Assembly: GCA_022823365.1 (NCBI GenBank)
Contig: JAJDXG010000035.1
Span: 1-64,000 of the forward strand
Length of the DNA: 64,000 nt
Reading direction: 5' to 3'
Source: Gemmatimonadota bacterium
Lineage (GTDB): Bacteria; Gemmatimonadota; Gemmatimonadetes; Longimicrobiales; Gaopeijiaceae
The notes under the pieces are model-generated. The model had not been told where the DNA came from. It did no database searches and saw nothing but the letters and a program-made list of their open reading frames with translations. The translations under genes were made by a program, and so were the position numbers. Shown piece by piece: positions 1 through 64,000 of this stretch. Positions within the stretch are counted from its first letter, which is position 1; every line of letters begins with the position of its first letter.

Positions 1-192
1 GGCGGGCTGGCCCGAGGTGGCAGGAGCGGGCGAAGGAGGAAACGGGGCAAGCGCGACTGGAGCGGCGGCGGCAGTGGACATGGTCGTCTGATTCCGGGGG
101 CTCTGGGGATGATCGGTTACTGGCTCACCTCCTTATACACCATAGTTCGGTTTTTGTTCGGGTCTCGGGCTTGCGCACCGGTGGGTTGCCGA
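1..192. other. Left edge, no assignable gene
   Basis: No gene can be called firmly here. On the minus strand an ATG at position 81 opens a frame that runs off the left edge (MSTAAAAPVALAPFPPSPAP), Ala/Pro-rich like an N-terminal linker, but with no convincing ribosome binding site. On the plus strand a frame ending with TGA at 91-93 could be the tail of a gene entering from the left. Neither has a recognisable domain. The 110-192 part looks non-coding and carries the orphan Shine-Dalgarno-like site described separately. Confidence 0.3.
124..135 (-). promoter_or_regulatory. Orphan extended Shine-Dalgarno-like sequence
   Basis: On the minus strand this reads TAAGGAGGTGAG, an almost perfect complement to the 16S rRNA 3' end. 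The only start codon at a usable distance is the GTG inside the motif, which opens GTG-AGC-CAG-TAA, a three-codon frame. A minimal ORF or leader peptide, or a decayed 5' end, is possible. It could also be chance. Confidence 0.25.
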
Positions 193-705
193 TCACTCGG
201 CAGTGGTTGCGGTCTCCGCGCGGCGGCGAAGCCAGAAGGCCATGGCCACGCACGCGAAAGACGCGACCCACACGAAATACCCCGCCTGCAGCGACACATC
301 GCCCTCACTCATGACCCAGAAGGGCCAGAACGATGCGTTCAGCAACGTCGCTGCGGCCAAGACCACCACAGGCCAGCGCGCAGCCGGCGACCAGCGTCCA
401 TGGAGGGTGCCTCCCACAACCAGGAAGTTGGTGACCACGCTGATCACGCCGGCAGGACCTGCGGTCCCGCCGAGCGCCCACATGAACGCCTCCCAACCGG
501 CCACGTCGAAGTTGAGCAGGGACGGCTGGCCACCGGAAGGAGTGGGCATTCGGACATGGTGGACCAGGGTCGGCAACAGGAATGAAACCGCGAACAGCGC
601 CCACCCAGCAACCAGCGTCCGCCGCCACGGCGGCTCGAGCAGGCGTGAAATCGCGCTCGCGCGCGGCGCGTTCGCTCCCGCATTCGGCGATCGCGCGACC
701 GGCAT
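193..705 (-). CDS. Small multi-spanning membrane protein, unknown
   Basis: A 170-residue protein with about four predicted membrane segments (around LVAGWALFAVSFLLPTLV, FMWALGGTAGPAGVISVVTNF, WPVVVLAAATLLNASFWPFW and AGYFVWVASFACVAMAFWL) and a charged C-terminus (RRRAETATTAE). ATG at 705 is preferred over GTG at 720 because AGGGG lies about seven bases upstream of it. I do not recognise the family. It lies 45 bp downstream of the lipoprotein gene on the same strand and may be cotranscribed. Frame and composition look coding; function is unknown. Confidence 0.65.
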   Translation of the reverse strand: MPVARSPNAGANAPRASAISRLLEPPWRRTLVAGWALFAVSFLLPTLVHHVRMPTPSGGQPSLLNFDVAGWEAFMWALGGTAGPAGVISVVTNFLVVGGTLHGRWSPAARWPVVVLAAATLLNASFWPFWVMSEGDVSLQAGYFVWVASFACVAMAFWLRRRAETATTAE

Positions 706-750
706 CTCACCGCCCCTCACTGGATGGACTCAAACAAGCCCTCGACGGAT

Positions 751-1341
751 TCACGAGCCCGGCGGACCGTCCGGATGCAGCTCGCACTCGGGAGGCTGAA
801 GCCGGGTCCACGAGAGCGAGGTGATCTGCCAGCCGCCGCCTTCGCGCATAAGGATGAACGCGTCGGCTCCGCAGTGGCTCAGGTCCTCTCCGACGTAGAA
901 GTCGTACGGCGTCCAGACCGTCGCGAGGTCGCCGCTGATGCGCACTTCCGGGTCCCACATGCGCTCGGTCATGCGCGGGCCGTCGGCTTCGAGGCGCGCG
1001 ACCATGCCCTCGAGCGTGGACGTCGACGCGGACCGTTCCCCCGCGGCCGATCGCTCCACCGAGTGCATCAGGATGTCGGGACGCAGGATGGCGGTCAGCA
1101 ACTCCGTGTCGCGTTCGCCCAGCGCGTCGAAGAGCGACTGTACGGTTGCCAGAATCGCGGCGCGATCGGCATCCGAAGGCATGTGATCCGCGGATACCAT
1201 GGCCTGCGCCACGGACGCGCCCCCGTCGGCAGCCGACATCATGGTCCCGGCCTCTGGGCTTTCGCCCATTTCGTCTCCGGAAGAGCCGCAAGCGGCAAGC
1301 GCGATGACTGCGAGGATGGAAACAGCGGTGTTGCGGATCAC
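751..1341 (-). CDS. Exported lipoprotein with DUF4440/SnoaL-like domain
   Basis: A 196-residue predicted lipoprotein. The N-terminus has a signal peptide ending in the lipobox LAAC, so it should be lipid-anchored after export. The body (about residues 55-190) has the alternating pattern of the NTF2-like DUF4440 fold: a helical opening with DRAAILATVQSLFDAL, a Trp-containing strand (VWTPYDFYV) and the closing GGGWQITSLSWTR. Members of this fold bind small ligands or have diverse enzyme roles, so no reaction is assigned. GTG at 1341 is chosen because GGGAGG sits nine bases upstream and the signal peptide begins there; a longer frame from 1530 has no export signal at its start. Confidence 0.75.
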   Translation of the reverse strand: MIRNTAVSILAVIALAACGSSGDEMGESPEAGTMMSAADGGASVAQAMVSADHMPSDADRAAILATVQSLFDALGERDTELLTAILRPDILMHSVERSAAGERSASTSTLEGMVARLEADGPRMTERMWDPEVRISGDLATVWTPYDFYVGEDLSHCGADAFILMREGGGWQITSLSWTRLQPPECELHPDGPPGS

Positions 1342-1492
1342 GATATGGTTCCTCCCGGAAGATGGCGGGGAATCGACCTCTCGCAGGGTCGATGCACGGT
1401 CCTTGGTCGATGCACGCTCCTGCAACGTATTGCCGGCGTGCCCGGCCCGCAGCACGCGCGGCCGGGGCGAACGACTGGTGTCGGCGGCATGC

Positions 1493-3022
1493 TCACCAGA
1501 AGACGATGTACAGCATCGCCGCCCCGGCAATGACGCCTCCGGCCCACAACCGCCCGCCCGGCGCCGGCGTCAGATCCACCGCCGCTTCGGACCGCGGCAG
1601 CGCGCGCGCTTTCGCCAGCGGACGGGTCCGCGTCACCGCCAGCATGTACGCGCAGATCAGGAGGAATGTGATCGCCATGTGGTGCAGGAACGCCACTTCC
1701 GGGAGCAGCCAGAGCAGCAGGCCGTATACCGGCACCCCCAGCACCATCCCGCCGAAGGCCGCCCGCGGCGGCGTCCGGGGCACGAACAGACCGAACAGGA
1801 AGGCGGCCACGATCCCCGGCGAAATGAACCCCCAGAACATCTGGATGTACTCGAACACGCTCCCCGCCCGCGCGACCAGCGGCGCCCACAGGCACCCGAT
1901 CAGCGCCAGAACCGCGGTCGTCACCCGACCGACCGTCATGAGCCTCCGCGACGACGCCCGCGGGCGCAGATGCCGCTTGTAGATGTCGACGCTGAAGATG
2001 GTCGCCGCCGAATTGAGCATCGAGTCGAGGGAGCTCATCACCGCCCCGAAGAGCGCCGCGAACATGAGCCCGGTGAGCCCCGCGGGCAGCAGTTCGCGCA
2101 TCATCACCGGATACGCCTGATCCGGATTCGTCACCTGGTCGGCGAACAGCTCCGCGGCCATGATCCCCGGAAAGACGATGATGAAGGGGATGAGCAGCTT
2201 GATGAAGCCGGCGAGGAAGATCCCGCGCTGCGCGTCGGCCAGGCTGCGCGCGGCCAGCGTACGCTGCGTGATGAACTGGTTCAGCCCCCAGTAGAAGATG
2301 TTGGGGATCCAGAGTCCGCCGATGAAGACTGCCAGCCACGGCATCTCGGGGTGATTCCACGGGAGAACGGTGTGCAGTTTGCCCTCCGCGGCCGCCAGAA
2401 AGGGCTCCACGCCCCCGATCGCGCGAAAGCCGAGCACCGTCACCAGCACGCCGCCCAGGAGCAGCGCCACGCCCTGGATGAGGTCCGACCACACGACGGC
2501 CTTGAGGCCCCCGTAGATGGTGTAGCCGCCGGCCAGGATCCCGATCAGCCAGATGCCCGCCCCGATGTCCAGCCCGAAGACGGATTCCAGCGCCAGCGCC
2601 CCGGAGTACAACACCGTGGCCAGGGCGACGAGGACATAGGCCGCCATGATGTACGCCGCCATGAGCGTGCGAGTGCGCGCGTCGTAGCGGTACTCGAGGA
2701 ACTCCGGAATCGTGTAGATGCCGGCCTGCAGGAAGCGCGGCAGGAAGAACAGGCCCACCAGCACGAGCGTGACCGCCGCCATCCACTCGTAGCTGGCGAT
2801 GGCCAGCCCGAGATCGTACCCGCGCCCCGCCATGCCCACGAAGTGTTCGGTGGAGATGTTGGACGCGATCAACGAGAAGCCGATCAGCCACCACGGCAGA
2901 TTGCGGCCCGCGAGGAAGTATCCCGCCGCGTCGTGCCTGCCCCGCGAGGCGTAGAGCGACACTCCTACCACGAGCGCGAGAAAGCCCGCGAAGGCGGCGA
3001 GGTCGAGGGGTTGGAAGGTCAT
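1493..3022 (-). CDS. Sodium:solute symporter (SSS/SGLT family)
   Basis: A 509-residue integral membrane transporter of the SSS family, close to the usual length, with about 13-14 hydrophobic segments along its whole length. Family-like features include the N-terminal AGYFLAGRNLPWWLIGFSL with SNIST (the unwound helix that helps bind Na+), IYGGLKAVVWSDLIQG in the middle, and FGAVMSSLDSMLNSAATIFS, the helix-8 region that carries Na2-site serines. It would couple inward Na+ flow to uptake of a sugar, polyol or similar solute; the substrate cannot be read from the sequence. It is divergent from the MerR-type gene, and the 192 bp between them should hold both promoters. Confidence 0.9.
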   Translation of the reverse strand: MTFQPLDLAAFAGFLALVVGVSLYASRGRHDAAGYFLAGRNLPWWLIGFSLIASNISTEHFVGMAGRGYDLGLAIASYEWMAAVTLVLVGLFFLPRFLQAGIYTIPEFLEYRYDARTRTLMAAYIMAAYVLVALATVLYSGALALESVFGLDIGAGIWLIGILAGGYTIYGGLKAVVWSDLIQGVALLLGGVLVTVLGFRAIGGVEPFLAAAEGKLHTVLPWNHPEMPWLAVFIGGLWIPNIFYWGLNQFITQRTLAARSLADAQRGIFLAGFIKLLIPFIIVFPGIMAAELFADQVTNPDQAYPVMMRELLPAGLTGLMFAALFGAVMSSLDSMLNSAATIFSVDIYKRHLRPRASSRRLMTVGRVTTAVLALIGCLWAPLVARAGSVFEYIQMFWGFISPGIVAAFLFGLFVPRTPPRAAFGGMVLGVPVYGLLLWLLPEVAFLHHMAITFLLICAYMLAVTRTRPLAKARALPRSEAAVDLTPAPGGRLWAGGVIAGAAMLYIVFW

Positions 3023-3177
3023 GTTGGCGTCCCCGGTCGGGTCGTCATGTTGCCGTCCGAGGTTAGGCGTTCACGTGGGACATGCAAGCGGCGGCCCAGG
3101 GAGCCAGCGTGAGGAGGCACCCTCCGCGCGGGCCTTGAGCGCCAGCGCCACGTTCGTTGCATTCGCGGCGCTACACC

Positions 3178-3208
3178 TTGACCCTGACGCTACGTCAGGG
3201 TTTACCTT
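3178..3208 (+). promoter_or_regulatory. MerR-type promoter and operator
   Basis: A perfect inverted repeat with nine-base arms (ACCCTGACG and CGTCAGGGT) around a CTA centre occupies 3181-3201. It sits between a -35 box TTGACC (3178-3183) and a -10 box TACCTT (3203-3208). The spacer is 19 bp, the overlong spacing typical of promoters that MerR proteins activate by DNA untwisting. The downstream gene encodes a MerR protein whose ATG begins seven bases after the -10 box, so the mRNA is probably leaderless and autoregulated. Confidence 0.85.
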
Positions 3209-3214
3209 CCCTCC

Positions 3215-4030
3215 ATGACCACCGAAACACCAACACCGGCGACCCTCGATCCGGCCGCGGAGGAACTCCACACCGTGGGCGAGGTGGCGGCTCTGGCCAA
3301 GGTCACCGTCCGCACGCTCCACCACTATGACCGCATCGGGCTGCTGGTCTCATCCAGGCGGGCGGAGAACGGCTACCGGCTCTACGACTACGCGGACCTC
3401 GAACGGCTGCGGCAGATCCTGCTGTTGCGCGAGCTGGGGTTCCGGCTGGATGCCGTCGCGGAGATGGTGGATGCCGCCGCGTACGACCGGAGGCGCGCGC
3501 TCATCGCCCAGCGGGAGCTGTTGCGCGAGCGGCAACGGAGGACGGACCGGATCATCGCGGGCGTGGACCGCGCGCTCGCGGCGATGGAGGAGGAGAAACC
3601 GATGGAGACGACAACGATGTTCGAGGGGCTGGAAGACTTCGATCACGAGAGCTACGAGGACGAAGCTCGCGAGCGCTGGGGCCGGACGGACGCCTACAAG
3701 GAATCCATGCGGCGCACCCGGCGCTACAACAGGGACGACTGGACGCGGATCAAGGCCGAAGCCGAGGACGTGATGGCCCGCCTCGCCGAGCTGTTGCAGG
3801 AGGGAGCCCACGCCGCGAGCAGGGCAGCCAGAGGGCTCGCCGAGGAGCACCGGCGCCACATCGACCGCTGGTTCTACCCGTGCAGCCACGCCATGCACGC
3901 GGGGCTCGCCGACATGTACGTCGCGGATCCACGCTTTACCGAGCACTTCGAGAAGCGTGGAGAGGGGTTGGCGGCGTTCTTCCGGGAGGCGATCCTGGCG
4001 AACGCGGCACGACGGAGAAACGCCCCCTAA
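3215..4030 (+). CDS. MerR-family regulator with TipAS ligand-binding domain
   Basis: A 271-residue TipAL-like regulator. Residues about 18-90 form the MerR winged helix (HTVGEVAALAKVTVRTLHHY, then RAENGYRLYDYADLERL). A coiled-coil dimerisation helix (about 95-130, rich in Arg and Glu) follows. The C-terminal domain (about 145-265) matches TipAS: FEDFD-like start, the repeated Arg/Tyr helix, the HRRHIDRWFYPCSHAMHAGL segment and YVADPRFTEHFEKRGEGLA. TipAS proteins bind diverse hydrophobic or thiopeptide-type drugs. The promoter palindrome directly upstream indicates autoregulation. It may also act on the divergent symporter gene. There is no Shine-Dalgarno site, in line with a leaderless mRNA. 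Confidence 0.92.
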   Translation: MTTETPTPATLDPAAEELHTVGEVAALAKVTVRTLHHYDRIGLLVSSRRAENGYRLYDYADLERLRQILLLRELGFRLDAVAEMVDAAAYDRRRALIAQRELLRERQRRTDRIIAGVDRALAAMEEEKPMETTTMFEGLEDFDHESYEDEARERWGRTDAYKESMRRTRRYNRDDWTRIKAEAEDVMARLAELLQEGAHAASRAARGLAEEHRRHIDRWFYPCSHAMHAGLADMYVADPRFTEHFEKRGEGLAAFFREAILANAARRRNAP

Positions 4031-4043
4031 GCCGAGATTGTTC

Positions 4044-4082
4044 ATGGCAGCAATTGAGCATTAACGCTAAATTATTGCCATG
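4044..4082 (+). promoter_or_regulatory. Inverted repeat over abiEi start, probable operator
   Basis: Imperfect arms ATGGCAGCAAT (4044-4054) and ATTATTGCCAT (4072-4082) match at 9 of 11 positions. Between them lies a near-palindromic core, AGCATTAACGCT. The right arm includes the abiEi ATG. AbiEi antitoxins are known to bind inverted repeats upstream of their operon and repress it, so this is the likely autoregulatory site. The stretch is markedly more AT-rich than its surroundings. Confidence 0.55.
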
Positions 4083-4718
4083 AAATTCGCGACACTTCTG
4101 CAGATCGTTAGCGACGAGCCGGTGTTTGAGACCGCTCTGCTCATGGCAGGGCCGCGGCCTGATCCGGGTTTGTTCGGCCAGCTTTCCCGTTGGCGTTCGG
4201 CAGGTCGGATCCATCAGCTTCGTCGCGGGCTGTACGCCCTCGCTCCGCCTTATCGGAAGACGATGCCCCATCCGTTCCTGGTCGCGAACCGTCTCTCGGC
4301 GGGGTCCTATGTCAGCGGCCTGTCGGCTCTCGCCCACGCAGGCGCCATTCCGGAATTCGTGCCGGAAGTGACCAGTTGCGGACCGGGACGGACGCAGCTT
4401 CGGACGACAGCGCTCGGCCGCTTCTCCTTCCGCCATCTGAAGCCGGAGTTGTGCCACGGATATCGCCTGCTCGAACTCGGCGGCGATCAGGAGGCATTTG
4501 TCGCATCGCCCGAGAAGGCATTCCTCGACTTGGCCTACCTGCAGCCGGGAGGCGACCATCGAGCGTGGATCGACGGGCTGCGCCTCAACGTCGATGCCCT
4601 GTGCGGGGCGACACTGGAGGACATGGCCGCGACCATCGGCAGCCCGAAGCTGATCCGCGCGGCCCGGCACGTGCGGTCCCTGGCGAACGATTCCACGCTC
4701 GCGTTCGAAGAAGTATGA
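4080..4718 (+). CDS. abiEi: AbiEi-family antitoxin / transcriptional regulator
   Basis: A 212-residue protein with an N-terminal winged helix (FETALLMAG...FGQLSRWRSAGRIHQLRRGLYAL, about 15-55) and a C-terminal domain with SGLSALAHAGAIPE and the conserved SPEKAFLDLAYL. This is the usual layout of type IV AbiEi antitoxins, which repress their own operon and counter the paired nucleotidyltransferase. Its stop overlaps the start of the next gene (ATGA), the usual translational coupling of AbiE pairs. The start codon lies inside a palindrome and has no Shine-Dalgarno site, so translation may be leaderless or weak. Confidence 0.85.
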   Translation: MKFATLLQIVSDEPVFETALLMAGPRPDPGLFGQLSRWRSAGRIHQLRRGLYALAPPYRKTMPHPFLVANRLSAGSYVSGLSALAHAGAIPEFVPEVTSCGPGRTQLRTTALGRFSFRHLKPELCHGYRLLELGGDQEAFVASPEKAFLDLAYLQPGGDHRAWIDGLRLNVDALCGATLEDMAATIGSPKLIRAARHVRSLANDSTLAFEEV

Positions 4719-5515
4719 AGGACCACCTCCGCCGCCTGGTGCGGGACGCGGACCCGTTGCACGGGCGCAACGTCCTCCGGGAGTACCTTCAGGCCCGAGT
4801 GCTCGAAGGGCTCCAGCGCGCGGGAGCCTTTACGTCGCTGGCATTCCAGGGAGGCACGGCTCTGCGCTTTCTGTACGGTCTTCCGCGTTACTCGGAAGAC
4901 CTCGATTTCTCGCTGGAGGGCGACCGGGAACGGTACGACCTTCGCGGCTGGCTCGCGTCGATCGGCCGCCAACTACGCCGCGAGGGGTACACGGTGCGGA
5001 GCACCCTTCGAGCCAGGACCGCCGTCCACGCCGCCTGGCTCCGGTTTCCCGGGATCCTTTACGAGAACGGCCTCTCCGCACATCGCGAAGAAGCCCTCGC
5101 GATCAAGATCGACGTGGATTCCAACCCTCCGGGTGGGGCGAGTACCGAGACGCGGCTGGTCCGCCGCCACGTAACGCTTCGCCTGTGGCACCACGATCCG
5201 GCGTCGCTGCTGGCCGGGAAGCTGCACGCGGTACTGCGACGTCCTTTCGCGAAAGGGCGCGACGTATACGACCTGGGCTGGTATCTGAGCGACCCTGATT
5301 GGCCGCCGCCCAATCTGAAACTGCTCAACCACGCGCTTCGGCAGAGTGACGAAGGGGGTGCCTCCATGACCGAAGATACCTGGAGGGCCAGCGTGACGCA
5401 GCGACTGGAGGAACTTCCCTGGGAACGTCTAACCGCCGATGTGGCGCCGTTTCTCGAGGGGTCCGGGACGATGCCCCGGCGGGACGATCTGCTGGCGTTG
5501 CTGGACGACCCGTAG
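4715..5515 (+). CDS. abiEii: AbiEii/AbiGii-family nucleotidyltransferase toxin
   Basis: A 266-residue DUF1814-type nucleotidyltransferase. It carries the polymerase-beta-fold signature FQGGTALRFLYGLPRYSEDLDF (Gly-Gly then Asp-x-Asp, about residues 42-63) and the later KIDVDSNPPGG and LLAGKLHAVLRRPFAKGRDVYDL motifs, with the Lys and Asp conserved in AbiEii. Characterised AbiEii relatives (for example MenT toxins) transfer nucleotides to tRNA, halting growth. All key residues appear intact, so the toxin looks active. Start ATG overlaps the antitoxin stop. The pair is bracketed by unrelated chromosomal genes with no mobile element visible. Confidence 0.9.
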   Translation: MKDHLRRLVRDADPLHGRNVLREYLQARVLEGLQRAGAFTSLAFQGGTALRFLYGLPRYSEDLDFSLEGDRERYDLRGWLASIGRQLRREGYTVRSTLRARTAVHAAWLRFPGILYENGLSAHREEALAIKIDVDSNPPGGASTETRLVRRHVTLRLWHHDPASLLAGKLHAVLRRPFAKGRDVYDLGWYLSDPDWPPPNLKLLNHALRQSDEGGASMTEDTWRASVTQRLEELPWERLTADVAPFLEGSGTMPRRDDLLALLDDP

Positions 5516-5533
5516 CCCGGCGCCGGCGAGGAG

Positions 5534-5549
5534 CCGCGGATAACCGCGG
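5534..5549. terminator. GC-rich hairpin between convergent abiEii and gyrB
   Basis: CCGCGG, a four-base ATAA loop, and CCGCGG again form a six-pair hairpin in the 40 bp between two converging genes. There is no T-run on either side, so it would be a weak or factor-assisted bidirectional terminator. Confidence 0.4.
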
Positions 5550-5555
5550 ACTGCG

Positions 5556-7532
<1,977 letters not shown>

Positions 7533-7703
7533 CTACCGCAGGTGACGGCCTTCAAGACGTTGTAATCTAGCATTTTTCGGCGTTTTCGGCCATGTCCGGA
7601 GGGGCCGTGAGGGGCGGCGCCGGAGCATTGCGGCCATGTGCTCTCCGCAGGGCGAGCGGGGACCGCGGGGACCGGCAACGGCGGCCGCATCGACTGGTCG
7701 CGG

Positions 7704-9014
7704 TCAGCCGCCTCCGGACGATGGCCGCACAAGCACCGGATTGACGAAGATCCAGGGGCGCAGGTTCCACACCAGCCGGCCCACGCGGGCCGAGTACCTG
7801 TAGAGCTCGACCCGGTAGGCTCCGGGGCCGTCCACCGCCCGGGACAGGCCGGGGCCCCGCCACCACCCCACCTCCCGCCCGTCGCGCACGACCCGATAGG
7901 CGACCCGTCCCGGATCGGTCGCGAAGCCGGCCTCCAGCCGGAGGTCCGCGGTCATGCGGGTCGCTCCGCCGGGAGGGACGTGGGCGGGCGCGGCCATGCC
8001 CACCCGGAACCCGCGCGCCCCCTCCGTGTCGCCGAACGACACGAACACGTCGCCCCGCCGGATCGCCGCCCCCAGCGACCGGGCGGCCGCCACGGGGTCG
8101 GGACCCGGCGGCGCGTCGAGCGCGACGTGGTTGATCATGGTGCGCAGCGAGGATGCGTAGTCCGGGAAGAGTCTCCCCCCCGGGAGCCGCGCCTTGGGAT
8201 GCATGTCGAGCCCCCCGACCGCGGTGGGGCCGGGATGGTCGAGCGCGGTGGGACCGGGCCGACCCGGCGCAGCCGCCCGCCCCTGTCGGCCGCCCGCCCA
8301 CAGGGAATCGAAGGCTGCCACGCCGGGGCTGCGGAACCCGTCCCGGTAGAGCCGCAGCCAGTTGTGCTCGGCGCGGCCCGTGAGCTCCCCGCCCACGAGC
8401 GCCACCAGGTGGTAGACCACGCTCGGGCTGGCCAGCCGGCGCCGCGCCACGTCCGCGAAGTCGAACGCCTCCCAGGCTGCCATGCCGGGCGCGCCGGACG
8501 GGCGCCACGCGTCCCCGGGCCGGCCGCGCGGGTGCGCCACCACCGTGAAGGCCGAATCGCGCTCCGCCCGGGCGAGGAAGCTCTCCATCCCGCCCGCCCA
8601 GGACACCACGGCCGTGTCCAGACGGTCGACCAGCACCTTGCCGACCCCTTCCACGCGGATCTCCTGGCCGCGGACCAGCAGCACGCCCTCCTCCCACGCG
8701 GCGGTGCGCTCCCACTCGGCCGCGGGCGAGCCGGCGTCCCTGTGGTCGGCGAGAAAGACGAAGTCCAGCCCGGCCGCTTGCGCCGCGCGCGCCAGCTCGG
8801 CTTCGCTCCCGATCGCGTCGTGCGAGCGGCGCGTGTGCACGTGGATCGCGCCGGCCACCCGGGTCGACGGGGAGGGGGGCGGGGTGGGGTGCATGCTCCC
8901 CTCCTCCATCGCCACCCAGTCCACGCGCGCGTCGGCATACACGGCCGCGACGTAGACCCCCGCCGCGACCAGGAGCCATCGCGCGCCGCGCCGGAAGAAT
9001 CCCCGCTTCACCAT
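7704..9014 (-). CDS. PHP-fold metal-dependent hydrolase (CehA/McbA-like), membrane-anchored
   Basis: A 436-residue protein. An N-terminal uncleaved anchor or signal helix (ARWLLVAAGVYVAAVYA, about 11-27) is followed by a PHP domain with metal ligands in IHVHTRRSHDAIGS (about 57-70) and FLADHRD (about 86-92), then AHPRG (about 160). The C-terminal part (about 320-435) resembles a beta-sandwich. CehA/McbA-type proteins are PHP phosphoesterase-like hydrolases, often carbohydrate- or ester-acting; the substrate is unknown here. The start overlaps the end of dciA by 7 bp, so it is translationally linked to the replication genes, a position with no obvious functional reason. An Arg/Gly/Ala/Pro-rich insertion lies near residues 240-265. 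Confidence 0.75.
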   Translation of the reverse strand: MVKRGFFRRGARWLLVAAGVYVAAVYADARVDWVAMEEGSMHPTPPPSPSTRVAGAIHVHTRRSHDAIGSEAELARAAQAAGLDFVFLADHRDAGSPAAEWERTAAWEEGVLLVRGQEIRVEGVGKVLVDRLDTAVVSWAGGMESFLARAERDSAFTVVAHPRGRPGDAWRPSGAPGMAAWEAFDFADVARRRLASPSVVYHLVALVGGELTGRAEHNWLRLYRDGFRSPGVAAFDSLWAGGRQGRAAAPGRPGPTALDHPGPTAVGGLDMHPKARLPGGRLFPDYASSLRTMINHVALDAPPGPDPVAAARSLGAAIRRGDVFVSFGDTEGARGFRVGMAAPAHVPPGGATRMTADLRLEAGFATDPGRVAYRVVRDGREVGWWRGPGLSRAVDGPGAYRVELYRYSARVGRLVWNLRPWIFVNPVLVRPSSGGG

Positions 9015-9469
9015 CCACCTGCCTCGTCATCACCGGCGGAGAGCACGAACATCACGCGCTTTATGCGAACGCTCCGGCCCGCGTTCAGGCGCGCCATGAT
9101 CTGCCGTCTGCGCAGGTTGAGCTCCATGGCCCACGCCGAGGATGGCACTTCCACGACCAGCACGCCGTCCCTGACCGAGCGCGCCCGGGTCACGCGCGCC
9201 AGCCCCGCACCCACCAGCCGGGGCCAGTCCTCCAGCAGCTTCTGATACGCCATCTCTCTGGCGAGCCCCCGGCGCCGGAGCACGCGCTCGAGAACGTCTC
9301 CGACTTTCTCCGGACCCCGCGGCGTGGACCCGGCGGCCTCCGCCCGGTACACGCCCGGCTTCGACGAGCCCGGCACGCCCCCGGCGGCTCCCCCCCGTTC
9401 GCCGCCCGGACCGGGCGCGCGGCTTCGGCCGGCCAGGATGCGCGCGATCTCTTCGCGGGTCTCGCTCAC
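9008..9469 (-). CDS. dciA: DciA-like DUF721 protein, replicative helicase operator
   Basis: A 153-residue DUF721 protein. The first 50 residues are Gly/Pro/Arg-rich and probably disordered. The conserved domain (about 55-140) contains VLERVLRRRGLAREMAYQ, a Trp-Pro in LEDWPRLVGAGLARVTRA and the VLVVEVPSSAWAMELNLRRR block. DciA is the ancestral loader of the DnaB helicase in bacteria that lack DnaC or DnaI, and it commonly sits next to recF and gyrB, as here. The start overlaps the recF stop (ATGA). The domain order is inverted compared with some relatives, with the disordered stretch first. Confidence 0.85.
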   Translation of the reverse strand: MSETREEIARILAGRSRAPGPGGERGGAAGGVPGSSKPGVYRAEAAGSTPRGPEKVGDVLERVLRRRGLAREMAYQKLLEDWPRLVGAGLARVTRARSVRDGVLVVEVPSSAWAMELNLRRRQIMARLNAGRSVRIKRVMFVLSAGDDEAGGW

Positions 9470-10581
9470 GTGCTGAAAACCCCGTTCTCGACGCGCCAGC
9501 GCGGGATCGATTCACGCCGCACCTGGACATCGGCCTCCCTGGGCGCGGTGAGAATCACCTGATGGCGCAGGTTTCCTTCGATGAGGTCCAGGATGCGCCG
9601 CGACCGGCCCTCATCCAATTCCGAGAACACGTCGTCCAGGAGGAGGATGGGTGTCTTCCCGCGCACCTCGTGCACGGTGGCGGCCTCGGTGAGGCGAAGG
9701 GAAAGGGCTCCGGTGCGCTGCTGGCCGCCGGAGCCGAAGGTGCGGAGATCGAGGTCCCCCGATTCGGCCGCGAGGCTGATCCCCATCTCGTCGCGGTGCG
9801 GTCCGACCACCGTGGTCGCCAGCCTCCTCTCGCGGCCACGCGAACGCTCAAGGGCCCGCGCGAATCGCTCCGGCAGATCTCCGGCCTCCGCCTCCACCGT
9901 GTCGGCTACGGAGGGCTGGTAGGACATGTGCGCGGACCTCCCACCGGAGATCTCGCGGTACAGGGCGCGGAATGTCTCCGCCGAGCCCGCGATCCAGTCG
10001 CGCCGTGCGCCCATGACCCTCGCGCCGAGCGACGTGAGCGGGTCGTCCCAGGCGGCCACGGCGGCGCGGTCGCTTCGCGCCCTGAGGGCCGCGTTGCGCT
10101 GGGCGAGCACGAGACGGTACTGCTGAAGCGCCCGCAGGTAGCCCGGCGACGCCAGCGAGAGCACGATGTCGAGGAATCTGCGCCGTTCGGCGGGTCCCCC
10201 GACCACCACCTTCACGTCCGAGGGAGCGAAGACGACGGCGGCCGTGCGTCCCAGGGCGTCGCCCAGACGGTCGGGCTCGTGTCCGTCGACGGTCACCTTC
10301 TTGCGCGGTCCGACGCGCTGGAAGGCTGCGGTCACCTCCACCTGCCCGCCCTCCCCCGCAAAGCGGCCGGCCAGACGGAAGACCGGCTGCCCGAAGGCCG
10401 TCAGCTGCTCGTCCTTCGCCGCGCGGAACGACCGGAACGTCTCCAGATAGTAGATGGCCTCCAGCAGGTTGGTCTTGCCGTGCGCGTTGGGGCCTACGAT
10501 GGCGACGCCCTCGGGCGGAAACTCCAGTTCCTGCTCGCCGAGATTGCGAAAGTGATGCAGGGAAATCCAGCTCAGGCGCAC
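9466..10581 (-). CDS. recF: DNA replication and repair protein RecF
   Basis: A 371-residue SMC-like ATPase that helps load RecA at gaps through RecO and RecR. Walker A is GPNAHGKTNLLEA (30-42), the ABC-type signature is FGSGGQQRTGALSLRL (about 285-300), and Walker B is LLLDDVFSELDEGR (about 316-329), ending with the D-loop Asp. Length is normal. It lies 6 bp downstream of echA and overlaps dciA. There is no dnaA or dnaN nearby, so this is a detached part of the classic dnaA-dnaN-recF-gyrB origin cluster. Confidence 0.97.
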   Translation of the reverse strand: MRLSWISLHHFRNLGEQELEFPPEGVAIVGPNAHGKTNLLEAIYYLETFRSFRAAKDEQLTAFGQPVFRLAGRFAGEGGQVEVTAAFQRVGPRKKVTVDGHEPDRLGDALGRTAAVVFAPSDVKVVVGGPAERRRFLDIVLSLASPGYLRALQQYRLVLAQRNAALRARSDRAAVAAWDDPLTSLGARVMGARRDWIAGSAETFRALYREISGGRSAHMSYQPSVADTVEAEAGDLPERFARALERSRGRERRLATTVVGPHRDEMGISLAAESGDLDLRTFGSGGQQRTGALSLRLTEAATVHEVRGKTPILLLDDVFSELDEGRSRRILDLIEGNLRHQVILTAPREADVQVRRESIPRWRVENGVFST

Positions 10582-10587
10582 CGCGCG

Positions 10588-11373
10588 TCAACGTCCTTGG
10601 AAGTTCGCCTCTCGCCGCTCCAGAAACGCGTCCATTCCCTCGCGCATGTCCCCGGTGGCCGCCAGCACGCCGAAGAGCGAGGACTCGAAGGCGTGCGCAT
10701 CCGCCTCGGCGCTGTCGAGCGCGGAGTAGATGGACTCGAGGGCGAAGCGGAGCGCGACCGGCGCGTTCTTCGTGATCCTGCGCATCAACTCGACCGCGGC
10801 ATCCAGCAGCTCCGCCCGCTCGACCACCCGCGAGACCAGCCCGAAGCGCTCCGCCGTGGCAGCGTCGATCATGTCGCCCGTGAGCGTCATCTCCAGCGCG
10901 CGCCCCAGCCCGACAATGCGCGCGAGGCGAATGGTGCCGCCGTATCCCGGGACGATGCCCAGCGTGACCTCCGGAAGCCCGAAGCGAGCATTGGACGATG
11001 CGATGCGCAGGTGGCAGGCCATCGCCAGCTCGCATCCTCCGCCGAGGGCGAAGCCCCCGACCGCCGCCATCACCGGCTTCGGGAAGCGCTCGATGAGCGC
11101 CAGGACTTCCTGCCCCCGGCGACTCACCTCCACGGCGGAAAGAGGCGTCATCTCCGCAAGCACCCCGATGTCCGCCCCCGCCACGAAGGCCTTCCCGCCC
11201 GCGCCCGTCAGGACGACGCCGCGCACGCCGTCGTCCTCGCGCAACGCTTCGAACGCATCCCCGATCTCGGTCACCACCCGGGGGTTGAGGGCATTCAGCT
11301 TTCGCCTGCGGTCGATGGTTACGATCGCGATCTCCTGGTCCCGCTCGAGACGCACGTATTGCCGTTCCGGCAT
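10588..11373 (-). CDS. Enoyl-CoA hydratase/isomerase (crotonase family)
   Basis: A 261-residue crotonase. It has the oxyanion-hole motifs GAGGKAFVAGADIG (about 60-73) and ALGGGCELAMACH (about 103-115), and keeps both catalytic glutamates, one in CELAMA and one in GLPEVTLGIVPGYGGT (about 130). This supports hydration of trans-2-enoyl-CoA to 3-hydroxyacyl-CoA, in beta-oxidation or butanoate metabolism. Thiolase and hydroxyacyl-CoA dehydrogenase genes 3 kb away supply the next steps. ATG at 11373 is chosen because the protein homology begins there; a longer frame to 11508 adds 45 low-complexity residues. It heads the recF series and is divergent from ssb. Confidence 0.93.
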   Translation of the reverse strand: MPERQYVRLERDQEIAIVTIDRRRKLNALNPRVVTEIGDAFEALREDDGVRGVVLTGAGGKAFVAGADIGVLAEMTPLSAVEVSRRGQEVLALIERFPKPVMAAVGGFALGGGCELAMACHLRIASSNARFGLPEVTLGIVPGYGGTIRLARIVGLGRALEMTLTGDMIDAATAERFGLVSRVVERAELLDAAVELMRRITKNAPVALRFALESIYSALDSAEADAHAFESSLFGVLAATGDMREGMDAFLERREANFQGR

Positions 11374-11572
11374 GGCCGATAATCCGCTGGGAAGAGGTGT
11401 CGAAGGGATCGGAAGAGGTTCCGTCGAATCGGCACGAATACTACCGCCCGGGAGCTTCCCGGCGCCAGCCGTCCGCGGCTCGCCACCGCCTCTCAGCGGC
11501 ATGGCCACCCCGGCCCGGTTACGTTACACTTCGCCCCTTGCACACCCCAACAGAGCCCAGGGAGGCTTGCCC

Positions 11573-12016
11573 ATGAGCCGCTCGCTGAACAAGGTCACCC
11601 TCATCGGCAACGTCGGCTCGGATCCCGACATCCGCATGACGCCTTCCGGCACCAAGGTGGCGAAGTTCTCCGTCGCCACCAACGAGACCTTCAATGACCG
11701 CTCGGGGCGCCAGCAGGAGCGCACGCAGTGGCACCGTCTCACCTTCTTCGGACGGCTTTCCGACGTCGTCGAGCAGTGGGTGAAGAAGGGAGACCGCCTG
11801 TACGTCGAAGGCCGGATCGAGTACTCGCAGACCCAGACCCCGCAGGGAGAGACGCGCTACTGGACCGACATCATCGTGCGGGAAATGATCATGCTCGGGT
11901 CGGGCGGCAGGACCCCCGAGATGGGCGACGCGGGAAGCCGCCCGCAGCGGTCGGGCGCGGATGCGGCCAGACCCGGCGGACGGATGCAGGAGCCCGACGA
12001 CGATCTGCCCTTCTAA
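11573..12016 (+). CDS. ssb: Single-stranded DNA-binding protein
   Basis: A 147-residue SSB. The OB fold fills residues 1-108 (SLNKVTLIGNVGSDPDIR, FSVATNETF, ERTQWHRLTFFGRLSDVVEQWVKKGDRLYVEG). A Gly/Arg/Pro-rich linker leads to the acidic tail DDDLPF, which recruits repair and replication proteins. ATG at 11573 is fixed by GGGAGG at 11560-11565. It is divergent from echA-recF with about 200 bp between them; TACACT at 11525-11530 is a possible -10. Confidence 0.97.
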   Translation: MSRSLNKVTLIGNVGSDPDIRMTPSGTKVAKFSVATNETFNDRSGRQQERTQWHRLTFFGRLSDVVEQWVKKGDRLYVEGRIEYSQTQTPQGETRYWTDIIVREMIMLGSGGRTPEMGDAGSRPQRSGADAARPGGRMQEPDDDLPF

Positions 12017-12052
12017 CCGCGAGCGGACCGCCCGCCGTCAGCGCGGCGGCGG

Positions 12053-12409
12053 TTACCTGCGCTCCTCCGAACGCCACAGATCGAGCAGCACGGCTTCGAA
12101 GTGTTCGGGGTTGTCCCTGTATTGCTCGACCCAGTCCTCGAAGGAAGGCAGTTCTTCCTCCGCGTAGATCCTGGTCGTGGCCAGGCGAACCATCTCGTCG
12201 TAGGAGAGTTCTCCGGGTTCCCCGGAATCCCGGACCAGATCCTTGACGAAGACGAACATCTCGTCCGGGGACATGCGCTGGATGATCCGGAATACACGCG
12301 CGGAACAGTAGTCACGATGCTTCGCGCGCAAGACAGCGAGCGACGCGCGGTCCTGCGCGTCCTGTGAGGAGTGGGCCCCGGTTCCGCCCGGCCCATCAGT
12401 ACCCGCCAC
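12053..12409 (-). CDS. Conserved-looking hypothetical protein, 118 aa
   Basis: A soluble, mostly helical 118-residue protein with acidic and aromatic residues (MSPDEMFVFVKDLV, IYAEEELPSFEDWVEQY). The start GTG at 12409 has strong support: GGGAGGAG ends two bases before it. I do not recognise the family. It sits 36 bp from the ssb stop, facing it, and downstream of the small gene at 12553-12747 on the same strand. No transmembrane segment or catalytic motif is visible. Confidence 0.6.
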   Translation of the reverse strand: MAGTDGPGGTGAHSSQDAQDRASLAVLRAKHRDYCSARVFRIIQRMSPDEMFVFVKDLVRDSGEPGELSYDEMVRLATTRIYAEEELPSFEDWVEQYRDNPEHFEAVLLDLWRSEERR

Positions 12410-12552
12410 GTCTCCTCCCGTATTGTCCCCCGCAACCCGTGTGCGTCGGACGTTGAACTGAAAGGGCCCCGATCAGGAGATCTCTTTCAGGCGGGTGTAT
12501 TCTACTGGAACCGGTTCAACAATGCCATGCCGGGTATTGGGCGAGCCTGCGT

Positions 12553-12747
12553 CTAGCGGGCTTCGCCGGTGCAGGGGGTGAGAGACTCCTCGTGCTCCTT
12601 CAGGTGCTCGTAGATGCTGCGGCGGGTAAGTCCCCCGATGAGGACGCGGCTGAGAAACTCCGGGTCCGATTCCTGAACCGCTTCGGCCTTCCTGGCGACG
12701 TCGCGCGGCAGACGAACGTTGAGGTTCACAAATCGGGTTTCCCACAT
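12553..12747 (-). CDS. Small protein with ribbon-helix-helix-like start, 64 aa
   Basis: A 64-residue protein. The sequence RFVNLNVRLPRDVARKAEAV (5-24) has the beta-strand then helix pattern of ribbon-helix-helix DNA-binding proteins, with a second helix in EFLSRVLIGGLTRRSIYEHL. ATG at 12747 begins the conserved-looking part; a longer frame to 12903 exists but its added residues look non-coding. No partner toxin is adjacent. The DNA-binding idea is inference from pattern only, and it is possible that the gene is not expressed. Confidence 0.45.
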   Translation of the reverse strand: MWETRFVNLNVRLPRDVARKAEAVQESDPEFLSRVLIGGLTRRSIYEHLKEHEESLTPCTGEAR

Positions 12748-13346
12748 CTTGTCGGCTCGCTCCCCTGGACGATGTGAAACGAAAGCTGGATCTGATTCCA
12801 CTTCCCGCGCGCGGGCCTCAAGACCCCGTGATGGGGCCGGACCCGGCACTTGGCGATCATCCTTCAAGGCACGGATGGTAAGAGGTCGGACCCGGGTGCG
12901 CAAGGGTATCGAAACGAATCGAAAGCGAACGGGTGAAATCTCATAACTATTTGTGTATCATTGAGTTACATGATATGGACAAAAACGATAATTCACTTGT
13001 TCCCGAGCACTGCGCGAACCCTTCCAGGGCAGCTTCATGGCCTCCATAAGTTGCTGCCCACGCTCGTTTTCCACCTACGCGCCCGTGACGTCCCGGGGAT
13101 CCTTCCGATACAAATGTTTTGCAAAAAACCGGCTCTGCACTCCTCCATGCCCGGCCGAAGCCAATGTGGGCCCTGACCCCGCCAGCCGGCCGCCCGAACC
13201 GGGCGGATCGCCTGCTCCGCGCTCCGGGACGAGAGCGAACGGGGGATTCCGGGAAGGCCGGTAATCGACTAGATTGCCTGCCCGGACCCGAGGGCGTCGC
13301 TCGCGGTGTCTCAGGGGAACAGGCTACAGCGAAAGGAAGGCTCTGT
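12748..13346. other. 600 bp intergenic region with an AT-rich patch
   Basis: No convincing gene lies here. Between about 12935 and 13000 the base composition falls sharply toward AT, very unlike the surroundings, and includes TATCAT (12956-12961) facing ATGATA (12970-12975), an inverted repeat with an eight-base spacer. A second A/T-rich stretch with GTTTT/AAAAAC symmetry lies near 13113-13128. The region could hold promoters for the small minus-strand gene and for rpsU, or a remnant of acquired DNA. The rpsU promoter candidate is listed separately. Confidence 0.5.
13248..13275 (+). promoter_or_regulatory. Candidate rpsU promoter
   Basis: A -35-like TTCCGG (13248-13253) and a -10-like TAGATT (13270-13275) are separated by 16 bp. 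Transcription would begin about 65 bases upstream of the rpsU start. The -35 box is poor, so the call rests mostly on the -10 and location. Confidence 0.35.
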
Positions 13347-13547
13347 TTGGAAGTCGTGATTCAGGAAGGCGAGAATCTGGAGCGGGCGCTTCGACGCTTC
13401 AAGCGCAAGGTACAGCGATCCGGGCTCTACTCCGAGCTGCGCAAACGGCGCTTCTACGAGAAGCCGAGCGCGCAACGCAAGCGGAAGAGGGAAGCCGCAA
13501 TCCGCCGCGAACGGCGGCGTCAGAGGCGAACCTCCTCCCGCCGCTGA
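13347..13547 (+). CDS. rpsU: 30S ribosomal protein bS21
   Basis: A 66-residue bS21 protein, a small basic component of the 30S subunit near the mRNA exit, where it influences translation initiation. It starts with [20 protein letters not shown], contains [18 protein letters not shown] and ends in an Arg-rich tail. The start is TTG at 13347: it matches the family N-terminus, and AAGGAAGG at 13333-13340 lies six bases upstream. Longer frames upstream have no family support. It is a single gene, convergent with the hydroxyacyl-CoA dehydrogenase gene. Confidence 0.93.
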
Positions 13548-13569
13548 GAGACGCGCCCGCCCGACTACG

Positions 13570-13594
13570 GCCCGCTCCCTGCCCCGGGACGGGC
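13570..13594. terminator. Hairpin between rpsU and the convergent dehydrogenase gene
   Basis: Arms GCCCGCTCCC (13570-13579) and GGGACGGGC (13586-13594) pair over nine positions with one bulge and a six-base loop. It lies 23 bp after the rpsU stop and 18 bp from the stop of the facing gene, so it could serve both. T-runs are weak. Confidence 0.45.
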
Positions 13595-13611
13595 TCCTGC
13601 AGTTTAGCCGG

Positions 13612-14490
13612 CTACAGCGGTAGAGGACGCGGCGGCTTCGCGCTCCAGTCGTAGAATCCCTTCCCGGTCTTGCGCCCGAATCTGCCCAGGGCCACAAGCC
13701 GCTTGAGAAGCGGCGGCGGGGCGTATCTCGATTCCCGGTACTCCTCGAACATGATTTCCGCGATGCGGTACGTCGTGTCGACGCCGACGAAATCGCAGAG
13801 GAGAAACGGGCCCATCGGGTAACCGGTTCCCAGCATCATCCCGCGGTCGATGTCCTCGACCGACGCCACCCCCCGCTCCAGTTGGCGAACGGCGTCGAGC
13901 ATGTAGGGCACGAGCAGCAGATTGACGACGAAACCGGAGTTGTCCTTCGCCTTGATGGGCTCTTTGCCCAGGTCGCGCGCGAACCGGTAGGCGGCGTCGA
14001 AGACCTTCTCGTCGGTCGCGATGGTGCGGACCACTTCCACCAGCTTCATCACCGGCACCGGATTGAAGAAATGGAGTCCGACCACCCGGTCGGGGCGACC
14101 GGTGGCAGCAGCGATTTCGGTGATCGTGAGCGAGCTGGTGTTGGACGCGAAGATCGTCTCCGGACCGGTGATCTCGTCCAGGGCACCCATCAGCTCCGAC
14201 TTTACCGCCAGATCCTCGACGATCGCCTCGATCACGAGATCCCGGTCGGCCATGTCCGCGAGCGACGTCGTGAAGGACACCCGGCCCCATGCCTCGTCAC
14301 GCGCTTCGGGGGACAGCTTTTCCTTCTCCACCGCCCGGCCCATCGACTTGACGATCCGGCTCTTTCCGCCTTCGAGCGCGCCTTCGTCGACTTCGCTCAC
14401 CAGGACGTCGAATCCGGCCCTGGCCGCAACCTCGGCGATGCCGCTCCCCATGAGGCCGCAACCGGCGACCCCTACTCGCTGAACGTTCAT
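13612..14490 (-). CDS. 3-hydroxyacyl-CoA (3-hydroxybutyryl-CoA) dehydrogenase
   Basis: A 292-residue NAD(P)-dependent enzyme that interconverts 3-hydroxyacyl-CoA and 3-oxoacyl-CoA. The Rossmann motif is GVAGCGLMGSGIAEVAARAG (7-26). The family signatures ASNTSSLTITEIA (about 114-126) and GLHFFNPVPVMKLVEVV (about 138-154, with the catalytic His) are present, and so is the C-terminal dimerisation domain ending GRKTGKGFYDW. Length fits the short PaaH/Hbd form, not the fused FadB type. The thiolase gene lies 10 bp upstream on the same strand, so the two form a pair that runs from acetoacetyl-CoA-type substrates to 3-hydroxybutyryl-CoA or the reverse. Confidence 0.95.
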   Translation of the reverse strand: MNVQRVGVAGCGLMGSGIAEVAARAGFDVLVSEVDEGALEGGKSRIVKSMGRAVEKEKLSPEARDEAWGRVSFTTSLADMADRDLVIEAIVEDLAVKSELMGALDEITGPETIFASNTSSLTITEIAAATGRPDRVVGLHFFNPVPVMKLVEVVRTIATDEKVFDAAYRFARDLGKEPIKAKDNSGFVVNLLLVPYMLDAVRQLERGVASVEDIDRGMMLGTGYPMGPFLLCDFVGVDTTYRIAEIMFEEYRESRYAPPPLLKRLVALGRFGRKTGKGFYDWSAKPPRPLPL

Positions 14491-14500
14491 GTCTTCCTCC

Positions 14501-15703
14501 TCAGGAGAAGGCTTCCACGACCACGGCCCCGCCCTGGCCGCCCCCGATGCACGCGGACCCCAGCCCGTAGCGCGCGCCGCGCCTCCTCAGTTCGTGAAGC
14601 AGGTGGATGGTGATGCGGGTTCCCGAGGCCGCCAGAGGATGCGTGATGGCGATGGCCCCGCCATTGACGTTGGTGCGTGCCGGGTCGAGCCCCAGGTCCC
14701 GCTCGACGGATGCGTACTGCGGCGCGAACGCCTCGTTGACCTCGACCAGTTCCATGTCGTCGAGCGCGAGGCCCGCCCTTTCGAGGGCGGCGCGGGCGGC
14801 CGGAGCGGGTCCGATGCCCATGATCCTCGGCTCCACGCCCACGAACGCCCACGAGACCAGGCGGCCGATGGGCGAGAGTCCCTCGCCGGCGGCCCATTCG
14901 GCGTCGGCGATGACGGTGCTGGCCGATCCGTCGCCGATGCCGCTCGCGTTCCCGGCCGTGACGAAACCGCCCTTGCGGAAGTACGGCCGCAACCGGGCCA
15001 GCCCCTCCAGCGAGACGTCGGGGCGGATGTGCTCGTCGGCGGCGAACTCCTTCTCGCCCTTGCGGGTGCGGATGGTGACGGGGACGACCTCGTCGGCGAA
15101 GCGGCCTTCGGTCCAGGCGGCCCGGGCGCGCACATGGCTGCGGTGCGCCACCTCGTCGGAGTACTCGCGCGTCACCTCGTACCGGTCACCGAGTTCTTCG
15201 GCGGTCTGCGCCATGGTGAGGCCGCAACTGGTGTCCTCGAGGGCGGTCCAGAGCAGGTCTTCGAAGTAGCGGCCGGGATCCCCCAGGCGCAGGTTGCCCC
15301 AGCGGGCGCCGCGCACCACGTGGGGCGCCTGGCTCATCGACTCGGTCCCGCCGCAGAGCACCGCCCGGGCGCCGCCGTGGAGGATCTCGTGGGCCCCGCT
15401 GGCGATCGCCTGGAAGCCCGAACCGCACAGCCGGTTGACGGTCAGGGCGGGAACGCGGTCGGGCGTGCCCACCCCCAGCCCGACGTGACGGGCCAGGTAG
15501 ATGGCGTCGCCCGACGTCTGGAGCGCATTCCCATAGACGACATGGTCGAGCCGGTCGGGCGTGAGGCCGGCGGCCTCTACCGCGGCCCTGCCCGACACGA
15601 CGCCCAGTTGGGTGGCCGACAGATGCTTGAGCGATCCGCCGAACGCCCCGAAGCCGGTCCGCTTTCCGGAAAGGAATACGATTTCTCTCGCGCTTCCGGT
15701 CAT
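14501..15703 (-). CDS. Acetyl-CoA C-acyltransferase (thiolase)
   Basis: A 400-residue thiolase. The acyl-accepting Cys is in NRLCGSGFQAIASGA (about 88-102), the catalytic His is in NVNGGAIAITHPLAASGTRI (about 343-362), and the second Cys is in SACIGGGQGGAVVVE near the C-terminus. The enzyme cleaves 3-oxoacyl-CoA with CoA or condenses two acetyl-CoA. ATG at 15703 begins the family N-terminus (REIVFLSGKRTGFGAFGG). It is upstream of the hydroxyacyl-CoA dehydrogenase gene, an arrangement common for butyrate, PHB-like or fatty-acid metabolism. Confidence 0.95.
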   Translation of the reverse strand: MTGSAREIVFLSGKRTGFGAFGGSLKHLSATQLGVVSGRAAVEAAGLTPDRLDHVVYGNALQTSGDAIYLARHVGLGVGTPDRVPALTVNRLCGSGFQAIASGAHEILHGGARAVLCGGTESMSQAPHVVRGARWGNLRLGDPGRYFEDLLWTALEDTSCGLTMAQTAEELGDRYEVTREYSDEVAHRSHVRARAAWTEGRFADEVVPVTIRTRKGEKEFAADEHIRPDVSLEGLARLRPYFRKGGFVTAGNASGIGDGSASTVIADAEWAAGEGLSPIGRLVSWAFVGVEPRIMGIGPAPAARAALERAGLALDDMELVEVNEAFAPQYASVERDLGLDPARTNVNGGAIAITHPLAASGTRITIHLLHELRRRGARYGLGSACIGGGQGGAVVVEAFS

Positions 15704-15797
15704 GTGCGGCTCTCTCGATCGGTCATGTGCAGTCTCCCTTGCATCAACTGGTTGTGGTCGCGCCCCGAGGGAGGGGGCCATTGGCCGCGGGCTTGCC

Positions 15798-16874
15798 CTA
15801 TGGCCCGCTCAGCCGGTCACATATGGCTTCCCCGGCCGCCGCGGTCGTCAGGGTGCCACCGAGATCGGGGGTGACCTGGCCGGCGGCGAGGGCGAGCCGG
15901 ACCGCACGGTCGATGTCTCCGGCGACCGCGTCGTGGCCCAGGTGGCGGGCCATGAGCGCCGCCGAGCGGACAGCGGCGATCGGGTTGGCCCGCCCGGTGC
16001 CGGCGATGTCCGGAGCCGAGCCGTGAACGGGCTCGAACAGGGCATGACGCCCAGGGTGCAGCGTTCCCGAGGGCGCCAGACCGAGCCCCCCGGTCACTTC
16101 CGCGGCCAGATCGCTGATGATGTCTCCGAACAAGTTCGACGTGACCAGCACGGAGTAGCGCCCCGGGCGGCGCACCAGATCCATGGCCATGGCGTCCACC
16201 AGCATGACATCGCTCTCGATCTCGCCGTACTCGGCGCGCACGTCGTCATACGTCCGGCGCCAGAGGGCGCCCGCGGCGGGGAGGGCGTTGGCCTTGTCGA
16301 CCATCGTCACCCGACGGCTCCCCTCGGCGCGCGCGTACTCGAAGGCGGCCCGCACCAGGCGCTCCACCCCCTTGCGCGTATTCACATCCTCCTGGATCGC
16401 GATCTCATCGGGAGTGCCCTTCTTGAAGTGCCCGCCCATGTTCACGTAGGCGCCTTCCGTACTCTCGCGGAAGATGTCGATGTGGATCCCGCCGGCGGGA
16501 ACCTCGCTCAGCGGGCAGTAACGGGGATCGAGCAGCTCGCACGGCCGGAAATTGACGTAGAGGTCGAGGCGAAACCGGAGTCCCAGGAGGATGTCGCGGA
16601 TGTGGCGGTTGTCGGGCACCCGGGGATCTCCCAGCGCGCCCAGGAAGATGGCGTCGTAGTTGTCCGCGAGGCGGCGGATTTCGTCGTCGGTGACGGTCAC
16701 GCCGTCGCGCAGGTAGCGCTCGGCCCCCAGGTCCCAGTGGACGAAGTCGACCGCGGCGCCGTGCAGATCGGCCGCCGCCCGAAAACAGCGTACCGCCTCA
16801 CGGGTGACGTCAACCCCGATGCCGTCTCCGGGAATGACCGCAACCCGCGCCGCCCCGCCCGCAGCCTTACGCAC
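15798..16874 (-). CDS. Isopropylmalate/isocitrate/tartrate dehydrogenase family enzyme
   Basis: A 358-residue beta-decarboxylating dehydrogenase. Seen: VAVIPGDGIGVDVTREAVR (11-29), the substrate-binding arginines around RLDLYVNFRP, KANALPAAGALWRRTYDDV (containing the catalytic Lys), and VTSNLFGDIISDLAAEVTGG followed by HGSAPDIAGTGRANPIA. These fit NAD-dependent oxidative decarboxylation of a 2-hydroxy-3-carboxylate. The substrate is not clear: leuCD are absent from the neighbourhood, so 3-isopropylmalate, isocitrate, homoisocitrate and tartrate are all possible. GTG start at 16874 overlaps the zinc-ribbon gene by 8 bp. Confidence 0.85.
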   Translation of the reverse strand: MRKAAGGAARVAVIPGDGIGVDVTREAVRCFRAAADLHGAAVDFVHWDLGAERYLRDGVTVTDDEIRRLADNYDAIFLGALGDPRVPDNRHIRDILLGLRFRLDLYVNFRPCELLDPRYCPLSEVPAGGIHIDIFRESTEGAYVNMGGHFKKGTPDEIAIQEDVNTRKGVERLVRAAFEYARAEGSRRVTMVDKANALPAAGALWRRTYDDVRAEYGEIESDVMLVDAMAMDLVRRPGRYSVLVTSNLFGDIISDLAAEVTGGLGLAPSGTLHPGRHALFEPVHGSAPDIAGTGRANPIAAVRSAALMARHLGHDAVAGDIDRAVRLALAAGQVTPDLGGTLTTAAAGEAICDRLSGP

Positions 16875-17562
16875 GCCGGGCGCGCCTCCCGCATCCGACG
16901 CAGTAGGACCATTCGGCCTCCACCCTCATCCCGCATGCGGGACATGCGATGATGCGGGCGTCCTGGCCGCAGAACGGACAGAAGCGCACCCCCTCGATGT
17001 CCGGCAGTTGCCGGTCGCATCCCGAACACACCTTCCCCACCGCTGCTCCGTCATCGGCCTGCGCCGGGGCTGCCGCGGGTGCGGTGATCCCGGGCGCCGC
17101 GTCCGGCTCCCGCTCCGCCACCCCGAGCGTGTCCTGATCCGGGACGTTCGAAGCGGACGCCTCGGTGCGCCCGGGGCCATCATCGCGCGCCGGCAGCCGG
17201 GCCGGGTTGAGACGAACCCCCACCGCGGCGAAATCGCGATACAGCCCCGTGTTGGGAAAGCGGGCCTCCAGTTCGGCCTGGATCTCTTGCCGTGCGGCCT
17301 GCGACTCCAGCGCCAGGTAGTCGCCCTCGCCCGCCAACAGGCGAAGCAGCGCCTGCTCGTACTCGGCGCTGGTGGCGATGTCCATGGCGTTCCGGTGGCT
17401 ACGCCAGGGAATGAGGTTCTGGTAGATCTCGGCGACCGTGAAGCGCGATTGGAGGTACTCCGGCCACTGTGTCCGAATCTCGCGCACGAGGGCGGCGAAC
17501 AGGCGGCCGGGGAGATCGGAGGCGGTCACGGGGTGATCGGGGGCGGTCGTCGAGGGGGTCAT
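16867..17562 (-). CDS. Double zinc-ribbon protein, unknown function
   Basis: A 231-residue protein in three parts. Residues about 15-110 form a helical domain (LFAALVREIRTQWPEYLQSR, IYQNLIPWRSHRNAMDIAT). An Ala/Pro-rich linker spans about 120-170. Two zinc ribbons close it (CSGCDRQLPDIEGVRFCPFCG and CPACGMRVEAEWSYCVGCG), with eight cysteines in four CxxC pairs. Such ribbons usually bind protein or nucleic acid; the specific role is unknown. The gene is translationally coupled on both sides, overlapping the TPR gene by ATGA and the dehydrogenase gene by 8 bp. Confidence 0.75.
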   Translation of the reverse strand: MTPSTTAPDHPVTASDLPGRLFAALVREIRTQWPEYLQSRFTVAEIYQNLIPWRSHRNAMDIATSAEYEQALLRLLAGEGDYLALESQAARQEIQAELEARFPNTGLYRDFAAVGVRLNPARLPARDDGPGRTEASASNVPDQDTLGVAEREPDAAPGITAPAAAPAQADDGAAVGKVCSGCDRQLPDIEGVRFCPFCGQDARIIACPACGMRVEAEWSYCVGCGRRARRA

Positions 17563-18677
17563 CCGGCGGGAGCGGGACCATCGTCGACGCGCTGTACCAG
17601 CCCGGCCCGGAGCGCCGCCGTCAGAAAACTCTCCGGATCCACGATCGGGATTTGGAGGCCGAACTGCTCCCGCCAGCGCTCGGACAACCGCCTCATGTAG
17701 TGGGAAACGGTCTCGTGCGAGAATCCCGCGTCATCACGCATCTGGCGTACGATCTCGTGCCACGTCCCCCGGAAGGGCCGGCCCTCGCGGGTACGGAGGT
17801 GGTGCGCCTCGCGATTCTCGAGCGGCGCGTTCTCGAACAGCTCCAGTTGCTGGTGGTCGGTCACGGACTCGACGATGCCGGAGGCCTGCGCCTCCACCTC
17901 GGCCAGCAGGCGGTCGAGCGGATCCGAAAGGCTTTCCAGCTCCCGCAGCCGGGCCTGCCAGGGCTCCATGCGCGCATCGTCCACCGGGACGCCCCTCAGG
18001 GAAGCGTTCAACTCGATCACCCGCCATACCGCCCGCGAGTCCCAGTGCTCGGAGGGGGGCACCTGTTCGAACTCGCGCACCGCTCCTTCCCGGTCGGCGC
18101 GGTCATACAGCACATGACCCAGGAAGATGCGGGCCTCATGCAGTTCCGGGGCGAGCCGCAGCGCGCGCCGGATGTGGCGGGTCGCCTCAAGCTCGTTTCC
18201 GGTGCGCTGGAGCGCGTATCCGAGCGCCGCAACCGCCTCGGCCGAGTCCGGCCTCGATGCCACCAGTCTGGCAAACGCGTCGCGCGCCTCCACGTACAGA
18301 CCCGCACCGTACAGAGCCCGGCCCATCGTCAGCATGAGGTCCATGTCCGCGTCGTAGCCCAGAGCCTCCACCTTCCTGAAGAGCCTGAGCGCACTGTCCT
18401 TCTTTCCGAACCGGAGGAGCAGCTCTCCCATTCCCACCAGGGCGTCCTCGTGATCGGGATCCAGGATGAGCGCATGCTGGAAGCTCTCGCGGGCCCACGC
18501 ATACTCCTCGCGCGCGAGCCGCGCGTATCCCATGCCGACGTACAGTTCCACGGCATTGGGATATAAGGAAAGGCCCTCCTTCAACATCTCGAGGGCCCCT
18601 TCGTAATCGCCTTCATCGTAGAGCTTGTATGCTTCCTCATCGTATTCTTCAGAGCTCAGGAACCGCTCTTGCATCAT
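17559..18677 (-). CDS. Tetratricopeptide-repeat protein
   Basis: A 372-residue TPR protein with several 34-residue repeats from about residue 8 to 230, for example AYKLYDEGDYEGALEMLKEG, ELYVGMGYARLAREEYAWAR and AVAALGYALQRTGNELEATR. The C-terminal third (about 240-372) is not repeat-like and includes REHHLRTRE-type basic helices and FGLQIPIVDPESFLTAALRA. No signal peptide is seen, so it is probably cytoplasmic. The start is ATG at 18677, since GGGAGG lies six bases upstream; ATG codons at 18683 and 18674 also exist. First gene of the TPR, zinc ribbon, dehydrogenase series. Confidence 0.8.
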   Translation of the reverse strand: MMQERFLSSEEYDEEAYKLYDEGDYEGALEMLKEGLSLYPNAVELYVGMGYARLAREEYAWARESFQHALILDPDHEDALVGMGELLLRFGKKDSALRLFRKVEALGYDADMDLMLTMGRALYGAGLYVEARDAFARLVASRPDSAEAVAALGYALQRTGNELEATRHIRRALRLAPELHEARIFLGHVLYDRADREGAVREFEQVPPSEHWDSRAVWRVIELNASLRGVPVDDARMEPWQARLRELESLSDPLDRLLAEVEAQASGIVESVTDHQQLELFENAPLENREAHHLRTREGRPFRGTWHEIVRQMRDDAGFSHETVSHYMRRLSERWREQFGLQIPIVDPESFLTAALRAGLVQRVDDGPAPAG

Positions 18678-18855
18678 CCGCATCCTCCCGATGGAGATGT
18701 GGGGCGCTTCCGGGGTGCCCGCAGGATGGCCGGGTCGGACCAGGGTCTCGCAGGCGCGAGCGCGCCCAAATCTAACCCGGGGCCCATACGGCAACCAGAC
18801 TCCGGCGGTGTCCGACGGAGCGGCGCGCGGCAGAATTGTGCGGGTTGAATGAGAA

Positions 18856-18883
18856 CCGGCACGGATTTGCGCCGGTGTGCCGG
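18856..18883 (-). terminator. Hairpin downstream of the 89-residue hypothetical gene
   Basis: Arms CCGGCAC and GTGCCGG are perfect over seven pairs with a 14-base loop. On the minus strand the stem is followed by TTCTCATT. It sits 25-50 bp past the stop of the minus-strand gene at 18909, as a weak intrinsic terminator would. Confidence 0.35.
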
Positions 18884-18908
18884 GCTGCGGTATTCTCGGG
18901 CGCCCGGA

Positions 18909-19178
18909 CTACTCCTGGCCGGCGGGAGCGTCGGAGTTGCCGCCAGTGGTGATGGTGGCGGCGCCGCGGGCTATGGCGGGCTGGCAGAAGCGCATGCCGA
19001 CGGCATGCAGAAAGCGTAGCTGGTGCGCCGCGAGAGTCGGATAGCGTTCCCCGAGATAGTCGATGGTATCGTTCATCCACTCGGTCTGGTCGGCCTCACT
19101 GGCGTCGACCACGCCACATCGGTTGATGTGACTGAAAAGCTCATCCCTGGCTCGATCCAGGAGCTTCGAATCCGACAA
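18909..19178 (-). CDS. Small hypothetical protein, 89 aa
   Basis: A soluble 89-residue protein with a helical core (LLDRARDELFSHINRCGV, WMNDTIDYLGERYPTL, LRFLHAVGMRFCQPAI). The start is probably TTG at 19178, six bases after the perfect AAGGAGG at 19191-19185. The GTG at 19184 overlaps that site and would give two more residues, but cannot use it at a normal distance. No family is recognised. It is divergent from hyuB with only a few bases between the two nominal starts. Confidence 0.65.
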   Translation of the reverse strand: MSDSKLLDRARDELFSHINRCGVVDASEADQTEWMNDTIDYLGERYPTLAAHQLRFLHAVGMRFCQPAIARGAATITTGGNSDAPAGQE

Positions 19179-19195
19179 TTTCACCTCCTTTTACC

Positions 19196-20905
19196 ATGCA
19201 TGACGACATCGCCGACCCAAAATCCGGCGGAAAAGCCCAGCAAGGTTACTCTTTGACGGCGAGCGGTGCAAATCCGGGCGGGACCTCCGGCGTCCGCCCG
19301 GACGCGGTGACGCTCGAGATCTTCCGGCAACTGTTCGCCGCGCTCGCGGAGGAGATGGGAGCCGCGCTGCGGCGTTCCTCCTTCTCTCCCAACATCAAGG
19401 AGCGCCGCGACTATTCGTGTGCGCTCTTCACGCCGGACGGCAGCGCGGTCGCGCTCGGAGACCACATGCCGGTCCATCTCGGCGCCATGCCGATGAGCGT
19501 GGAGGCCGCCCTCGCGGAGCTGGGCACCCTCGAGGACGGCGACATCGCGTGCCTGAACGATCCCTTCAGGGGCGGGACCCATCTCCCCGACATCACGCTC
19601 ATCGCGCCCGTGTATTCGCGGCCCGACGGCGTGCTGCTGGGCTACGTCGCCTCGCGGGCGCACCACTCCGATGTGGGCGGGATGACGCCGGGGTCGATGC
19701 CGCTGGCCCGGGAGATCTACCAGGAGGGGCTGCGCATCCCTCCCGTGCGGCTCTTCGTGCGCGGGAAGCGGCGGCAGGGGCTGTGGGACACCATCATGGC
19801 CAACGTGCGCACCCCCGCCGAGCGCGCGGGCGACCTGCAGGCGCAGATCGCGGCGCTATACGCAGGACAGGTGCGGCTGCTCGACCTGGTGGAACGGCGG
19901 GGCAGCGGGGCGGTGCTGGCCGCCATGTACGAGCTCGTCGCCTACGCCGACCGCCTCCTCCTCACCGGCATCCGGCGCATGCCCGCGGGGCGCTTCGAGG
20001 CGGAGGACTTCATGGACGACGACGGGTTCGGACACGGTCCGGTGCCCATCCGGGTGGCGATCGAGGTGTCGCCGGGCGGGCTGGTGATCGACTTCGCGGG
20101 CACCTCGCCCCAGACGGAGGGCGGGATCAACGCGGTGGCGGCCATCACTTCCTCCGCCGTGCGCTACGTGGTGCGCTGCGTGGTGGAGGGGCTGCTGGGC
20201 GAGGAACTGCCCGCGGGGGGCGGGTCGATGACCTGCGTGGAGCAGCGCCTTCCGCCCGGCTCGCTGGTGAACGCCCGTCTCCCGGCCAGCGTGGCCGCGG
20301 GCAACGTGGAGGCCAGCCAGCGGATCACAGATACGCTGCTGCGCGCCTTCGCGGAGGCGCTGCCCGATCTCGTGCCCGCGCTCAGCCAGGGGACCATGAA
20401 CAACACCACCATGGGCGGAATCGACCTTCGCGGCGAGAGCTTCGCGTACTACGAGACGGTGGGGGGCGGGATGGGGGCCGGGCCGGGCCGTCCCGGGCTC
20501 TCGGGGGTTCACTGCCACATGTCCAACTCGCTCAACACGCCCGTGGAGGCGCTGGAGCACGCCTATCCCTTCCGGGTGACGCGCTATTCGCTCCGCCGCG
20601 GCAGCGGCGGGCGGGGGCGGTTCCGCGGGGGAGACGGCCTGCGCCGCGACATCATGATGCTCGTGAACGGGGGCTCGACGCTCCTTTGTGAACGGCGCAC
20701 GCGCGGTCCGGCGGGGGCGCGGGGCGGGGAGGACGGGGCGCCCGGGGTGAACACGCTGATTTCCGGGGACGAGGAGCGGATCCTGCCGGGGAAGACCTCG
20801 TTCGAGGTGAAGGCGGGGGACATCATCAGCATCCGGTCGCCTGGCGGCGGTGGCTGGGGACCTCCCGGCGACGCCGCGGATCGATCATCGGGCGCGGGGG
20901 CGTAG
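19196..20905 (+). CDS. Hydantoinase B/oxoprolinase-family subunit (orphan HyuB)
   Basis: A 569-residue HyuB-type protein. Seen: LRRSSFSPNIKERRDYSCAL (about 60-80), the central HHSDVGGMTPGSM and NVRTPAERAGDLQAQIAA, and the C-terminal FRGGDGLRRDIM and SPGGGGWG. HyuB pairs with HyuA for ATP-driven ring opening of 5-oxoproline, hydantoins or acetone-like substrates. There is no hyuA gene on either side, so the partner must be elsewhere or the protein works alone. The start is uncertain: ATG 19196 lacks a ribosome site, while TTG at 19253 has AAGG seven bases upstream and is nearer the usual family N-terminus. Confidence 0.9.
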   Translation: MHDDIADPKSGGKAQQGYSLTASGANPGGTSGVRPDAVTLEIFRQLFAALAEEMGAALRRSSFSPNIKERRDYSCALFTPDGSAVALGDHMPVHLGAMPMSVEAALAELGTLEDGDIACLNDPFRGGTHLPDITLIAPVYSRPDGVLLGYVASRAHHSDVGGMTPGSMPLAREIYQEGLRIPPVRLFVRGKRRQGLWDTIMANVRTPAERAGDLQAQIAALYAGQVRLLDLVERRGSGAVLAAMYELVAYADRLLLTGIRRMPAGRFEAEDFMDDDGFGHGPVPIRVAIEVSPGGLVIDFAGTSPQTEGGINAVAAITSSAVRYVVRCVVEGLLGEELPAGGGSMTCVEQRLPPGSLVNARLPASVAAGNVEASQRITDTLLRAFAEALPDLVPALSQGTMNNTTMGGIDLRGESFAYYETVGGGMGAGPGRPGLSGVHCHMSNSLNTPVEALEHAYPFRVTRYSLRRGSGGRGRFRGGDGLRRDIMMLVNGGSTLLCERRTRGPAGARGGEDGAPGVNTLISGDEERILPGKTSFEVKAGDIISIRSPGGGGWGPPGDAADRSSGAGA

Positions 20906-20910
20906 GCGGT

Positions 20911-21318
20911 ATGGAACTCTACCTTTCGCTGGCCTGCGACTCGGCGCAGCAGGCTTCCTCCGGAACCCGGATCGACGTCCAGGGCGCCTTCAACGACCTG
21001 TTCGCGCCCGGGTTTCCGGCGGTCCAGAGCCGCATGGTGATCGTGGCGGGCATCGAGTGGGACCGGAGCGACGACGGCAGCTATCGTTTTCGGGTGGACC
21101 TGCTCGATCCGTCGAAGAAGCCGTGCCTGACGGTCGAGGGCGAGACCCAGGTCGACCAGCGCGCTTCCGATCGGCCGCCTGCCCGCACCTGCCTGATCAT
21201 GCCCGTGGAAAACGTGGTGTTCCCGGTTCCCGGGAGATACCGATTCAGCGTGCGTGCGAAGGGACGTGTCTTTAAAGGGTCGGCGCTACACCTCTTTCGC
21301 GACCCAGACGCCGCATGA
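20911..21318 (+). CDS. DUF6941-like protein
   Basis: A 135-residue protein resembling DUF6941. It begins with a strand followed by AQQASSGTRIDVQGAFNDLF, has a Pro-containing FPAVQSRMVIVAGIEW, and ends with VENVVFPVPGRYRFSVRAKG. The fold is expected to be a beta sandwich; no function is known for the family. It is 5 bp after hyuB and overlaps the TPR protein gene (ATGA), so it is probably translated with it. Confidence 0.65.
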   Translation: MELYLSLACDSAQQASSGTRIDVQGAFNDLFAPGFPAVQSRMVIVAGIEWDRSDDGSYRFRVDLLDPSKKPCLTVEGETQVDQRASDRPPARTCLIMPVENVVFPVPGRYRFSVRAKGRVFKGSALHLFRDPDAA

Positions 21319-23192
21319 ACCTGCCTGAACGCCGATTCGCCCTCGCCGACCTGATCGCCGAGTTGCGGCGCAGGCGGGTTGTGCGCTTCGCCCTGGGCTA
21401 CTGCGCCGTCGCCTTTGTGCTCCTGCAGCTGGGCGAGATCGTCCTTCCGGCGTTCGGCATGGGCGACACCGGGTTGCGCATTCTGGTAGTGCTCGTCGTG
21501 CTCGGTTTTCCGCCGGGCGTCGCGCTGGCCTGGGTCTACGAACGCACCAGGGACGGGATCCGGCGGACCCCCGACAGCCCGGCCCAGGGCATGCTGCCGC
21601 GCGTGGCGTTCTTCGTGCTCACCATAGGGATTGCCGGCGGGCTGGCGGGCTGGCTTTCGTCGAGAGGGGCCTTCACGCCCGGGGACGAGCGGGAGACGAT
21701 CGCGCTGGAGGTCTACGATCCCGACCAGCCGATCACGTCGATCGCCGTGCTTCCGCTGGAGGACTTCTCCCCGGACGCGAGCGAGGCCTATTTCGTCGCG
21801 GGTCTGCAGGAGGAGCTGACCGCGAGCCTCGGCCAACTCGAGTGGCTGCGAGTGGCGTCCCGAACCTCGGTCATGCAGTACCAGGGCACGACCACCTCCG
21901 CTCCGGTCATCGGACGCGAACTTGGAGTCGACGCGCTGGTGGAGGGGTCGGTGACCCGCGCGGGCGACCAGGTGCGCATCACACTTCAGCTCATTCACGC
22001 CGCGAGCGACTCCCACATCGAGACCTTTCGGTTCGACCGCGAAATGACCGACGTGCTCGCGCTTCAGAGCGAAGTGGCGATGGCGGTGACAGCCGGGATT
22101 CCGGGGAGGCCCGGGCAGCAGGGGGAGGTCACGCTGGTCGCGACCAGCGGGCCGAGCGGCGATCCGGCAGCGCAGGAGGCCTATCTGAGGGGACGGTACG
22201 AGTACGGGCTTGGCACGGCGGACGGGTTCCGCCGGGCGGTGGAATACTTCCAGGAGGCGCTGCGCGGCGACTCGGGATTCGCTCCAGCCCTCGCGGGTCT
22301 GGCCGGAGCGCGCTTCCTGGCCGCCATCGAAGACGGCTTCCTGGATGCCGGGGAGGTGGGACGGGCAAGCGAGGAAGCCACACGCGCCCTGGCGCTCGAT
22401 CCGGGTTCCGCCGAAGCACGGGAAGTGGTCGACTTCCTCGAACGGAGCCTCCCCCGGGAGCCGCCCACGGAAGGATTCGCGATTCCGGCCCCGGCTCAGC
22501 TCGGAGCCGGTTCCCCCCGGGTTCCACTCGCCGAGCTGGATACCACCTGGGCCATGGCCACGACGGAGATCGGCCGCGGCCTGGAGGACGCCGTGAGCCG
22601 CCGCATCCTGCAGACGGCGCGCACCGACGCCGGGCGCCAGGTATTCGTGGCCCGGCGTCTGGCGGGGGACGGGCGCATCGATTCGGCCATCGAGGTGCTG
22701 GAGACGTTGCTGATCGACCATCCCAACGTTGGCCCGGTGTGGGAGACCCTGGCGCGCATGCACGCGTCCGCGGGCGACGTCGCGGCCGCGGTCGCTATCA
22801 TGCGCCGCTGGAGCAGCTATGGGTGGCCGGAAGCTCCCGGCGCGGAGGCTGTCGACCAGCTCGAGCAGGCCGTCGCGGCCGGTGGCGCGGCCGGGTACTG
22901 GTCCTGGCAGCTCGACCGGCTGCACGCCATCCAGGCCGAGGGCCGGCGGGTTGCTCCCACCTCTTTCGCCGAGGCGAGCCTCTGGGCCGGTGACAGTGAC
23001 GGCGCCCTCGATCAGCTCCGGGAGGCGCTCGAAACATCCGACCGCCGGCTCATGATGTTGCGCACCGATCCGGCCTGGGACCCCCTTCGGAGCGACCCGG
23101 CATTCACCGAGATCGTTCGGGAGGCCCGGCGCCGTTTCACGGATTCGGAGCGGCCGTCGCGCCCTGGACGAGGCCGCCAGGGCCCGGGGTAG
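21315..23192 (+). CDS. Membrane protein with TolB-like domain and TPR repeats
   Basis: A 625-residue protein. Two or three membrane helices lie at about 25-55, 60-75 and 95-115 (LGYCAVAFVLLQLGEIVLPA, ILVVLVVLGFPPGVALAWVY, FFVLTIGIAGGLAG). The following FlgO/TolB-N-type domain (about 140-260) shows SIAVLPLEDFSPDASEAYFV, GVDALVEGSVTRAGDQVRITLQLI and DVLALQSEVA. TPR-like helices fill the rest. The same arrangement is seen in adenylate-cyclase-associated and other signalling TPR proteins. No cyclase or kinase domain is present. It probably scaffolds or senses at the inner membrane. Confidence 0.8.
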   Translation: MNLPERRFALADLIAELRRRRVVRFALGYCAVAFVLLQLGEIVLPAFGMGDTGLRILVVLVVLGFPPGVALAWVYERTRDGIRRTPDSPAQGMLPRVAFFVLTIGIAGGLAGWLSSRGAFTPGDERETIALEVYDPDQPITSIAVLPLEDFSPDASEAYFVAGLQEELTASLGQLEWLRVASRTSVMQYQGTTTSAPVIGRELGVDALVEGSVTRAGDQVRITLQLIHAASDSHIETFRFDREMTDVLALQSEVAMAVTAGIPGRPGQQGEVTLVATSGPSGDPAAQEAYLRGRYEYGLGTADGFRRAVEYFQEALRGDSGFAPALAGLAGARFLAAIEDGFLDAGEVGRASEEATRALALDPGSAEAREVVDFLERSLPREPPTEGFAIPAPAQLGAGSPRVPLAELDTTWAMATTEIGRGLEDAVSRRILQTARTDAGRQVFVARRLAGDGRIDSAIEVLETLLIDHPNVGPVWETLARMHASAGDVAAAVAIMRRWSSYGWPEAPGAEAVDQLEQAVAAGGAAGYWSWQLDRLHAIQAEGRRVAPTSFAEASLWAGDSDGALDQLREALETSDRRLMMLRTDPAWDPLRSDPAFTEIVREARRRFTDSERPSRPGRGRQGPG

Positions 23193-23292
23193 GGGAAGGC
23201 GCGATCGCTTGCCTGCCCTTTGCGGATACATTTGATTGCGCCGACCGGGCGCCACATCCCGGGAGCGGAAAGAGATCGGACCGGAGACATCG

Positions 23293-24180
23293 ATGTCGGC
23301 AATCCCCTTGCGGCTTTTGGACTTCGGGGAGGTGCTCGACCTCGGCTTCGGACTCTTCCGGCGCGACTATCGGCTCTACATGCCGCTCGCCCTCGTCGGT
23401 CTGGTGCCGGCAATGGTGGCGACCGTGATCCCGACCGCGTCCGAGCTCGATGCGGAGGCCATCCTGGCCGACCCTGGCGCGGTGCTGCCGTTCTTCGGAC
23501 TCATGGCCGTCGGCATGGTGTTCTCGCTGCTGACCTGGGGGGCACTCGCGGCGGCCATGGACAACCTGATGGGCGATCGGCCGGCCTCGATCGGGAGCAG
23601 CTACGCACGGGCGCTGGCCGCCCTTCCCCGGCTGGTGGCCGCCGGCATTCTGGCCGTAGTGCTGCTGGCGGCCGTGATCTTCCTGGTCGCCTTTCCCATC
23701 CTGGCGCTCGTCACCCTTGCCACGGGCGCTCCTTCTGTCGCAGGCGTCGTTATCACGACGATCGTGTTTTTCGCGATGGCCGTGGCAGTCGTCGGCTGGT
23801 GGGCGACGCACGTCTTCATGCTCGTGCCCGCGACCGTGGTCGAAGGGCGCGGACCGTTCGCGGGCCTCCGGCGATCCTTCGGGCTGGTGCGGGGCAGTCG
23901 CATGCGCACCTTCTTCGTCGTCGTGGTCGCCTGGTTCATCAGCGTCATGCCCGGGGTGGCCGCGTACGCGCTCGCGGGATCGGCGGGAGACCTGTTCGCG
24001 GCCAACCCGGCCCAGACCATCGGCCTGGTTCGATTCTGGGTGATCCAGATCGTCGGACTGGGCTTTCAGTCGGTGACCACTCCGCTGATGATGGCGTGCG
24101 CCATGGTGCTCTTCACGGACCTGAAGGCGCGGAGCGAAGGGACGGATCTCGAGGCTGCAGCCCGCGCGATGGCGGGTTGA
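23293..24180 (+). CDS. Multi-pass inner-membrane protein at the head of a MoxR cluster
   Basis: A 295-residue membrane protein with about six hydrophobic segments, starting with LLDFGEVLDLGFGLFRRDYR and continuing LALVGLVPAMVATVI, FFGLMAVGMVFSLLTWGALA, AAGILAVVLLAAVIFLVAF, VVITTIVFFAMAVAVVGWWA and FFVVVVAWFISVMPGVAAY. The opening resembles the glycerophosphoryldiester-phosphodiesterase membrane domain (GPDPase_memb) family, without a catalytic domain. ATG at 23293 is fixed by the family-like start and GGAG upstream. The stop TGA is followed at once by the GTG of the DUF4129 gene, so the genes are cotranscribed. Confidence 0.75.
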   Translation: MSAIPLRLLDFGEVLDLGFGLFRRDYRLYMPLALVGLVPAMVATVIPTASELDAEAILADPGAVLPFFGLMAVGMVFSLLTWGALAAAMDNLMGDRPASIGSSYARALAALPRLVAAGILAVVLLAAVIFLVAFPILALVTLATGAPSVAGVVITTIVFFAMAVAVVGWWATHVFMLVPATVVEGRGPFAGLRRSFGLVRGSRMRTFFVVVVAWFISVMPGVAAYALAGSAGDLFAANPAQTIGLVRFWVIQIVGLGFQSVTTPLMMACAMVLFTDLKARSEGTDLEAAARAMAG

Positions 24181-24822
24181 GTGTCCCAGGAGCAGCTTCC
24201 TTCCGCCGGGCAGGTGTCGCGAGCCCTCGCAGACATCCTGGCGGGACCGGAATTCCAGGCCTTCGAAGGTGGGCTGTCGAGTCGCGTGCTGGCCGAGCTG
24301 TGGGTGCGGTTCCTGGACTGGGTCCGCGGCATCTTCCCCGGCATTTCGGAATCACAGGCCGAGCTGCTGACCGTAGTCGTCGCGGCCGTCTGCCTGGGCG
24401 CCGTAGCCTTTGTCGTGCTGCGTTCGCTGCCGCAGACGGGTCCGCAGTCGGCGCGGCGTGATCCGGAAGGGGTGCCGGTCGAGCGCCGCACCGCCCGGGA
24501 CTGGCTGCGCATCGCCGGCGAGAGAGCGCGCGCTGCGCAGTACCGGCACGCCGCCACGGCGCTGTATCAGGGAGTCGTCCTCACGCTGGAGCGCAGGGGC
24601 GCGGTGGATTTTCATCCGTCCAAGACCCCCGGGGAGTATGCGTTGGAGGCAGCCGGGGGCGGCGTGATCGACGAGCGCGAGAAGGCCGGGACTGCCAACT
24701 TCATCCGCTCCTTCCAGGAGCTCGCCTTCGGCCATGAGACCCCCACTTCCGCCGGCTACCGGGGTCTCGAGCGGCTGGCCGGGCAGGCAGGGTGCGAAGC
24801 GACCCCCGAGGCGGAGAAGTGA
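24181..24822 (+). CDS. DUF4129-domain membrane protein
   Basis: A 213-residue protein with one membrane helix (LLTVVVAAVCLGAVAFVVL, about 61-80) and a C-terminal DUF4129 domain (about 100-205) containing RTARDWLRIAGERARAAQYRHAATALYQ, the family's arginine-rich helices, and KTPGEYALEAAGGG. DUF4129 occurs at the end of transglutaminase-like proteins or in MoxR/DUF58 clusters, as here. GTG start follows the previous stop directly and its own stop overlaps the next gene (GTGA). Confidence 0.82.
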   Translation: MSQEQLPSAGQVSRALADILAGPEFQAFEGGLSSRVLAELWVRFLDWVRGIFPGISESQAELLTVVVAAVCLGAVAFVVLRSLPQTGPQSARRDPEGVPVERRTARDWLRIAGERARAAQYRHAATALYQGVVLTLERRGAVDFHPSKTPGEYALEAAGGGVIDEREKAGTANFIRSFQELAFGHETPTSAGYRGLERLAGQAGCEATPEAEK

Positions 24823-26150
24823 CCCCGGAACAGGCTCGGCCGCGGGCCGGGACGAGCGGCCGCGGTGACCGGCGGACGCGAGGGTCGGCTTCTCCTGGTG
24901 CCGGATGGGGAGCCTTGGCCGCTATCGCGGTTGTCACGCTGCTGCTCGTGGTGACGGCGTTCGCGCTCCGTCCCTCGGGCTCCTCGGCCCGAGATGTCCG
25001 CCGCAGCGCGCTGCGCACCACGCCCGACGGGGTTGCGGGGCTGTACCGCGCGATCGCGCGCCTGGGAACCCCCACGGCGATCCGGGCGACGCCGCTCGTC
25101 GACGCCGGGCCCCTGCGCGGGACCCTGGTGATGCTGCAACCCGTGCGGCGTCCGAGCCCGCGCGAGGTCCACGAGTTGCTGGAGTGGGTGCGGGCCGGGG
25201 GCACCCTGATCCACGCTCCCCGGCGCGAGTCGCCGATCCTGGACTCGCTCGGGCTGGTGCGGCGCACGCTCCTGGAAGACGGCGAGTCCGCGGAGGGACC
25301 GGGCACGTCGCCGGGTGCGGAACTCGACGACGGCCCGCTGTGGAGCGGCGAGCACCCCCTCGCCGAGGGGCTGCCGGTGGCCCGCGCAGCGCGCTACGCC
25401 ATCGCGCCCGACACGGCCTCGGAGGAAAACGAAGAAGAGGACGAGGCGGACGCGGACGAAGCGCCGGGGCCCGATCCCGTGCCCCACCATCCCCTGCTCC
25501 TGTCCGCCCCCGACTCGGCCGGCCATCGCTGGGCGGTCGCCGTCTCGATTCCGCTGCTCGAGGGGCGCATCGTCAGCTTCGCCGACGCCGCTCCCCTGTC
25601 CAATCGCTTCGCCGGCGAGGCGCCTCTGGCCGTCTTGGCGGTGCGCGCGGCCATCGCCTGGACGAGCCCGGGGGATTCCGTCTTCTTCGACGAGTTCAGC
25701 CAGGGACTGGGGGCGTCTCGCTCCCCCGCGCGCGCCACCGTGGACTTCCTCGTCGGCACGCCCGTCGGCAGGGCGTCGCTCCACCTGGGCGTGGTCGTTC
25801 TTCTGGCGTTCTTCTGCGCCGGACTCCGCTTCGGCGCTCCGCTGGCTCCGGCCGGCGGCCCCGGGCGGTCCGCGCTGGAACACGTGACGGCTCTGGCGGC
25901 GGTGTACGAGAGCGCGCAGGCCCGGGAGACCGCGGCGGCTCTGATGCTCGGACGGCTTGCGCGCACCGCCCATCTCCCGCCTCCCCATGACCTGCGGGAT
26001 GCCGAGCGTCTGCTGGAGCGACTGGAGAAGCGGACCGCGCGGCCCCGGGCACTCAGGCTCATCCGCCGGGGTCTCGGGGCCGATCCTCTGGACCTTGTTC
26101 GGGTCGCGCAGGGCATCGACAACCACACCCAAGGGAGGACCTCCGCATGA
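24819..26150 (+). CDS. DUF4350-domain membrane protein
   Basis: A 443-residue protein. An N-terminal helix (LAAIAVVTLLLVVTAFAL, about 33-50) is followed by a DUF4350 domain with TPDGVAGLYRAIARLG, LVMLQPVRRPSPREVHELLEWVRAGGTLI (a Rossmann-like alpha/beta element), an acidic loop (EENEEEDEADADEA, about 204-217), and a second membrane helix (LHLGVVVLLAFFCAGLRF, about 327-344). The C-terminal part is helical. GTG at 24819 is chosen for its GTGA overlap with the preceding gene. This gene usually travels with moxR and DUF58 genes. Confidence 0.8.
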   Translation: MTPEQARPRAGTSGRGDRRTRGSASPGAGWGALAAIAVVTLLLVVTAFALRPSGSSARDVRRSALRTTPDGVAGLYRAIARLGTPTAIRATPLVDAGPLRGTLVMLQPVRRPSPREVHELLEWVRAGGTLIHAPRRESPILDSLGLVRRTLLEDGESAEGPGTSPGAELDDGPLWSGEHPLAEGLPVARAARYAIAPDTASEENEEEDEADADEAPGPDPVPHHPLLLSAPDSAGHRWAVAVSIPLLEGRIVSFADAAPLSNRFAGEAPLAVLAVRAAIAWTSPGDSVFFDEFSQGLGASRSPARATVDFLVGTPVGRASLHLGVVVLLAFFCAGLRFGAPLAPAGGPGRSALEHVTALAAVYESAQARETAAALMLGRLARTAHLPPPHDLRDAERLLERLEKRTARPRALRLIRRGLGADPLDLVRVAQGIDNHTQGRTSA

Positions 26151-27094
26151 ATTCGCCGGATCCGGCGCTTCGCCTGCTCGCCGCCCTCGACCAGATCGTG
26201 CTCGGCCAGGCCACCATGCTCAGGCAGATGACGATCACCCTGCTCGCCCGCGGACACGCGCTCGTCGAAGGCGTCCCGGGAACGGCGAAGACCCTGGCGG
26301 TGCGCGCGCTCGCCGGCGGGCTGAGCCTGGACTTCGGCCGGGTGCAGTTCACCCCGGACCTGATGCCCACCGATCTCACGGGAGTGAACGTCCTGGACGG
26401 CACCGGACGCGACTTCACCTGGCGGCCGGGGCCCGTCTTCGCCGATCTGCTGCTGGCCGACGAGATCAACCGGGCGCCCGCCAAGACCCAGGCCGCGCTG
26501 CTCGAGTCGATGGAGGAGCGGCAGGTCACGGTGGACGGGGTAACGCGTCCGCTTCCGGAGGCCTTCACGGTGTTCGCCACCCAGAACCCGGTCGAATACG
26601 AGGGCACTTACCCGCTACCGGAAGCGCAGGTGGACCGCTTCCTGATGAAGATCTCGGTGGACTATCCCCCGGAGGAGGCGGAGCGCCGCATCCTCGACCG
26701 CCACGACGCCGGCTTCCGGGCCGACGACCAGGCCACCTATCCGCTGGGCGAGCCGGTGTCGCGGGAGGAGCTGCTGGCGATGCGGAACACCGTGAACCGT
26801 ATGCACGTGGACGAGCGCATCCGCCGCTACATCACCGACATCGTGCGTGCGACGCGCGGCGAATCGGTCTTCGCGCTGGGGGCGAGCCCGCGCGCCGGCG
26901 TAGCCCTGCTTCAGGCGGCCAAGGCCGAGGCCTGGCTCAACGGCCGGGACTTCGCCATTCCCGACGACGTAAAGGCGCTGGCCTTCCCGGTCCTCCGCCA
27001 CCGGGTGGTCCTCACCCCCGAAGCGGAAGTGGAGGGACGATCCTCCGACGATGAGGTCGCGGCATTGCTCGAGACGCTGGAAGCGCCACGGTAG
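26147..27094 (+). CDS. MoxR-family AAA+ ATPase
   Basis: A 315-residue MoxR-type ATPase. Walker A is GVPGTAKTLAVRAL (about 40-53), Walker B is LLLADEINRAPAKTQAALLE (about 101-120), and the sensor and finger regions are VFATQNPVEYEGTYPLPEAQ (about 142-161) and RFLMKISVDYP. MoxR proteins act as chaperones that mature other proteins, often von Willebrand-type or metal-dependent complexes. The gene's ATG overlaps the DUF4350 stop. The adjacent DUF58 gene is the expected partner in the cluster. Confidence 0.95.
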   Translation: MNSPDPALRLLAALDQIVLGQATMLRQMTITLLARGHALVEGVPGTAKTLAVRALAGGLSLDFGRVQFTPDLMPTDLTGVNVLDGTGRDFTWRPGPVFADLLLADEINRAPAKTQAALLESMEERQVTVDGVTRPLPEAFTVFATQNPVEYEGTYPLPEAQVDRFLMKISVDYPPEEAERRILDRHDAGFRADDQATYPLGEPVSREELLAMRNTVNRMHVDERIRRYITDIVRATRGESVFALGASPRAGVALLQAAKAEAWLNGRDFAIPDDVKALAFPVLRHRVVLTPEAEVEGRSSDDEVAALLETLEAPR

Positions 27095-27132
27095 CAGCCC
27101 GTGGACGAACCCTCTCCGACATTCGAGCGGCG

Positions 27133-28446
27133 ATGATCCGCACTGTCCCGAGCCGGCGCGCCCTCTGGCTGCTCGCGCTGGCTTCGCCGCTGCTGGCGGT
27201 ATCGGTTCCGGTCGCACTGCTGGTCGATCTGGTCATCGGCGGGCTGATCCTGCTGGACGCGCGCCGGACGCAGGCCCCCGAGGCGAGGCGGCGGGCTCCC
27301 GAGGTGGCCTCCCTGGGCACGTTCGGGGAAGCGGTCGTCATGGTCGCCAACCCCCATCCGCGCGCCGTCCGCGTGATGTTCACCGACGACATCGACGCGA
27401 GGTTCGAGCGCCGTGGCGCCCGGCGGAGCAACGACGACTGGAACGCGGGCGTGCGACTGGCAGTGCCGCCCGGCGGGTCGGTTTCGCGATCCTACCGGAT
27501 CCGGCCACGTGCGCGCGGCTTCCTCGAACTCGGCGACATGCACCTGCGCGCGCTGGGCCCGCTTGGACTCGCGTGGACGCGTGTCACGGTTCCGGCCACC
27601 GACGTGGTGCGCGTACAGCCGGGCATCCGCGACTTCCTGCGGGACAGGAAGCACAGCCTTCGCCGTCCGCTCCACGAGATGGGACCCCGGCGCACGCGCA
27701 TGCGCGCGGAGGGCACCGAATTCGAGAGCCTGCGAGAGTACGTGAAGGGGGACGATCCGCGCACCATCGACTGGAAGGCCTCCGCCCGGCGCCGACACTT
27801 CCTGGTGCGCAACTACCAGGCGGAGCGCGGACAGCATCTCGTCCTCGCCATCGACGCGGGCCGTCACATGCGCGAGACCATCCTCGGCCGGGAGCGGGCC
27901 GACATCGCGCTGGCCGCGAGCATGCTGCTGGCCAGCCGCGCGCAGGCCTACGGGGATCGCCTCGGTGTGATGGTCTTCGACGACCGCATCCGCCACGTGT
28001 CGGCGCCGAGGCGGGTGAACCTTCCCCGGCTCGCAGAGACGCTCACCGGGGTCGAAACCCGCCTGGTGGAGCCCAACTACCCCCTCGCCATGGCGACGCT
28101 GGGGCGAACCTTCAGCAAGCGTTCGCTGGTGGTGCTCTTCTCCGACGTGATCGACGAGACCGTGTCGCGGGCCCTCGTTCGCTCGCTGGGCCGGATCGCG
28201 CGCGCGCACCTCCCGCTCGCCGTGACCATCGGCAACCCGGGCCTGGAGAAAGCCGCCGGCCAGGTGGTCGGCACCGATGGCGACGCCTTCCGCCGGGCGG
28301 CCGCCGCCGAACTGGTGCAGGCGCGTGCCCTGGCGCTCCAGGCCATGCGGCGTTCCGGGATCCTCGTGGTCGATGTCCCACCCGCCGAGACGCTCGCGGC
28401 CACGCTCGACAAGTACATGGAGGTGAAGGAACGGGGGTTGCTGTAG
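27133..28446 (+). CDS. DUF58 (von Willebrand-like) protein of the MoxR cluster
   Basis: A 437-residue DUF58 protein. N-terminal hydrophobic segments (ALWLLALASPLLAVSVPVALL, VDLVIGGLILL) anchor it in the membrane. The family signature FESLREYVKGDDPRTIDWKA (about 199-218) is followed by a vWA-like domain starting LVLAIDAGRHMRE (about 237-249). The MIDAS-type DxSxS motif is altered to DAGRH, so metal binding may differ. It probably works with MoxR in envelope or stress functions. It lies 38 bp after moxR and is convergent, with an 8 bp gap, with the RDD-SpoIIM gene. Confidence 0.9.
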   Translation: MIRTVPSRRALWLLALASPLLAVSVPVALLVDLVIGGLILLDARRTQAPEARRRAPEVASLGTFGEAVVMVANPHPRAVRVMFTDDIDARFERRGARRSNDDWNAGVRLAVPPGGSVSRSYRIRPRARGFLELGDMHLRALGPLGLAWTRVTVPATDVVRVQPGIRDFLRDRKHSLRRPLHEMGPRRTRMRAEGTEFESLREYVKGDDPRTIDWKASARRRHFLVRNYQAERGQHLVLAIDAGRHMRETILGRERADIALAASMLLASRAQAYGDRLGVMVFDDRIRHVSAPRRVNLPRLAETLTGVETRLVEPNYPLAMATLGRTFSKRSLVVLFSDVIDETVSRALVRSLGRIARAHLPLAVTIGNPGLEKAAGQVVGTDGDAFRRAAAAELVQARALALQAMRRSGILVVDVPPAETLAATLDKYMEVKERGLL

Positions 28447-28454
28447 GGAGTCCC

Positions 28455-30206
28455 CTACGCCGGATTCGCCTCCTTCCGCCCGACCACCGCGAAGTAGACC
28501 GCCAGCAAGACCGCGGTCGCTCCGCCGAACGCGAATTTCGCGGCCGCCGGCAGACCCGACGGGGAATAGAAGCCCTCGACGACCCCGGCGATCACGAGCA
28601 GTCCGACCACGCCCGCCAGGAGCGAGAGCGCTTCCCGGCCTCGCGCCTGCAGCGCCGCCCGGCGCGTGCGGCGACCCGGCGCCAGGACCGCGGATCCGAG
28701 CCAGAGCCCGGCGCCGCCCGCCAGGCAGATGGCGGTGAGCTCCATGAAGCCGTGCGGGAAGACGAACGCGAGAATGACCCCAAGCAGCCCCTCGTTCGCG
28801 TACAGCCCCAGCACGGTGCCCAGGTGCACGCCGTTGAACACCAGCAGCAGCACGGTCAGCGATCCCGCCAGAACCCCGCCCGCGAAGGCCAGCAGGGCAA
28901 CCTGCACGTTGTTGGTGATGAGACTCGTGGAGGCCAGCGGCATGAGCGTGCCCGGGATGTCGACGTATTCGGCGTCGATGTCTCCCACCGGGGTCGACTC
29001 CGCCCGCTCCAGCATCGCCGACGACGTCATGTAGCGGGCCAGGACCGGATTCGATCGCACGAGGCCGTACGAGATGCCCATGGGGCCGAAGAGCAGCAGG
29101 GCGGCAAGCAGGATGGGGCGGTGGTACGTCCTCACCGCCTTCGGAAAACCGGATGTCATCCAGCGGCGCACCGATACGATGGACTCCCCGGTCACCCGGT
29201 AGAGGAGATTGTGGCCGGCTCCGGCCCAGCGTTCCAGGCTGCGCAGCACCGACGCGGGGGCGCCGTAGGTGCGGGCGCGCGCCAGGTCCGCGGTCATCCC
29301 GCGATACAGGCGGCCGAAGGTCCTGAGTTCCGTTTCGGGAAGCCGTGCGAGTCCGCCCCTGCGGCCCTCGCGCAGCAGTTCGCCGTACCTGGCCCATTCC
29401 TGCCGCTGTTCCCGCACCAGGGCGGCCGCTTGCAGTCCCCACACACCGCCTGCCGCCGCCCGGCGCGGTTCCTCCTCGTCGTGCAGCCGCACCAGGAACT
29501 CGTCCGCGGACACCGCTCCGAGAGGGGAATGCCCTTCGACAGCCGGACGGATCGCCTGCAGCACCGCGCTCGCCACGGAGTCCATCGCCTCGCGCGAGAG
29601 GTCGGCACGCCTGCGGCGATAGTTGGTCAGGAGCTCGAACTGCTCGGCCGAGAGCAGCGGTCGGCCCGCCGCCGGGGCGGCCGAGGCCTCGGGCCAGGCC
29701 ACTTCGTCCGCGCCACCGTCGCGCACCACTATGGTGTCGGCAGCCAGGTCGCCCAGCCGCTGGGACCTGCCGGTGAGCATGATCACCCCCCCGCCCAGCA
29801 CACCCGTCACCGCCGGCTGGAAGTCGACGATGCGCAGCACGTTGCGGATCACCGAGCCGCGCACCGAGAGGGGCTGGCCGCTCGAGTGGAGCACCCGCAG
29901 GCGGAGGGCGCGCTTTCCGGGCGTCTGGCCGTCGCGCAGCAGCTCGAACAGCAGGAAGTATCCCCATTGCAGCACGAAGAAACCGAGCACCAGGACGCTC
30001 GCCGCCAGACTCTCGCCGAGGGACAATCCGCCCCGCCGCAGCAGTGCGCCGGCCATCGCGAGCAGGATCATGCCACCCGCGATGATCGCCATGTCGATCA
30101 GCAGAGCAGCCAGCCGCGAGCCTGCGTCAGCCAGCTCGTAGTCCAGCCGGACGTGCTCGGGCGTCTCCAGCCGGAGCCGGCGCCCCGTTGGCGGCTTCTC
30201 CGACAC
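28455..30206 (-). CDS. RDD-domain and SpoIIM-like (DUF95) fusion membrane protein
   Basis: A 583-residue protein that fuses two membrane domains. Residues about 20-170 form an RDD domain (RLAALLIDMAIIAGGMILLA, TPGKRALRLRVLHSSGQPLS, the RDD-type Arg/Asp pattern). Residues about 380-575 resemble SpoIIM/DUF95: ITNNVQVALLAFAGGVLAGS, VLLLVFNGVHLGTVLGLYA, GLLGVILAFVFPHGFMELTA. Both domains are often encoded separately in MoxR/DUF58 clusters, so the fusion fits. GTG at 30206 is preferred since earlier codons do not look coding. It faces the DUF58 gene and is 8 bp after vapC. Confidence 0.85.
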   Translation of the reverse strand: MSEKPPTGRRLRLETPEHVRLDYELADAGSRLAALLIDMAIIAGGMILLAMAGALLRRGGLSLGESLAASVLVLGFFVLQWGYFLLFELLRDGQTPGKRALRLRVLHSSGQPLSVRGSVIRNVLRIVDFQPAVTGVLGGGVIMLTGRSQRLGDLAADTIVVRDGGADEVAWPEASAAPAAGRPLLSAEQFELLTNYRRRRADLSREAMDSVASAVLQAIRPAVEGHSPLGAVSADEFLVRLHDEEEPRRAAAGGVWGLQAAALVREQRQEWARYGELLREGRRGGLARLPETELRTFGRLYRGMTADLARARTYGAPASVLRSLERWAGAGHNLLYRVTGESIVSVRRWMTSGFPKAVRTYHRPILLAALLLFGPMGISYGLVRSNPVLARYMTSSAMLERAESTPVGDIDAEYVDIPGTLMPLASTSLITNNVQVALLAFAGGVLAGSLTVLLLVFNGVHLGTVLGLYANEGLLGVILAFVFPHGFMELTAICLAGGAGLWLGSAVLAPGRRTRRAALQARGREALSLLAGVVGLLVIAGVVEGFYSPSGLPAAAKFAFGGATAVLLAVYFAVVGRKEANPA

Positions 30207-30214
30207 TGCCGGGC

Positions 30215-30637
30215 TTATCCGGGTGGCTCTGCGAACGAAAGAGGAACGCGCCGGTGGCCGCGCTTCACGCGGTAGGACGCGAAGCGCCGTCTGTCCAGGG
30301 TGAACACCCTGTGGATCCTGAACCCCTCCGCCATGGCCACGATGGAAGCGTCGGCAAAGTCCATCGCCATGTCCGCGTACCGGTCCATGAGCTGAAAGCC
30401 GCGCAGCAGACACTCGTCGTCCATCGGCAGAACCCGCAGCCCGCCCTGCCGCACGAACTCCATGAGCCGGGGCGGACCCTGACTCCCCGGGCGCAGCAGA
30501 TGGAACGCCTCCGTAAGCACCGGCGCCGTGGTCACCAGCTCCTCGTTCAGCGACTCCAGAATCGCGACGCAGTGACGGTGGTGGTCGTCGGTGGGAGTGA
30601 AAAGGGCCACCAGCGGTCCGGTGTCGACCAGAATCAC
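30215..30637 (-). CDS. vapC: PIN-domain toxin VapC
   Basis: A 140-residue PIN-domain ribonuclease toxin. The acidic metal ligands are visible in VILVDTGPLVALFT (Asp5), LTEAFHLLRP (Glu43) and DFADASIVAMAEG (Asp93, Asp96). VapC enzymes cut tRNA or rRNA when their antitoxin is lost. Start GTG at 30637 overlaps the antitoxin stop (GTGA). All catalytic residues appear intact. It is followed 8 bp later by the RDD-SpoIIM gene on the same strand, which may therefore share the vapBC transcript. Confidence 0.88.
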   Translation of the reverse strand: MILVDTGPLVALFTPTDDHHRHCVAILESLNEELVTTAPVLTEAFHLLRPGSQGPPRLMEFVRQGGLRVLPMDDECLLRGFQLMDRYADMAMDFADASIVAMAEGFRIHRVFTLDRRRFASYRVKRGHRRVPLSFAEPPG

Positions 30638-30897
30638 GATGCGTGCCTCCGCCGAATCACGAGCACCACCGCCTGCTTCGCCCGCGAGGACGGCGCCAGA
30701 GCGTACCCGCCCGACCGCGGCAGGGGGATGTTCCGGTAGACGTCGTACGGGCGCGAGGCGGCTTCCCTGTCCAGCTCCTCCGCCAGGGTGCGCAGCGCCT
30801 GCCGGATCACCTCCGAAATGGACAGGCCGGTCCGGTCCCGCAGATCGGCCAGGGTCATCTCCCCTTCCCGTCCGAGACGCACCGTCCGAGTTGCCAT
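30634..30897 (-). CDS. vapB: Ribbon-helix-helix antitoxin VapB
   Basis: An 87-residue antitoxin. Residues 1-50 are of the RHH type (MATRTVRLGREGEMTLADLR with DRTGLSISEVIRQALRTLAE), giving DNA binding. The C-terminal part (about 50-80) contains Tyr- and Arg-rich segments expected to wrap around VapC. Its stop overlaps the vapC start. The upstream inverted repeat at 30973-30992 is the likely operator. Confidence 0.82.
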   Translation of the reverse strand: MATRTVRLGREGEMTLADLRDRTGLSISEVIRQALRTLAEELDREAASRPYDVYRNIPLPRSGGYALAPSSRAKQAVVLVIRRRHAS

Positions 30898-30972
30898 TCA
30901 GATCATCGCTGCCGGCCGAACGAAGGACATCGCAAGCGAGGATCGGCCGGACCACGAGGCCGGCCGTGCCCG

Positions 30973-30992
30973 CGTATTACGAGTGTAATACG
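30973..30992 (-). promoter_or_regulatory. Perfect inverted repeat upstream of vapBC, probable operator
   Basis: CGTATTAC and GTAATACG are perfect eight-base arms around GAGT. It lies 76 bp upstream of the vapB start in the 125 bp gap before the next minus-strand gene. Many RHH antitoxins bind repeats of this kind. There is no T-run, so it is unlikely to be a terminator. Confidence 0.5.
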
Positions 30993-31022
30993 GTGGCGCG
31001 GCCGCAACAAACGGGAGTGGTG

Positions 31023-31841
31023 CTACGGCGGCGTCGAGCCCGTGGTGTCCCCGGGCTGGGGTTGCCAGGCGGGCGGATTGGTGAGGTGCAGGGTGAGGCT
31101 GCCGACGATCGGGATGCTCGACCTCATGTACACGAGCGCCCGGCGGTCGTCGTCGCTGAAGTACAGTTCCGCCCGGCCACCCTGGCCGAAGAGTCCCCGG
31201 GTGCGGATGATCGGCTGCACCACAATGGTCTTGAAGATGCCCGCGGGGACCTCCTTCTCCTCCTTGCGCAGCACCCGTATGACGACCGGGTTGCCCGTGT
31301 CCTTGAAGTACCTGTTGAAGGTGTAGACATCGCCCACCTCCAGCGGCAGGGTGCGGATGAAGTAGACGAAGGAGATGTCATCGAGGGGCAGGGATGTGGG
31401 CAGGTCGCCCACTTCTTCGTCGTCCCTGCGTTCCCAGACCCCGCGCTCCGGGAACATCTCGTAATGCCGATAGCGCTTCGACCCGACTTCGTTCTGGTCT
31501 TGGATGAAGCGAAGGCTGGTCAGCGTGCGGGTGTCGAACCAGGTCTGGAACACGTCGCGCACGCGCGCGAACAGCACGCCGCCGTCTATCCGCATGACGG
31601 CGCGGTAGGCCGGGGTTCCCCGCACCGATTCGATGGCGGCGACCTCGAGCGATCCTTCGCCGGCGTTGAGGATCCCCAGCTTGACCTTGTATTCCAGGAA
31701 CTCGCCCACTTCGAACGGCACGGGAGCCGCCAGGGGTTCTGCCGGCCTCATCCAGGGGGCCTGCGCCTGCGCGCGGGCGCCGGCGGGCGAAATCGCGGCA
31801 AACCCCAGCGCGAGCGCTACAAGGCCGACCGGACGCCTCAT
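31023..31841 (-). CDS. DUF3108-family exported protein
   Basis: A 272-residue DUF3108 protein with a cleavable signal peptide (VGLVALALGFAAISPAGARA). The mature part shows FEVGEFLEYKVKLGILNAGEGSLEV and YRAVMRIDGGVLFARVRDVF, then RYFKDTGNPVVIRVLRKEEKEVPAGIF and ELYFSDDDRRALVYMRSSIPIVGSL. DUF3108 proteins are periplasmic or outer-membrane-associated beta proteins with lipoprotein-carrier-like fold. ATG at 31841 overlaps the glycosyltransferase stop (ATGA). Last gene of the envelope block, 125 bp before vapBC. Confidence 0.85.
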   Translation of the reverse strand: MRRPVGLVALALGFAAISPAGARAQAQAPWMRPAEPLAAPVPFEVGEFLEYKVKLGILNAGEGSLEVAAIESVRGTPAYRAVMRIDGGVLFARVRDVFQTWFDTRTLTSLRFIQDQNEVGSKRYRHYEMFPERGVWERRDDEEVGDLPTSLPLDDISFVYFIRTLPLEVGDVYTFNRYFKDTGNPVVIRVLRKEEKEVPAGIFKTIVVQPIIRTRGLFGQGGRAELYFSDDDRRALVYMRSSIPIVGSLTLHLTNPPAWQPQPGDTTGSTPP

Positions 31842-32584
31842 GATCCCTGCGCCGCGGCAAAGGTTATCCGTCCGCGCGCGCGGCCCAGACCCCTCAGCGT
31901 GCGCCACGCCCTGAAACGCGAACCCCGCACCCGCCGGTTGCGGGGCGCCTCGACCACGGCCTCGGCGACCGCGCGGGCATGGGGAAGCGCATGCCCGAGC
32001 AACTCCAGGTTGCCGGCCCAGCCCTCGCCGAGCTCCAGCCCTTGCTCTCCCGCTTCGCCAAACATCTTCCGGAGGACCACGATGCGATATGCCCGGAAAC
32101 CCCCGAACGGATCGGACACCGGCGCCGAGCGGAGCGCCCTTCGCAGCCAGTGGCGCCCGACCCAGCGGGTAAGGCGGGCGGACCGGGGCAGTCCGGGCGG
32201 CTCCCCGGCGTAGGCCACGCTCACAACATCCGCACCCCCTTCGATGGTCTTCATGAGGGGCACGATGCCCGCGGGGTCGTCGCTGAAATCGGCCTGAAGG
32301 GTCACGGCCACATCCCGCTTCGGATACTCGGCCCGGCGCGCGGCGTGACGCAGCAGCTCTTCCGTTGCCCCCGCATACCCCAGTCGCTTCTTGCCGTACA
32401 GGATCACGAGCGGCACGACGCGCCGATAGCTCGACAGCAGCGAGCGCGTATCGTCGCTGGAGCCGTCGTCGAGAACAAGAATCTCGTAGTCGCGGCCGAA
32501 GCCGGCCATGACCTGACGGATCTTCCAGAGAAGCACGCCGATGGTGTTCTCTTCGTTGCGGGCGGGTATGCAGATGTAGACCAA
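31838..32584 (-). CDS. Family 2 glycosyltransferase
   Basis: A 248-residue GT-A glycosyltransferase resembling polyprenyl-phosphate mannose/glucose synthases. The N-terminus YICIPARNEENTIGVLLW is typical; the nucleotide-sugar motifs are LVLDDGSSDDTRSLL (about 36-50) and QADFSDDPAGI (about 95-105, DxD-like). The catalytic region continues with DPFGGFRAYRIVV. No membrane segment follows, unlike full dolichol-phosphate mannosyltransferase proteins. The start is TTG at 32584: GGAG lies six bases upstream and the protein's conserved start begins at that codon. Overlaps the DUF3108 gene start. Confidence 0.85.
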   Translation of the reverse strand: MVYICIPARNEENTIGVLLWKIRQVMAGFGRDYEILVLDDGSSDDTRSLLSSYRRVVPLVILYGKKRLGYAGATEELLRHAARRAEYPKRDVAVTLQADFSDDPAGIVPLMKTIEGGADVVSVAYAGEPPGLPRSARLTRWVGRHWLRRALRSAPVSDPFGGFRAYRIVVLRKMFGEAGEQGLELGEGWAGNLELLGHALPHARAVAEAVVEAPRNRRVRGSRFRAWRTLRGLGRARGRITFAAAQGS

Positions 32585-32676
32585 GCTGGACTCCGTGACC
32601 TCGCGGGACGTCCTCTCGGCGTTGCAAGATCGGGGCCGAACAGAACCGCGGGCGGTGGGAACGAACAGGCTGGCGC

Positions 32677-33624
32677 TTATACCTGACCGCGCGGGGACGG
32701 TTCCAGCATCCGGCCGGAGGCTCGCGTGCGGGACCACCGCCGGTGTTGCCACAGATACTGCCCCGGATAGCGCCGCACCCAGCGCTCGAGCGCGGCGACG
32801 TGCGCGCGCGTCAGCGCTTCCACGTCGCGGGCCGGCACCCCGCTCGGTGAAATCGAGACCTGTTCCAGAACGAGGTGATGGGGAACGGGGGCCGCCGGAT
32901 GATGGAGGGCGACGCCCAGCACCAGGGGTGCGCCGCTGCGCAGGGAGAGCAGGGCCGCCCCGCGGGCGGTCGACGCCGGCTCGCCGAAGAAGTCCACCAT
33001 GAGGCCGCCCGCGTGGGCATTCTGGTCGGCGAGCAGCACGACAACCCGGCCCTTGCGGAGCGAGCGGAGCAGGACGTGGACCGGGTCGTTGCGCGAGACC
33101 ACGTTCATTCCCAGCCGCCGGCGGGCCTGCGTCAGTGCACGGTCGAAGAGCGGATTGTTCTGGGGGCGCACCACCACGTCCAGCGGAAGGCCGCGGCAAG
33201 CGAGCGCCCCGCCTCCCACCTCCCAGTTGCCGATGTGGCCGGTCACCAGGATGGCGCCCTCGCCGCGCGCCACCGGGTCCGCCAGCAGCTCTCGTCCCTC
33301 CACCCGGGAGAGCGCGAGGATCTCGGCGCGCGTCAGGCGCGCGAGCCGGAAGGTGGTGGCCGCGGTGCGTCCCAGGTGACGATAACTCTCTCGCGCGACC
33401 CGGGCCCGCCAGGCGGACGAATGCTCCGGAAAGGCGCGCGCGAGGTTCTCCGCGGTGACCCGGCGGCGGATGCCCAGCACGCTGCCGGCCAGCCATCCCG
33501 CCACCCCCCCCAGGCCCTGGATCCACCGTCCCGGAAGCAGCCCCGCGCACCCGGCGGCCATGCGGAAGAGCGCGTACTCGACCCGGTGTCGAACGCGCGC
33601 GCGCCGTCCCTCAGACGCCCCCAT
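32677..33624 (-). CDS. LpxL/HtrB-family lipid A acyltransferase
   Basis: A 315-residue acyltransferase of the lysophospholipid/lipid A late acyltransferase family. The N-terminal membrane-associated helix and LAGSVLGIRRRVTAENLARAF are typical, the catalytic motif is TGHIGNWEVGG (about 128-138, His-x4-Glu), and AQNAHAGG-like VVVLLADQNAHAGGLMVDFFG (about 195-215) follows. It probably adds an acyl chain to lipid A or a related glycolipid. Position next to an MsbA-like exporter supports an outer-membrane glycolipid role. The mature product and acceptor are not certain, because many Gemmatimonadota-type genomes carry only partial lipid A sets. Confidence 0.85.
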   Translation of the reverse strand: MGASEGRRARVRHRVEYALFRMAAGCAGLLPGRWIQGLGGVAGWLAGSVLGIRRRVTAENLARAFPEHSSAWRARVARESYRHLGRTAATTFRLARLTRAEILALSRVEGRELLADPVARGEGAILVTGHIGNWEVGGGALACRGLPLDVVVRPQNNPLFDRALTQARRRLGMNVVSRNDPVHVLLRSLRKGRVVVLLADQNAHAGGLMVDFFGEPASTARGAALLSLRSGAPLVLGVALHHPAAPVPHHLVLEQVSISPSGVPARDVEALTRAHVAALERWVRRYPGQYLWQHRRWSRTRASGRMLEPSPRGQV

Positions 33625-33642
33625 GCATGCTCCCCGCCGGGA

Positions 33643-35499
33643 TCAACCCCGCGCCGCGACCACTTCCGGAATACGGTGCCCGCCCGCCGGCGACCCGCTC
33701 TGCATCTCGTGGAGCCGGCAGTACAGCCCTCCCGCGCGCATGAGCTGGTCGTGGTCCCCGGCTTCGACGATCCGGCCCCCGTCCAGCACGAAGATCGCGC
33801 GCGCGCGCTGGACGGTGGAAAGACGGTGGGCGATTACGAACACGGTTCGTCCTTCGCTGAGCCGGTCCAGGGCGCGCTGCACGCGGCGTTCCGAGGCGGT
33901 GTCGAGCGAACTGGTGGCCTCGTCGAGGATCAGGATCGGAGGGTCGCGCAGGATGGCGCGCGCGATCGCCAGCCGCTGGCGCTGTCCCCCGGACAGCTCC
34001 GCGCCGCGCTCCCCGACCAAGGTGTCGTAGCCCTCGGGCAGCGCCTCGATGAACTCGTGCGCACCCGCCGCGCGCGCCGCCTCTTCCACGTCCCTCGCGC
34101 CGGCCCCGGACAACCCGTAGGCGATGTTGGCGCGCACGGTGTCGTGGAAGAGCACGGTCTCCTGCGAAACGATGCCCATCATCGCCCGAAGGCTGCGCAG
34201 CTGGAACCGTCGGATGTCCGTGCCGTCGATCAGGATCCTCCCCGAGGTGACCTCGAAGAACCGGCTGAGCAGATCCACCAGGGTGCTCTTCCCGGCCCCG
34301 CTCGGCCCCACCACGGCCACCATGGTTCCGCGCTCGACCACAAGCGAAACATCCTCCAGCACGGGGCTTCCCTCGCGGTAGCCGAACCCCACCCGGTCGA
34401 ACACGATCTCGCGCTCCACGCCGGGGAACGGCAGCGCGTCCGGCCGGTCGCGAATGGCCGCTGGCGCGTCCAGGTATTCGAACAGCCTGCGGCCTCCCAC
34501 CAGGGCGGGCTGGATCATGGCGGGCAGCCGGCTCAGGTACTTGACCGGCCTGTAGAGCTTCGTGCTCAGCGCGACGAAACCCATGAACGCCGGCCCGGTG
34601 AGATCGCCCTGCACGAGGACCAGCCGGGTGCCGTACCAGAGGATGACGATTGTGCCGAGCGCCGCCACCATTTCGGTCACGGGGGCCGCCAGGGCGCGCA
34701 CCCGCTCCGTGCGCAGGAAGGTGCGGAAGTATCGTCCGGTCAGGGCATGAAAGCGCCCGCGCTCGTAGTCCTCGGCCGCGGACCCCTTCACCAGGCGGAT
34801 TCCCGAAAAGGTCTCCTGAATCCGGGCGTTCACCTCGGCCGCCTGATCGAGCACGCGACCGTCCTCCCGGCGCAGCTTCTTCAGCATCGGCCCCCAGATG
34901 ACCACCATGCCCGGCAGCACGGCGACCGAGAGCAGCGTCAGCGAAGGCGACACCGCCACCATGAGCACCACAACGGCTCCCACCTCGAAGGCGGCCGAGA
35001 TGCCGCGCATGAACTCGCGTGTGAACAGGGTCCGCACCAGCTCGACGTCGTGGGTCAGCCGCGAGACGATCTGCCCGATGCGCGTCCGTCCGAAGAAGAC
35101 CAGGTCGAGCTCGAGCAGGTGATCGTGCACCTGGTTGCGCAGGTCGCGGGTCACCCCCTGCTCCACGCGCGCCGCCAGCCAGGTCTTCAGGAAGTCGAAG
35201 ACGTTCTTGACGGCAAACACGGCGAGGATCAGCAGGATGAGCGCCTGGACCGCCTCCTGGGGCCCGGCCGCACCGGCGACGAAGCGGCCCGCGGTGGCGT
35301 CCAGCAGCCGGCCCAGCATCCCGTCGCCGACCCCGCTCGAGGCACCCGCCTCCGGCGTCATCAGGACGCTCAGGAACGGGATCAGGAGCACCATCGAGAA
35401 GGCGTCGAAGGCGGCGAACAGGATGCTCGCGGCCACGGCGCCCAGGAACACCGCGACATAGGGACCCAGATACCGCAGGATGCGGAGATACAGCCTCAA
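33643..35499 (-). CDS. MsbA-like ABC exporter (permease-ATPase fusion)
   Basis: A 618-residue half-transporter. An N-terminal six-helix membrane domain (about 1-330) precedes the ATPase. Walker A is VGPSGAGKSTLVDLLSRF (about 405-422), the Q-loop is MGIVSQETVLFHDTV, the signature is LSGGQRQRLAIARAIL (about 511-526), and Walker B is ILILDEATSSLD (about 531-542), followed by the switch His in IAHRLSTVQ. It works as a homodimer to flip lipid A-core or another lipid. It overlaps the PorX-like gene by ATGA and precedes the acyltransferase gene by 18 bp. Confidence 0.93.
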   Translation of the reverse strand: MRLYLRILRYLGPYVAVFLGAVAASILFAAFDAFSMVLLIPFLSVLMTPEAGASSGVGDGMLGRLLDATAGRFVAGAAGPQEAVQALILLILAVFAVKNVFDFLKTWLAARVEQGVTRDLRNQVHDHLLELDLVFFGRTRIGQIVSRLTHDVELVRTLFTREFMRGISAAFEVGAVVVLMVAVSPSLTLLSVAVLPGMVVIWGPMLKKLRREDGRVLDQAAEVNARIQETFSGIRLVKGSAAEDYERGRFHALTGRYFRTFLRTERVRALAAPVTEMVAALGTIVILWYGTRLVLVQGDLTGPAFMGFVALSTKLYRPVKYLSRLPAMIQPALVGGRRLFEYLDAPAAIRDRPDALPFPGVEREIVFDRVGFGYREGSPVLEDVSLVVERGTMVAVVGPSGAGKSTLVDLLSRFFEVTSGRILIDGTDIRRFQLRSLRAMMGIVSQETVLFHDTVRANIAYGLSGAGARDVEEAARAAGAHEFIEALPEGYDTLVGERGAELSGGQRQRLAIARAILRDPPILILDEATSSLDTASERRVQRALDRLSEGRTVFVIAHRLSTVQRARAIFVLDGGRIVEAGDHDQLMRAGGLYCRLHEMQSGSPAGGHRIPEVVAARG

Positions 35500-37091
35500 T
35501 CCAGCGCGCTCCGGCCTCGGGGCTGCAGGCGCGCGACCGGCACGATCATCTCCTCCGGCGAGATGCCGCCGTGCAGGAAGGACCCGCGGTAGCGTGACTG
35601 GTATTCCCGCAGCTTCGTGGGATACACCATGAAGTAGTCGTCCCGGGCGACGACGTAGGTCGTTCCCATCCGTCCCCGGGGCAGCCGCAGGTCGCGGGCC
35701 CGCTTGCTGCTGAAGACGGTGGACCTGCTCGCGGTGCGGAGATCCACTCCGAACTTGTAGCGCAGGTTGGTGGTGGCGTCCTTGCGGGCGTAGATGGTGG
35801 TCGGACGGTTGCAGTGGATCGAGCCGTGATCGGTGGTGAGCACCACGGGATAGCCCGCCATCGCCGCCTCCTTCAGGACCTGGAAGGCGGTAGAGCGTTC
35901 AAACCAGGCCCGCGTCAGGTTGCGCAGCGCGACCTCGTCCCTGGCCACCTCCATGAGCACCGGGGACTCGCTGCGTCCATGCGTCATCAGGTCCACGAAG
36001 TTGAATACCAGCGCCACCAGCGAGCCCTCGGTGCGCACGGCCGAACGGAAGCGCGCCCGTACCTGGTCGCCCTCCCGGTCGGTGAAGATCTTCTCGTAGT
36101 GCAGCGGCACGTCGCGCCCGGTCAGCCGCCAGAGTTGGGCGGCCAGCAACTCGTCCTCGAAGGCGTTCAAGCTCCCTTCGTCGTCGGACGCGTCCCACCA
36201 GCCGGGGCGCAGCCGGGCGATTTCGTCCGGGAACAGTCCGCCGAAGATGGCGTTGCGCGCGTAGGGCGTGGCGGTGGGCAGGATGGAGTAGTAGAGCTTC
36301 TCCTGGATCTCGAACATGGGGGACAGCAGGGGTGCGATGACGCGCCACTGGTCGAGCCTCATGCAGTCGAGGATCACGAAGACCACCGGATCGGTGCCCA
36401 GCAGGGGCGCCACATGGTTCTTCACGATGTCGGTCGAGAGTTCGGGCCGACCGGGGCCCGGGCCCTTCGCCCAGCGGGGATAGTTGCGGGTGATCCAGGT
36501 TCCGAAATCGTGACGAAGCTCGGCCATGATCCCGTTGACGGAATCCAGCAGACCGGTCTCTCCCGCCTGATCCAGCCGGATGTGCCAGTCCACCAGCTCC
36601 GCATACAGGGAGGCGAACCGCTCGTGGGTGCGGACCTCCGCCCGCAGCGCCGAGAGCGGTCCGAAGCGCGCCGCGAAGTCGCGGGCCACCTGCTGCTGGC
36701 GAATGCTCGACCCTTCGAGGATGCGGGTGACCACCGAAAGCACCTGACGCGGGCTGGTCGGCTTGACCAGATAGTCCTCGACGCGCCGCCCGATCGCCTC
36801 GGTCATGGTGCGGTCTTCCTCCGACTTGGTCACCATGACGACGCGGGCGTTGGGATCCTGCCGCCGCAGGATGGCAAGCACTTCGAGGCCCCGGCGCCCG
36901 GGCATCTGCTCGTCGAGCATGACCAGGTCGTAGTGGTTCCGGCGCAGGAGCACGAGGGCATCGTCACCGTTGGTGATCGCGTCCACATGGTAGCCCCGCT
37001 GCTGCAGAAACAGGAGGTGTGGCCGCAGGCGGTCGATCTCGTCGTCGACCCAGAGAAGGCGCTTGGCGCGGGTGGAGGGTAGAGGTTTCAT
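35496..37091 (-). CDS. PorX-like response regulator with PglZ/alkaline phosphatase-type domain
   Basis: A 531-residue two-part protein. Residues 10-130 form a receiver domain: KRLLWVDDEIDRLRPHL, the phosphoacceptor Asp in YDLVMLDEQMPGRRGLEVL (about 56-74) and MVTKSEED with the Lys in VEDYLVKPTSPRQV. The rest is a PglZ phosphodiesterase/phosphatase-like domain with VFVILDCMRLDQWRVIAPLL, LPTATPYARNAIFGGLFP (nucleophile Thr) and LTTDHGSIHCNRP. PorX controls the type IX secretion system in Bacteroidetes and hydrolyses oligonucleotide signals. Its role in this genome is unknown. It sits in a lipid-export operon, overlapping the exporter gene. Confidence 0.9.
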   Translation of the reverse strand: MKPLPSTRAKRLLWVDDEIDRLRPHLLFLQQRGYHVDAITNGDDALVLLRRNHYDLVMLDEQMPGRRGLEVLAILRRQDPNARVVMVTKSEEDRTMTEAIGRRVEDYLVKPTSPRQVLSVVTRILEGSSIRQQQVARDFAARFGPLSALRAEVRTHERFASLYAELVDWHIRLDQAGETGLLDSVNGIMAELRHDFGTWITRNYPRWAKGPGPGRPELSTDIVKNHVAPLLGTDPVVFVILDCMRLDQWRVIAPLLSPMFEIQEKLYYSILPTATPYARNAIFGGLFPDEIARLRPGWWDASDDEGSLNAFEDELLAAQLWRLTGRDVPLHYEKIFTDREGDQVRARFRSAVRTEGSLVALVFNFVDLMTHGRSESPVLMEVARDEVALRNLTRAWFERSTAFQVLKEAAMAGYPVVLTTDHGSIHCNRPTTIYARKDATTNLRYKFGVDLRTASRSTVFSSKRARDLRLPRGRMGTTYVVARDDYFMVYPTKLREYQSRYRGSFLHGGISPEEMIVPVARLQPRGRSALD

Positions 37092-37154
37092 TCGGTTGGC
37101 CGCCTGGCCGCCGCCGGCGGCCCGTGGGCCCTCCGGGGCAGTGGAAGAAGGAGT

Positions 37155-37823
37155 CTATTCCATGCTGATGACATAGCGGAACCAGGCCGCCACGGGCATC
37201 CCGCCCCGGCGCGCCGGCTCGAACATCCAGCGGGCGGCCTCCTGTATCAGCCGGCGATTGAAGTCGCGGTCGGAGGTGGGGGGCATCAGGCGGACCGAAT
37301 CCGCGGCGACTCTCCCCGACTCCAGGACGAACACCCAGACCTCCACCTCCCGGTCCCTCAGGCTTCGGTTGGAGGGAGGCAGGATCATGCTGCGGGGCGA
37401 GGGAGGGATCGTCCGCGACCTCCCTTCGGCGGCCGTGCCGCCGTCCCCCCGCCCCTCGCCCTCCTCGATGCCGGGACCCTCGCCTTCGCCTGGTCGCTCC
37501 CCGAGGAGCGACGCGTAGTCGACTTCCACCGACTCCTCGAACTCCACGGGCTCGACATCGACAAGCACGGGGGCGGGCACGCGCGGAGGAACGATGGGCC
37601 GGGGGGGCGCCATGGCCAGGCGCAGCGCCTGCATGGAACCCGATGCGGCCCGGTTGTCGCCCGCGCGCGGACCCGCGGCGGAATACGGGGACACGACGGG
37701 CGCCGGAATGCGCCAGAAGAGGAACAGGAACAGATGGAAGCCGAACGAGATCCCCATCGCCGCGCGCCAGAGCTTCTTCTCGCGCCGCCGGCGGTCCCGG
37801 TTGCTCGCCTTGCCCGGTTTCAT
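37155..37823 (-). CDS. TonB-like energy-transducing protein
   Basis: A 222-residue protein of TonB layout. A short basic cytoplasmic tail (RDRRRREKKLWR) precedes one membrane helix (AAMGISFGFHLFLFLFW, about 21-37). A Pro/Val/Glu-rich periplasmic linker (about 65-130) leads to a C-terminal TonB domain (about 150-222) with EVEVWVFVLESGRVAADSVRL and FNRRLIQEAARWMFEPARRGGMPV. It would pass proton-motive force to outer-membrane receptors. No ExbB or ExbD gene is adjacent, so it borrows a complex encoded elsewhere. The start overlaps the LVIVD-type gene stop. Confidence 0.85.
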   Translation of the reverse strand: MKPGKASNRDRRRREKKLWRAAMGISFGFHLFLFLFWRIPAPVVSPYSAAGPRAGDNRAASGSMQALRLAMAPPRPIVPPRVPAPVLVDVEPVEFEESVEVDYASLLGERPGEGEGPGIEEGEGRGDGGTAAEGRSRTIPPSPRSMILPPSNRSLRDREVEVWVFVLESGRVAADSVRLMPPTSDRDFNRRLIQEAARWMFEPARRGGMPVAAWFRYVISME

Positions 37824-39145
37824 CGGTCTGATGGAGGCCAGTTCCTTCGGTGAGGGAGAGCGAAGCCCGGCTGTTCGGGGGGCGCGACGCCGGAAAACGA
37901 GACGAAATGAGCCTCACTTGTCGCACCATCCACGACCCACACCAGCCCGGAAGTCCTTAGTACCAACGAGGGGGATCCCAGGTTTCGGGCTACCGCGGCC
38001 ACCTTAGGTTCCGCGGGACGCCCGATGTCGACGACCACCAGGCCCTGCTCGCCCGCGGCGATATAGGCCCGCGACTCCAGCAGCGCCACGTCGAAGGCGT
38101 TGCGAACCCCCTGGTAGCGGGCGGCAAGCCGGGGCATGGCCGGATCGGACACGTCGATGACGTATACCCCGTCCCGGCCGGCGGCCACCACGCCGAGCGC
38201 GCCCTCCACGTCGAGCGAACGGGCGCTCGCGGCCAACTCCAGAGCCCCCACCTCCTCGAGCGTGCCTCCGTCGCGCGCCACCAGGCGGGGGCCTTCCAGC
38301 ACCCACGCGATCGGTGATGCGCGCGGCCAGACCAGGTCGGCGGCCAGCGGGTCGCCCGTGGTGCGCGCGGCTTCCGACAGCTCCAGGTCGGCGCCCTGTC
38401 CGAGGCTGGTGAAGCCGAGCAGACCCCCCGCCCCCGACACCACCAGCCCCCCGCCGCTCCCCGCCGCAACCAGGCGGGCGCCGCGCGCGTCGACCCGCCG
38501 GCCGGGTCTGTCGTCCCGCAGGAGCGGAAGGGCGAACAGGCCGTTCGGGGTGGCCGCGACGAGGGCCGCGCGCTCCTCGACCACCGCGGCATCACGCAGC
38601 CCCCGCAACCCTCCCAGCGGCGACTGCGCCTCGCCCTCCAGCAAGACCAGCCCTTCAGCTCCGCTCAGGAGCGCGACCGACCCCGCGACCCGGCCCCGGT
38701 CGGGCAGGAAGGGAAGCTGGACCGTCTGTCGCGGCCGGAGGTCCAGCCGGGGACCCGCCACGAACAGTCGCGCGGCCCCGTCGTCGAACTCCTTGCCGAG
38801 CAGGAAGCCCAGGGTGAACCCGACAGCCGTGGCCAGCGGCGCGAAGCACTCCGTCCGGGTGCAGGTGCCCAGGTTGGGATTGAAGTCGGCCGAAGTGAAC
38901 GTCGGGATGCCGATGACCACGGCTCCGATCGCGCCCCCTAGCCACTTGCGGTGGCCGCCGGGACCGGATTCCTGCGCTGCCCCGGGCGTGGGGGGCGGCA
39001 ACGCCACGGCCGCCACCAGCACGACGGCGCACACGGCCTGCCCGCACCTGTTCCACGAACCGACCGGGCCGCGATCCCGCGCCCGACCCGGTCCTCGCGC
39101 GCGCCTCCGCGGCGGGCGCGGCCGGCGGCAGGCCGGGTGGCTCAC
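37820..39145 (-). CDS. Exported repeat protein with LVIVD-like beta-propeller
   Basis: A 441-residue exported protein. A basic leader (about 1-32) precedes a long signal helix (AVCAVVLVAAVALPPPTPGAA). A second hydrophobic stretch (LGGAIGAVVIGIPTF, FAPLATAVGFTLGFLLG) follows. The C-terminal half has repeats of the pattern (G-x-YVIDVSDPAMPRLAA, then AYIAAGEQGLVVVDIGRPAEP), like LVIVD repeats that build propellers. Function unknown; likely surface or periplasmic. The unusually long Arg/Pro-rich start may mean that the true start is further in. It overlaps the GWxTD gene by ATGA. Confidence 0.7.
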   Translation of the reverse strand: MSHPACRRPRPPRRRARGPGRARDRGPVGSWNRCGQAVCAVVLVAAVALPPPTPGAAQESGPGGHRKWLGGAIGAVVIGIPTFTSADFNPNLGTCTRTECFAPLATAVGFTLGFLLGKEFDDGAARLFVAGPRLDLRPRQTVQLPFLPDRGRVAGSVALLSGAEGLVLLEGEAQSPLGGLRGLRDAAVVEERAALVAATPNGLFALPLLRDDRPGRRVDARGARLVAAGSGGGLVVSGAGGLLGFTSLGQGADLELSEAARTTGDPLAADLVWPRASPIAWVLEGPRLVARDGGTLEEVGALELAASARSLDVEGALGVVAAGRDGVYVIDVSDPAMPRLAARYQGVRNAFDVALLESRAYIAAGEQGLVVVDIGRPAEPKVAAVARNLGSPSLVLRTSGLVWVVDGATSEAHFVSFSGVAPPEQPGFALPHRRNWPPSDR

Positions 39146-41277
39146 GGCTCCCGCACCTGGAATTCCCGCTCCACCTCCAGTTCGACGCGCGCATTGCGGT
39201 CCAGGACCCGCAGCCGCAGCCCGTAGCGGCCCGGCGGAGGCTCGTCGAGCCGGATGGTGAAGTATTCGGGCAGCATGTCGCGCGCCTGCACCCGGTTCTG
39301 CTTGGTGAAGGTGAGGCGCACGGCCTCGTCGCCCTCGGCGCTCAGCCCCCAGCGGTCCGCCAGCTCGCCCAGCAGCTGCAGGAACGAGCCGGTCCGATGG
39401 ATCTCCTCCACCGTCACCGCCAGCTCCAGGTCGTAGGACGCGACCTGGTTCGAGTCGGGCAGCAGGTTGTAGAGTTCGAAGTAGACGCCGATCTCGTCAT
39501 CGGGGGCGTAGGTGAGCGTGGGCTCGGGCACCATGCGGAAGTCGGTGCGCGTGCGCGGAGGATCCGTAACGACTTCGAGCGACCGGGTCAGGAGGATGTC
39601 GCTTACGCTCGGTTGGCCGGCGGGGAAGCTGCGGGCGTCCACGCGCGCCCGGTGCACGGCGGCCGCCCAGCTGAGCGGATCTCGCGCCTCCGCCGACACG
39701 ATGTGCGGCTGCCCGGCGGGCACGGTCGTTCGCCAATTCATGGGGAGCGCGCGGCCTTCCTCGAAGGTCACCTCCCGGGCCTCGGTGACCCGGCGAATCT
39801 CGGCGCCGCCCGGCTCGACCACGAAGAGGCCGGTCTCGAAGGTGGCCGCGGCCACCCCGACCGCCTCGCGGAGCGAATCGAGCGGGACGGCCGCGTACAC
39901 CTCCAGATCGATCCCGTCGTCCACGCCCCGGAAGCGCGCGATCTGGGCGGGTACCTGCAGGAGCGCGGGAAGCGACGGCGCCGTGAAGCGCGCAGGCTGG
40001 CGCGCCCGGTAGTTCTCGGCGTAGAAGCGGAAGTCGGCGGCGAAGGTGGCTCCGCGGAATCCGGGCAGGCCCCGGAACACGAACACCGGCCCGTTTCTTC
40101 CGTAGCTCCACACGGTGGTGGTCACCCCGCCTCCGAAGCTCGCCTGGCGCAGCGGCCTGCCGTAGCGCACCCAGATCTCGCCCCGGTCGGTGCGCCACCC
40201 CGGGACATCGTATTCGGGCAGGCCGAACCGGAGGTCGACGTAGGCCATGCGCGAAAGGTATTCGGCCCGGTACTCGTTCGACGGCGTCAGGTAGAGTGGA
40301 TCCCAGGCGGTCCAGAAGCGGCGGGCCGCGTCCGCCGGATCGGCCCCGGCCCGCGCCTCGAAGGTCTCGGCGTCGTCCTGCGTGAGCAGGCGCGACACTG
40401 CCAGGAAGTCCGCGCGCACCTCGTCCGGCAGCAACTCGACCGCATACTCGAACGCGCCCGCGGCCTCGTCGTCGCGGCCCTCGGCGTGGAGTCCCAGGCC
40501 GAGCGCGAGATAGGCGCGGGGTTCGGAAGGGGCGGCGCGCACCAGGCGCAGGGCTTCGGCCGTGAACTCGGCCATGCGCCCGGTGTCGTAGTAGAAGGCC
40601 AGCAGATGGGTGGCCGCCCCGATGTGCGCGGGATTCGCGGTCAGAGCCCGGTGAAAGTGGTCGAGCATGGCCTCGCGCGCGGCGGCCCCCTGCCCCGGGG
40701 CGTAGCCCGAAGCCTGGAGCACGTCCCAGACGTAGTTCGCGCTCTCGAAGGCGATGTCCCCATGGAGTTCCGCGATGCCGATGGGGAGCAGGTGGCGGTA
40801 GCGAAGCCGGCGCCAGGTCGTCTCGCTGAAGATGCCGAGCTGGTAGTGGACCTCCGCGAGCGTGGGCGCGTCGGCGCGTTCGGCCACATCCAGAGCCCGC
40901 CGCAGCATCCTGCGTGCGTCCACGCGGATCTCCTGCATCATCAGGAGCCTGGCGAGCTCCACCAGGTACAGGGGATTCTCCGGGTCGTGGCGCACCGCCT
41001 GGTCCAGCGCTTCGCGGGCGATGATGCGGCGACGGAAGTCACCCGTGCTGCGCGGAGCCTGCCGGGCGTGGTACACCCCCTTGAGGAAGTGCGCCTCAGC
41101 GTACCCGGGATCGATCGTGACGGCTCGCTCGATGAGACCCAGGGCACGGGCGGTATCGCCTTCCTGCGCCAGCCGGACACCCTCCTCCAGCGCCGCGCGC
41201 GCCGCGCTACGCTGAGCCGCGATGCCATGGGGCAGGGACAGCGCACACAGGAGAAGGAAGGCGGCGATCTGCTTCAT
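39142..41277 (-). CDS. GWxTD-domain protein with TPR repeats
   Basis: A 711-residue exported protein. A signal peptide (AAFLLLCALSLPHGIAA) precedes TPR-like repeats (GVRLAQEGDTARALGLIERA, LAQAVRHDPENPLYLVELAR) over about 25-330. The GWxTD motif is seen as PGWRTDRGEIWVRYGRPL (about 350-367). A C-terminal domain with paired beta strands follows to residue 711. GWxTD proteins are common in Gemmatimonadota, Acidobacteria and other soil or marine bacteria, with unknown function. ATG at 41277 and 41283 are both possible. It heads the eight-gene envelope block and is divergent from ctaB. Confidence 0.85.
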   Translation of the reverse strand: MKQIAAFLLLCALSLPHGIAAQRSAARAALEEGVRLAQEGDTARALGLIERAVTIDPGYAEAHFLKGVYHARQAPRSTGDFRRRIIAREALDQAVRHDPENPLYLVELARLLMMQEIRVDARRMLRRALDVAERADAPTLAEVHYQLGIFSETTWRRLRYRHLLPIGIAELHGDIAFESANYVWDVLQASGYAPGQGAAAREAMLDHFHRALTANPAHIGAATHLLAFYYDTGRMAEFTAEALRLVRAAPSEPRAYLALGLGLHAEGRDDEAAGAFEYAVELLPDEVRADFLAVSRLLTQDDAETFEARAGADPADAARRFWTAWDPLYLTPSNEYRAEYLSRMAYVDLRFGLPEYDVPGWRTDRGEIWVRYGRPLRQASFGGGVTTTVWSYGRNGPVFVFRGLPGFRGATFAADFRFYAENYRARQPARFTAPSLPALLQVPAQIARFRGVDDGIDLEVYAAVPLDSLREAVGVAAATFETGLFVVEPGGAEIRRVTEAREVTFEEGRALPMNWRTTVPAGQPHIVSAEARDPLSWAAAVHRARVDARSFPAGQPSVSDILLTRSLEVVTDPPRTRTDFRMVPEPTLTYAPDDEIGVYFELYNLLPDSNQVASYDLELAVTVEEIHRTGSFLQLLGELADRWGLSAEGDEAVRLTFTKQNRVQARDMLPEYFTIRLDEPPPGRYGLRLRVLDRNARVELEVEREFQVREP

Positions 41278-41384
41278 GGACATCCGAAAACCAGGTGCGA
41301 CGAGACACGCGGAACTTGCGTGTACCCGCGACCCCCGGCAACTTGCCGCCTCCAAATCCTTTACGCTCGCCGAGCACCGAGCAC

Positions 41385-42269
41385 ATGAACTCCACGACCG
41401 GTCCGCGCGGCCCCGGCGCGTATCTGGAACTGACCAAGCCCGGGATCGCGTGTTTCGTGATGACCCTGACCGGGGTGTCCTGCTACATCGCGGTCGGCGG
41501 CGCCCTCGGGGTTCCGTTGATCGTCCACACGGCGCTGGGGACGGGACTGGTGACGGGTGGCGCGCTGGCGCTCAACCAGTACGCCGAGCGCCGCGAGGAC
41601 GCGCTCATGACGCGCACCCACGCACGCCCGATCCCGTCGGGGCGCGTCAAGCCACGCGAAGCTCGCGATTTTGGGCTCCTGCTTACCGTGGCCGGGGCCC
41701 TCTACCTGTGGAACGCTGCCGGCGCGCTGCCCTCGATTCTCGCCCTGCTCTCGAGCGCCCTCTACGTGCTGGTGTACACGCCGCTCAAGACGCGCACCTC
41801 GCTCGCGAGCCTGGTGGGCGCGTTCCCCGGCGCGCTTCCGGTGCTCGTGGGCTGGAGTGCGGCGGCGGGCACGTTGTCGGCACAGGCGTTCGCGGTGTTC
41901 GGGATCTTCTTCATATGGCAGCTTCCGCACATCCTCGCGCTGGCTTGGATCTGCCGCGAGGACTATGCCCGCGCGGGCATCATCATGGCGCCCCCGGGGG
42001 ACGAGCACGGACGCCTCCTCAGCCTGCGCATGCTGGCGGCCGCCGCCGCGCTGCTTCCGGTGAGCCTCGCGCCCGCGCTGCTCGACCTGACCGGCATCGT
42101 ATACGCCGCCGGAGCATTGCTGGCAGGCATCGCCCTTCTGGCGGTGACGTTCGCGGCCGCGGGGCGCCTTACGGACCGTCGAGCGCGCCGGGTCTTCCTG
42201 GGCACCCTGCTCTATCAGCCCTGCCTGCTGGTGCTGCTGATCGTCGATACCCTGGCGGTCGGTGGATGA
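41385..42269 (+). CDS. ctaB: Protoheme IX farnesyltransferase (heme O synthase)
   Basis: A 294-residue UbiA-family membrane prenyltransferase that adds farnesyl diphosphate to heme b, making heme O for cytochrome oxidase. Motifs: KPGIACFVMTLTGVSCY (N-terminus), the first Asp-rich-type site NQYAERREDALMTRTHARP (about 63-81) and KTRTSLASLVGAFPGALPVL (about 136-155). The first site uses Glu in place of the first Asp, a known variant. About seven to nine membrane helices run through it. No cytochrome oxidase gene is nearby. ATG at 41385 begins the family N-terminus; the reading frame upstream to 41295 has no support. Confidence 0.93.
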   Translation: MNSTTGPRGPGAYLELTKPGIACFVMTLTGVSCYIAVGGALGVPLIVHTALGTGLVTGGALALNQYAERREDALMTRTHARPIPSGRVKPREARDFGLLLTVAGALYLWNAAGALPSILALLSSALYVLVYTPLKTRTSLASLVGAFPGALPVLVGWSAAAGTLSAQAFAVFGIFFIWQLPHILALAWICREDYARAGIIMAPPGDEHGRLLSLRMLAAAAALLPVSLAPALLDLTGIVYAAGALLAGIALLAVTFAAAGRLTDRRARRVFLGTLLYQPCLLVLLIVDTLAVGG

Positions 42270-42306
42270 ACGCCGCCGACCCCCACCCCCGAACCGGAGC
42301 GCGACC

Positions 42307-43563
42307 GTGAACGTCCCCTCTTCGCCCCTTCCGTGTCCCGGCGCACGAATCCGGCGCCGCTCATTCCGGTCGCGCCCATTCATCGCCGCCGCTGCGCTCG
42401 TCACTGCAGGGTTGAGCTCGGGTGCATCCGCGGCCTCCGCCCAGGAAGAACCCCGCCCCCGGGCGCGCGACGTCGGGATCGCACCCGGCATCTTCGCCCC
42501 GGGCCCCTACAACGCGATCACGGACGTGGAGGGCGTGCTGGTGGGACACGCAACGGTGCGCGAGGGCGACCGGGTTCGTACCGGGGTGACGGCCATCCGG
42601 CCGCACGGAGGGAACGTCTTCCGCGACCGGGTGCCGGCCGCAATGCACGTCGGCAACGGGTTCGGCAAGCTGCTCGGCGTAACCCAGGTGCGGGAGCTGG
42701 GGGAACTGGAGACCCCCGTCCTGCTCACCTGCACGCTGTGCGTGTGGAAGGCCGCGGACGCCCTCACGGAGTGGATGCTCGCGCGCGAGGGGATGGACGG
42801 GGTGCGTTCCATCAACCCGGTCGTGGGCGAAACCAACGACGGCGGCCTGAACGACATCCGCTCGCGGCCGATCACTCCCGGGCACGTGCGCACGGCGCTC
42901 GAGTCGGCCCGCACCGGCCCGGTCGAGGAGGGGTCGGTGGGGGCGGGCACGGGGACCCGCGCATTCGGCTGGAAGGGCGGCATCGGCACCAGCAGCCGGG
43001 TGGTGCCCGACGAGCTGGGCGGGTACACGGTGGGCGTGCTGGTGCAGTCCAACTTCGGCGGCATCCTCTCGATCGCCGGGGCGCCGGTGGGACGCGAGTT
43101 GGGGCGCTACTCGTTTCAGGGGACGGCGCCGGGAGCCGACGCCCCTGCAGGGGCGAGCCGGGGCGAGGCACAGGGAGGCGGAGACCAGGGGCAGGGATCC
43201 ATCATGATGGTGGTGGCGACCGACGCGCCCCTCTCCCCCCTCAAGCTCGAGCGCGTGGCGCGGCGGGCCATGATGGGGCTGGCGCGCACGGGATCGTTCG
43301 CCGGCAACGGCTCGGGCGACTACGTGATCGCCTTCTCCACCGCATCCGGTGTGCGGCGCGGGGGGGACAACGTGCTGGCCGTGGAGGAGGTCGCCAACAG
43401 CCGCATGTCGTCGCTCTTCCTGGCCACCGTGGAAGCCACCGAGGAGGCCGTCTACAACTCGCTCTTCAAGGCCACCACCGTTTCGGGGATGGGGAACACC
43501 GCGGAGGCCCTGCCCATCCAGGAGACGCTCGAAGTGCTGCGGCGGTACAACGTCATCCGCTGA
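42307..43563 (+). CDS. DmpA-type P1 family peptidase, exported
   Basis: A 418-residue self-processing N-terminal-nucleophile aminopeptidase. A basic signal peptide (PFIAAAALVTAGLSSGASAASA) is followed by NAITDVEGVLVGHATVREGD and ETPVLLTCTLCVWKAADA. The nucleophile is in the conserved GSFAGNGSGDYVIAFSTASG (about 326-345), where Ser becomes the new N-terminus after cleavage. DmpA-like enzymes cut D- or L-aminoacyl amides and peptides. GTG at 42307 is chosen for GGAG five bases upstream; a GTG at 42262 overlaps the ctaB stop. It is probably cotranscribed with ctaB. Confidence 0.93.
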   Translation: MNVPSSPLPCPGARIRRRSFRSRPFIAAAALVTAGLSSGASAASAQEEPRPRARDVGIAPGIFAPGPYNAITDVEGVLVGHATVREGDRVRTGVTAIRPHGGNVFRDRVPAAMHVGNGFGKLLGVTQVRELGELETPVLLTCTLCVWKAADALTEWMLAREGMDGVRSINPVVGETNDGGLNDIRSRPITPGHVRTALESARTGPVEEGSVGAGTGTRAFGWKGGIGTSSRVVPDELGGYTVGVLVQSNFGGILSIAGAPVGRELGRYSFQGTAPGADAPAGASRGEAQGGGDQGQGSIMMVVATDAPLSPLKLERVARRAMMGLARTGSFAGNGSGDYVIAFSTASGVRRGGDNVLAVEEVANSRMSSLFLATVEATEEAVYNSLFKATTVSGMGNTAEALPIQETLEVLRRYNVIR

Positions 43564-43594
43564 GGCAGCGGCCCGGCCGGGCCGGCTGAGCGGC

Positions 43595-43615
43595 GCCTGG
43601 CCGCCTATCCCAGGC
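43595..43615. terminator. Hairpin between the DmpA and serA genes
   Basis: GCCTGG and CCAGGC form a six-pair stem with a nine-base loop, close to a GGCCCGG/CCGGGCC palindrome at 43570-43583. The two converging genes end within 42 bp of each other, and the stem overlaps the serA 3' end, so a bidirectional terminator is plausible. No T-run. Confidence 0.35.
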
Positions 43616-45212
43616 GGGCGGACTTGACGTAGGAGATCTGGTCCAGCTCCCGCAGGCGATCCAGCAGTTCCTGCGTGATCTCGCCGTCCACCGAGACCGC
43701 CGCCATGGCGTCCCCGCCCGGCTCCAGACGGGCCTGATGGTATCCCGCGATGTTGAAGCCCATGGACGCCAGCACCGTGCCCACTCCCGCGATCACCCCG
43801 GGCTTGTCCTGATTGCGCACGATGACGATGGATCCGCGCGGCTCCAGGTCCATGGAGAAGTCGCCGATGCCGACGATGCGGGGGTGGGTGCCCTCCAGCA
43901 GCGCTCCCGCGACCCGCAACCGGCCGCCCTCCGTCCCCACCTCGGTGACCACGTACTCGGAGTAGTCCGGGTGCCGGGTCGCGCGCGCGGCCACCACCCT
44001 CATGCCGCGCGCCTCGGCGAGACGGCCGGCGTTGACCGCGTTTACGCGCATTCCTCCCACGATGTCCTCCAGCAGCCCGCACAGCACCGCGGCGGTAAGC
44101 GGGCCGGGGGCCTCTTCCGAGGCACCGCTGTAACGCACCTGCACCCCCCGGATGCCTCCGGAAGCGAGCGCGCACGCAAGACGCCCAATGCGGGTTCCCA
44201 GCTCCAGCAGGGGACGCAGCTTGCGCAGCGTCGCCCCGTCGATGCCGGGCGCATTCACGGCCCGGGAGAGATCGCCGTCGAGCAGCGCTCCCCGAACGGC
44301 CGACGCGATCTCGGAGGCCACCAGCTCCTGCGCCTCCGCGGTGGAGGCCCCCAGGTGGGGACTGAGGATGAGGTTCGGGCTCCCCAGGAGGGGACTGGAC
44401 GCCGACAACGGCTCCTGGCGGAAGACATCCAGTGCGGCGCCCGCCAACCATCCCTCCCCGAGGGCGCGGGCGAGCGCGTCCTCGTCCACCACCCCGCCGC
44501 GAGCTGCGTTGACGAGGTAGGCCGACGGCTTCATTCGGCGCAGCTGCTTCGTCCCGATCATGGAGGTGGTGGAGGGGGTGAGGGGCACGTGGAGGCTGAG
44601 GAAGTCCGCCTGCTCGATCACGTGGTCGAGGCCGCTCGGCTGCGCGTCCAGCTCCTCGGCACGGGTTGCGGGCAGATAGGGATCGTAGACCAGCACTCTC
44701 ATGCCGAAGGCGCGGGCGCGGCGCGCCACCTCTCCGCCGATTCTCCCGGCCCCGACCAGCCCGAGCGTCTTGCTGTCGAGCTCGACGCCGGCGAGTCCCG
44801 GCGTCTTCCATGCCATTTCGCGCACCGACCGATCCGCGGCCACGACCTTGCGCGCGAGCGCCAGAATCAGCGCAAAGGTCAGCTCCGCGGCGGAGACGGT
44901 GTTGCCCGCGGGCGCGTTCAGCACCGGGATGCCGCGCTCCGTGGCGGCGTCGAGGTCGATGTTGTCCACCCCGGCTCCTGCCCGCCCGATGACCTTCAGA
45001 CTGGAGGCCGACTCGATCAGTTCCCGGGTGATCCGGGTGGCGCTGCGCACGATGATGGCGTCCACCCCGGTCATCGCCTCTTCCTTCTCCGCCGGCGGAT
45101 GCTCCGCCAGCCAGCGGATCTCGAAGCGCCCGTCGCCGGTGAGCGCGCCGAGCCCGGAGGGCGAGACCTTGTCGGCAACTCCGACCACGTACCGCCGGCC
45201 AGGCGCGCTCAT
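43605..45212 (-). CDS. serA: D-3-phosphoglycerate dehydrogenase
   Basis: A 535-residue long-form SerA that oxidises 3-phosphoglycerate with NAD+, opening the phosphorylated serine pathway. NAD motif: LGLVGAGRIGGEVARRARAF (about 149-168). Active-site region: NAARGGVVDEDAL (about 233-245, Arg) and ILSPHLGASTAEAQ (about 286-299, His). An intervening ASB domain and a C-terminal ACT domain (SIVIVRNQDKPGVIAGVGTV, about 457-476) complete it and probably bind serine for feedback. The start overlaps the aminotransferase stop (ATGA), and the pair should supply phosphoserine. Confidence 0.96.
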   Translation of the reverse strand: MSAPGRRYVVGVADKVSPSGLGALTGDGRFEIRWLAEHPPAEKEEAMTGVDAIIVRSATRITRELIESASSLKVIGRAGAGVDNIDLDAATERGIPVLNAPAGNTVSAAELTFALILALARKVVAADRSVREMAWKTPGLAGVELDSKTLGLVGAGRIGGEVARRARAFGMRVLVYDPYLPATRAEELDAQPSGLDHVIEQADFLSLHVPLTPSTTSMIGTKQLRRMKPSAYLVNAARGGVVDEDALARALGEGWLAGAALDVFRQEPLSASSPLLGSPNLILSPHLGASTAEAQELVASEIASAVRGALLDGDLSRAVNAPGIDGATLRKLRPLLELGTRIGRLACALASGGIRGVQVRYSGASEEAPGPLTAAVLCGLLEDIVGGMRVNAVNAGRLAEARGMRVVAARATRHPDYSEYVVTEVGTEGGRLRVAGALLEGTHPRIVGIGDFSMDLEPRGSIVIVRNQDKPGVIAGVGTVLASMGFNIAGYHQARLEPGGDAMAAVSVDGEITQELLDRLRELDQISYVKSARLG

Positions 45213-46372
45213 CGCCCTCCTCCGGCAAGCCCCTGCCCCGGGGGTGCCCGCAGGACCTCCTCCAACGCTTCCAGCACCCGATCCAGTTCCTGCACCGTGT
45301 GGTCTCCCATGTGTCCGATGCGCACCGACCGCGGTTTGAGTCTGCCGTATCCTGCCCCGACCACGAACCCCCGCTCTTCCATCGCCTGAGCGACCTCCGG
45401 ACCGGTCCGCCCGGGGGGCAGGAGCAGGCAGGTCACGGTGGGCGAACGAAAACCGTCAGGCGCCAGCACCGACAGTCCCGCACCGATGCGCTCTCCCGAC
45501 GCGTCCGCCCAATCGGCGCACCTTCGCGCCATCGCCGCGTGGCGCGCCCAGCGTCTCTCCAGGCCCTCCGCAGAGATGTGGCGCAACTGTTCCGCCAGGG
45601 AGTACATCAGCGTCACCGCGGGCGTGTTCGGCGTCTGTTCCTTCGCCAGGGAGTTGTAGAACGCGACCAGATCGAAGTACACCCCCTTGCGCGCCGCGCT
45701 CGCAGATCGCTCCAGCATGCGCTCGGAAGCGACGCCGAACGCCAGCCCCGGCGGCAGCGCCATCGCCTTCTGGGAACCGGAGAGCACGAAATCGAGGCCC
45801 CGGTCGTCCGCCTGCACCGGGGCGCCTCCCGCACTGGTAACGGCATCGACCAGCACCAGCGTACCCGGGAACTCCCGCACCGCCGCGGCCAGGTCGGCGA
45901 TCGGGTTGAGAGCTCCGGTGGAGGTCTCGGAATGCACCATGGTCACGGCGTCGTAGCGCCCCGCGCGCAAGCGGGCTCGCACCGCATCCGGATCGTGCAC
46001 GCCGCCCCACGGCACCTCGACAACGTCCACCTCGAACCCGCAGGCGCGCGCGATGCGGGCGAAGCGCTCGGAGAATGCCCCGTTCACGAGCGACAGCACC
46101 CGCTCCCGAGCGCCGTTGCGCACCGCCGCCTCCATGAGGCCGGTGGCGGAAGAGGTCGACACCAGAACGGGACGCGCGGTGCCGAACACCGCCCGCAGCC
46201 CGGGCTGAATCTCGCGCATGAGCGCGTTGATGGGTTCGCCGCGGTGCCCGATCAGAGCCCGCTTCTGGGCCGCCAGCACCGCTGGCCGCACCTCCGTGGG
46301 ACCGGGCAGAAAGAAGCGGCCGAACCCGTTCTCGCCCTCCGGGCCGCCGCACGCCGCCGAGTTGTCGGTCAT
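45209..46372 (-). CDS. Class V aminotransferase, probable phosphoserine aminotransferase
   Basis: A 387-residue fold-type I PLP enzyme. It begins FFLPGPTEVRPAVLAAQ. The glycine-rich/phosphate segment is LVSTSSATGLMEAAVRNG, the aspartate is in LVLVDAVTSAGGAPV, and the PLP Lys is in DFVLSGSQKAMALPPGLAF (about 183-201). It groups by pattern with the alanine-glyoxylate/serine-pyruvate aminotransferase branch. Coupling to serA by overlap implies it acts as SerC, making 3-phosphoserine from phosphohydroxypyruvate and glutamate. Alternatives are serine-glyoxylate or alanine-glyoxylate transamination. ATG at 46372 lies 4 bp after the typA stop; a longer frame to 46417 overlaps typA. Confidence 0.87.
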   Translation of the reverse strand: MTDNSAACGGPEGENGFGRFFLPGPTEVRPAVLAAQKRALIGHRGEPINALMREIQPGLRAVFGTARPVLVSTSSATGLMEAAVRNGARERVLSLVNGAFSERFARIARACGFEVDVVEVPWGGVHDPDAVRARLRAGRYDAVTMVHSETSTGALNPIADLAAAVREFPGTLVLVDAVTSAGGAPVQADDRGLDFVLSGSQKAMALPPGLAFGVASERMLERSASAARKGVYFDLVAFYNSLAKEQTPNTPAVTLMYSLAEQLRHISAEGLERRWARHAAMARRCADWADASGERIGAGLSVLAPDGFRSPTVTCLLLPPGRTGPEVAQAMEERGFVVGAGYGRLKPRSVRIGHMGDHTVQELDRVLEALEEVLRAPPGQGLAGGGR

Positions 46373-46376
46373 GGTC

Positions 46377-48206
46377 TCATCTTCTGCGGCGCGCCGCCTT
46401 CCGGCGGGCCCCGGCATCCAGGATTCGCTTGCGCAGACGGATCGCGCCCGGGGTTACTTCGATGAGCTCGTCGTCCGCGATGAACTCCAGAGCAGATTCC
46501 AGCGTGATGATCCGGGGCGGCTCCAGCCGGATGTTGTCGTCCGCGGCCGCCGCCCGGATGTTGGTGAGCTTCTTTCCCTTGCACATGTTTACGTCCAGGT
46601 CGCCCGCGCGGACGTGCAGGCCCACGATCATGCCCTCGTAGACCGGGGCGCCGGGTCCCAGGAAGAAGGTGGCGCGCTCCTGGAGGCCGAAGATGGCGTA
46701 CGCCACCGCGGCGCCCCGGCGGTCGGCCACCACGGCGCCACGCTCGCGTCCGGGCAGCACTCCCGCCCACGGCCCGTACTCCAGGAACCGGTGGTGCATC
46801 AGCCCGTCCCCGCGGGTGTCGGTGAGGAACTCGGTGCGGTAGCCGAAAAGGCCGCGCGCCGGAATCCGGAAGCGCAGGCGAATCGGCCCTCGGCCCGTCG
46901 GTCTCATCTCGAGCATTTCGCCGCGCCGCGCGCCCAGTTTCTCGATGACCGTGCCGACGCGGGCTTCCGGCGTCTCGGCCACCAGCTCCTCGTACGGCTC
47001 CAGAACCTCGCCGGCGGGGCCCTCGCGCATGAGCACGCGGGGACGGGAAACCTGGAACTCGTAGCCCTCGCGGCGCATGGTCTCCATGAGGATGGAGAGG
47101 TGCAGCTCGCCCCGCCCGGCGACCCGGAAGGTGTCCGGATGGTCCGTCGCCTCCACCTTCAGGGCGACGTTGCGCTCCATCTCGCGGAAGAGCCGTTCGC
47201 GGAGCTGGCGCGTCGTCACGTACTTCCCCTCGCCCGAGAAGGGCGAGTCGTTGACGACGAAATCGACCGAAATCGTGGGCCGCTCGACGGCGATGCCGTT
47301 CAGGCGCTCGAGGTGCTCCGGATCGGCCAGCGTCCTGCCGATCTCCACGCCCGAGACGCCCGCCACCGCCACGATGTCTCCCGCGCCGGCCTCCGCGATG
47401 TCCACGCGCTCCAGACCATCGAAACCATACACCTTGAGGGCACGCGAGCGGGCGGCGTCATCCTCCTCGACCATTCCCGCCGCGCCCATTGGCAGCAGCG
47501 CCACCTCCTGGCCGGGCCGGATGCGCCCGCGCTCAACGCGGCCGATCGCGATGCGTCCGACATAGGAGGAGTGGTCCAGCGTCGAGACCAGCATCTGGAA
47601 AGGGCCCGCCGGTTCCACGGGCGGAGCGGGCACGTGATCCACGACGGCCGCGAACAGCGGCGCGAGATCGGCGCCGTGCCTATCGGCATCCGGTGTCGCC
47701 CATCCCTCCCGACCCGAGGCGTACAGGAAGGGCGCATCGAGTTGCTCGTCGGAGGCCTCCAGGTCCATGAACAGCTCCAGCACCTCGTCGTGGACCTCTT
47801 CGGCGCGCGCGTCCGGGCGGTCGGCCTTGTTGATGACCACTACCGGCGCGTGGCCGAGCTCCAGCGCCTTGGCCGTCACGAACCGGGTCTGGGGCATCGG
47901 CCCCTCGGCGGCGTCGACGAGGATCAGCACTCCATCCACCATGCGCAGGATGCGCTCGACCTCGCCTCCGAAGTCGGCGTGGCCCGGAGTGTCCACGATG
48001 TTGATCTTGAACTCGCCCCAGCGCACGGAAGTGTTCTTGGAGAGGATCGTTATGCCCCGCTCCCGCTCCAGCGGATTCGAATCCATCACCCGCTCGCGCA
48101 CTTGCTGGTTTTCGCGGAACACCCCTGCCTGGCGGAGCATCTGGTCCACGAGGGTGGTCTTCCCATGATCGACATGGGCGATGATGGCTACGTTGCGGAC
48201 CTTCAT
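46377..48206 (-). CDS. typA: Ribosome-associated GTPase TypA/BipA
   Basis: A 609-residue translational GTPase close to EF-G. G1 is NVAIIAHVDHGKTTLVDQM (about 5-23), G2 and G3 are DSNPLERERGITILSK and NIVDTPGHADFGGEVER (about 70-86), and G4 is VVVINKADRPDARA. C-terminal EF-G-like domains and the BipA-specific FRIPARGLFGYRTEFLTDTR and GKKLTNIRA are present. It binds the ribosome and supports assembly and growth under stress. The start at 48206 matches the family. The aminotransferase and serA genes follow with 4 bp and overlapping starts. Confidence 0.97.
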   Translation of the reverse strand: MKVRNVAIIAHVDHGKTTLVDQMLRQAGVFRENQQVRERVMDSNPLERERGITILSKNTSVRWGEFKINIVDTPGHADFGGEVERILRMVDGVLILVDAAEGPMPQTRFVTAKALELGHAPVVVINKADRPDARAEEVHDEVLELFMDLEASDEQLDAPFLYASGREGWATPDADRHGADLAPLFAAVVDHVPAPPVEPAGPFQMLVSTLDHSSYVGRIAIGRVERGRIRPGQEVALLPMGAAGMVEEDDAARSRALKVYGFDGLERVDIAEAGAGDIVAVAGVSGVEIGRTLADPEHLERLNGIAVERPTISVDFVVNDSPFSGEGKYVTTRQLRERLFREMERNVALKVEATDHPDTFRVAGRGELHLSILMETMRREGYEFQVSRPRVLMREGPAGEVLEPYEELVAETPEARVGTVIEKLGARRGEMLEMRPTGRGPIRLRFRIPARGLFGYRTEFLTDTRGDGLMHHRFLEYGPWAGVLPGRERGAVVADRRGAAVAYAIFGLQERATFFLGPGAPVYEGMIVGLHVRAGDLDVNMCKGKKLTNIRAAAADDNIRLEPPRIITLESALEFIADDELIEVTPGAIRLRKRILDAGARRKAARRRR

Positions 48207-48268
48207 GCGCGGTCGGGTTTGCCGGAACGACGTACGGGAATGACGGATGCGCGAAGCCCGGCGGGCCT

Positions 48269-49867
48269 CTAGCGATCCTCTCGCCTGAGGACGCGCCCCG
48301 CGCGCTCGCCGGTGAAGGCGCCGTCGCGGATCGCCGCCGTGCCGTTTACGAAAACGTGCACCATACCCTGCGACAATTGGTGCGGGTCCGTGTAGGTGGC
48401 GAGGTCCCGGACCTCGTCCAGGTCGAAGACCACGATGTCCGCGACCGCTCCCATGACCAGCCTCCCTCGACCTTCGAGACCGAAGACGTCCGCGGGAAGC
48501 GACGTCATGCTGCGGATGGCCGCCTTCAGGCTCACGGTCCCGTCCTCCACCACGTACCTGCGCAGCTTGCGCGCGAAGGTGCCGTAGGCGCGGGGGTGCG
48601 GCACGCCCACCTGCCACTGCGGCAGCGCGCCGTCCGACGCGGTCATCGTCCAGGGCTGCACCATGAAGGCGGCAATGTCGTCGTCGTTCATGTTGAATGA
48701 GACCACCGAGGCGCCCCCTTCAGCGATCAGCTCCAGAGCCGCGTCCAGAGGATGGAGGGAGCGGGCGATGGCGACATCGTCCAGGGTGCGGCCCTCGATC
48801 GAAGGCTCAGGACGGAAGCGCCGGAACTGGAGACGATCGGCTCCTCCGCGGCGTGCGAGATTGGCTTCCATTTCTTCGCGGATGCGTGCGCGCGTGGCGG
48901 GATCGGCGAGACGGGCCATGAGTGAATCGCCTCCCCCCGCCTGGGCCCAGCGCGGCAGCAGCGCCGCCGAGAGCCCGGTCGAGGAGGCCTCGTACGGGTA
49001 CTGGTCGGCGTACACCTCGACCCCCTCCGCGCGGGCGGCCTCGATGGCGGCGATCACCTCCGCCGACTTGCCCCACACCGGCGGTCCCAGCGCCTTGATG
49101 TGGGTCACCACCCCCGGCAGTCCAGCCGAGCGCGCCACCGCGATCACCTCCTCCACCGCCGCCACCAGCCCGATGGTGTAGTCGGACTCGTCGCGGATGT
49201 GGCTGGTGTAGACCCCGCCGTACTCCGCCGCGACCTCGGCGAGGGCCGTCAGCTCATGGGTGTCCGAGTAGCTTCCGGGGGCGTAGAACGGTCCGGACGA
49301 CATGCCGAACGCCCCTTCCTCCATGCCGGCCCGCACCAGCGCCTTCATCTCCTCCAGTTCGTCGGGGCCCGGCAGCCGATCCTCCATCCCCAGCACCGCC
49401 CTGCGCACCGATCCGTGGGGCACCAGCTGCGCCACGTTGACCCCGAGCCCGTCTTCGAGCAGCACCGCCCGTTGCATGGCCAGGTCGACCAGTCCTCCGC
49501 CGTCGGGGTTCACCACCACCGTCGTGATTCCCTGCGCCAGCAGGGGCTCGGCATGGCTGCGGTCTTGCGTGTCGAGTCCCGAGCCCGCGTGCGAATGAAC
49601 GTCGATGAAGCCTGCGGAGACGTGGAGACCGGCGATGTCCAGGGTGTCGCGCGCAGTGTAGCCGGCGAGATCGCCCATCGCCGCGATCCGGTCTCCTCGC
49701 AGTGCCAGGTCCGTGACGAACTCGGGTTCGTCCCCCACGGCCTGCAGGGTGCCGCCGCGCAGGATGACGTCGAACTCGGGGGCGTCGCCCGACGAACACG
49801 CGCTCGCGGCCAACACGAAGAGAAGACTCAGCACACACCGGCGCGGGGCCTCAACAGCAGTTCCCAT
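48269..49867 (-). CDS. N-acyl-D-amino-acid deacylase family lipoprotein
   Basis: A 532-residue amidohydrolase. A signal peptide (LSLLFVLAASACSS) ends in a possible lipobox with ASAC. Metal ligands appear in GFIDVHSHAGSGLD (about 86-99), YTSHIRDES (about 219-227) and VVTHIKALG (about 247-255), with DIVVFDLDEVRD close to the C-terminus. The family removes N-acyl groups from D-amino acids. It may instead act on cyclic imides or peptides. It is upstream of typA by 62 bp and 39 bp downstream of the gamma-glutamyltransferase gene on the same strand. Confidence 0.88.
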   Translation of the reverse strand: MGTAVEAPRRCVLSLLFVLAASACSSGDAPEFDVILRGGTLQAVGDEPEFVTDLALRGDRIAAMGDLAGYTARDTLDIAGLHVSAGFIDVHSHAGSGLDTQDRSHAEPLLAQGITTVVVNPDGGGLVDLAMQRAVLLEDGLGVNVAQLVPHGSVRRAVLGMEDRLPGPDELEEMKALVRAGMEEGAFGMSSGPFYAPGSYSDTHELTALAEVAAEYGGVYTSHIRDESDYTIGLVAAVEEVIAVARSAGLPGVVTHIKALGPPVWGKSAEVIAAIEAARAEGVEVYADQYPYEASSTGLSAALLPRWAQAGGGDSLMARLADPATRARIREEMEANLARRGGADRLQFRRFRPEPSIEGRTLDDVAIARSLHPLDAALELIAEGGASVVSFNMNDDDIAAFMVQPWTMTASDGALPQWQVGVPHPRAYGTFARKLRRYVVEDGTVSLKAAIRSMTSLPADVFGLEGRGRLVMGAVADIVVFDLDEVRDLATYTDPHQLSQGMVHVFVNGTAAIRDGAFTGERAGRVLRREDR

Positions 49868-49906
49868 CTCCAGATTCCCTTGGCAGCGGCCGGCGCCGCT
49901 CCTCGT

Positions 49907-51613
49907 TCAGTTGCGGGGTGCCGCCGCGCTCCCCTCCCAGTCCGGATCCGCGGCGCCCGTCCAGGAGGAGGCGGTGGCGTCGTACGACATCCCGTGGATG
50001 CGTCCGAACGCGCCGGAGCGTGGCACCTCCTGCACCGCGAAACCGAGGTGACGCAACTCCGCCATGACCTCCGGGGACCAGCCGATATCCGGCGAGGTCT
50101 CCATCTGGAATCCGCTCTCGGAGCTCGTCGGGTTCAGCGATCCCTGCATCGGATGAAGGCGTGCGGCGGCCAGCGCCTCGGGAAGGGAGAGCCCCTGATC
50201 GACGACCCGGCACACCGCCTGCACGACGGCCGAGACGATGCGTGCTCCCCCGGCAGCGCCCAGCACCAGCATCGGATCGTCGCCGTCCAGTACCATGAAC
50301 GGGGCGATGTTGGATCGCGCCCGCTCGCCCGGCTCGAGGCGGCCCAGATACCCTCCCAGGGTCGCCGCGTAGAGGAAGCCCAGCCCAGGCGTCGCGATCT
50401 TCGAGCCCATCGCCGGCCCGATGGTCTGGGTGAGCGCCACCGCCATGCCGTCGGCGTCCGCGGTCGAAAGGTGCGTGGTGTGCCCCTCGTCGTCCGGGCC
50501 GGCGAAGTAGGTGGCCGCGGACTCCGGGGAGCCCCGGGGCTCAGCTGCGGGCCCCGGTCCCATGGCCGCCGCCGCCACCGGCAGACGGACGCGTTCGGCC
50601 TGCTCGCGCGCCCATTCCCGCGACGTGAGCAGCTGCCAGGCGTCGGGTCCGCGGTGGGTGCGCGCCGCCTCGAAGCCGAGCGCAAGCGCCTGGCCCACCA
50701 CCAGGGCCCACGTCGTCTCGTCGGCCCCCGCCATGTCGAAGTTCTCGATGATCTGAAGGATGCCGATGGTCATTGCCCCGGCCGCCGGCGTGAACGTCCC
50801 CACCAGCTCGTGGCCGCGGTAACTGCCCCGCACCACGCGGGAATCCTCGGCGCGGTAGCCGGCGAGCGCGCCGGCCGTGACGTGCCCGCCCGCGCCCACG
50901 ATATCGTCGGCCATGGCCCGCGCGATCTCGCCCCGGTAGAAGGCGTCGGCCCCTCCGGAAGCGATGCGGCGCAGCACCATCGCCAGATCGCTCTGCACGA
51001 AGTGGTCGCCCGCGTCGTACGGCGATCCGTCCGGCTCGATGTAGTACAGGGTCGCGCCCTCGGATTCCCGCAGTTGCTCTGCAGTCGACGCCTGGCGGGC
51101 GGCTTCACCGGGCAGGAGCGTGAAGCCCTCGGAGGCGTACCGAACGGCCGGCTCCATTACGGTGGCCAGCGGAAGCGTGCCGTGCTCGTCGAGGAGGCGG
51201 GTGAGCCCCGCGACGGCGCCCGGCAACCCCACGGTGGGATACCCGTAACCGGCCTGCGGGGCCGTGTCGGGATCGTAGGTGTCCGGCGCCTGGGTGGTGG
51301 CGTCGATGCCGTGAAAGGTCCCTTCCGCGGTTCGCACCAGTATCTGGGTGCGCCCGCCGATCGAGTTCATGCTCGGCTCCACCACCGATACCGCAAACGC
51401 CGCGGCCACCGCGGCATCGGCCGCGTTGCCGCCCCGCTCGAGCATTTCGACGCCCGCGGCGGTCGCAAGCGGCTGGGCCGCGACCACCATTCCCCGGGTC
51501 GACTGCGCCACCTGGTCGGTGGTGGGCTCGACGCGCGTCGGCGCAGTCCCGCCACATCCCCACAGCAGAACCAGCGAAACGGCAAGACAGCGAGAGGAGT
51601 GCGATGCCCTCAT
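49907..51613 (-). CDS. Gamma-glutamyltransferase, predicted lipoprotein
   Basis: A 568-residue Ntn-hydrolase. An N-terminal lipobox (VLLWGC) follows a short signal helix, so the protein is membrane-anchored outside the cytoplasm. The nucleophile Thr sits in DDEGHTTHLSTADADGMAVA (about 375-394, Thr-Thr-His-x-Ser), at which autoprocessing splits the two subunits. The later GSKIATPGLGFLY and GGYLGRLEPGERARSNIAP are part of the small subunit. It would release or transfer gamma-glutamyl groups from glutathione or peptides. ATG at 51613 is fixed by GGGAGG four bases upstream. Confidence 0.93.
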   Translation of the reverse strand: MRASHSSRCLAVSLVLLWGCGGTAPTRVEPTTDQVAQSTRGMVVAAQPLATAAGVEMLERGGNAADAAVAAAFAVSVVEPSMNSIGGRTQILVRTAEGTFHGIDATTQAPDTYDPDTAPQAGYGYPTVGLPGAVAGLTRLLDEHGTLPLATVMEPAVRYASEGFTLLPGEAARQASTAEQLRESEGATLYYIEPDGSPYDAGDHFVQSDLAMVLRRIASGGADAFYRGEIARAMADDIVGAGGHVTAGALAGYRAEDSRVVRGSYRGHELVGTFTPAAGAMTIGILQIIENFDMAGADETTWALVVGQALALGFEAARTHRGPDAWQLLTSREWAREQAERVRLPVAAAAMGPGPAAEPRGSPESAATYFAGPDDEGHTTHLSTADADGMAVALTQTIGPAMGSKIATPGLGFLYAATLGGYLGRLEPGERARSNIAPFMVLDGDDPMLVLGAAGGARIVSAVVQAVCRVVDQGLSLPEALAAARLHPMQGSLNPTSSESGFQMETSPDIGWSPEVMAELRHLGFAVQEVPRSGAFGRIHGMSYDATASSWTGAADPDWEGSAAAPRN

Positions 51614-51681
51614 GAAACCTCCCGTCTCACGCAGACGCGGTGCGGACTCCATTCGGTCCGCAGGTCCCGCGTCCCCGGATG

Positions 51682-51960
51682 TTAGTCCACCTGGAGGTAC
51701 CCGTGCTCTTCCAGCAGCGCTCTGAGCCGCGGCTCGCGGTCAGGCAGACGGGTGCGGCTGACCTGGCGGGCGAGCGCGATCCGGTCGACTTCCGAGACGC
51801 GGTCCAGGATCGCGATGGGCGTCCCATACCGCAGCAGGATGCGCTTGGCGTCCACCGCTACGGAATCGATCACCTTCTCATGGGGCGCGGATTCAGGCAC
51901 GCTCACCTCCAACTCGTCCAGGACCTCGAAATCGACGGATCGAAACCCCGTGCCAAACAC
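51682..51960 (-). CDS. Small hypothetical protein, 92 aa
   Basis: A soluble 92-residue protein (DFEVLDELEVSVPESAPHEK, DAKRILLRYGTPIAILDRVS, ALARQVSRTRLPDREPRLRA), mixed strand then helices. The start GTG at 51960 is the best of several candidates and has no clear ribosome site. Upstream on the minus strand TATCTTTATCATT is AT-rich and could hold a -10. No family is recognised. It lies between the gamma-glutamyltransferase gene and an outer-membrane-type gene. Confidence 0.5.
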   Translation of the reverse strand: MFGTGFRSVDFEVLDELEVSVPESAPHEKVIDSVAVDAKRILLRYGTPIAILDRVSEVDRIALARQVSRTRLPDREPRLRALLEEHGYLQVD

Positions 51961-52019
51961 AACGGCACAGAATGATAAAGATATGTTTCCCCGCCGTTTT
52001 CGCCAAGTTTGGCGCCGCC

Positions 52020-52667
52020 TCAGCCACTCCCCAGCATGAGACCCGCCGTCCAGAACAGATCGTGCTGCGTGGTCTCCACGTCGCTGTCGGCGAAGATCGG
52101 GCTGATGTAGTCGGAGAGCTCGGTCACGATGCGCAGTGGACCCACCCTCACCTCGATGCCCGCGCCGAGCAGCATGGTTCTCCGCGTCTGATCGTGCAGG
52201 GGCGAGCGGTGCAACTCGTCCAGCGACTGCAGGTCGTAGTGCTTCACGCCCCCGCCACCCAGCAGGTACGGTTGAACGGGAACGCCGCTGGGAAGCGGGC
52301 GGAAGACGAGGGCGGCGGTGGCGTTGAGGAGGTTGTTGCGGGCCTCGCATTCCGGACACATTCCGGCCTGGACGGCGAGGTCCGCGCTGGTTGCGTACGC
52401 CAGCGTCGCGCGCCCCGAGATGGGCCCGGAAACCGCGAGTTCCAGTCCGAGGGAGTAGGCGAAGCTCCGTTCGCGCTCGCCGAACTCGACCGCCTGCCCG
52501 AAACCGGCGTCCGCCAGAACCCCCAGATCCTGGGTGGGCACGTAGTATCCGGCCTGGAAGATCAGGTAGCCCCCCTGGGCCCTCGCGCTCGCCGGCGCCA
52601 GCGCGGTGGCGAGGCACCCCGCAAGCAGCACCAGCGCAGTCGCCTTCGATCCGTGTCCGATTCTCAT
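52020..52667 (-). CDS. Predicted outer-membrane beta-barrel protein
   Basis: A 215-residue exported protein. The signal peptide is ALVLLAGCLATALAPASARAQ. The mature part has alternating hydrophobic strands typical of an eight-stranded barrel (AYSLGLELAVSGPISGRATL, MLLGAGIEVRVGPLRIVTEL, DLFWTAGLMLGSG). It has MCPECEA, a CxxC that might bind metal or form a disulphide. It resembles OmpW/OprF-type small barrels in layout only. It is divergent from the DtxR regulator gene, so it could belong to a metal regulon. Confidence 0.7.
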   Translation of the reverse strand: MRIGHGSKATALVLLAGCLATALAPASARAQGGYLIFQAGYYVPTQDLGVLADAGFGQAVEFGERERSFAYSLGLELAVSGPISGRATLAYATSADLAVQAGMCPECEARNNLLNATAALVFRPLPSGVPVQPYLLGGGGVKHYDLQSLDELHRSPLHDQTRRTMLLGAGIEVRVGPLRIVTELSDYISPIFADSDVETTQHDLFWTAGLMLGSG

Positions 52668-52778
52668 GTGCGCATCGCTCCGGGTTGGTCAGGTTGGTTT
52701 GGGGTCGTACCCCCGCGGCCGGCCTCGACCGGGACGGCGGGAGGTGCTCCGGCAGCACGGGGAAGGACAGGTTAGATT

Positions 52779-53525
52779 GTGGCCCCGCCCACGCAACAAC
52801 AACCCGCGATGGCTCAAACGTCCCGATTCTCGCCCTCGATCGAGGATTACCTGAAGGCGATCTTCGCCCTCACGGAGCACGACGATACCGCCACCACCAG
52901 CGATATCGCCAGCACCCTGGGCGTACAGCCGGCGTCGGTGAGCGGAATGGTGAAGCGCCTGGCCGACCTGGGCGTCGTGGAGCACGAGCCCTACCGCGGC
53001 GTCAGCCTCACGCCCAGCGGCCGCCGGGAAGCACTCCGCATCGTTCGTCGCCATCGCATCATCGAAACCTACCTCAGCGTGCGCCTTGGCTATTCCTGGG
53101 AGGATGTGCACGACGAAGCCGAGCGGCTCGAGCACGCCTCCTCCGATCAGCTCATCGAGCGCATGGCCGACGCACTCAAGAACCCGCGCCACGATCCCCA
53201 CGGCGCGCCCATTCCGACGCCGGGGGGCGAGATCGATTCGACCAGCTATCCGACGCTGGCGGATTCCGACGCCACCGGCCCGATCCGGATCCGCGCGGTA
53301 CGCGACGACGAGCCGGAGCGGCTGCGCTATCTGGAGGCCAGGGGGCTCCTGCCGGGGGTGATCCTGGCGGTGGAGGAGAGGGCGCCGTTCAACGGACCCG
53401 TGACGGTGCGCCTGGGCGGACCCGACGGCGACAGCCAGGCCATCGGCTTCGCCCTGGCGCGCTGCATCTTCATCGACCTGGAGCCGGCCGGACAGCCCGC
53501 CGACGACTCCGCGCGGTCCCTCTGA
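52779..53525 (+). CDS. DtxR/MntR-family metal-dependent regulator
   Basis: A 248-residue iron- or manganese-dependent repressor. The winged helix begins FSPSIEDYLKAIFALTEHDD and has VQPASVSGMVKRLADLG (recognition helix, about 48-64) and YRGVSLTPSGRREALRIVRRH. The dimerisation/metal domain has LGYSWEDVHDEAERLEHASS (about 105-124). A FeoA-type SH3 domain (about 165-235) closes it. Fe2+ or Mn2+ controls DNA binding. GTG at 52779 and ATG at 52809 are both possible; TAGATT directly before the GTG may be a -10, which would favour the ATG. AGGTTAG at 52769-52775 resembles half of a DtxR site. Confidence 0.9.
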   Translation: MAPPTQQQPAMAQTSRFSPSIEDYLKAIFALTEHDDTATTSDIASTLGVQPASVSGMVKRLADLGVVEHEPYRGVSLTPSGRREALRIVRRHRIIETYLSVRLGYSWEDVHDEAERLEHASSDQLIERMADALKNPRHDPHGAPIPTPGGEIDSTSYPTLADSDATGPIRIRAVRDDEPERLRYLEARGLLPGVILAVEERAPFNGPVTVRLGGPDGDSQAIGFALARCIFIDLEPAGQPADDSARSL

Positions 53526-53537
53526 CGTCCGAGGCCG

Positions 53538-54629
53538 TCAGGGCACTACAAGCGCCTTCGTGACCCGCAGCGCGGCCACATCCTCGAGCGCCTGCTGCGT
53601 CCTCTCGAGCGGATAGCGCCCCCCGATCACCTCGGCGAATGGCAGGCGTTCGCGGTGCCTGGAAAGCAGCCGCAGGGCCCGCACCAGATGATGGAAGTCG
53701 GTCCCCCACTGGCCGCGCACGTCCACGTGCTTGCGGTTGATGTCGGTGTGGGGATTGATGTCGACGGGCCCGGCGTCGGTGTAGTGTCCGGCCACGACAT
53801 AGCGGCCCCCGTCGCGGACGAGCGCGAATCCTTCAGGGATGGCGGCCGGGTTGCCGCTGGCCTCGATGACCAGGTCGGCCCCGCGCCCCCCGGTGCGGGC
53901 CATGACCGTGTCGAGGCGCTCCTCCGGCGTGGTGCCCGACACGGAGAGCGTGACCTCCGCTCCCATGCGCGCGCCGAGCGCCAGGCGAGCATCCGGATCG
54001 CCGATGAGCACGACCTCGGCCGCGCCCGAGAGACCGGCGAAGGCGGCGGCGGCGAGTCCTACCGGACCAGCCCCCTGCACCACCACCACGTCGCCCATGC
54101 GCGCCTCGGCGCGATCCACCGCCGCGAAGCCGGTGAAGAGCCCGCACCCGCCCCCGATCACGTCGTCCGCGTCCAGGTTGCGCGGCAGCTTGAGGATGCG
54201 CACGCCCGGCTTCAGGCAGATGCGCTCCGCCCAGCCCCCCAGCAGCCCTTCCTCCAGCGTGTAGGTGATGCCGTAGACCTTGCGCGCCGGGCACCGGTTG
54301 GGCTGGCGCGCCACCAGGCAGTGGTAGCAGCGGTAGCAGGTCTCGTGCACGTCCAGGAAGGTCACCACGTCGCCGGGCGCCAGCGGCCGACCCATCGCGT
54401 CGCGCTCCACCCCGCGCATCTCCGCCACCCTGCCCACGCTCACGTGTCCCGGGATGATCGGATAGGGCACCCCTGCGAGCCGACCGTGCCACAGGTGCAC
54501 GTCGGTGCCGCACACCTCGCTGGCGATGGTCTCCAGCAGGACGGCGCCGGGCTCCAGGTCCGGGTCGGGGAGCGTCCGGACCACCATCGGCTCATGGGGC
54601 CCGGTCATCACGGCGGCACGAACGGGCAT
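53538..54629 (-). CDS. Zinc-type alcohol dehydrogenase-like (MDR) oxidoreductase
   Basis: A 363-residue medium-chain dehydrogenase. The catalytic-zinc Cys is in SEVCGTDVHLWHG (about 36-48), and the usual GHE is replaced by GHVSVG (about 61-66), so the Glu ligand is missing there. The structural-zinc cysteines are CYRCYHCLVARQPNRC (about 97-112), and the NAD motif is VVVQGAGPVGLAAAAFAGLS. The rest is typical, with HYTDAGPVDINPHTDINRK. Substrate unknown; related enzymes act on L-threonine, sorbitol or similar polyols. It is divergent from the ATPase operon. Confidence 0.88.
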   Translation of the reverse strand: MPVRAAVMTGPHEPMVVRTLPDPDLEPGAVLLETIASEVCGTDVHLWHGRLAGVPYPIIPGHVSVGRVAEMRGVERDAMGRPLAPGDVVTFLDVHETCYRCYHCLVARQPNRCPARKVYGITYTLEEGLLGGWAERICLKPGVRILKLPRNLDADDVIGGGCGLFTGFAAVDRAEARMGDVVVVQGAGPVGLAAAAFAGLSGAAEVVLIGDPDARLALGARMGAEVTLSVSGTTPEERLDTVMARTGGRGADLVIEASGNPAAIPEGFALVRDGGRYVVAGHYTDAGPVDINPHTDINRKHVDVRGQWGTDFHHLVRALRLLSRHRERLPFAEVIGGRYPLERTQQALEDVAALRVTKALVVP

Positions 54630-54734
54630 GGTCAGGTCACTCCTCGAGGCTTTCGACGCGGTGATCGATCAAGCGACAGGATGACTGGCGTTCCTCTAGG
54701 CACGAACCGATCATCACGAGAGTTGGAAGATTTA

Positions 54735-54799
54735 GTATACAAAAACGGTGATTCATGGGTGATTATGTATACGATATCGGCCAACTCCTGACGATATCG
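54735..54799 (+). repeat. Repeated palindromes in the promoter region of the ATPase operon
   Basis: GTATAC occurs at 54735-54740 and 54767-54772, 32 bp apart. ACGATATCG, with the palindrome CGATATCG inside it, occurs at 54771-54779 and 54791-54799, exactly 20 bp apart, two turns of the helix. The stretch from about 54720 is AT-rich relative to the rest of the window. Spaced palindromes of this sort suggest an operator bound by a dimer or tetramer. Confidence 0.5.
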
Positions 54800-54810
54800 C
54801 CTTGTTAATC

Positions 54811-54840
54811 TTGTTCATCAGACCTGAACCGGGCTATCTT
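54811..54840 (+). promoter_or_regulatory. Candidate promoter of the two-gene ATPase operon
   Basis: TTGTTC (54811-54816) and TATCTT (54835-54840) are separated by 18 bp. Transcription would start near 54847, giving a leader of about 42 bases before the ATG at 54889. The repeated palindromes end 11 bp upstream of the -35 box, as an activator or repressor site might. Confidence 0.4.
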
Positions 54841-54888
54841 CCCTCCGTAACCGGAGCCGGAATCGACCCATCGAGCACCAGCCACCGC

Positions 54889-56310
54889 ATGGCAAACGTT
54901 GACGCACTGCGACACATGCTGGCCCGCACCAGCTGGTGGGCCGAGCCGCGCACCTGGATCCTAAGAGATCCGGATCTGATCCGGGCGCGCAAGGCCCCGT
55001 TCGAGTATTCGGCCGGCGTTCTCGGCAATCTGGCGCCGGGCGGCCTCTACCTGCTCCGCGGACCCAGGCGGGTGGGGAAGTCGGTCGAGTTGAAGAAGAC
55101 GATCGAGCAACTCATCGCGTCGGGCGAGGATCCTCGCCGGATCGTGCACGTGGCCGCGGACAGACTGGTCGCGGGCGATCTGCAGCGAGTCGTGGACGCG
55201 GCGGCGCCGCTGACGCCCCGGACCGGCCCCCGGTTCTGGTTCATCGATGAGATAACCGCGATCACGGATGGGTGGCCCGCCGCCATCAAGTGGCTGCGGG
55301 ACAACGACCCGCGCTTCGGCCTGGACACGGTCGTGCTTACAGGTTCCTCGGTGGCCGGCCTGGACGAGGCGGTCAAGGCGCTCGCCGGAAGACGCGGCGG
55401 AGCGGAGAAGTCGGATCGCGTTCTTCTGCCGATGCCGTTCCGGGCTTTTGTTCGTGCGCAATCCGACCATCCTCCTCCTCGCGGTCCGGGCCCACTGTCC
55501 GTCGCGGACCTGACACCGGCCGCGTTGGAGGAAGCCGTCGCAACGCTCGCGCCCTGGCTGAACCAGCTCATCCAGGAGTGGGAGATCTACCTGACCGTCG
55601 GTGGATTTCCCCAGGCCGTCTCGGCGCATGTCACCGGTGACATGCGCGCACGGCGAGCCCTTCGGCAAACTCTGCTGGATGTGATTCACGGGGAGGCATT
55701 CGTCCAGTCGAGATGGTCCAGAGCTCAGTCGGGCGCGTTCGTGGCGCGGCTTGCCCGAGGTCTCGCGTCTCCCACCAACCACCACGACATCGCCACGGAC
55801 CTGGATACATCGGCGCAAACCGTTCGCCGCCGCATCGATGCCCTGCGCGATGCCTTCACGGTCTGGCCATGCCATCCATGTCACCCCAAGGGACCGCTAC
55901 GACCGGCCTTGCGTGCCCAGCAGAAGACGTACTTCACGGATCCCGTTTACTCCTTTCTCTCACGTCACGCCGAACCGACCGCCAACCTGGGCCTCTTTTC
56001 CGAACAGCAGTTGGGCGTGGCCCTCCTCAGATCGTTCGCGCGCGTGGATCCCGGTGCCTATCCCAACTTCGACTCGGTGCTGTACCACCGAACCCCGGCC
56101 CGCAAGGAAATCGACTTCGTTGGTCCCGGCTTTGGAGATCTCGCGGTCGAGTCCAAGTACGTCGACCAGCGCCGATGGAGAAGAGACGCGCGGACGCTGG
56201 CCGCGTCCAGATGGCGCGGCGTGATGGCGACGCGGAGCGCGCTGGATCTGAACGATCCCGAGCTCGTGGCGGTCCCGACGGGGCTGCTGGCCTGGTTGAT
56301 CGGAGGCTGA
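54889..56310 (+). CDS. AAA ATPase with DUF4143-like C-terminal nuclease motif
   Basis: A 473-residue protein of the AAA_14/DUF4143 kind. Walker A is LLRGPRRVGKSVELKK (55-70), Walker B is FWFIDEITAI (116-125), and the sensor strand is VVLTGSS (148-154). A winged-helix-like segment spans about 285-330. Residues 395-473 carry an Asp-then-Glu-x-Lys pattern typical of PD-(D/E)xK nucleases: EIDFV (Asp409) and LAVESKYVD (Glu421, Lys423). ATG at 54889 fits the family; a TTG at 54802 would add 29 residues. The next gene follows one base after the stop. Similar proteins occur in poorly understood, often mobile or defence settings. The substrate is not known. Confidence 0.8.
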   Translation: MANVDALRHMLARTSWWAEPRTWILRDPDLIRARKAPFEYSAGVLGNLAPGGLYLLRGPRRVGKSVELKKTIEQLIASGEDPRRIVHVAADRLVAGDLQRVVDAAAPLTPRTGPRFWFIDEITAITDGWPAAIKWLRDNDPRFGLDTVVLTGSSVAGLDEAVKALAGRRGGAEKSDRVLLPMPFRAFVRAQSDHPPPRGPGPLSVADLTPAALEEAVATLAPWLNQLIQEWEIYLTVGGFPQAVSAHVTGDMRARRALRQTLLDVIHGEAFVQSRWSRAQSGAFVARLARGLASPTNHHDIATDLDTSAQTVRRRIDALRDAFTVWPCHPCHPKGPLRPALRAQQKTYFTDPVYSFLSRHAEPTANLGLFSEQQLGVALLRSFARVDPGAYPNFDSVLYHRTPARKEIDFVGPGFGDLAVESKYVDQRRWRRDARTLAASRWRGVMATRSALDLNDPELVAVPTGLLAWLIGG

Positions 56311-56311
56311 G

Positions 56312-59300
56312 ATGGTGCGCGACCCGCTGTACAGAAGCATCGAGAAACGCCTCGGCGAGCGGCTGGACCCCGACCTCTTCGAAAGATGCGCGGTGGAGCT
56401 GTTGCGGGACGCATACCCGGGACTCGCGCCGATCACGGGCGGTGATGATGGAGACAGGGACGGGGCGATCGCGTCCGGAGCGGGGGAACCCCTTCCACTG
56501 GTCGTCACGACGAGCCAGAGGGTCCTCGGCAACCTCACTCGCAACCTGAAGCGGTATCGGCGTGCCGGCGGGTCCGCAATCGAGGCTGTGTTGGCCACAT
56601 CGCAGGAACTCACAGGCCGCAAGGTGAGCAATCTTGAGAAGCGCGTCCGGGAACTCGGCTTCACGCTTCGGAACGTTCACGACCAGCGCGACTTCACGGG
56701 TCGCCTTTATCGGAACCCGATGTGGCGAAAGGAGCTGTTGGGCCTGACGGGCGACTTGCCCGCTCTCTCTGCGTTGCCCGACAAGGCCGGTTCTCGCTGG
56801 AAGATGAGGCTCGTGGGTCGAGACCGGGAAATGGACTGGCTTCGCCGAGCCAGTGGAGATGTCGTCGTCGCCGGACAACCCGGAGTCGGCAAAACGGCGC
56901 TCCTCGAGAAGCTCGCCAGGGAGGGCGGCGGTCTGTTTCCGATCGTGACGCGGACCAGAAGCGCCACGGCCCTGACCCCCCGCAACATGGGGAGGATCGC
57001 CGACGCTTATCGGGAGCAGCGTCCGCCCCGGATCTTCGTTGACGATGCCCACCTGCGGGACTCGCTTATCGAGAGACTTGCCCGGCTGCGCGACGAGATC
57101 GGTGCGGAGTTTGCCATCGTCGCCACGACCTGGCCCAGCCACGAAAATGAAGTACGCCGGGAACTGCTTTGCCCACGGGACCACGTCTTGCGAGTGGGAG
57201 GACTCGACCGAGGAACAGCGGCAAAGGTCGTACGGCAGGTGCATGCCGGCTTCTCCGACGATCTGGTCGCCGAGATTCTCAACCAGAGCGTCGACAATAT
57301 GCCGGGGGATGACCCCCGGACCGCGGAATACCTGATGGGGGGACATGTTCGGCCGGGACTGGCGGTTACTCTGGCCCGGTACGCCAGTCTGGGCGATCTC
57401 GCCGATCTGGCAACCGGCGAACTGTTGCTATCCGCAGTGAGGAAGGACGCGCGGCTGGACGGATCGCAACTCGACTTTCTGGCATCCTTCGCCCTCGGGG
57501 GATCCGCAGGCATGAGACTCGCCATGGCTGCCCGGGCGTTGGACACGCCCGCAACGACCGTGCGGCAATCCCTGCTCCGAGTGTCCGGCACAGGTATTGT
57601 GCGTGATGTTCGGGGTGGAGCGGCAACAATCCATCCCCGGCATCTGAGGCATGCCCTCGTGAAGCGGACTTTCTTCTCCGGCGCATCCAGCCTGGCGCTG
57701 GAACCGTTGATCGACCGCGTCGAGGACGCCGTGGCGTGTACCGAGACGTTGATCGACGTGGCCGGCAGGGCTGGTCGCGTACTCGACCATGAGCTGCGGG
57801 AAGCGCTGGACGCACGCATACGCACGCGATTGGAGGACCACGAGCGAGCTGGCGTCGGACGTAGCCTTTGGGAATCCTACGCCCTGACGAGCGAGGACGC
57901 GGTTGGGTGGATTCTGGACCAGCATCCCGAACGGACGACATCGGTCTCCAGTACCGCGCTCAGACACGCGCCCAGCAGATTTCTCGGCGGACTCGTTTCC
58001 AGAGCTCTGAGCAACGGGGACGAAGCTGACGCTCTGACTAATGCCATTCGTGGGTGGGTACTGGCCGGCCAGCCGGGCAAGGATGCCGTAGAACGCCGCG
58101 CGTCCGTGGTTCGTGAATTGGCCGAACGGGCCTGCAGCGTGAACCCGGGCCAGACGAATCTAGAGGCGATATCCGAACTCCTCGCCGCCGCATTCTCGTT
58201 GTCCTTCCAGCGGTGGCGCGGTGATCCGATAGAGGTGACCGGATTCACGATCGGCCTTGGTTCTCTTCCAGCGCCCGACGTGCAGGAGATCGCGGATCTG
58301 TGGACTCTGGCTCTGCCGGTCTTTCGCAGTCTTGAGGCACGTGGCCTGTCTTGCGCACGCGGCGTGGTCCACGATTGGCTGATCGGGCCTCATATCCTCA
58401 ACGAGTTGGACGAGACTCGGGTCGCGGCGCGCGAAGAAGTGCGGCGGATGTTGCCCGGGATCCTCGACCTGGCGGGCAACGAACCAGGCATCCTGCTCTG
58501 GGCGCACAGGCTCGCTCGCAAGCACGGGCTGGATGTCGAATTACCGGATATCGGCGACCCAGCCCTGCGTCGACTTTTTCCCGATCCCCTCTGGCCGGAG
58601 AACCGACCGGACGCCGTGCGCGACTTCCGCGGCGAATCCCTGCCCGGAGACTGGCCGCAAGAACGACTCGACGCCATCGCGAGGGACATTGCCCACGAGT
58701 GGCTACGCGGGAAGCCCGGGGAAGTGGTCGCACGCATGATGCACTACGAACGCCAGCGGGAGTTGATGGATCACAACTACCCGAACGTGCTGGAGCATAT
58801 CCCCCTGCATCTCGCTCAGCGGGTGGACGATCCGGGATCCTGGCTGGAGGAGTTGGTGGATCGTGACGCGCAGCCCGGATGGGTCGTACCATTCCTGGAA
58901 GCCGCCGTGGTTTCCGGAGCAGGTGATCGCGCCTGGGAGGTTGTCGCAAGAGATGACCGGTACATGGGGCCGTGCGTGCGTGTTGGCCTGTGCGTGGCCG
59001 GGCTACCCGAGCCGATCGTTGGCCGCATCATGGAGCAGGTGAACGAGGATGTGTTGTCTCACTCGATCGACTGGAACGGGGTTGCCCGCGATTGGAAGGA
59101 CCGCCTTCTTCGGCACCCTGCGCCGAGCGTCCGAGGGGCTGTGGCCGGCGGCATGTGGGAAGCCCACGGAGGAAAAAGACCGGGCGGACCGCTTGGCATG
59201 GCGTGGGAGGAGGCTGTCCTGGCCTGCGGCAGCACCCACATGATGTTTGACCTGCTCCGCCGGGATCCCGGTGTTGGGCGCGCCTGGATTCTGTCGGAAG

Positions 59301-59680
59301 CGCGCAGGAGTTCTGTACGTAGAGGGAAGCGGGATTCCGGCCGCAAATGGGAGGCAACCCTTGAGGAATTAAAGGCTGACGTATTGAGGGGCCTCGAAGA
59401 GCCTTCGGTGGATGAAGAACTGCTCACCGTGGCAACTGGCAGTCTGGACGAGGAATCTCGCCGGGAGCTGATCGGCGCGATCCCGGCCGACGCCAACCCG
59501 AAGTTCTTCCGCCACCTCGTCGACGACGAACCAGAACTGTACGCCGTACTCTTACGCCGCCGAGCAGCAAGAAAGGCCCATCCGGCTCCCCTCCGATGTC
59601 CGCACTCCTTCGGGCGCGAAGCTCTGGTTCGCGAAGCCATCAAACACGGCTACTCTCAGCGCGACATTGACGGCTGGTGA
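56312..59680 (+). CDS. STAND-type NTPase with N-terminal restriction-endonuclease-like domain
   Basis: A 1122-residue protein in three parts. Residues 1-145 resemble a PD-(D/E)xK fold: FERCAVELLRDAYPG (Glu24), GGDDGDRDGAI (43-53), LVVTTSQRVLGNLTRNLKRY (63-82), then VLATSQELTGRKVSNLEKRV and the HDQRDF loop. The usual Glu-x-Lys is replaced by a Thr-Ser-Gln. Residues 165-460 form a P-loop NTPase, Walker A AGQPGVGKTALLEKL (187-201), Walker B RIFVDDAHLRD (240-250), sensor AIVATTWP (268-275), and a winged helix after 390. The remaining 650 residues are helical with no named domain, as in target sensors of STAND proteins. GGAGG lies six bases before the start. The gene is one base from the preceding ATPase gene. 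Confidence 0.75.
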   Translation: MVRDPLYRSIEKRLGERLDPDLFERCAVELLRDAYPGLAPITGGDDGDRDGAIASGAGEPLPLVVTTSQRVLGNLTRNLKRYRRAGGSAIEAVLATSQELTGRKVSNLEKRVRELGFTLRNVHDQRDFTGRLYRNPMWRKELLGLTGDLPALSALPDKAGSRWKMRLVGRDREMDWLRRASGDVVVAGQPGVGKTALLEKLAREGGGLFPIVTRTRSATALTPRNMGRIADAYREQRPPRIFVDDAHLRDSLIERLARLRDEIGAEFAIVATTWPSHENEVRRELLCPRDHVLRVGGLDRGTAAKVVRQVHAGFSDDLVAEILNQSVDNMPGDDPRTAEYLMGGHVRPGLAVTLARYASLGDLADLATGELLLSAVRKDARLDGSQLDFLASFALGGSAGMRLAMAARALDTPATTVRQSLLRVSGTGIVRDVRGGAATIHPRHLRHALVKRTFFSGASSLALEPLIDRVEDAVACTETLIDVAGRAGRVLDHELREALDARIRTRLEDHERAGVGRSLWESYALTSEDAVGWILDQHPERTTSVSSTALRHAPSRFLGGLVSRALSNGDEADALTNAIRGWVLAGQPGKDAVERRASVVRELAERACSVNPGQTNLEAISELLAAAFSLSFQRWRGDPIEVTGFTIGLGSLPAPDVQEIADLWTLALPVFRSLEARGLSCARGVVHDWLIGPHILNELDETRVAAREEVRRMLPGILDLAGNEPGILLWAHRLARKHGLDVELPDIGDPALRRLFPDPLWPENRPDAVRDFRGESLPGDWPQERLDAIARDIAHEWLRGKPGEVVARMMHYERQRELMDHNYPNVLEHIPLHLAQRVDDPGSWLEELVDRDAQPGWVVPFLEAAVVSGAGDRAWEVVARDDRYMGPCVRVGLCVAGLPEPIVGRIMEQVNEDVLSHSIDWNGVARDWKDRLLRHPAPSVRGAVAGGMWEAHGGKRPGGPLGMAWEEAVLACGSTHMMFDLLRRDPGVGRAWILSEARRSSVRRGKRDSGRKWEATLEELKADVLRGLEEPSVDEELLTVATGSLDEESRRELIGAIPADANPKFFRHLVDDEPELYAVLLRRRAARKAHPAPLRCPHSFGREALVREAIKHGYSQRDIDGW

Positions 59681-59740
59681 CGGGCGGCTCGCTCGCCCGC
59701 GCGCAGATTGCCGCCGAGCGCGTGGATCAGGACATGAGTG

Positions 59741-60733
59741 TCAAGATTCACCGTCGGCATTCCAACGGACGCCCGTGGTCGTGACGTCCCCCCGGACGCG
59801 GACCTTGTCCCGAAGAATGCCGATGTCGCCGAACTCCCCCATCGTCCGACTCAATCGCTCGACCGTGACGAATTCCGCTTCCGAGGACTCGTTGATGCGG
59901 TCGGCCAGGAACTCGATGTCGTCCAGCGGCGCCTCGCCCGCGAGCGACTTCAGCTGGAGACGTTCGAAGGATCCAAGCACCTCCCCAACCTGCTGCGCCT
60001 CGCGCACGAAGCTTGCGCCGATCCCCGCCAGCGCCGTCTCGGCCCCGGCGATCACCATGTCGGCGGCTCCCGACAGCCGGTCGAGCCGGCGGGTCTCCTC
60101 GATGTCGCGGTTGCAGCGGTCCATGACCGCGATTCTGGCCTCGCAGTCGTTGTAGAACCTGCGAAGGACGTCGGCCCGTCCGTCGAGCTTTCCGAGGGCC
60201 GAACGGAGCTTGGCATGCAGTCCGGTCGCCGTCTTCAACTGGCCGGCGAACGTCCGATTTTCGGGATCCTGGCTCAGGCGGGCCCGCCAGTAGGCCATTG
60301 AACGGTGGGCGTCGTCCACGGCCCCGGCGAGTTCAGCGCGAGCGGCGCCCCATTCGGATCCGCTCCCCAGGGTTCGCGCCCTGTGTCTCTCGACCTGCCC
60401 GCGGAATTCGTGCACGGCGAATCGGTACACGGCCAGGACCACGCCCGACTCGCCGGCCTGGAAAGCCTTGAGGCGGCGGGACGCACGCCGGTGCGGCGGG
60501 AGATAGCGAACGAGAACCAGCGTCCCCACGGCTGACAGCACACCAAGCGTGCCGGATCCCGTCACCAGCCCGAAGACCAACCACAAGCCGGCGAACCGGA
60601 GCACGGGCAAGGCGCAGCCGTAGAATTCCTGGAGGTCCTCATCCGTGCCCTTCCGCTTTCGCGCGGCTTCCCGCCTCTTCGCCTCCTCCGCCTTGAAGCA
60701 ACGCCGGGCGATGGCCTCCAGCGAGCCGCCCAC
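59741..60733 (-). CDS. Membrane protein with long coiled coil, unknown
   Basis: A 330-residue protein. A basic N-terminus (KAEEAKRREAARKRKG) precedes two adjacent membrane helices (LPVLRFAGLWLVFGLVTGS and TLGVLSAVGTLVLVRYL, about 43-78). From about 100 to 300 it is helical with heptad-like repeats (GQLKTATGLHAKLRSALGKL, RRLDRLSGAADMVIAGAETA), so a coiled-coil or phage-shock-like rod is possible. No family recognised. GTG start 60733 lies 3 bp after the S9 peptidase stop on the same strand. It converges with the STAND gene, 60 bp away. Confidence 0.65.
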   Translation of the reverse strand: MGGSLEAIARRCFKAEEAKRREAARKRKGTDEDLQEFYGCALPVLRFAGLWLVFGLVTGSGTLGVLSAVGTLVLVRYLPPHRRASRRLKAFQAGESGVVLAVYRFAVHEFRGQVERHRARTLGSGSEWGAARAELAGAVDDAHRSMAYWRARLSQDPENRTFAGQLKTATGLHAKLRSALGKLDGRADVLRRFYNDCEARIAVMDRCNRDIEETRRLDRLSGAADMVIAGAETALAGIGASFVREAQQVGEVLGSFERLQLKSLAGEAPLDDIEFLADRINESSEAEFVTVERLSRTMGEFGDIGILRDKVRVRGDVTTTGVRWNADGES

Positions 60734-60736
60734 TCC

Positions 60737-63232
60737 CTACCGGTCCATCACCGGCGTTCCCGCGTTCTTAACGTACCTGTCCATCCACTCGACCATCTCG
60801 GCCAGCGCGTGCATCACCGACTCACGCCCCCGGTAGCCGTGGCTCTCGTGGGGCAGCATCACCAGCCGGGCCGTGCCCCCGTTGCCCTTCATCGCGTGGA
60901 ACATGCGCCGGGACTGCACCGGGAAGGTTCCCGAGTTGTTGTCGGCCTCGCCGTGGATGAGGATCATCGGCTCGTTGATATCGTCGGCGTGCATGAACGG
61001 CGACATCGCGAAATAGACGTCGCCCGCCTCCCAGAAGGTGCGGCGCTCGTTCTGGAAGCCGAAGGGGGTGAGGGTGCGGTTGTAGGCGCCGCTGCGCGCG
61101 ATGCCGGCCTGGAACAGGTCGGAGTGCGCGAGCAGGTTGGCGGTCATGAAGGCGCCGTAGCTGTGACCGCCGACGCCGACCCGGCTCCGGTCGGTGACGC
61201 CCATTTCGACCACCTTGTCCACGGCCGCCGCGGCCGCGCTCACCAGCTGGTCCACGTAGGTATCGTTGGGCGTCTCCTCCCCGATGATCGGCATGGTGGG
61301 TCCGTCGAAGACGGCGTACCCCTGGGTGAGGAAGAAGAGGTGTGAGGCGCCTCCCACGCGCGTGAAGCGGCTGGGCGAGCCGCGCACCTGGCCGGCCACG
61401 TCGGGGTTCGAATACTCGCGCGGATAGGCCCACACGATGGTGGGCAGCCGCGTCCCCTCTTCGTAGTCCGCGGGCAGGTAGAGCGTGCCGGAGAGCTGCA
61501 CGCCGTCCTCGCGCTCGTAGGTGACGAACTGCCGGGTCACGTCGGAGAGCTCGGGATGGGGGTTCTCGAACCGGGTCAGCTGCCTGCGGTCCTCGGAACG
61601 GGTGTCGCGCACGAAATAGTTGGGCGGCTCGAGAGGCGTCTCGTACTGGGTGAGGACGCGGCGGCCGTCGTCGTCGAGCATGGCCACCACGGACTCGTAG
61701 CTGCCGGGAGCGGCCTGGAAGAGGCGTTCGCTCTCGCCGGTGGCGAGATTCATGCGGTCGAGGAAGGGATGGTCGCCGGCATCCGAAGCGCCCGCGCCCG
61801 TCAGGAAGATCCAGTTCCCGTCCTGTACGATGAGCGACTCGCCGTTCTCCGCGCGCCGCGTCACCGGGGTCCCGGGATCGCCGTAGCGGTCCTGCGAGTT
61901 GCGTTCCCAGATTAGCCTGGGCTCGTCGCCGCCGTCCACGTCGATCTGCCAGGTGCGCACCATGTTGGACCGTCGCCACGACTCGGTCAGAAGTGCGAGA
62001 CCGTCCTCCCCCCGCGAGAGTCCCGCGTAGCGGAGGGCCGTGCGCGCCACCTCCGCGGCATCACCGTCGAACGGCGCGGTCAGCCGCATCACCTGGTCGC
62101 GTTGCTCCGCCTCCGTCCAGGGATCGCCCCCGTCGAGCGCCTCGACCCACATGAGGGTGTGGTCCTCCCCGGGCATCCAGCGGTGTCCGCGCGGGCCTTC
62201 CTCCACGCCTCCGATGGGGGCTCGGTCCGCGAGAGGGATCGCCGCGACTTCGGCCACCACGCCGCCGTCCCGGCTCCAGATCTCGAGCTCCTTCGGGAAG
62301 CGCGAATCGGGCACCAGGTAGGAGAAGGGGCGCACCGTCCTCTCCGCGAGGATGTACGCGCCGCTGGGCGAACGGCTGAGATTCCAGATGCCGGGTTCCG
62401 CCAGCGTGCGCACCGTCCCGTCGTCCGCATCCACCAGCGCGGGTTGGGAAGTGGCGAAGTACTCGTACAGCGCTTCGCCGTGGGAGTCCTCGATGAGATC
62501 CTGGTAGGTGCGCACCGGAGCGGTCCTGCCTTCGGCTTCCTGGATGACCGGGCCGCCGGGAACCGGGGGCGCCATGGGCGAGGGCCCGCGTCCCGAGGGC
62601 ACCAGGGTGCAGAGCAACTCGTCCCCGCCGGGCATCCAGTCGCAGGGTGCTCCGCGCACGCCGTTCAACCGCTCGCCGGTGAGTCTGCGGGCGGTGGCCT
62701 CCGAGACGCTGCCCGTCCAGAGCTCGATGCCGTCGGCAACGGTGCGCGTGATCGCGAACCGATCTCCCCCGGGCGCGAAACGCGGCACGCCCCAGCCACC
62801 TTCCGGCGCGTCGACGGATCGCTCCGAACCGTCGGAAACCCTCATCACGGAGAGGGTGGTGGTCAGTCCCGGATCGCGTCCCGTCGAGGGTCCGAAGACG
62901 CCCGTGGTCGCCGGATTGATGCGGCGGCCGCCCAGGCGAAGCATGGGCTGCGCCATGTCCTCGATCGAGGGCATGCTGCGACGCCCCGTGAGCACGATCC
63001 ACTCCCCGTCCGGGCTGACGTTCACGAACGGGGGCGGAGGCGCGTCGAGGATGCGAACGATCTCCTGGGGAGGCATGCGATATCCCTCCTGGGCGGAGAC
63101 GTCGTGCGCGGCCAGGCCCAGGAACGCGGCGGCCGAGGCCGCCACGAGCGTGGCTGGCAGCAGTCTCCGTCCTCCGCGGTGGAATCGCCGGGCCGTGGAC
63201 ATGGGGCGGGAGGGTGTGGTGGTCGGGGCCAT
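60737..63232 (-). CDS. S9-family prolyl oligopeptidase-like peptidase, exported
   Basis: An 831-residue secreted serine peptidase. A signal peptide (LLPATLVAASAAAFLGLAAH, then VSAQ) precedes a beta-propeller (about 60-560) that gates access to the catalytic domain. The nucleophile Ser is in GVGGHSYGAFMTANLL (about 666-681, GxSxG), Asp is in LIHGEADNNSG, and His is in LPHESHGYRGRE near the end. The architecture fits glutamyl-endopeptidase or dipeptidyl-peptidase-like members. ATG at 63232 is preferred over a longer frame to 63325: GGAGAG lies eight bases upstream. It is divergent from another S9 gene at the right edge. Confidence 0.92.
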   Translation of the reverse strand: MAPTTTPSRPMSTARRFHRGGRRLLPATLVAASAAAFLGLAAHDVSAQEGYRMPPQEIVRILDAPPPPFVNVSPDGEWIVLTGRRSMPSIEDMAQPMLRLGGRRINPATTGVFGPSTGRDPGLTTTLSVMRVSDGSERSVDAPEGGWGVPRFAPGGDRFAITRTVADGIELWTGSVSEATARRLTGERLNGVRGAPCDWMPGGDELLCTLVPSGRGPSPMAPPVPGGPVIQEAEGRTAPVRTYQDLIEDSHGEALYEYFATSQPALVDADDGTVRTLAEPGIWNLSRSPSGAYILAERTVRPFSYLVPDSRFPKELEIWSRDGGVVAEVAAIPLADRAPIGGVEEGPRGHRWMPGEDHTLMWVEALDGGDPWTEAEQRDQVMRLTAPFDGDAAEVARTALRYAGLSRGEDGLALLTESWRRSNMVRTWQIDVDGGDEPRLIWERNSQDRYGDPGTPVTRRAENGESLIVQDGNWIFLTGAGASDAGDHPFLDRMNLATGESERLFQAAPGSYESVVAMLDDDGRRVLTQYETPLEPPNYFVRDTRSEDRRQLTRFENPHPELSDVTRQFVTYEREDGVQLSGTLYLPADYEEGTRLPTIVWAYPREYSNPDVAGQVRGSPSRFTRVGGASHLFFLTQGYAVFDGPTMPIIGEETPNDTYVDQLVSAAAAAVDKVVEMGVTDRSRVGVGGHSYGAFMTANLLAHSDLFQAGIARSGAYNRTLTPFGFQNERRTFWEAGDVYFAMSPFMHADDINEPMILIHGEADNNSGTFPVQSRRMFHAMKGNGGTARLVMLPHESHGYRGRESVMHALAEMVEWMDRYVKNAGTPVMDR

Positions 63233-63430
63233 GATGGTCTCTCCGGAATCACGTGGCGCACCAGACGTGCTGGCGTTCGAACCGTACAGACCCGGAATGT
63301 GGGGGCACCCGAGGCGCGTGAGCAAATGCCCGGACTCTCTGGCCCGCGAGTTTCGACTCCGGTAGCTTTCGCTTCTGTTCCCGAGTTCTTCAGAGGCTCA
63401 AGAGTGCGCTTGCTTTTCCGGAGGATGAAG

Positions 63431-64000
63431 ATGGTCCGCGGAGCCCGAATGATCCCGCTGTTTCTACTGGTCGCCTTCGCGCCCCAGGCATCCGCCCAGG
63501 AGGGCGAGGTACTGTCGCTCGACAAGTACCTGGACTGGGAGTGGGTGGCCGATCCCCGCATCTCTCCCGACGGCAGCCGAATCGTCTACACGCGGTCCTG
63601 GGTGGACCAGCAGGACGACCGCAGGGCCTCGTCGGTGTGGGTGATGAACGCCGACGGCTCGCGGGCCCGCTTCCTGCTCGAGGGATCGAGCCCGCGCTGG
63701 TCGCCCGACGGCACCCGCATTGCCTTCCTGAACGACTCGCAGATCTTCGTGCGCTGGATGGACGCCGAGGGCGCCACCACCCAAATCACGCGCCTGGAGG
63801 AGAGCCCGTCGGACATCGCCTGGTCGCCGGACGGCACCCACATCTCCTTCGTCATGACGGTTCCGTCGGACGAGCGCTGGGCCATCGACATGCCCTCGCC
63901 GCCCGAGGGCGCCAGTTGGACCGAAGCCCCGAAGATCGTCACCCGGCTGACCTACCGCCGCGACCGCCGGGGCTACATCGACGACGGCTTCCAGCACCTC
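63431..64000 (+). CDS. S9-family peptidase, N-terminal part cut by window edge
   Basis: 190 residues of a peptidase that continues past the right edge. A signal peptide (MIPLFLLVAFAPQASA, then QEGE) precedes a beta-propeller start: EWVADPRISPDGSRIVYTRS, SPRWSPDGTRIAFLND and DIAWSPDGTHISFVM, with the repeated W-SPDG motif. Only the propeller is present, so the catalytic triad is outside the window. Start: GGAGG at 63420-63424 sits six bases before the ATG at 63431, and directly against an ATG at 63425; the former fits the spacing. It is divergent from the other S9 gene with about 200 bp between. Confidence 0.85.
   Translation, partial: MVRGARMIPLFLLVAFAPQASAQEGEVLSLDKYLDWEWVADPRISPDGSRIVYTRSWVDQQDDRRASSVWVMNADGSRARFLLEGSSPRWSPDGTRIAFLNDSQIFVRWMDAEGATTQITRLEESPSDIAWSPDGTHISFVMTVPSDERWAIDMPSPPEGASWTEAPKIVTRLTYRRDRRGYIDDGFQHL

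Follow-up and report, generated by a model that had tools for sequence, protein, structure and literature searches.

Two genes that sit one base apart in the window, the 64,000-nucleotide stretch of DNA analysed here, raise the question of whether two different ATPases work together in bacterial immunity and, if they do, which of them senses the invader and which of them acts on it. A sequence-only reading had singled out the pair. The first gene (54889..56310, forward strand) encodes a 473-aa AAA_14-DUF4143 ATPase of the PDC-S01 family, hereafter the AAA protein, and the second (56312..59680, forward strand) a 1122-aa STAND NTPase. The junction between stop and start, TGA-g-ATG, bears out the one-base gap noted in that reading, and an in-frame TTG at 54802 is a possible alternative start for the AAA gene. 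Judged from the sequences and their relatives, the locus is probably an undescribed immune system.

The pairing itself was examined across genomes, a check that the sequence-only reading had proposed. Full-length STAND homologues were found in eight genomes of a 298-genome Gemmatimonadota sample, all from two genera of one family, and the same eight genomes were recovered when all available species of both genera were covered (2/11 and 6/23 species). In every one of the eight an AAA gene immediately precedes the STAND gene, with a gap of one base in seven and of two in G173, and the pairs occupy different chromosomal sites. Coupled open frames kept under purifying selection in eight genomes are not a product of chance. 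AAA relatives, in turn, are present in 19 of the 394 genomes of the class at a threshold of 1e-30, and at least eight loci are solitary (the second copy in G152, and those in G053, G259, G148, G054, G162, G251 and G349); G233 is not counted among them, as only 126 bp of its contig follow the gene. In a tree of 17 proteins the paired AAA proteins cluster, not necessarily as one clade, and gain of the partner is not polarised against its loss. Within the phylum, then, the STAND gene always comes with an AAA gene, and the AAA gene needs no STAND. The earlier view of the AAA protein as the STAND partner therefore holds for adjacency but not for exclusivity, as close relatives stand alone and the host genome carries 19 DUF4143 genes.

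A ninth STAND protein, with 29% identity across its entire length, is encoded in a planctomycete MAG (L044:1249-4593). It is the sole STAND seen without an AAA gene, and no AAA relative was found anywhere in that genome. Its GC3 of 0.28, against about 0.5-0.6 for its neighbours, makes recent transfer probable. The first gene of the same contig resembles a chimera of two genes. The STAND gene is otherwise rare: no homologue was found in the plasmids or phages searched, and further candidates from the STAND scan (L045-L049, L009 and L011) were rejected as generic P-loop or unrelated proteins. No AAA homologue was found in the viral contigs searched, and one distant match (25.6%) came from an archaeal plasmid. 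A single-sequence scan of genome contigs gave no match.

The AAA protein matches Pfam AAA_14 (8e-12) and, over residues 283-423, DUF4143 (2e-6), the latter at 28.0 bits against a cut-off of 28.1 and with 1.3e-8 for the best homologue. A PADLOC search, also suggested by the sequence-only reading, assigned it to the candidate-defence family PDC-S01 (best model 7e-20), with which it shares the AAA_14 plus DUF4143 architecture; PDC-S01 is modelled as a single gene, whereas here the AAA gene comes first in a two-gene operon and is followed by STAND. The P-loop region GPRRVGKS (residues 57-65, 55057..55083, forward strand) is invariant in ten sequences, and so is the C-terminal Asp...Glu-x-Lys that had been pointed out before, D409...E421-x-K423 (56113..56157, forward strand), which as a motif in sequence has the D...(D/E)xK form of PD-(D/E)XK nucleases. 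DUF4143 proteins usually carry this D...ExK motif, which is thus no peculiarity of the AAA-STAND locus. A putative HTH lies within the DUF4143 region at about residues 297-322 (55777..55854, forward strand); the profile matches are weak but recurrent, in seven of ten members with a best value of 0.0066. An AlphaFold model built from the ten-sequence input reached a pLDDT of 41.

Identification of the second protein as a STAND-type P-loop NTPase was sound. It has a Walker A (GQPGVGKT, residues 188-195), a hydrophobic-DD Walker B (FVDDAHL, residues 242-248, F[VI]DD[AV]HL in the family) and a GxP-like RPGLA (residues 347-351), all kept in the eight homologues, followed by predicted C-terminal helical repeats. 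Family profiles gave weak AAA_16/NACHT/nSTAND3 matches in 8/8 members, and no confident family or described defence-model match was found. The NTPase core with a winged-helix-like region (residues ~161-470) occupies 56792..57721 on the forward strand. The long helical C-terminus described earlier is likewise predicted: a solenoid of about 630 residues (~471-1100; 57722..59611, forward strand), presumed to be the sensor, was modelled mostly at pLDDT 70-91, and the N-terminal half of the protein was poorly predicted. A fold search with the model returned generic HEAT/ARM-type solenoids at Z 8-9.5, a range common for helical repeats.

At the N-terminus (residues ~1-160; 56312..56791, forward strand) the nuclease proposed before stands only in part. 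PADLOC's Aga_REase profile matches five of the eight members, with weak support (best 2.7e-5; 0.019 for the window protein, residues 17-133), and the D-G core is retained (D50, G51). However, the lysine position, where ExK or QxK is expected, is occupied by S, A, G or R in the Gemmatimonadota proteins and by E in the planctomycete one, and the domain is probably not an active nuclease. The likeness to the short-Argonaute-associated Aga_REase-TIR ends there; Argonaute, TIR and the other parts of that system are absent at the locus. With an invariant D...ExK in one protein and no lysine in the N-terminus of the other, the AAA protein is more likely to be the nuclease, on motif evidence.

The closest described plan is that of the Avs (AVAST) proteins, in which an effector-like N-terminus, a central NTPase and a C-terminal helical-repeat sensor are joined; both this layout and activation by phage proteins are established for Avs (PMC12931631). 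The locus differs from Avs in the incomplete nuclease motif of the STAND N-terminus and in the second ATPase gene upstream. No Avs1-Avs5 match to the STAND protein appeared among PADLOC or NCBIfam profile matches; the STAND protein fits no described Avs or other defence model with confidence, in support of the earlier reading of the pair as a candidate undescribed system. It could still be that the STAND protein alone senses and cleaves DNA, as in Avs, using a displaced catalytic residue, with the AAA protein as a regulator or accessory. The tripartite plan shared with Avs1-4, the REase-like profile match and the planctomycete STAND without an AAA relative all speak for this, but the ExK/QxK equivalent is missing from the expected place in 9/9 STAND sequences, the AAA motif is invariant, and the AAA gene is never missing beside a Gemmatimonadota STAND, and we regard this alternative as unlikely.

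The two genes have diverged to different extents. Identity among paired proteins is 67-89% for AAA and 44-73% for STAND. Between G152 and G017 the DNA is 85-97% identical over the AAA gene and mostly 46-69% identical once the initial 400 bases of STAND are passed, and dS climbs from 0.30 in AAA to 0.69 in the STAND N-terminus, 1.03 in the NTPase and 1.47 in the solenoid. Such a rise is a signature of recombination and marks the pair as recombinant. Throughout both genes dN/dS is 0.10-0.37, indicating purifying selection on each. The most variable STAND stretches fall within the solenoid, as would be expected of a sensor; by these alignments the solenoid is mosaic and diverging and the AAA protein is conserved.

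Upstream of the operon an AT-rich promoter core contains an operator-like dyad, GTATAC-N26-GTATAC (54735..54772, no strand assigned), found by pattern search, with the palindromes starting at 54735 and 54767, 32 bp apart. An exact search of 27 genomes gave seven dyads, all of them at AAA-subfamily loci or at apparent remnants of these, and 0 sites for the reversed-pattern control; the 3.8-Mb host genome has a single copy. When one or two mismatches or N27 are allowed, the dyad stands before the majority of 17 inspected AAA genes, whether solitary or paired, including the distant ones of G349 and G052. It is degenerate in the recombinant pair G152/G017, where G017 has a 32-bp direct repeat. Such a distribution makes the dyad a candidate operator, which we infer to be read by the AAA protein's own HTH. 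Triple GTATAC arrays in 16-bp steps were also seen, in G138 downstream of STAND (L033:6211-6248) and in G197 next to a STAND remnant (L038:10754-10791). A role as the end of a mobile element was set aside since most copies lie just upstream of AAA genes, solitary ones included; the triple arrays of G138 and G197, being downstream of STAND or its remnant, leave it some probability.

That AAA-subfamily genes occur alone with the same dyad, and that the host has 19 DUF4143 genes, would suit a self-regulated, semi-selfish solitary gene whose promoter and ribosomes the STAND gene merely borrows, with no joint function. We find this decidedly unlikely, as all eight STANDs keep the exact AAA partner at a gap of one or two bases in different chromosomal sites and purifying selection acts on both genes.

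Comparison of the flanks by blastn showed that a segment of the window, 54640..60714 (no strand assigned), is missing as one block in five sister genomes of the genus; there the sequences flanking 54640 and 60714 meet within about 13 bp, leaving an empty site. At the same site G161 retains the neighbouring 330-aa ORF and a dyad, G362 has the AAA start fused to the STAND end by internal loss, plus PIN/VapC-like genes, and G364 has VapBC-like genes. One site in the genus (window 54640-60714; L087-L094) is thus seen empty or with the pair, the 330-aa ORF, VapBC-like genes or remnants. The 330-aa ORF (59741-60733, reverse strand) has membrane and coiled-coil-like stretches, is unrelated to the pair and comes and goes independently of it in sister genomes. 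A second variable site adjoins branched-chain amino-acid transporter-like and ABC genes (L028, L034, L035, L036, L039) and holds the pair in G173, a solitary AAA gene in G152 and G053, and other AAA_14-like genes in G138 and G197. The AAA-STAND cassette is patchy, polymorphic by site in the manner of defence cargo, and often lost. GC3 is 0.77 in AAA and 0.72 in STAND, against 0.84-0.90 in the neighbours; of the signs of transfer put forward earlier, the lower GC3 and the AT-rich promoter are real, but the promoter turns out to be a specific GTATAC dyad. The promoter palindrome pair, the mosaic sensor and the empty site were missed by the sequence-only reading.

The neighbourhood invites two further explanations. 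As an addiction module of toxin-antitoxin type, the AAA protein would be an autorepressing antidote and the STAND protein a latent toxin. Gene order, coupling and the operator-like dyad recall such modules, as do the VapBC-like genes that sister genomes carry at this site, but the first gene, the supposed antidote, which such modules would pair obligately with the toxin, is often solitary. The intact nuclease-like motif of the AAA protein and the planctomycete STAND without an AAA relative also count against an addiction module, and we hold it to be very improbable. A pair of ATPases that serves this host group in regulation or stress rather than in defence would fit the narrow distribution in one bacterial family, but patchiness, empty sites, remnants, lower GC3 and a mosaic sensor are atypical of housekeeping genes, and this explanation seems to us improbable.

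The reading we tentatively favour, at a little short of even confidence, is an autoregulated immune module with a STAND sensor and an AAA effector, the latter a nuclease, carried on a mobile-like cassette as one transcription unit. The AAA protein, probably oligomeric, would bind the dyad through its HTH and keep the operon low. Once the STAND solenoid recognised a product of the invader, the NTPase would switch the protein to an oligomer, whose nuclease-like but lysine-less N-terminal domain may offer a docking surface on which the AAA protein is recruited or unleashed, and the DUF4143 domain of the latter would then act on DNA. The sensor could be exchanged by recombination and the effector kept. 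Counting for this immune module are the adjacency in 8/8 genomes, the empty sites, remnants and VapBC-like cargo, the PDC-S01 match, the intact D...ExK of the AAA protein, the loss of the STAND lysine, the recombinant sensor, the confinement of the dyad to AAA loci and the Avs plan. Counting against it are the solitary AAA loci, the planctomycete STAND without AAA, the rarity of STAND and the lack of a phage or plasmid copy among those searched.

The AAA protein belongs to a large family. PDC-S01 is described as ranking fourth in frequency among the defences of all prokaryotes, and experimental validation of most PDCs is pending (PMC12988326). We found no description of the function or experimental validation of PDC-S01 in the open-licence literature, which cannot prove absence, and among the open-licence literature searched DUF4143 is named in PMC4406477 alone. 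DUF4143 genes are strongly multiplied, with 19 in the host genome G000 (e.g. L132-L144) and 34 in G017 (L147-L171), and ten of ten paralogues tested from host and sister genus match PDC-S01 (1e-46 to 1e-129). Upstream repeats that outscore almost every shuffle (p up to 0.02) precede 18/34 DUF4143 genes against 6/60 controls (Fisher 1e-5). In this comparison the windows were placed by start codon for the controls but by P-loop for the DUF4143 genes, orthologues lack independence and control rates exceed nominal; the best direct-repeat period was 22/23 or 45/46 bp for 16/34 DUF4143 genes and 6/60 controls. As this first gene set had suggested the idea, only a small planctomycete set (L178-L207) is independent, and there 12/16 DUF4143 genes and 5/18 controls have such repeats (p = 0.015). 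As a partly tested observation, then, DUF4143/PDC-S01 genes in two phyla have gene-specific upstream repeats, commoner than before control genes.

A broader reading, possible but held with more doubt, has the DUF4143/PDC-S01 ATPases, which rank among the most frequent predicted defence genes, each controlling its own expression: the HTH of the protein would read an operator array specific to its gene, either a pair of palindromes about 32 bp apart or tandem repeats of 22-23 bp. In this lineage one such ATPase would have taken a STAND sensor into its self-controlled unit, giving a two-ATPase immunity with sensing by STAND and action by the AAA nuclease. The operon that ties a STAND gene to PDC-S01 suggests that PDC-S01 serves as an effector, and the upstream arrays offer a ready-made DNA target per DUF4143 gene for binding or cleavage. 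Should the AAA protein prove to bind or cut the palindromes before its own gene, what a very large orphan family does would be open to direct test.

The upstream DUF4143 repeats are either inverted or in tandem, the latter with units of 22-23 or 31-32 bp, and several of the planctomycete ones have 31-32-bp periods. They are common to related genes across genomes and different between paralogues; three TTTCTCGTAATAA-like copies, for example, precede one DUF4143 subfamily in G000, G017, G138 and G197.
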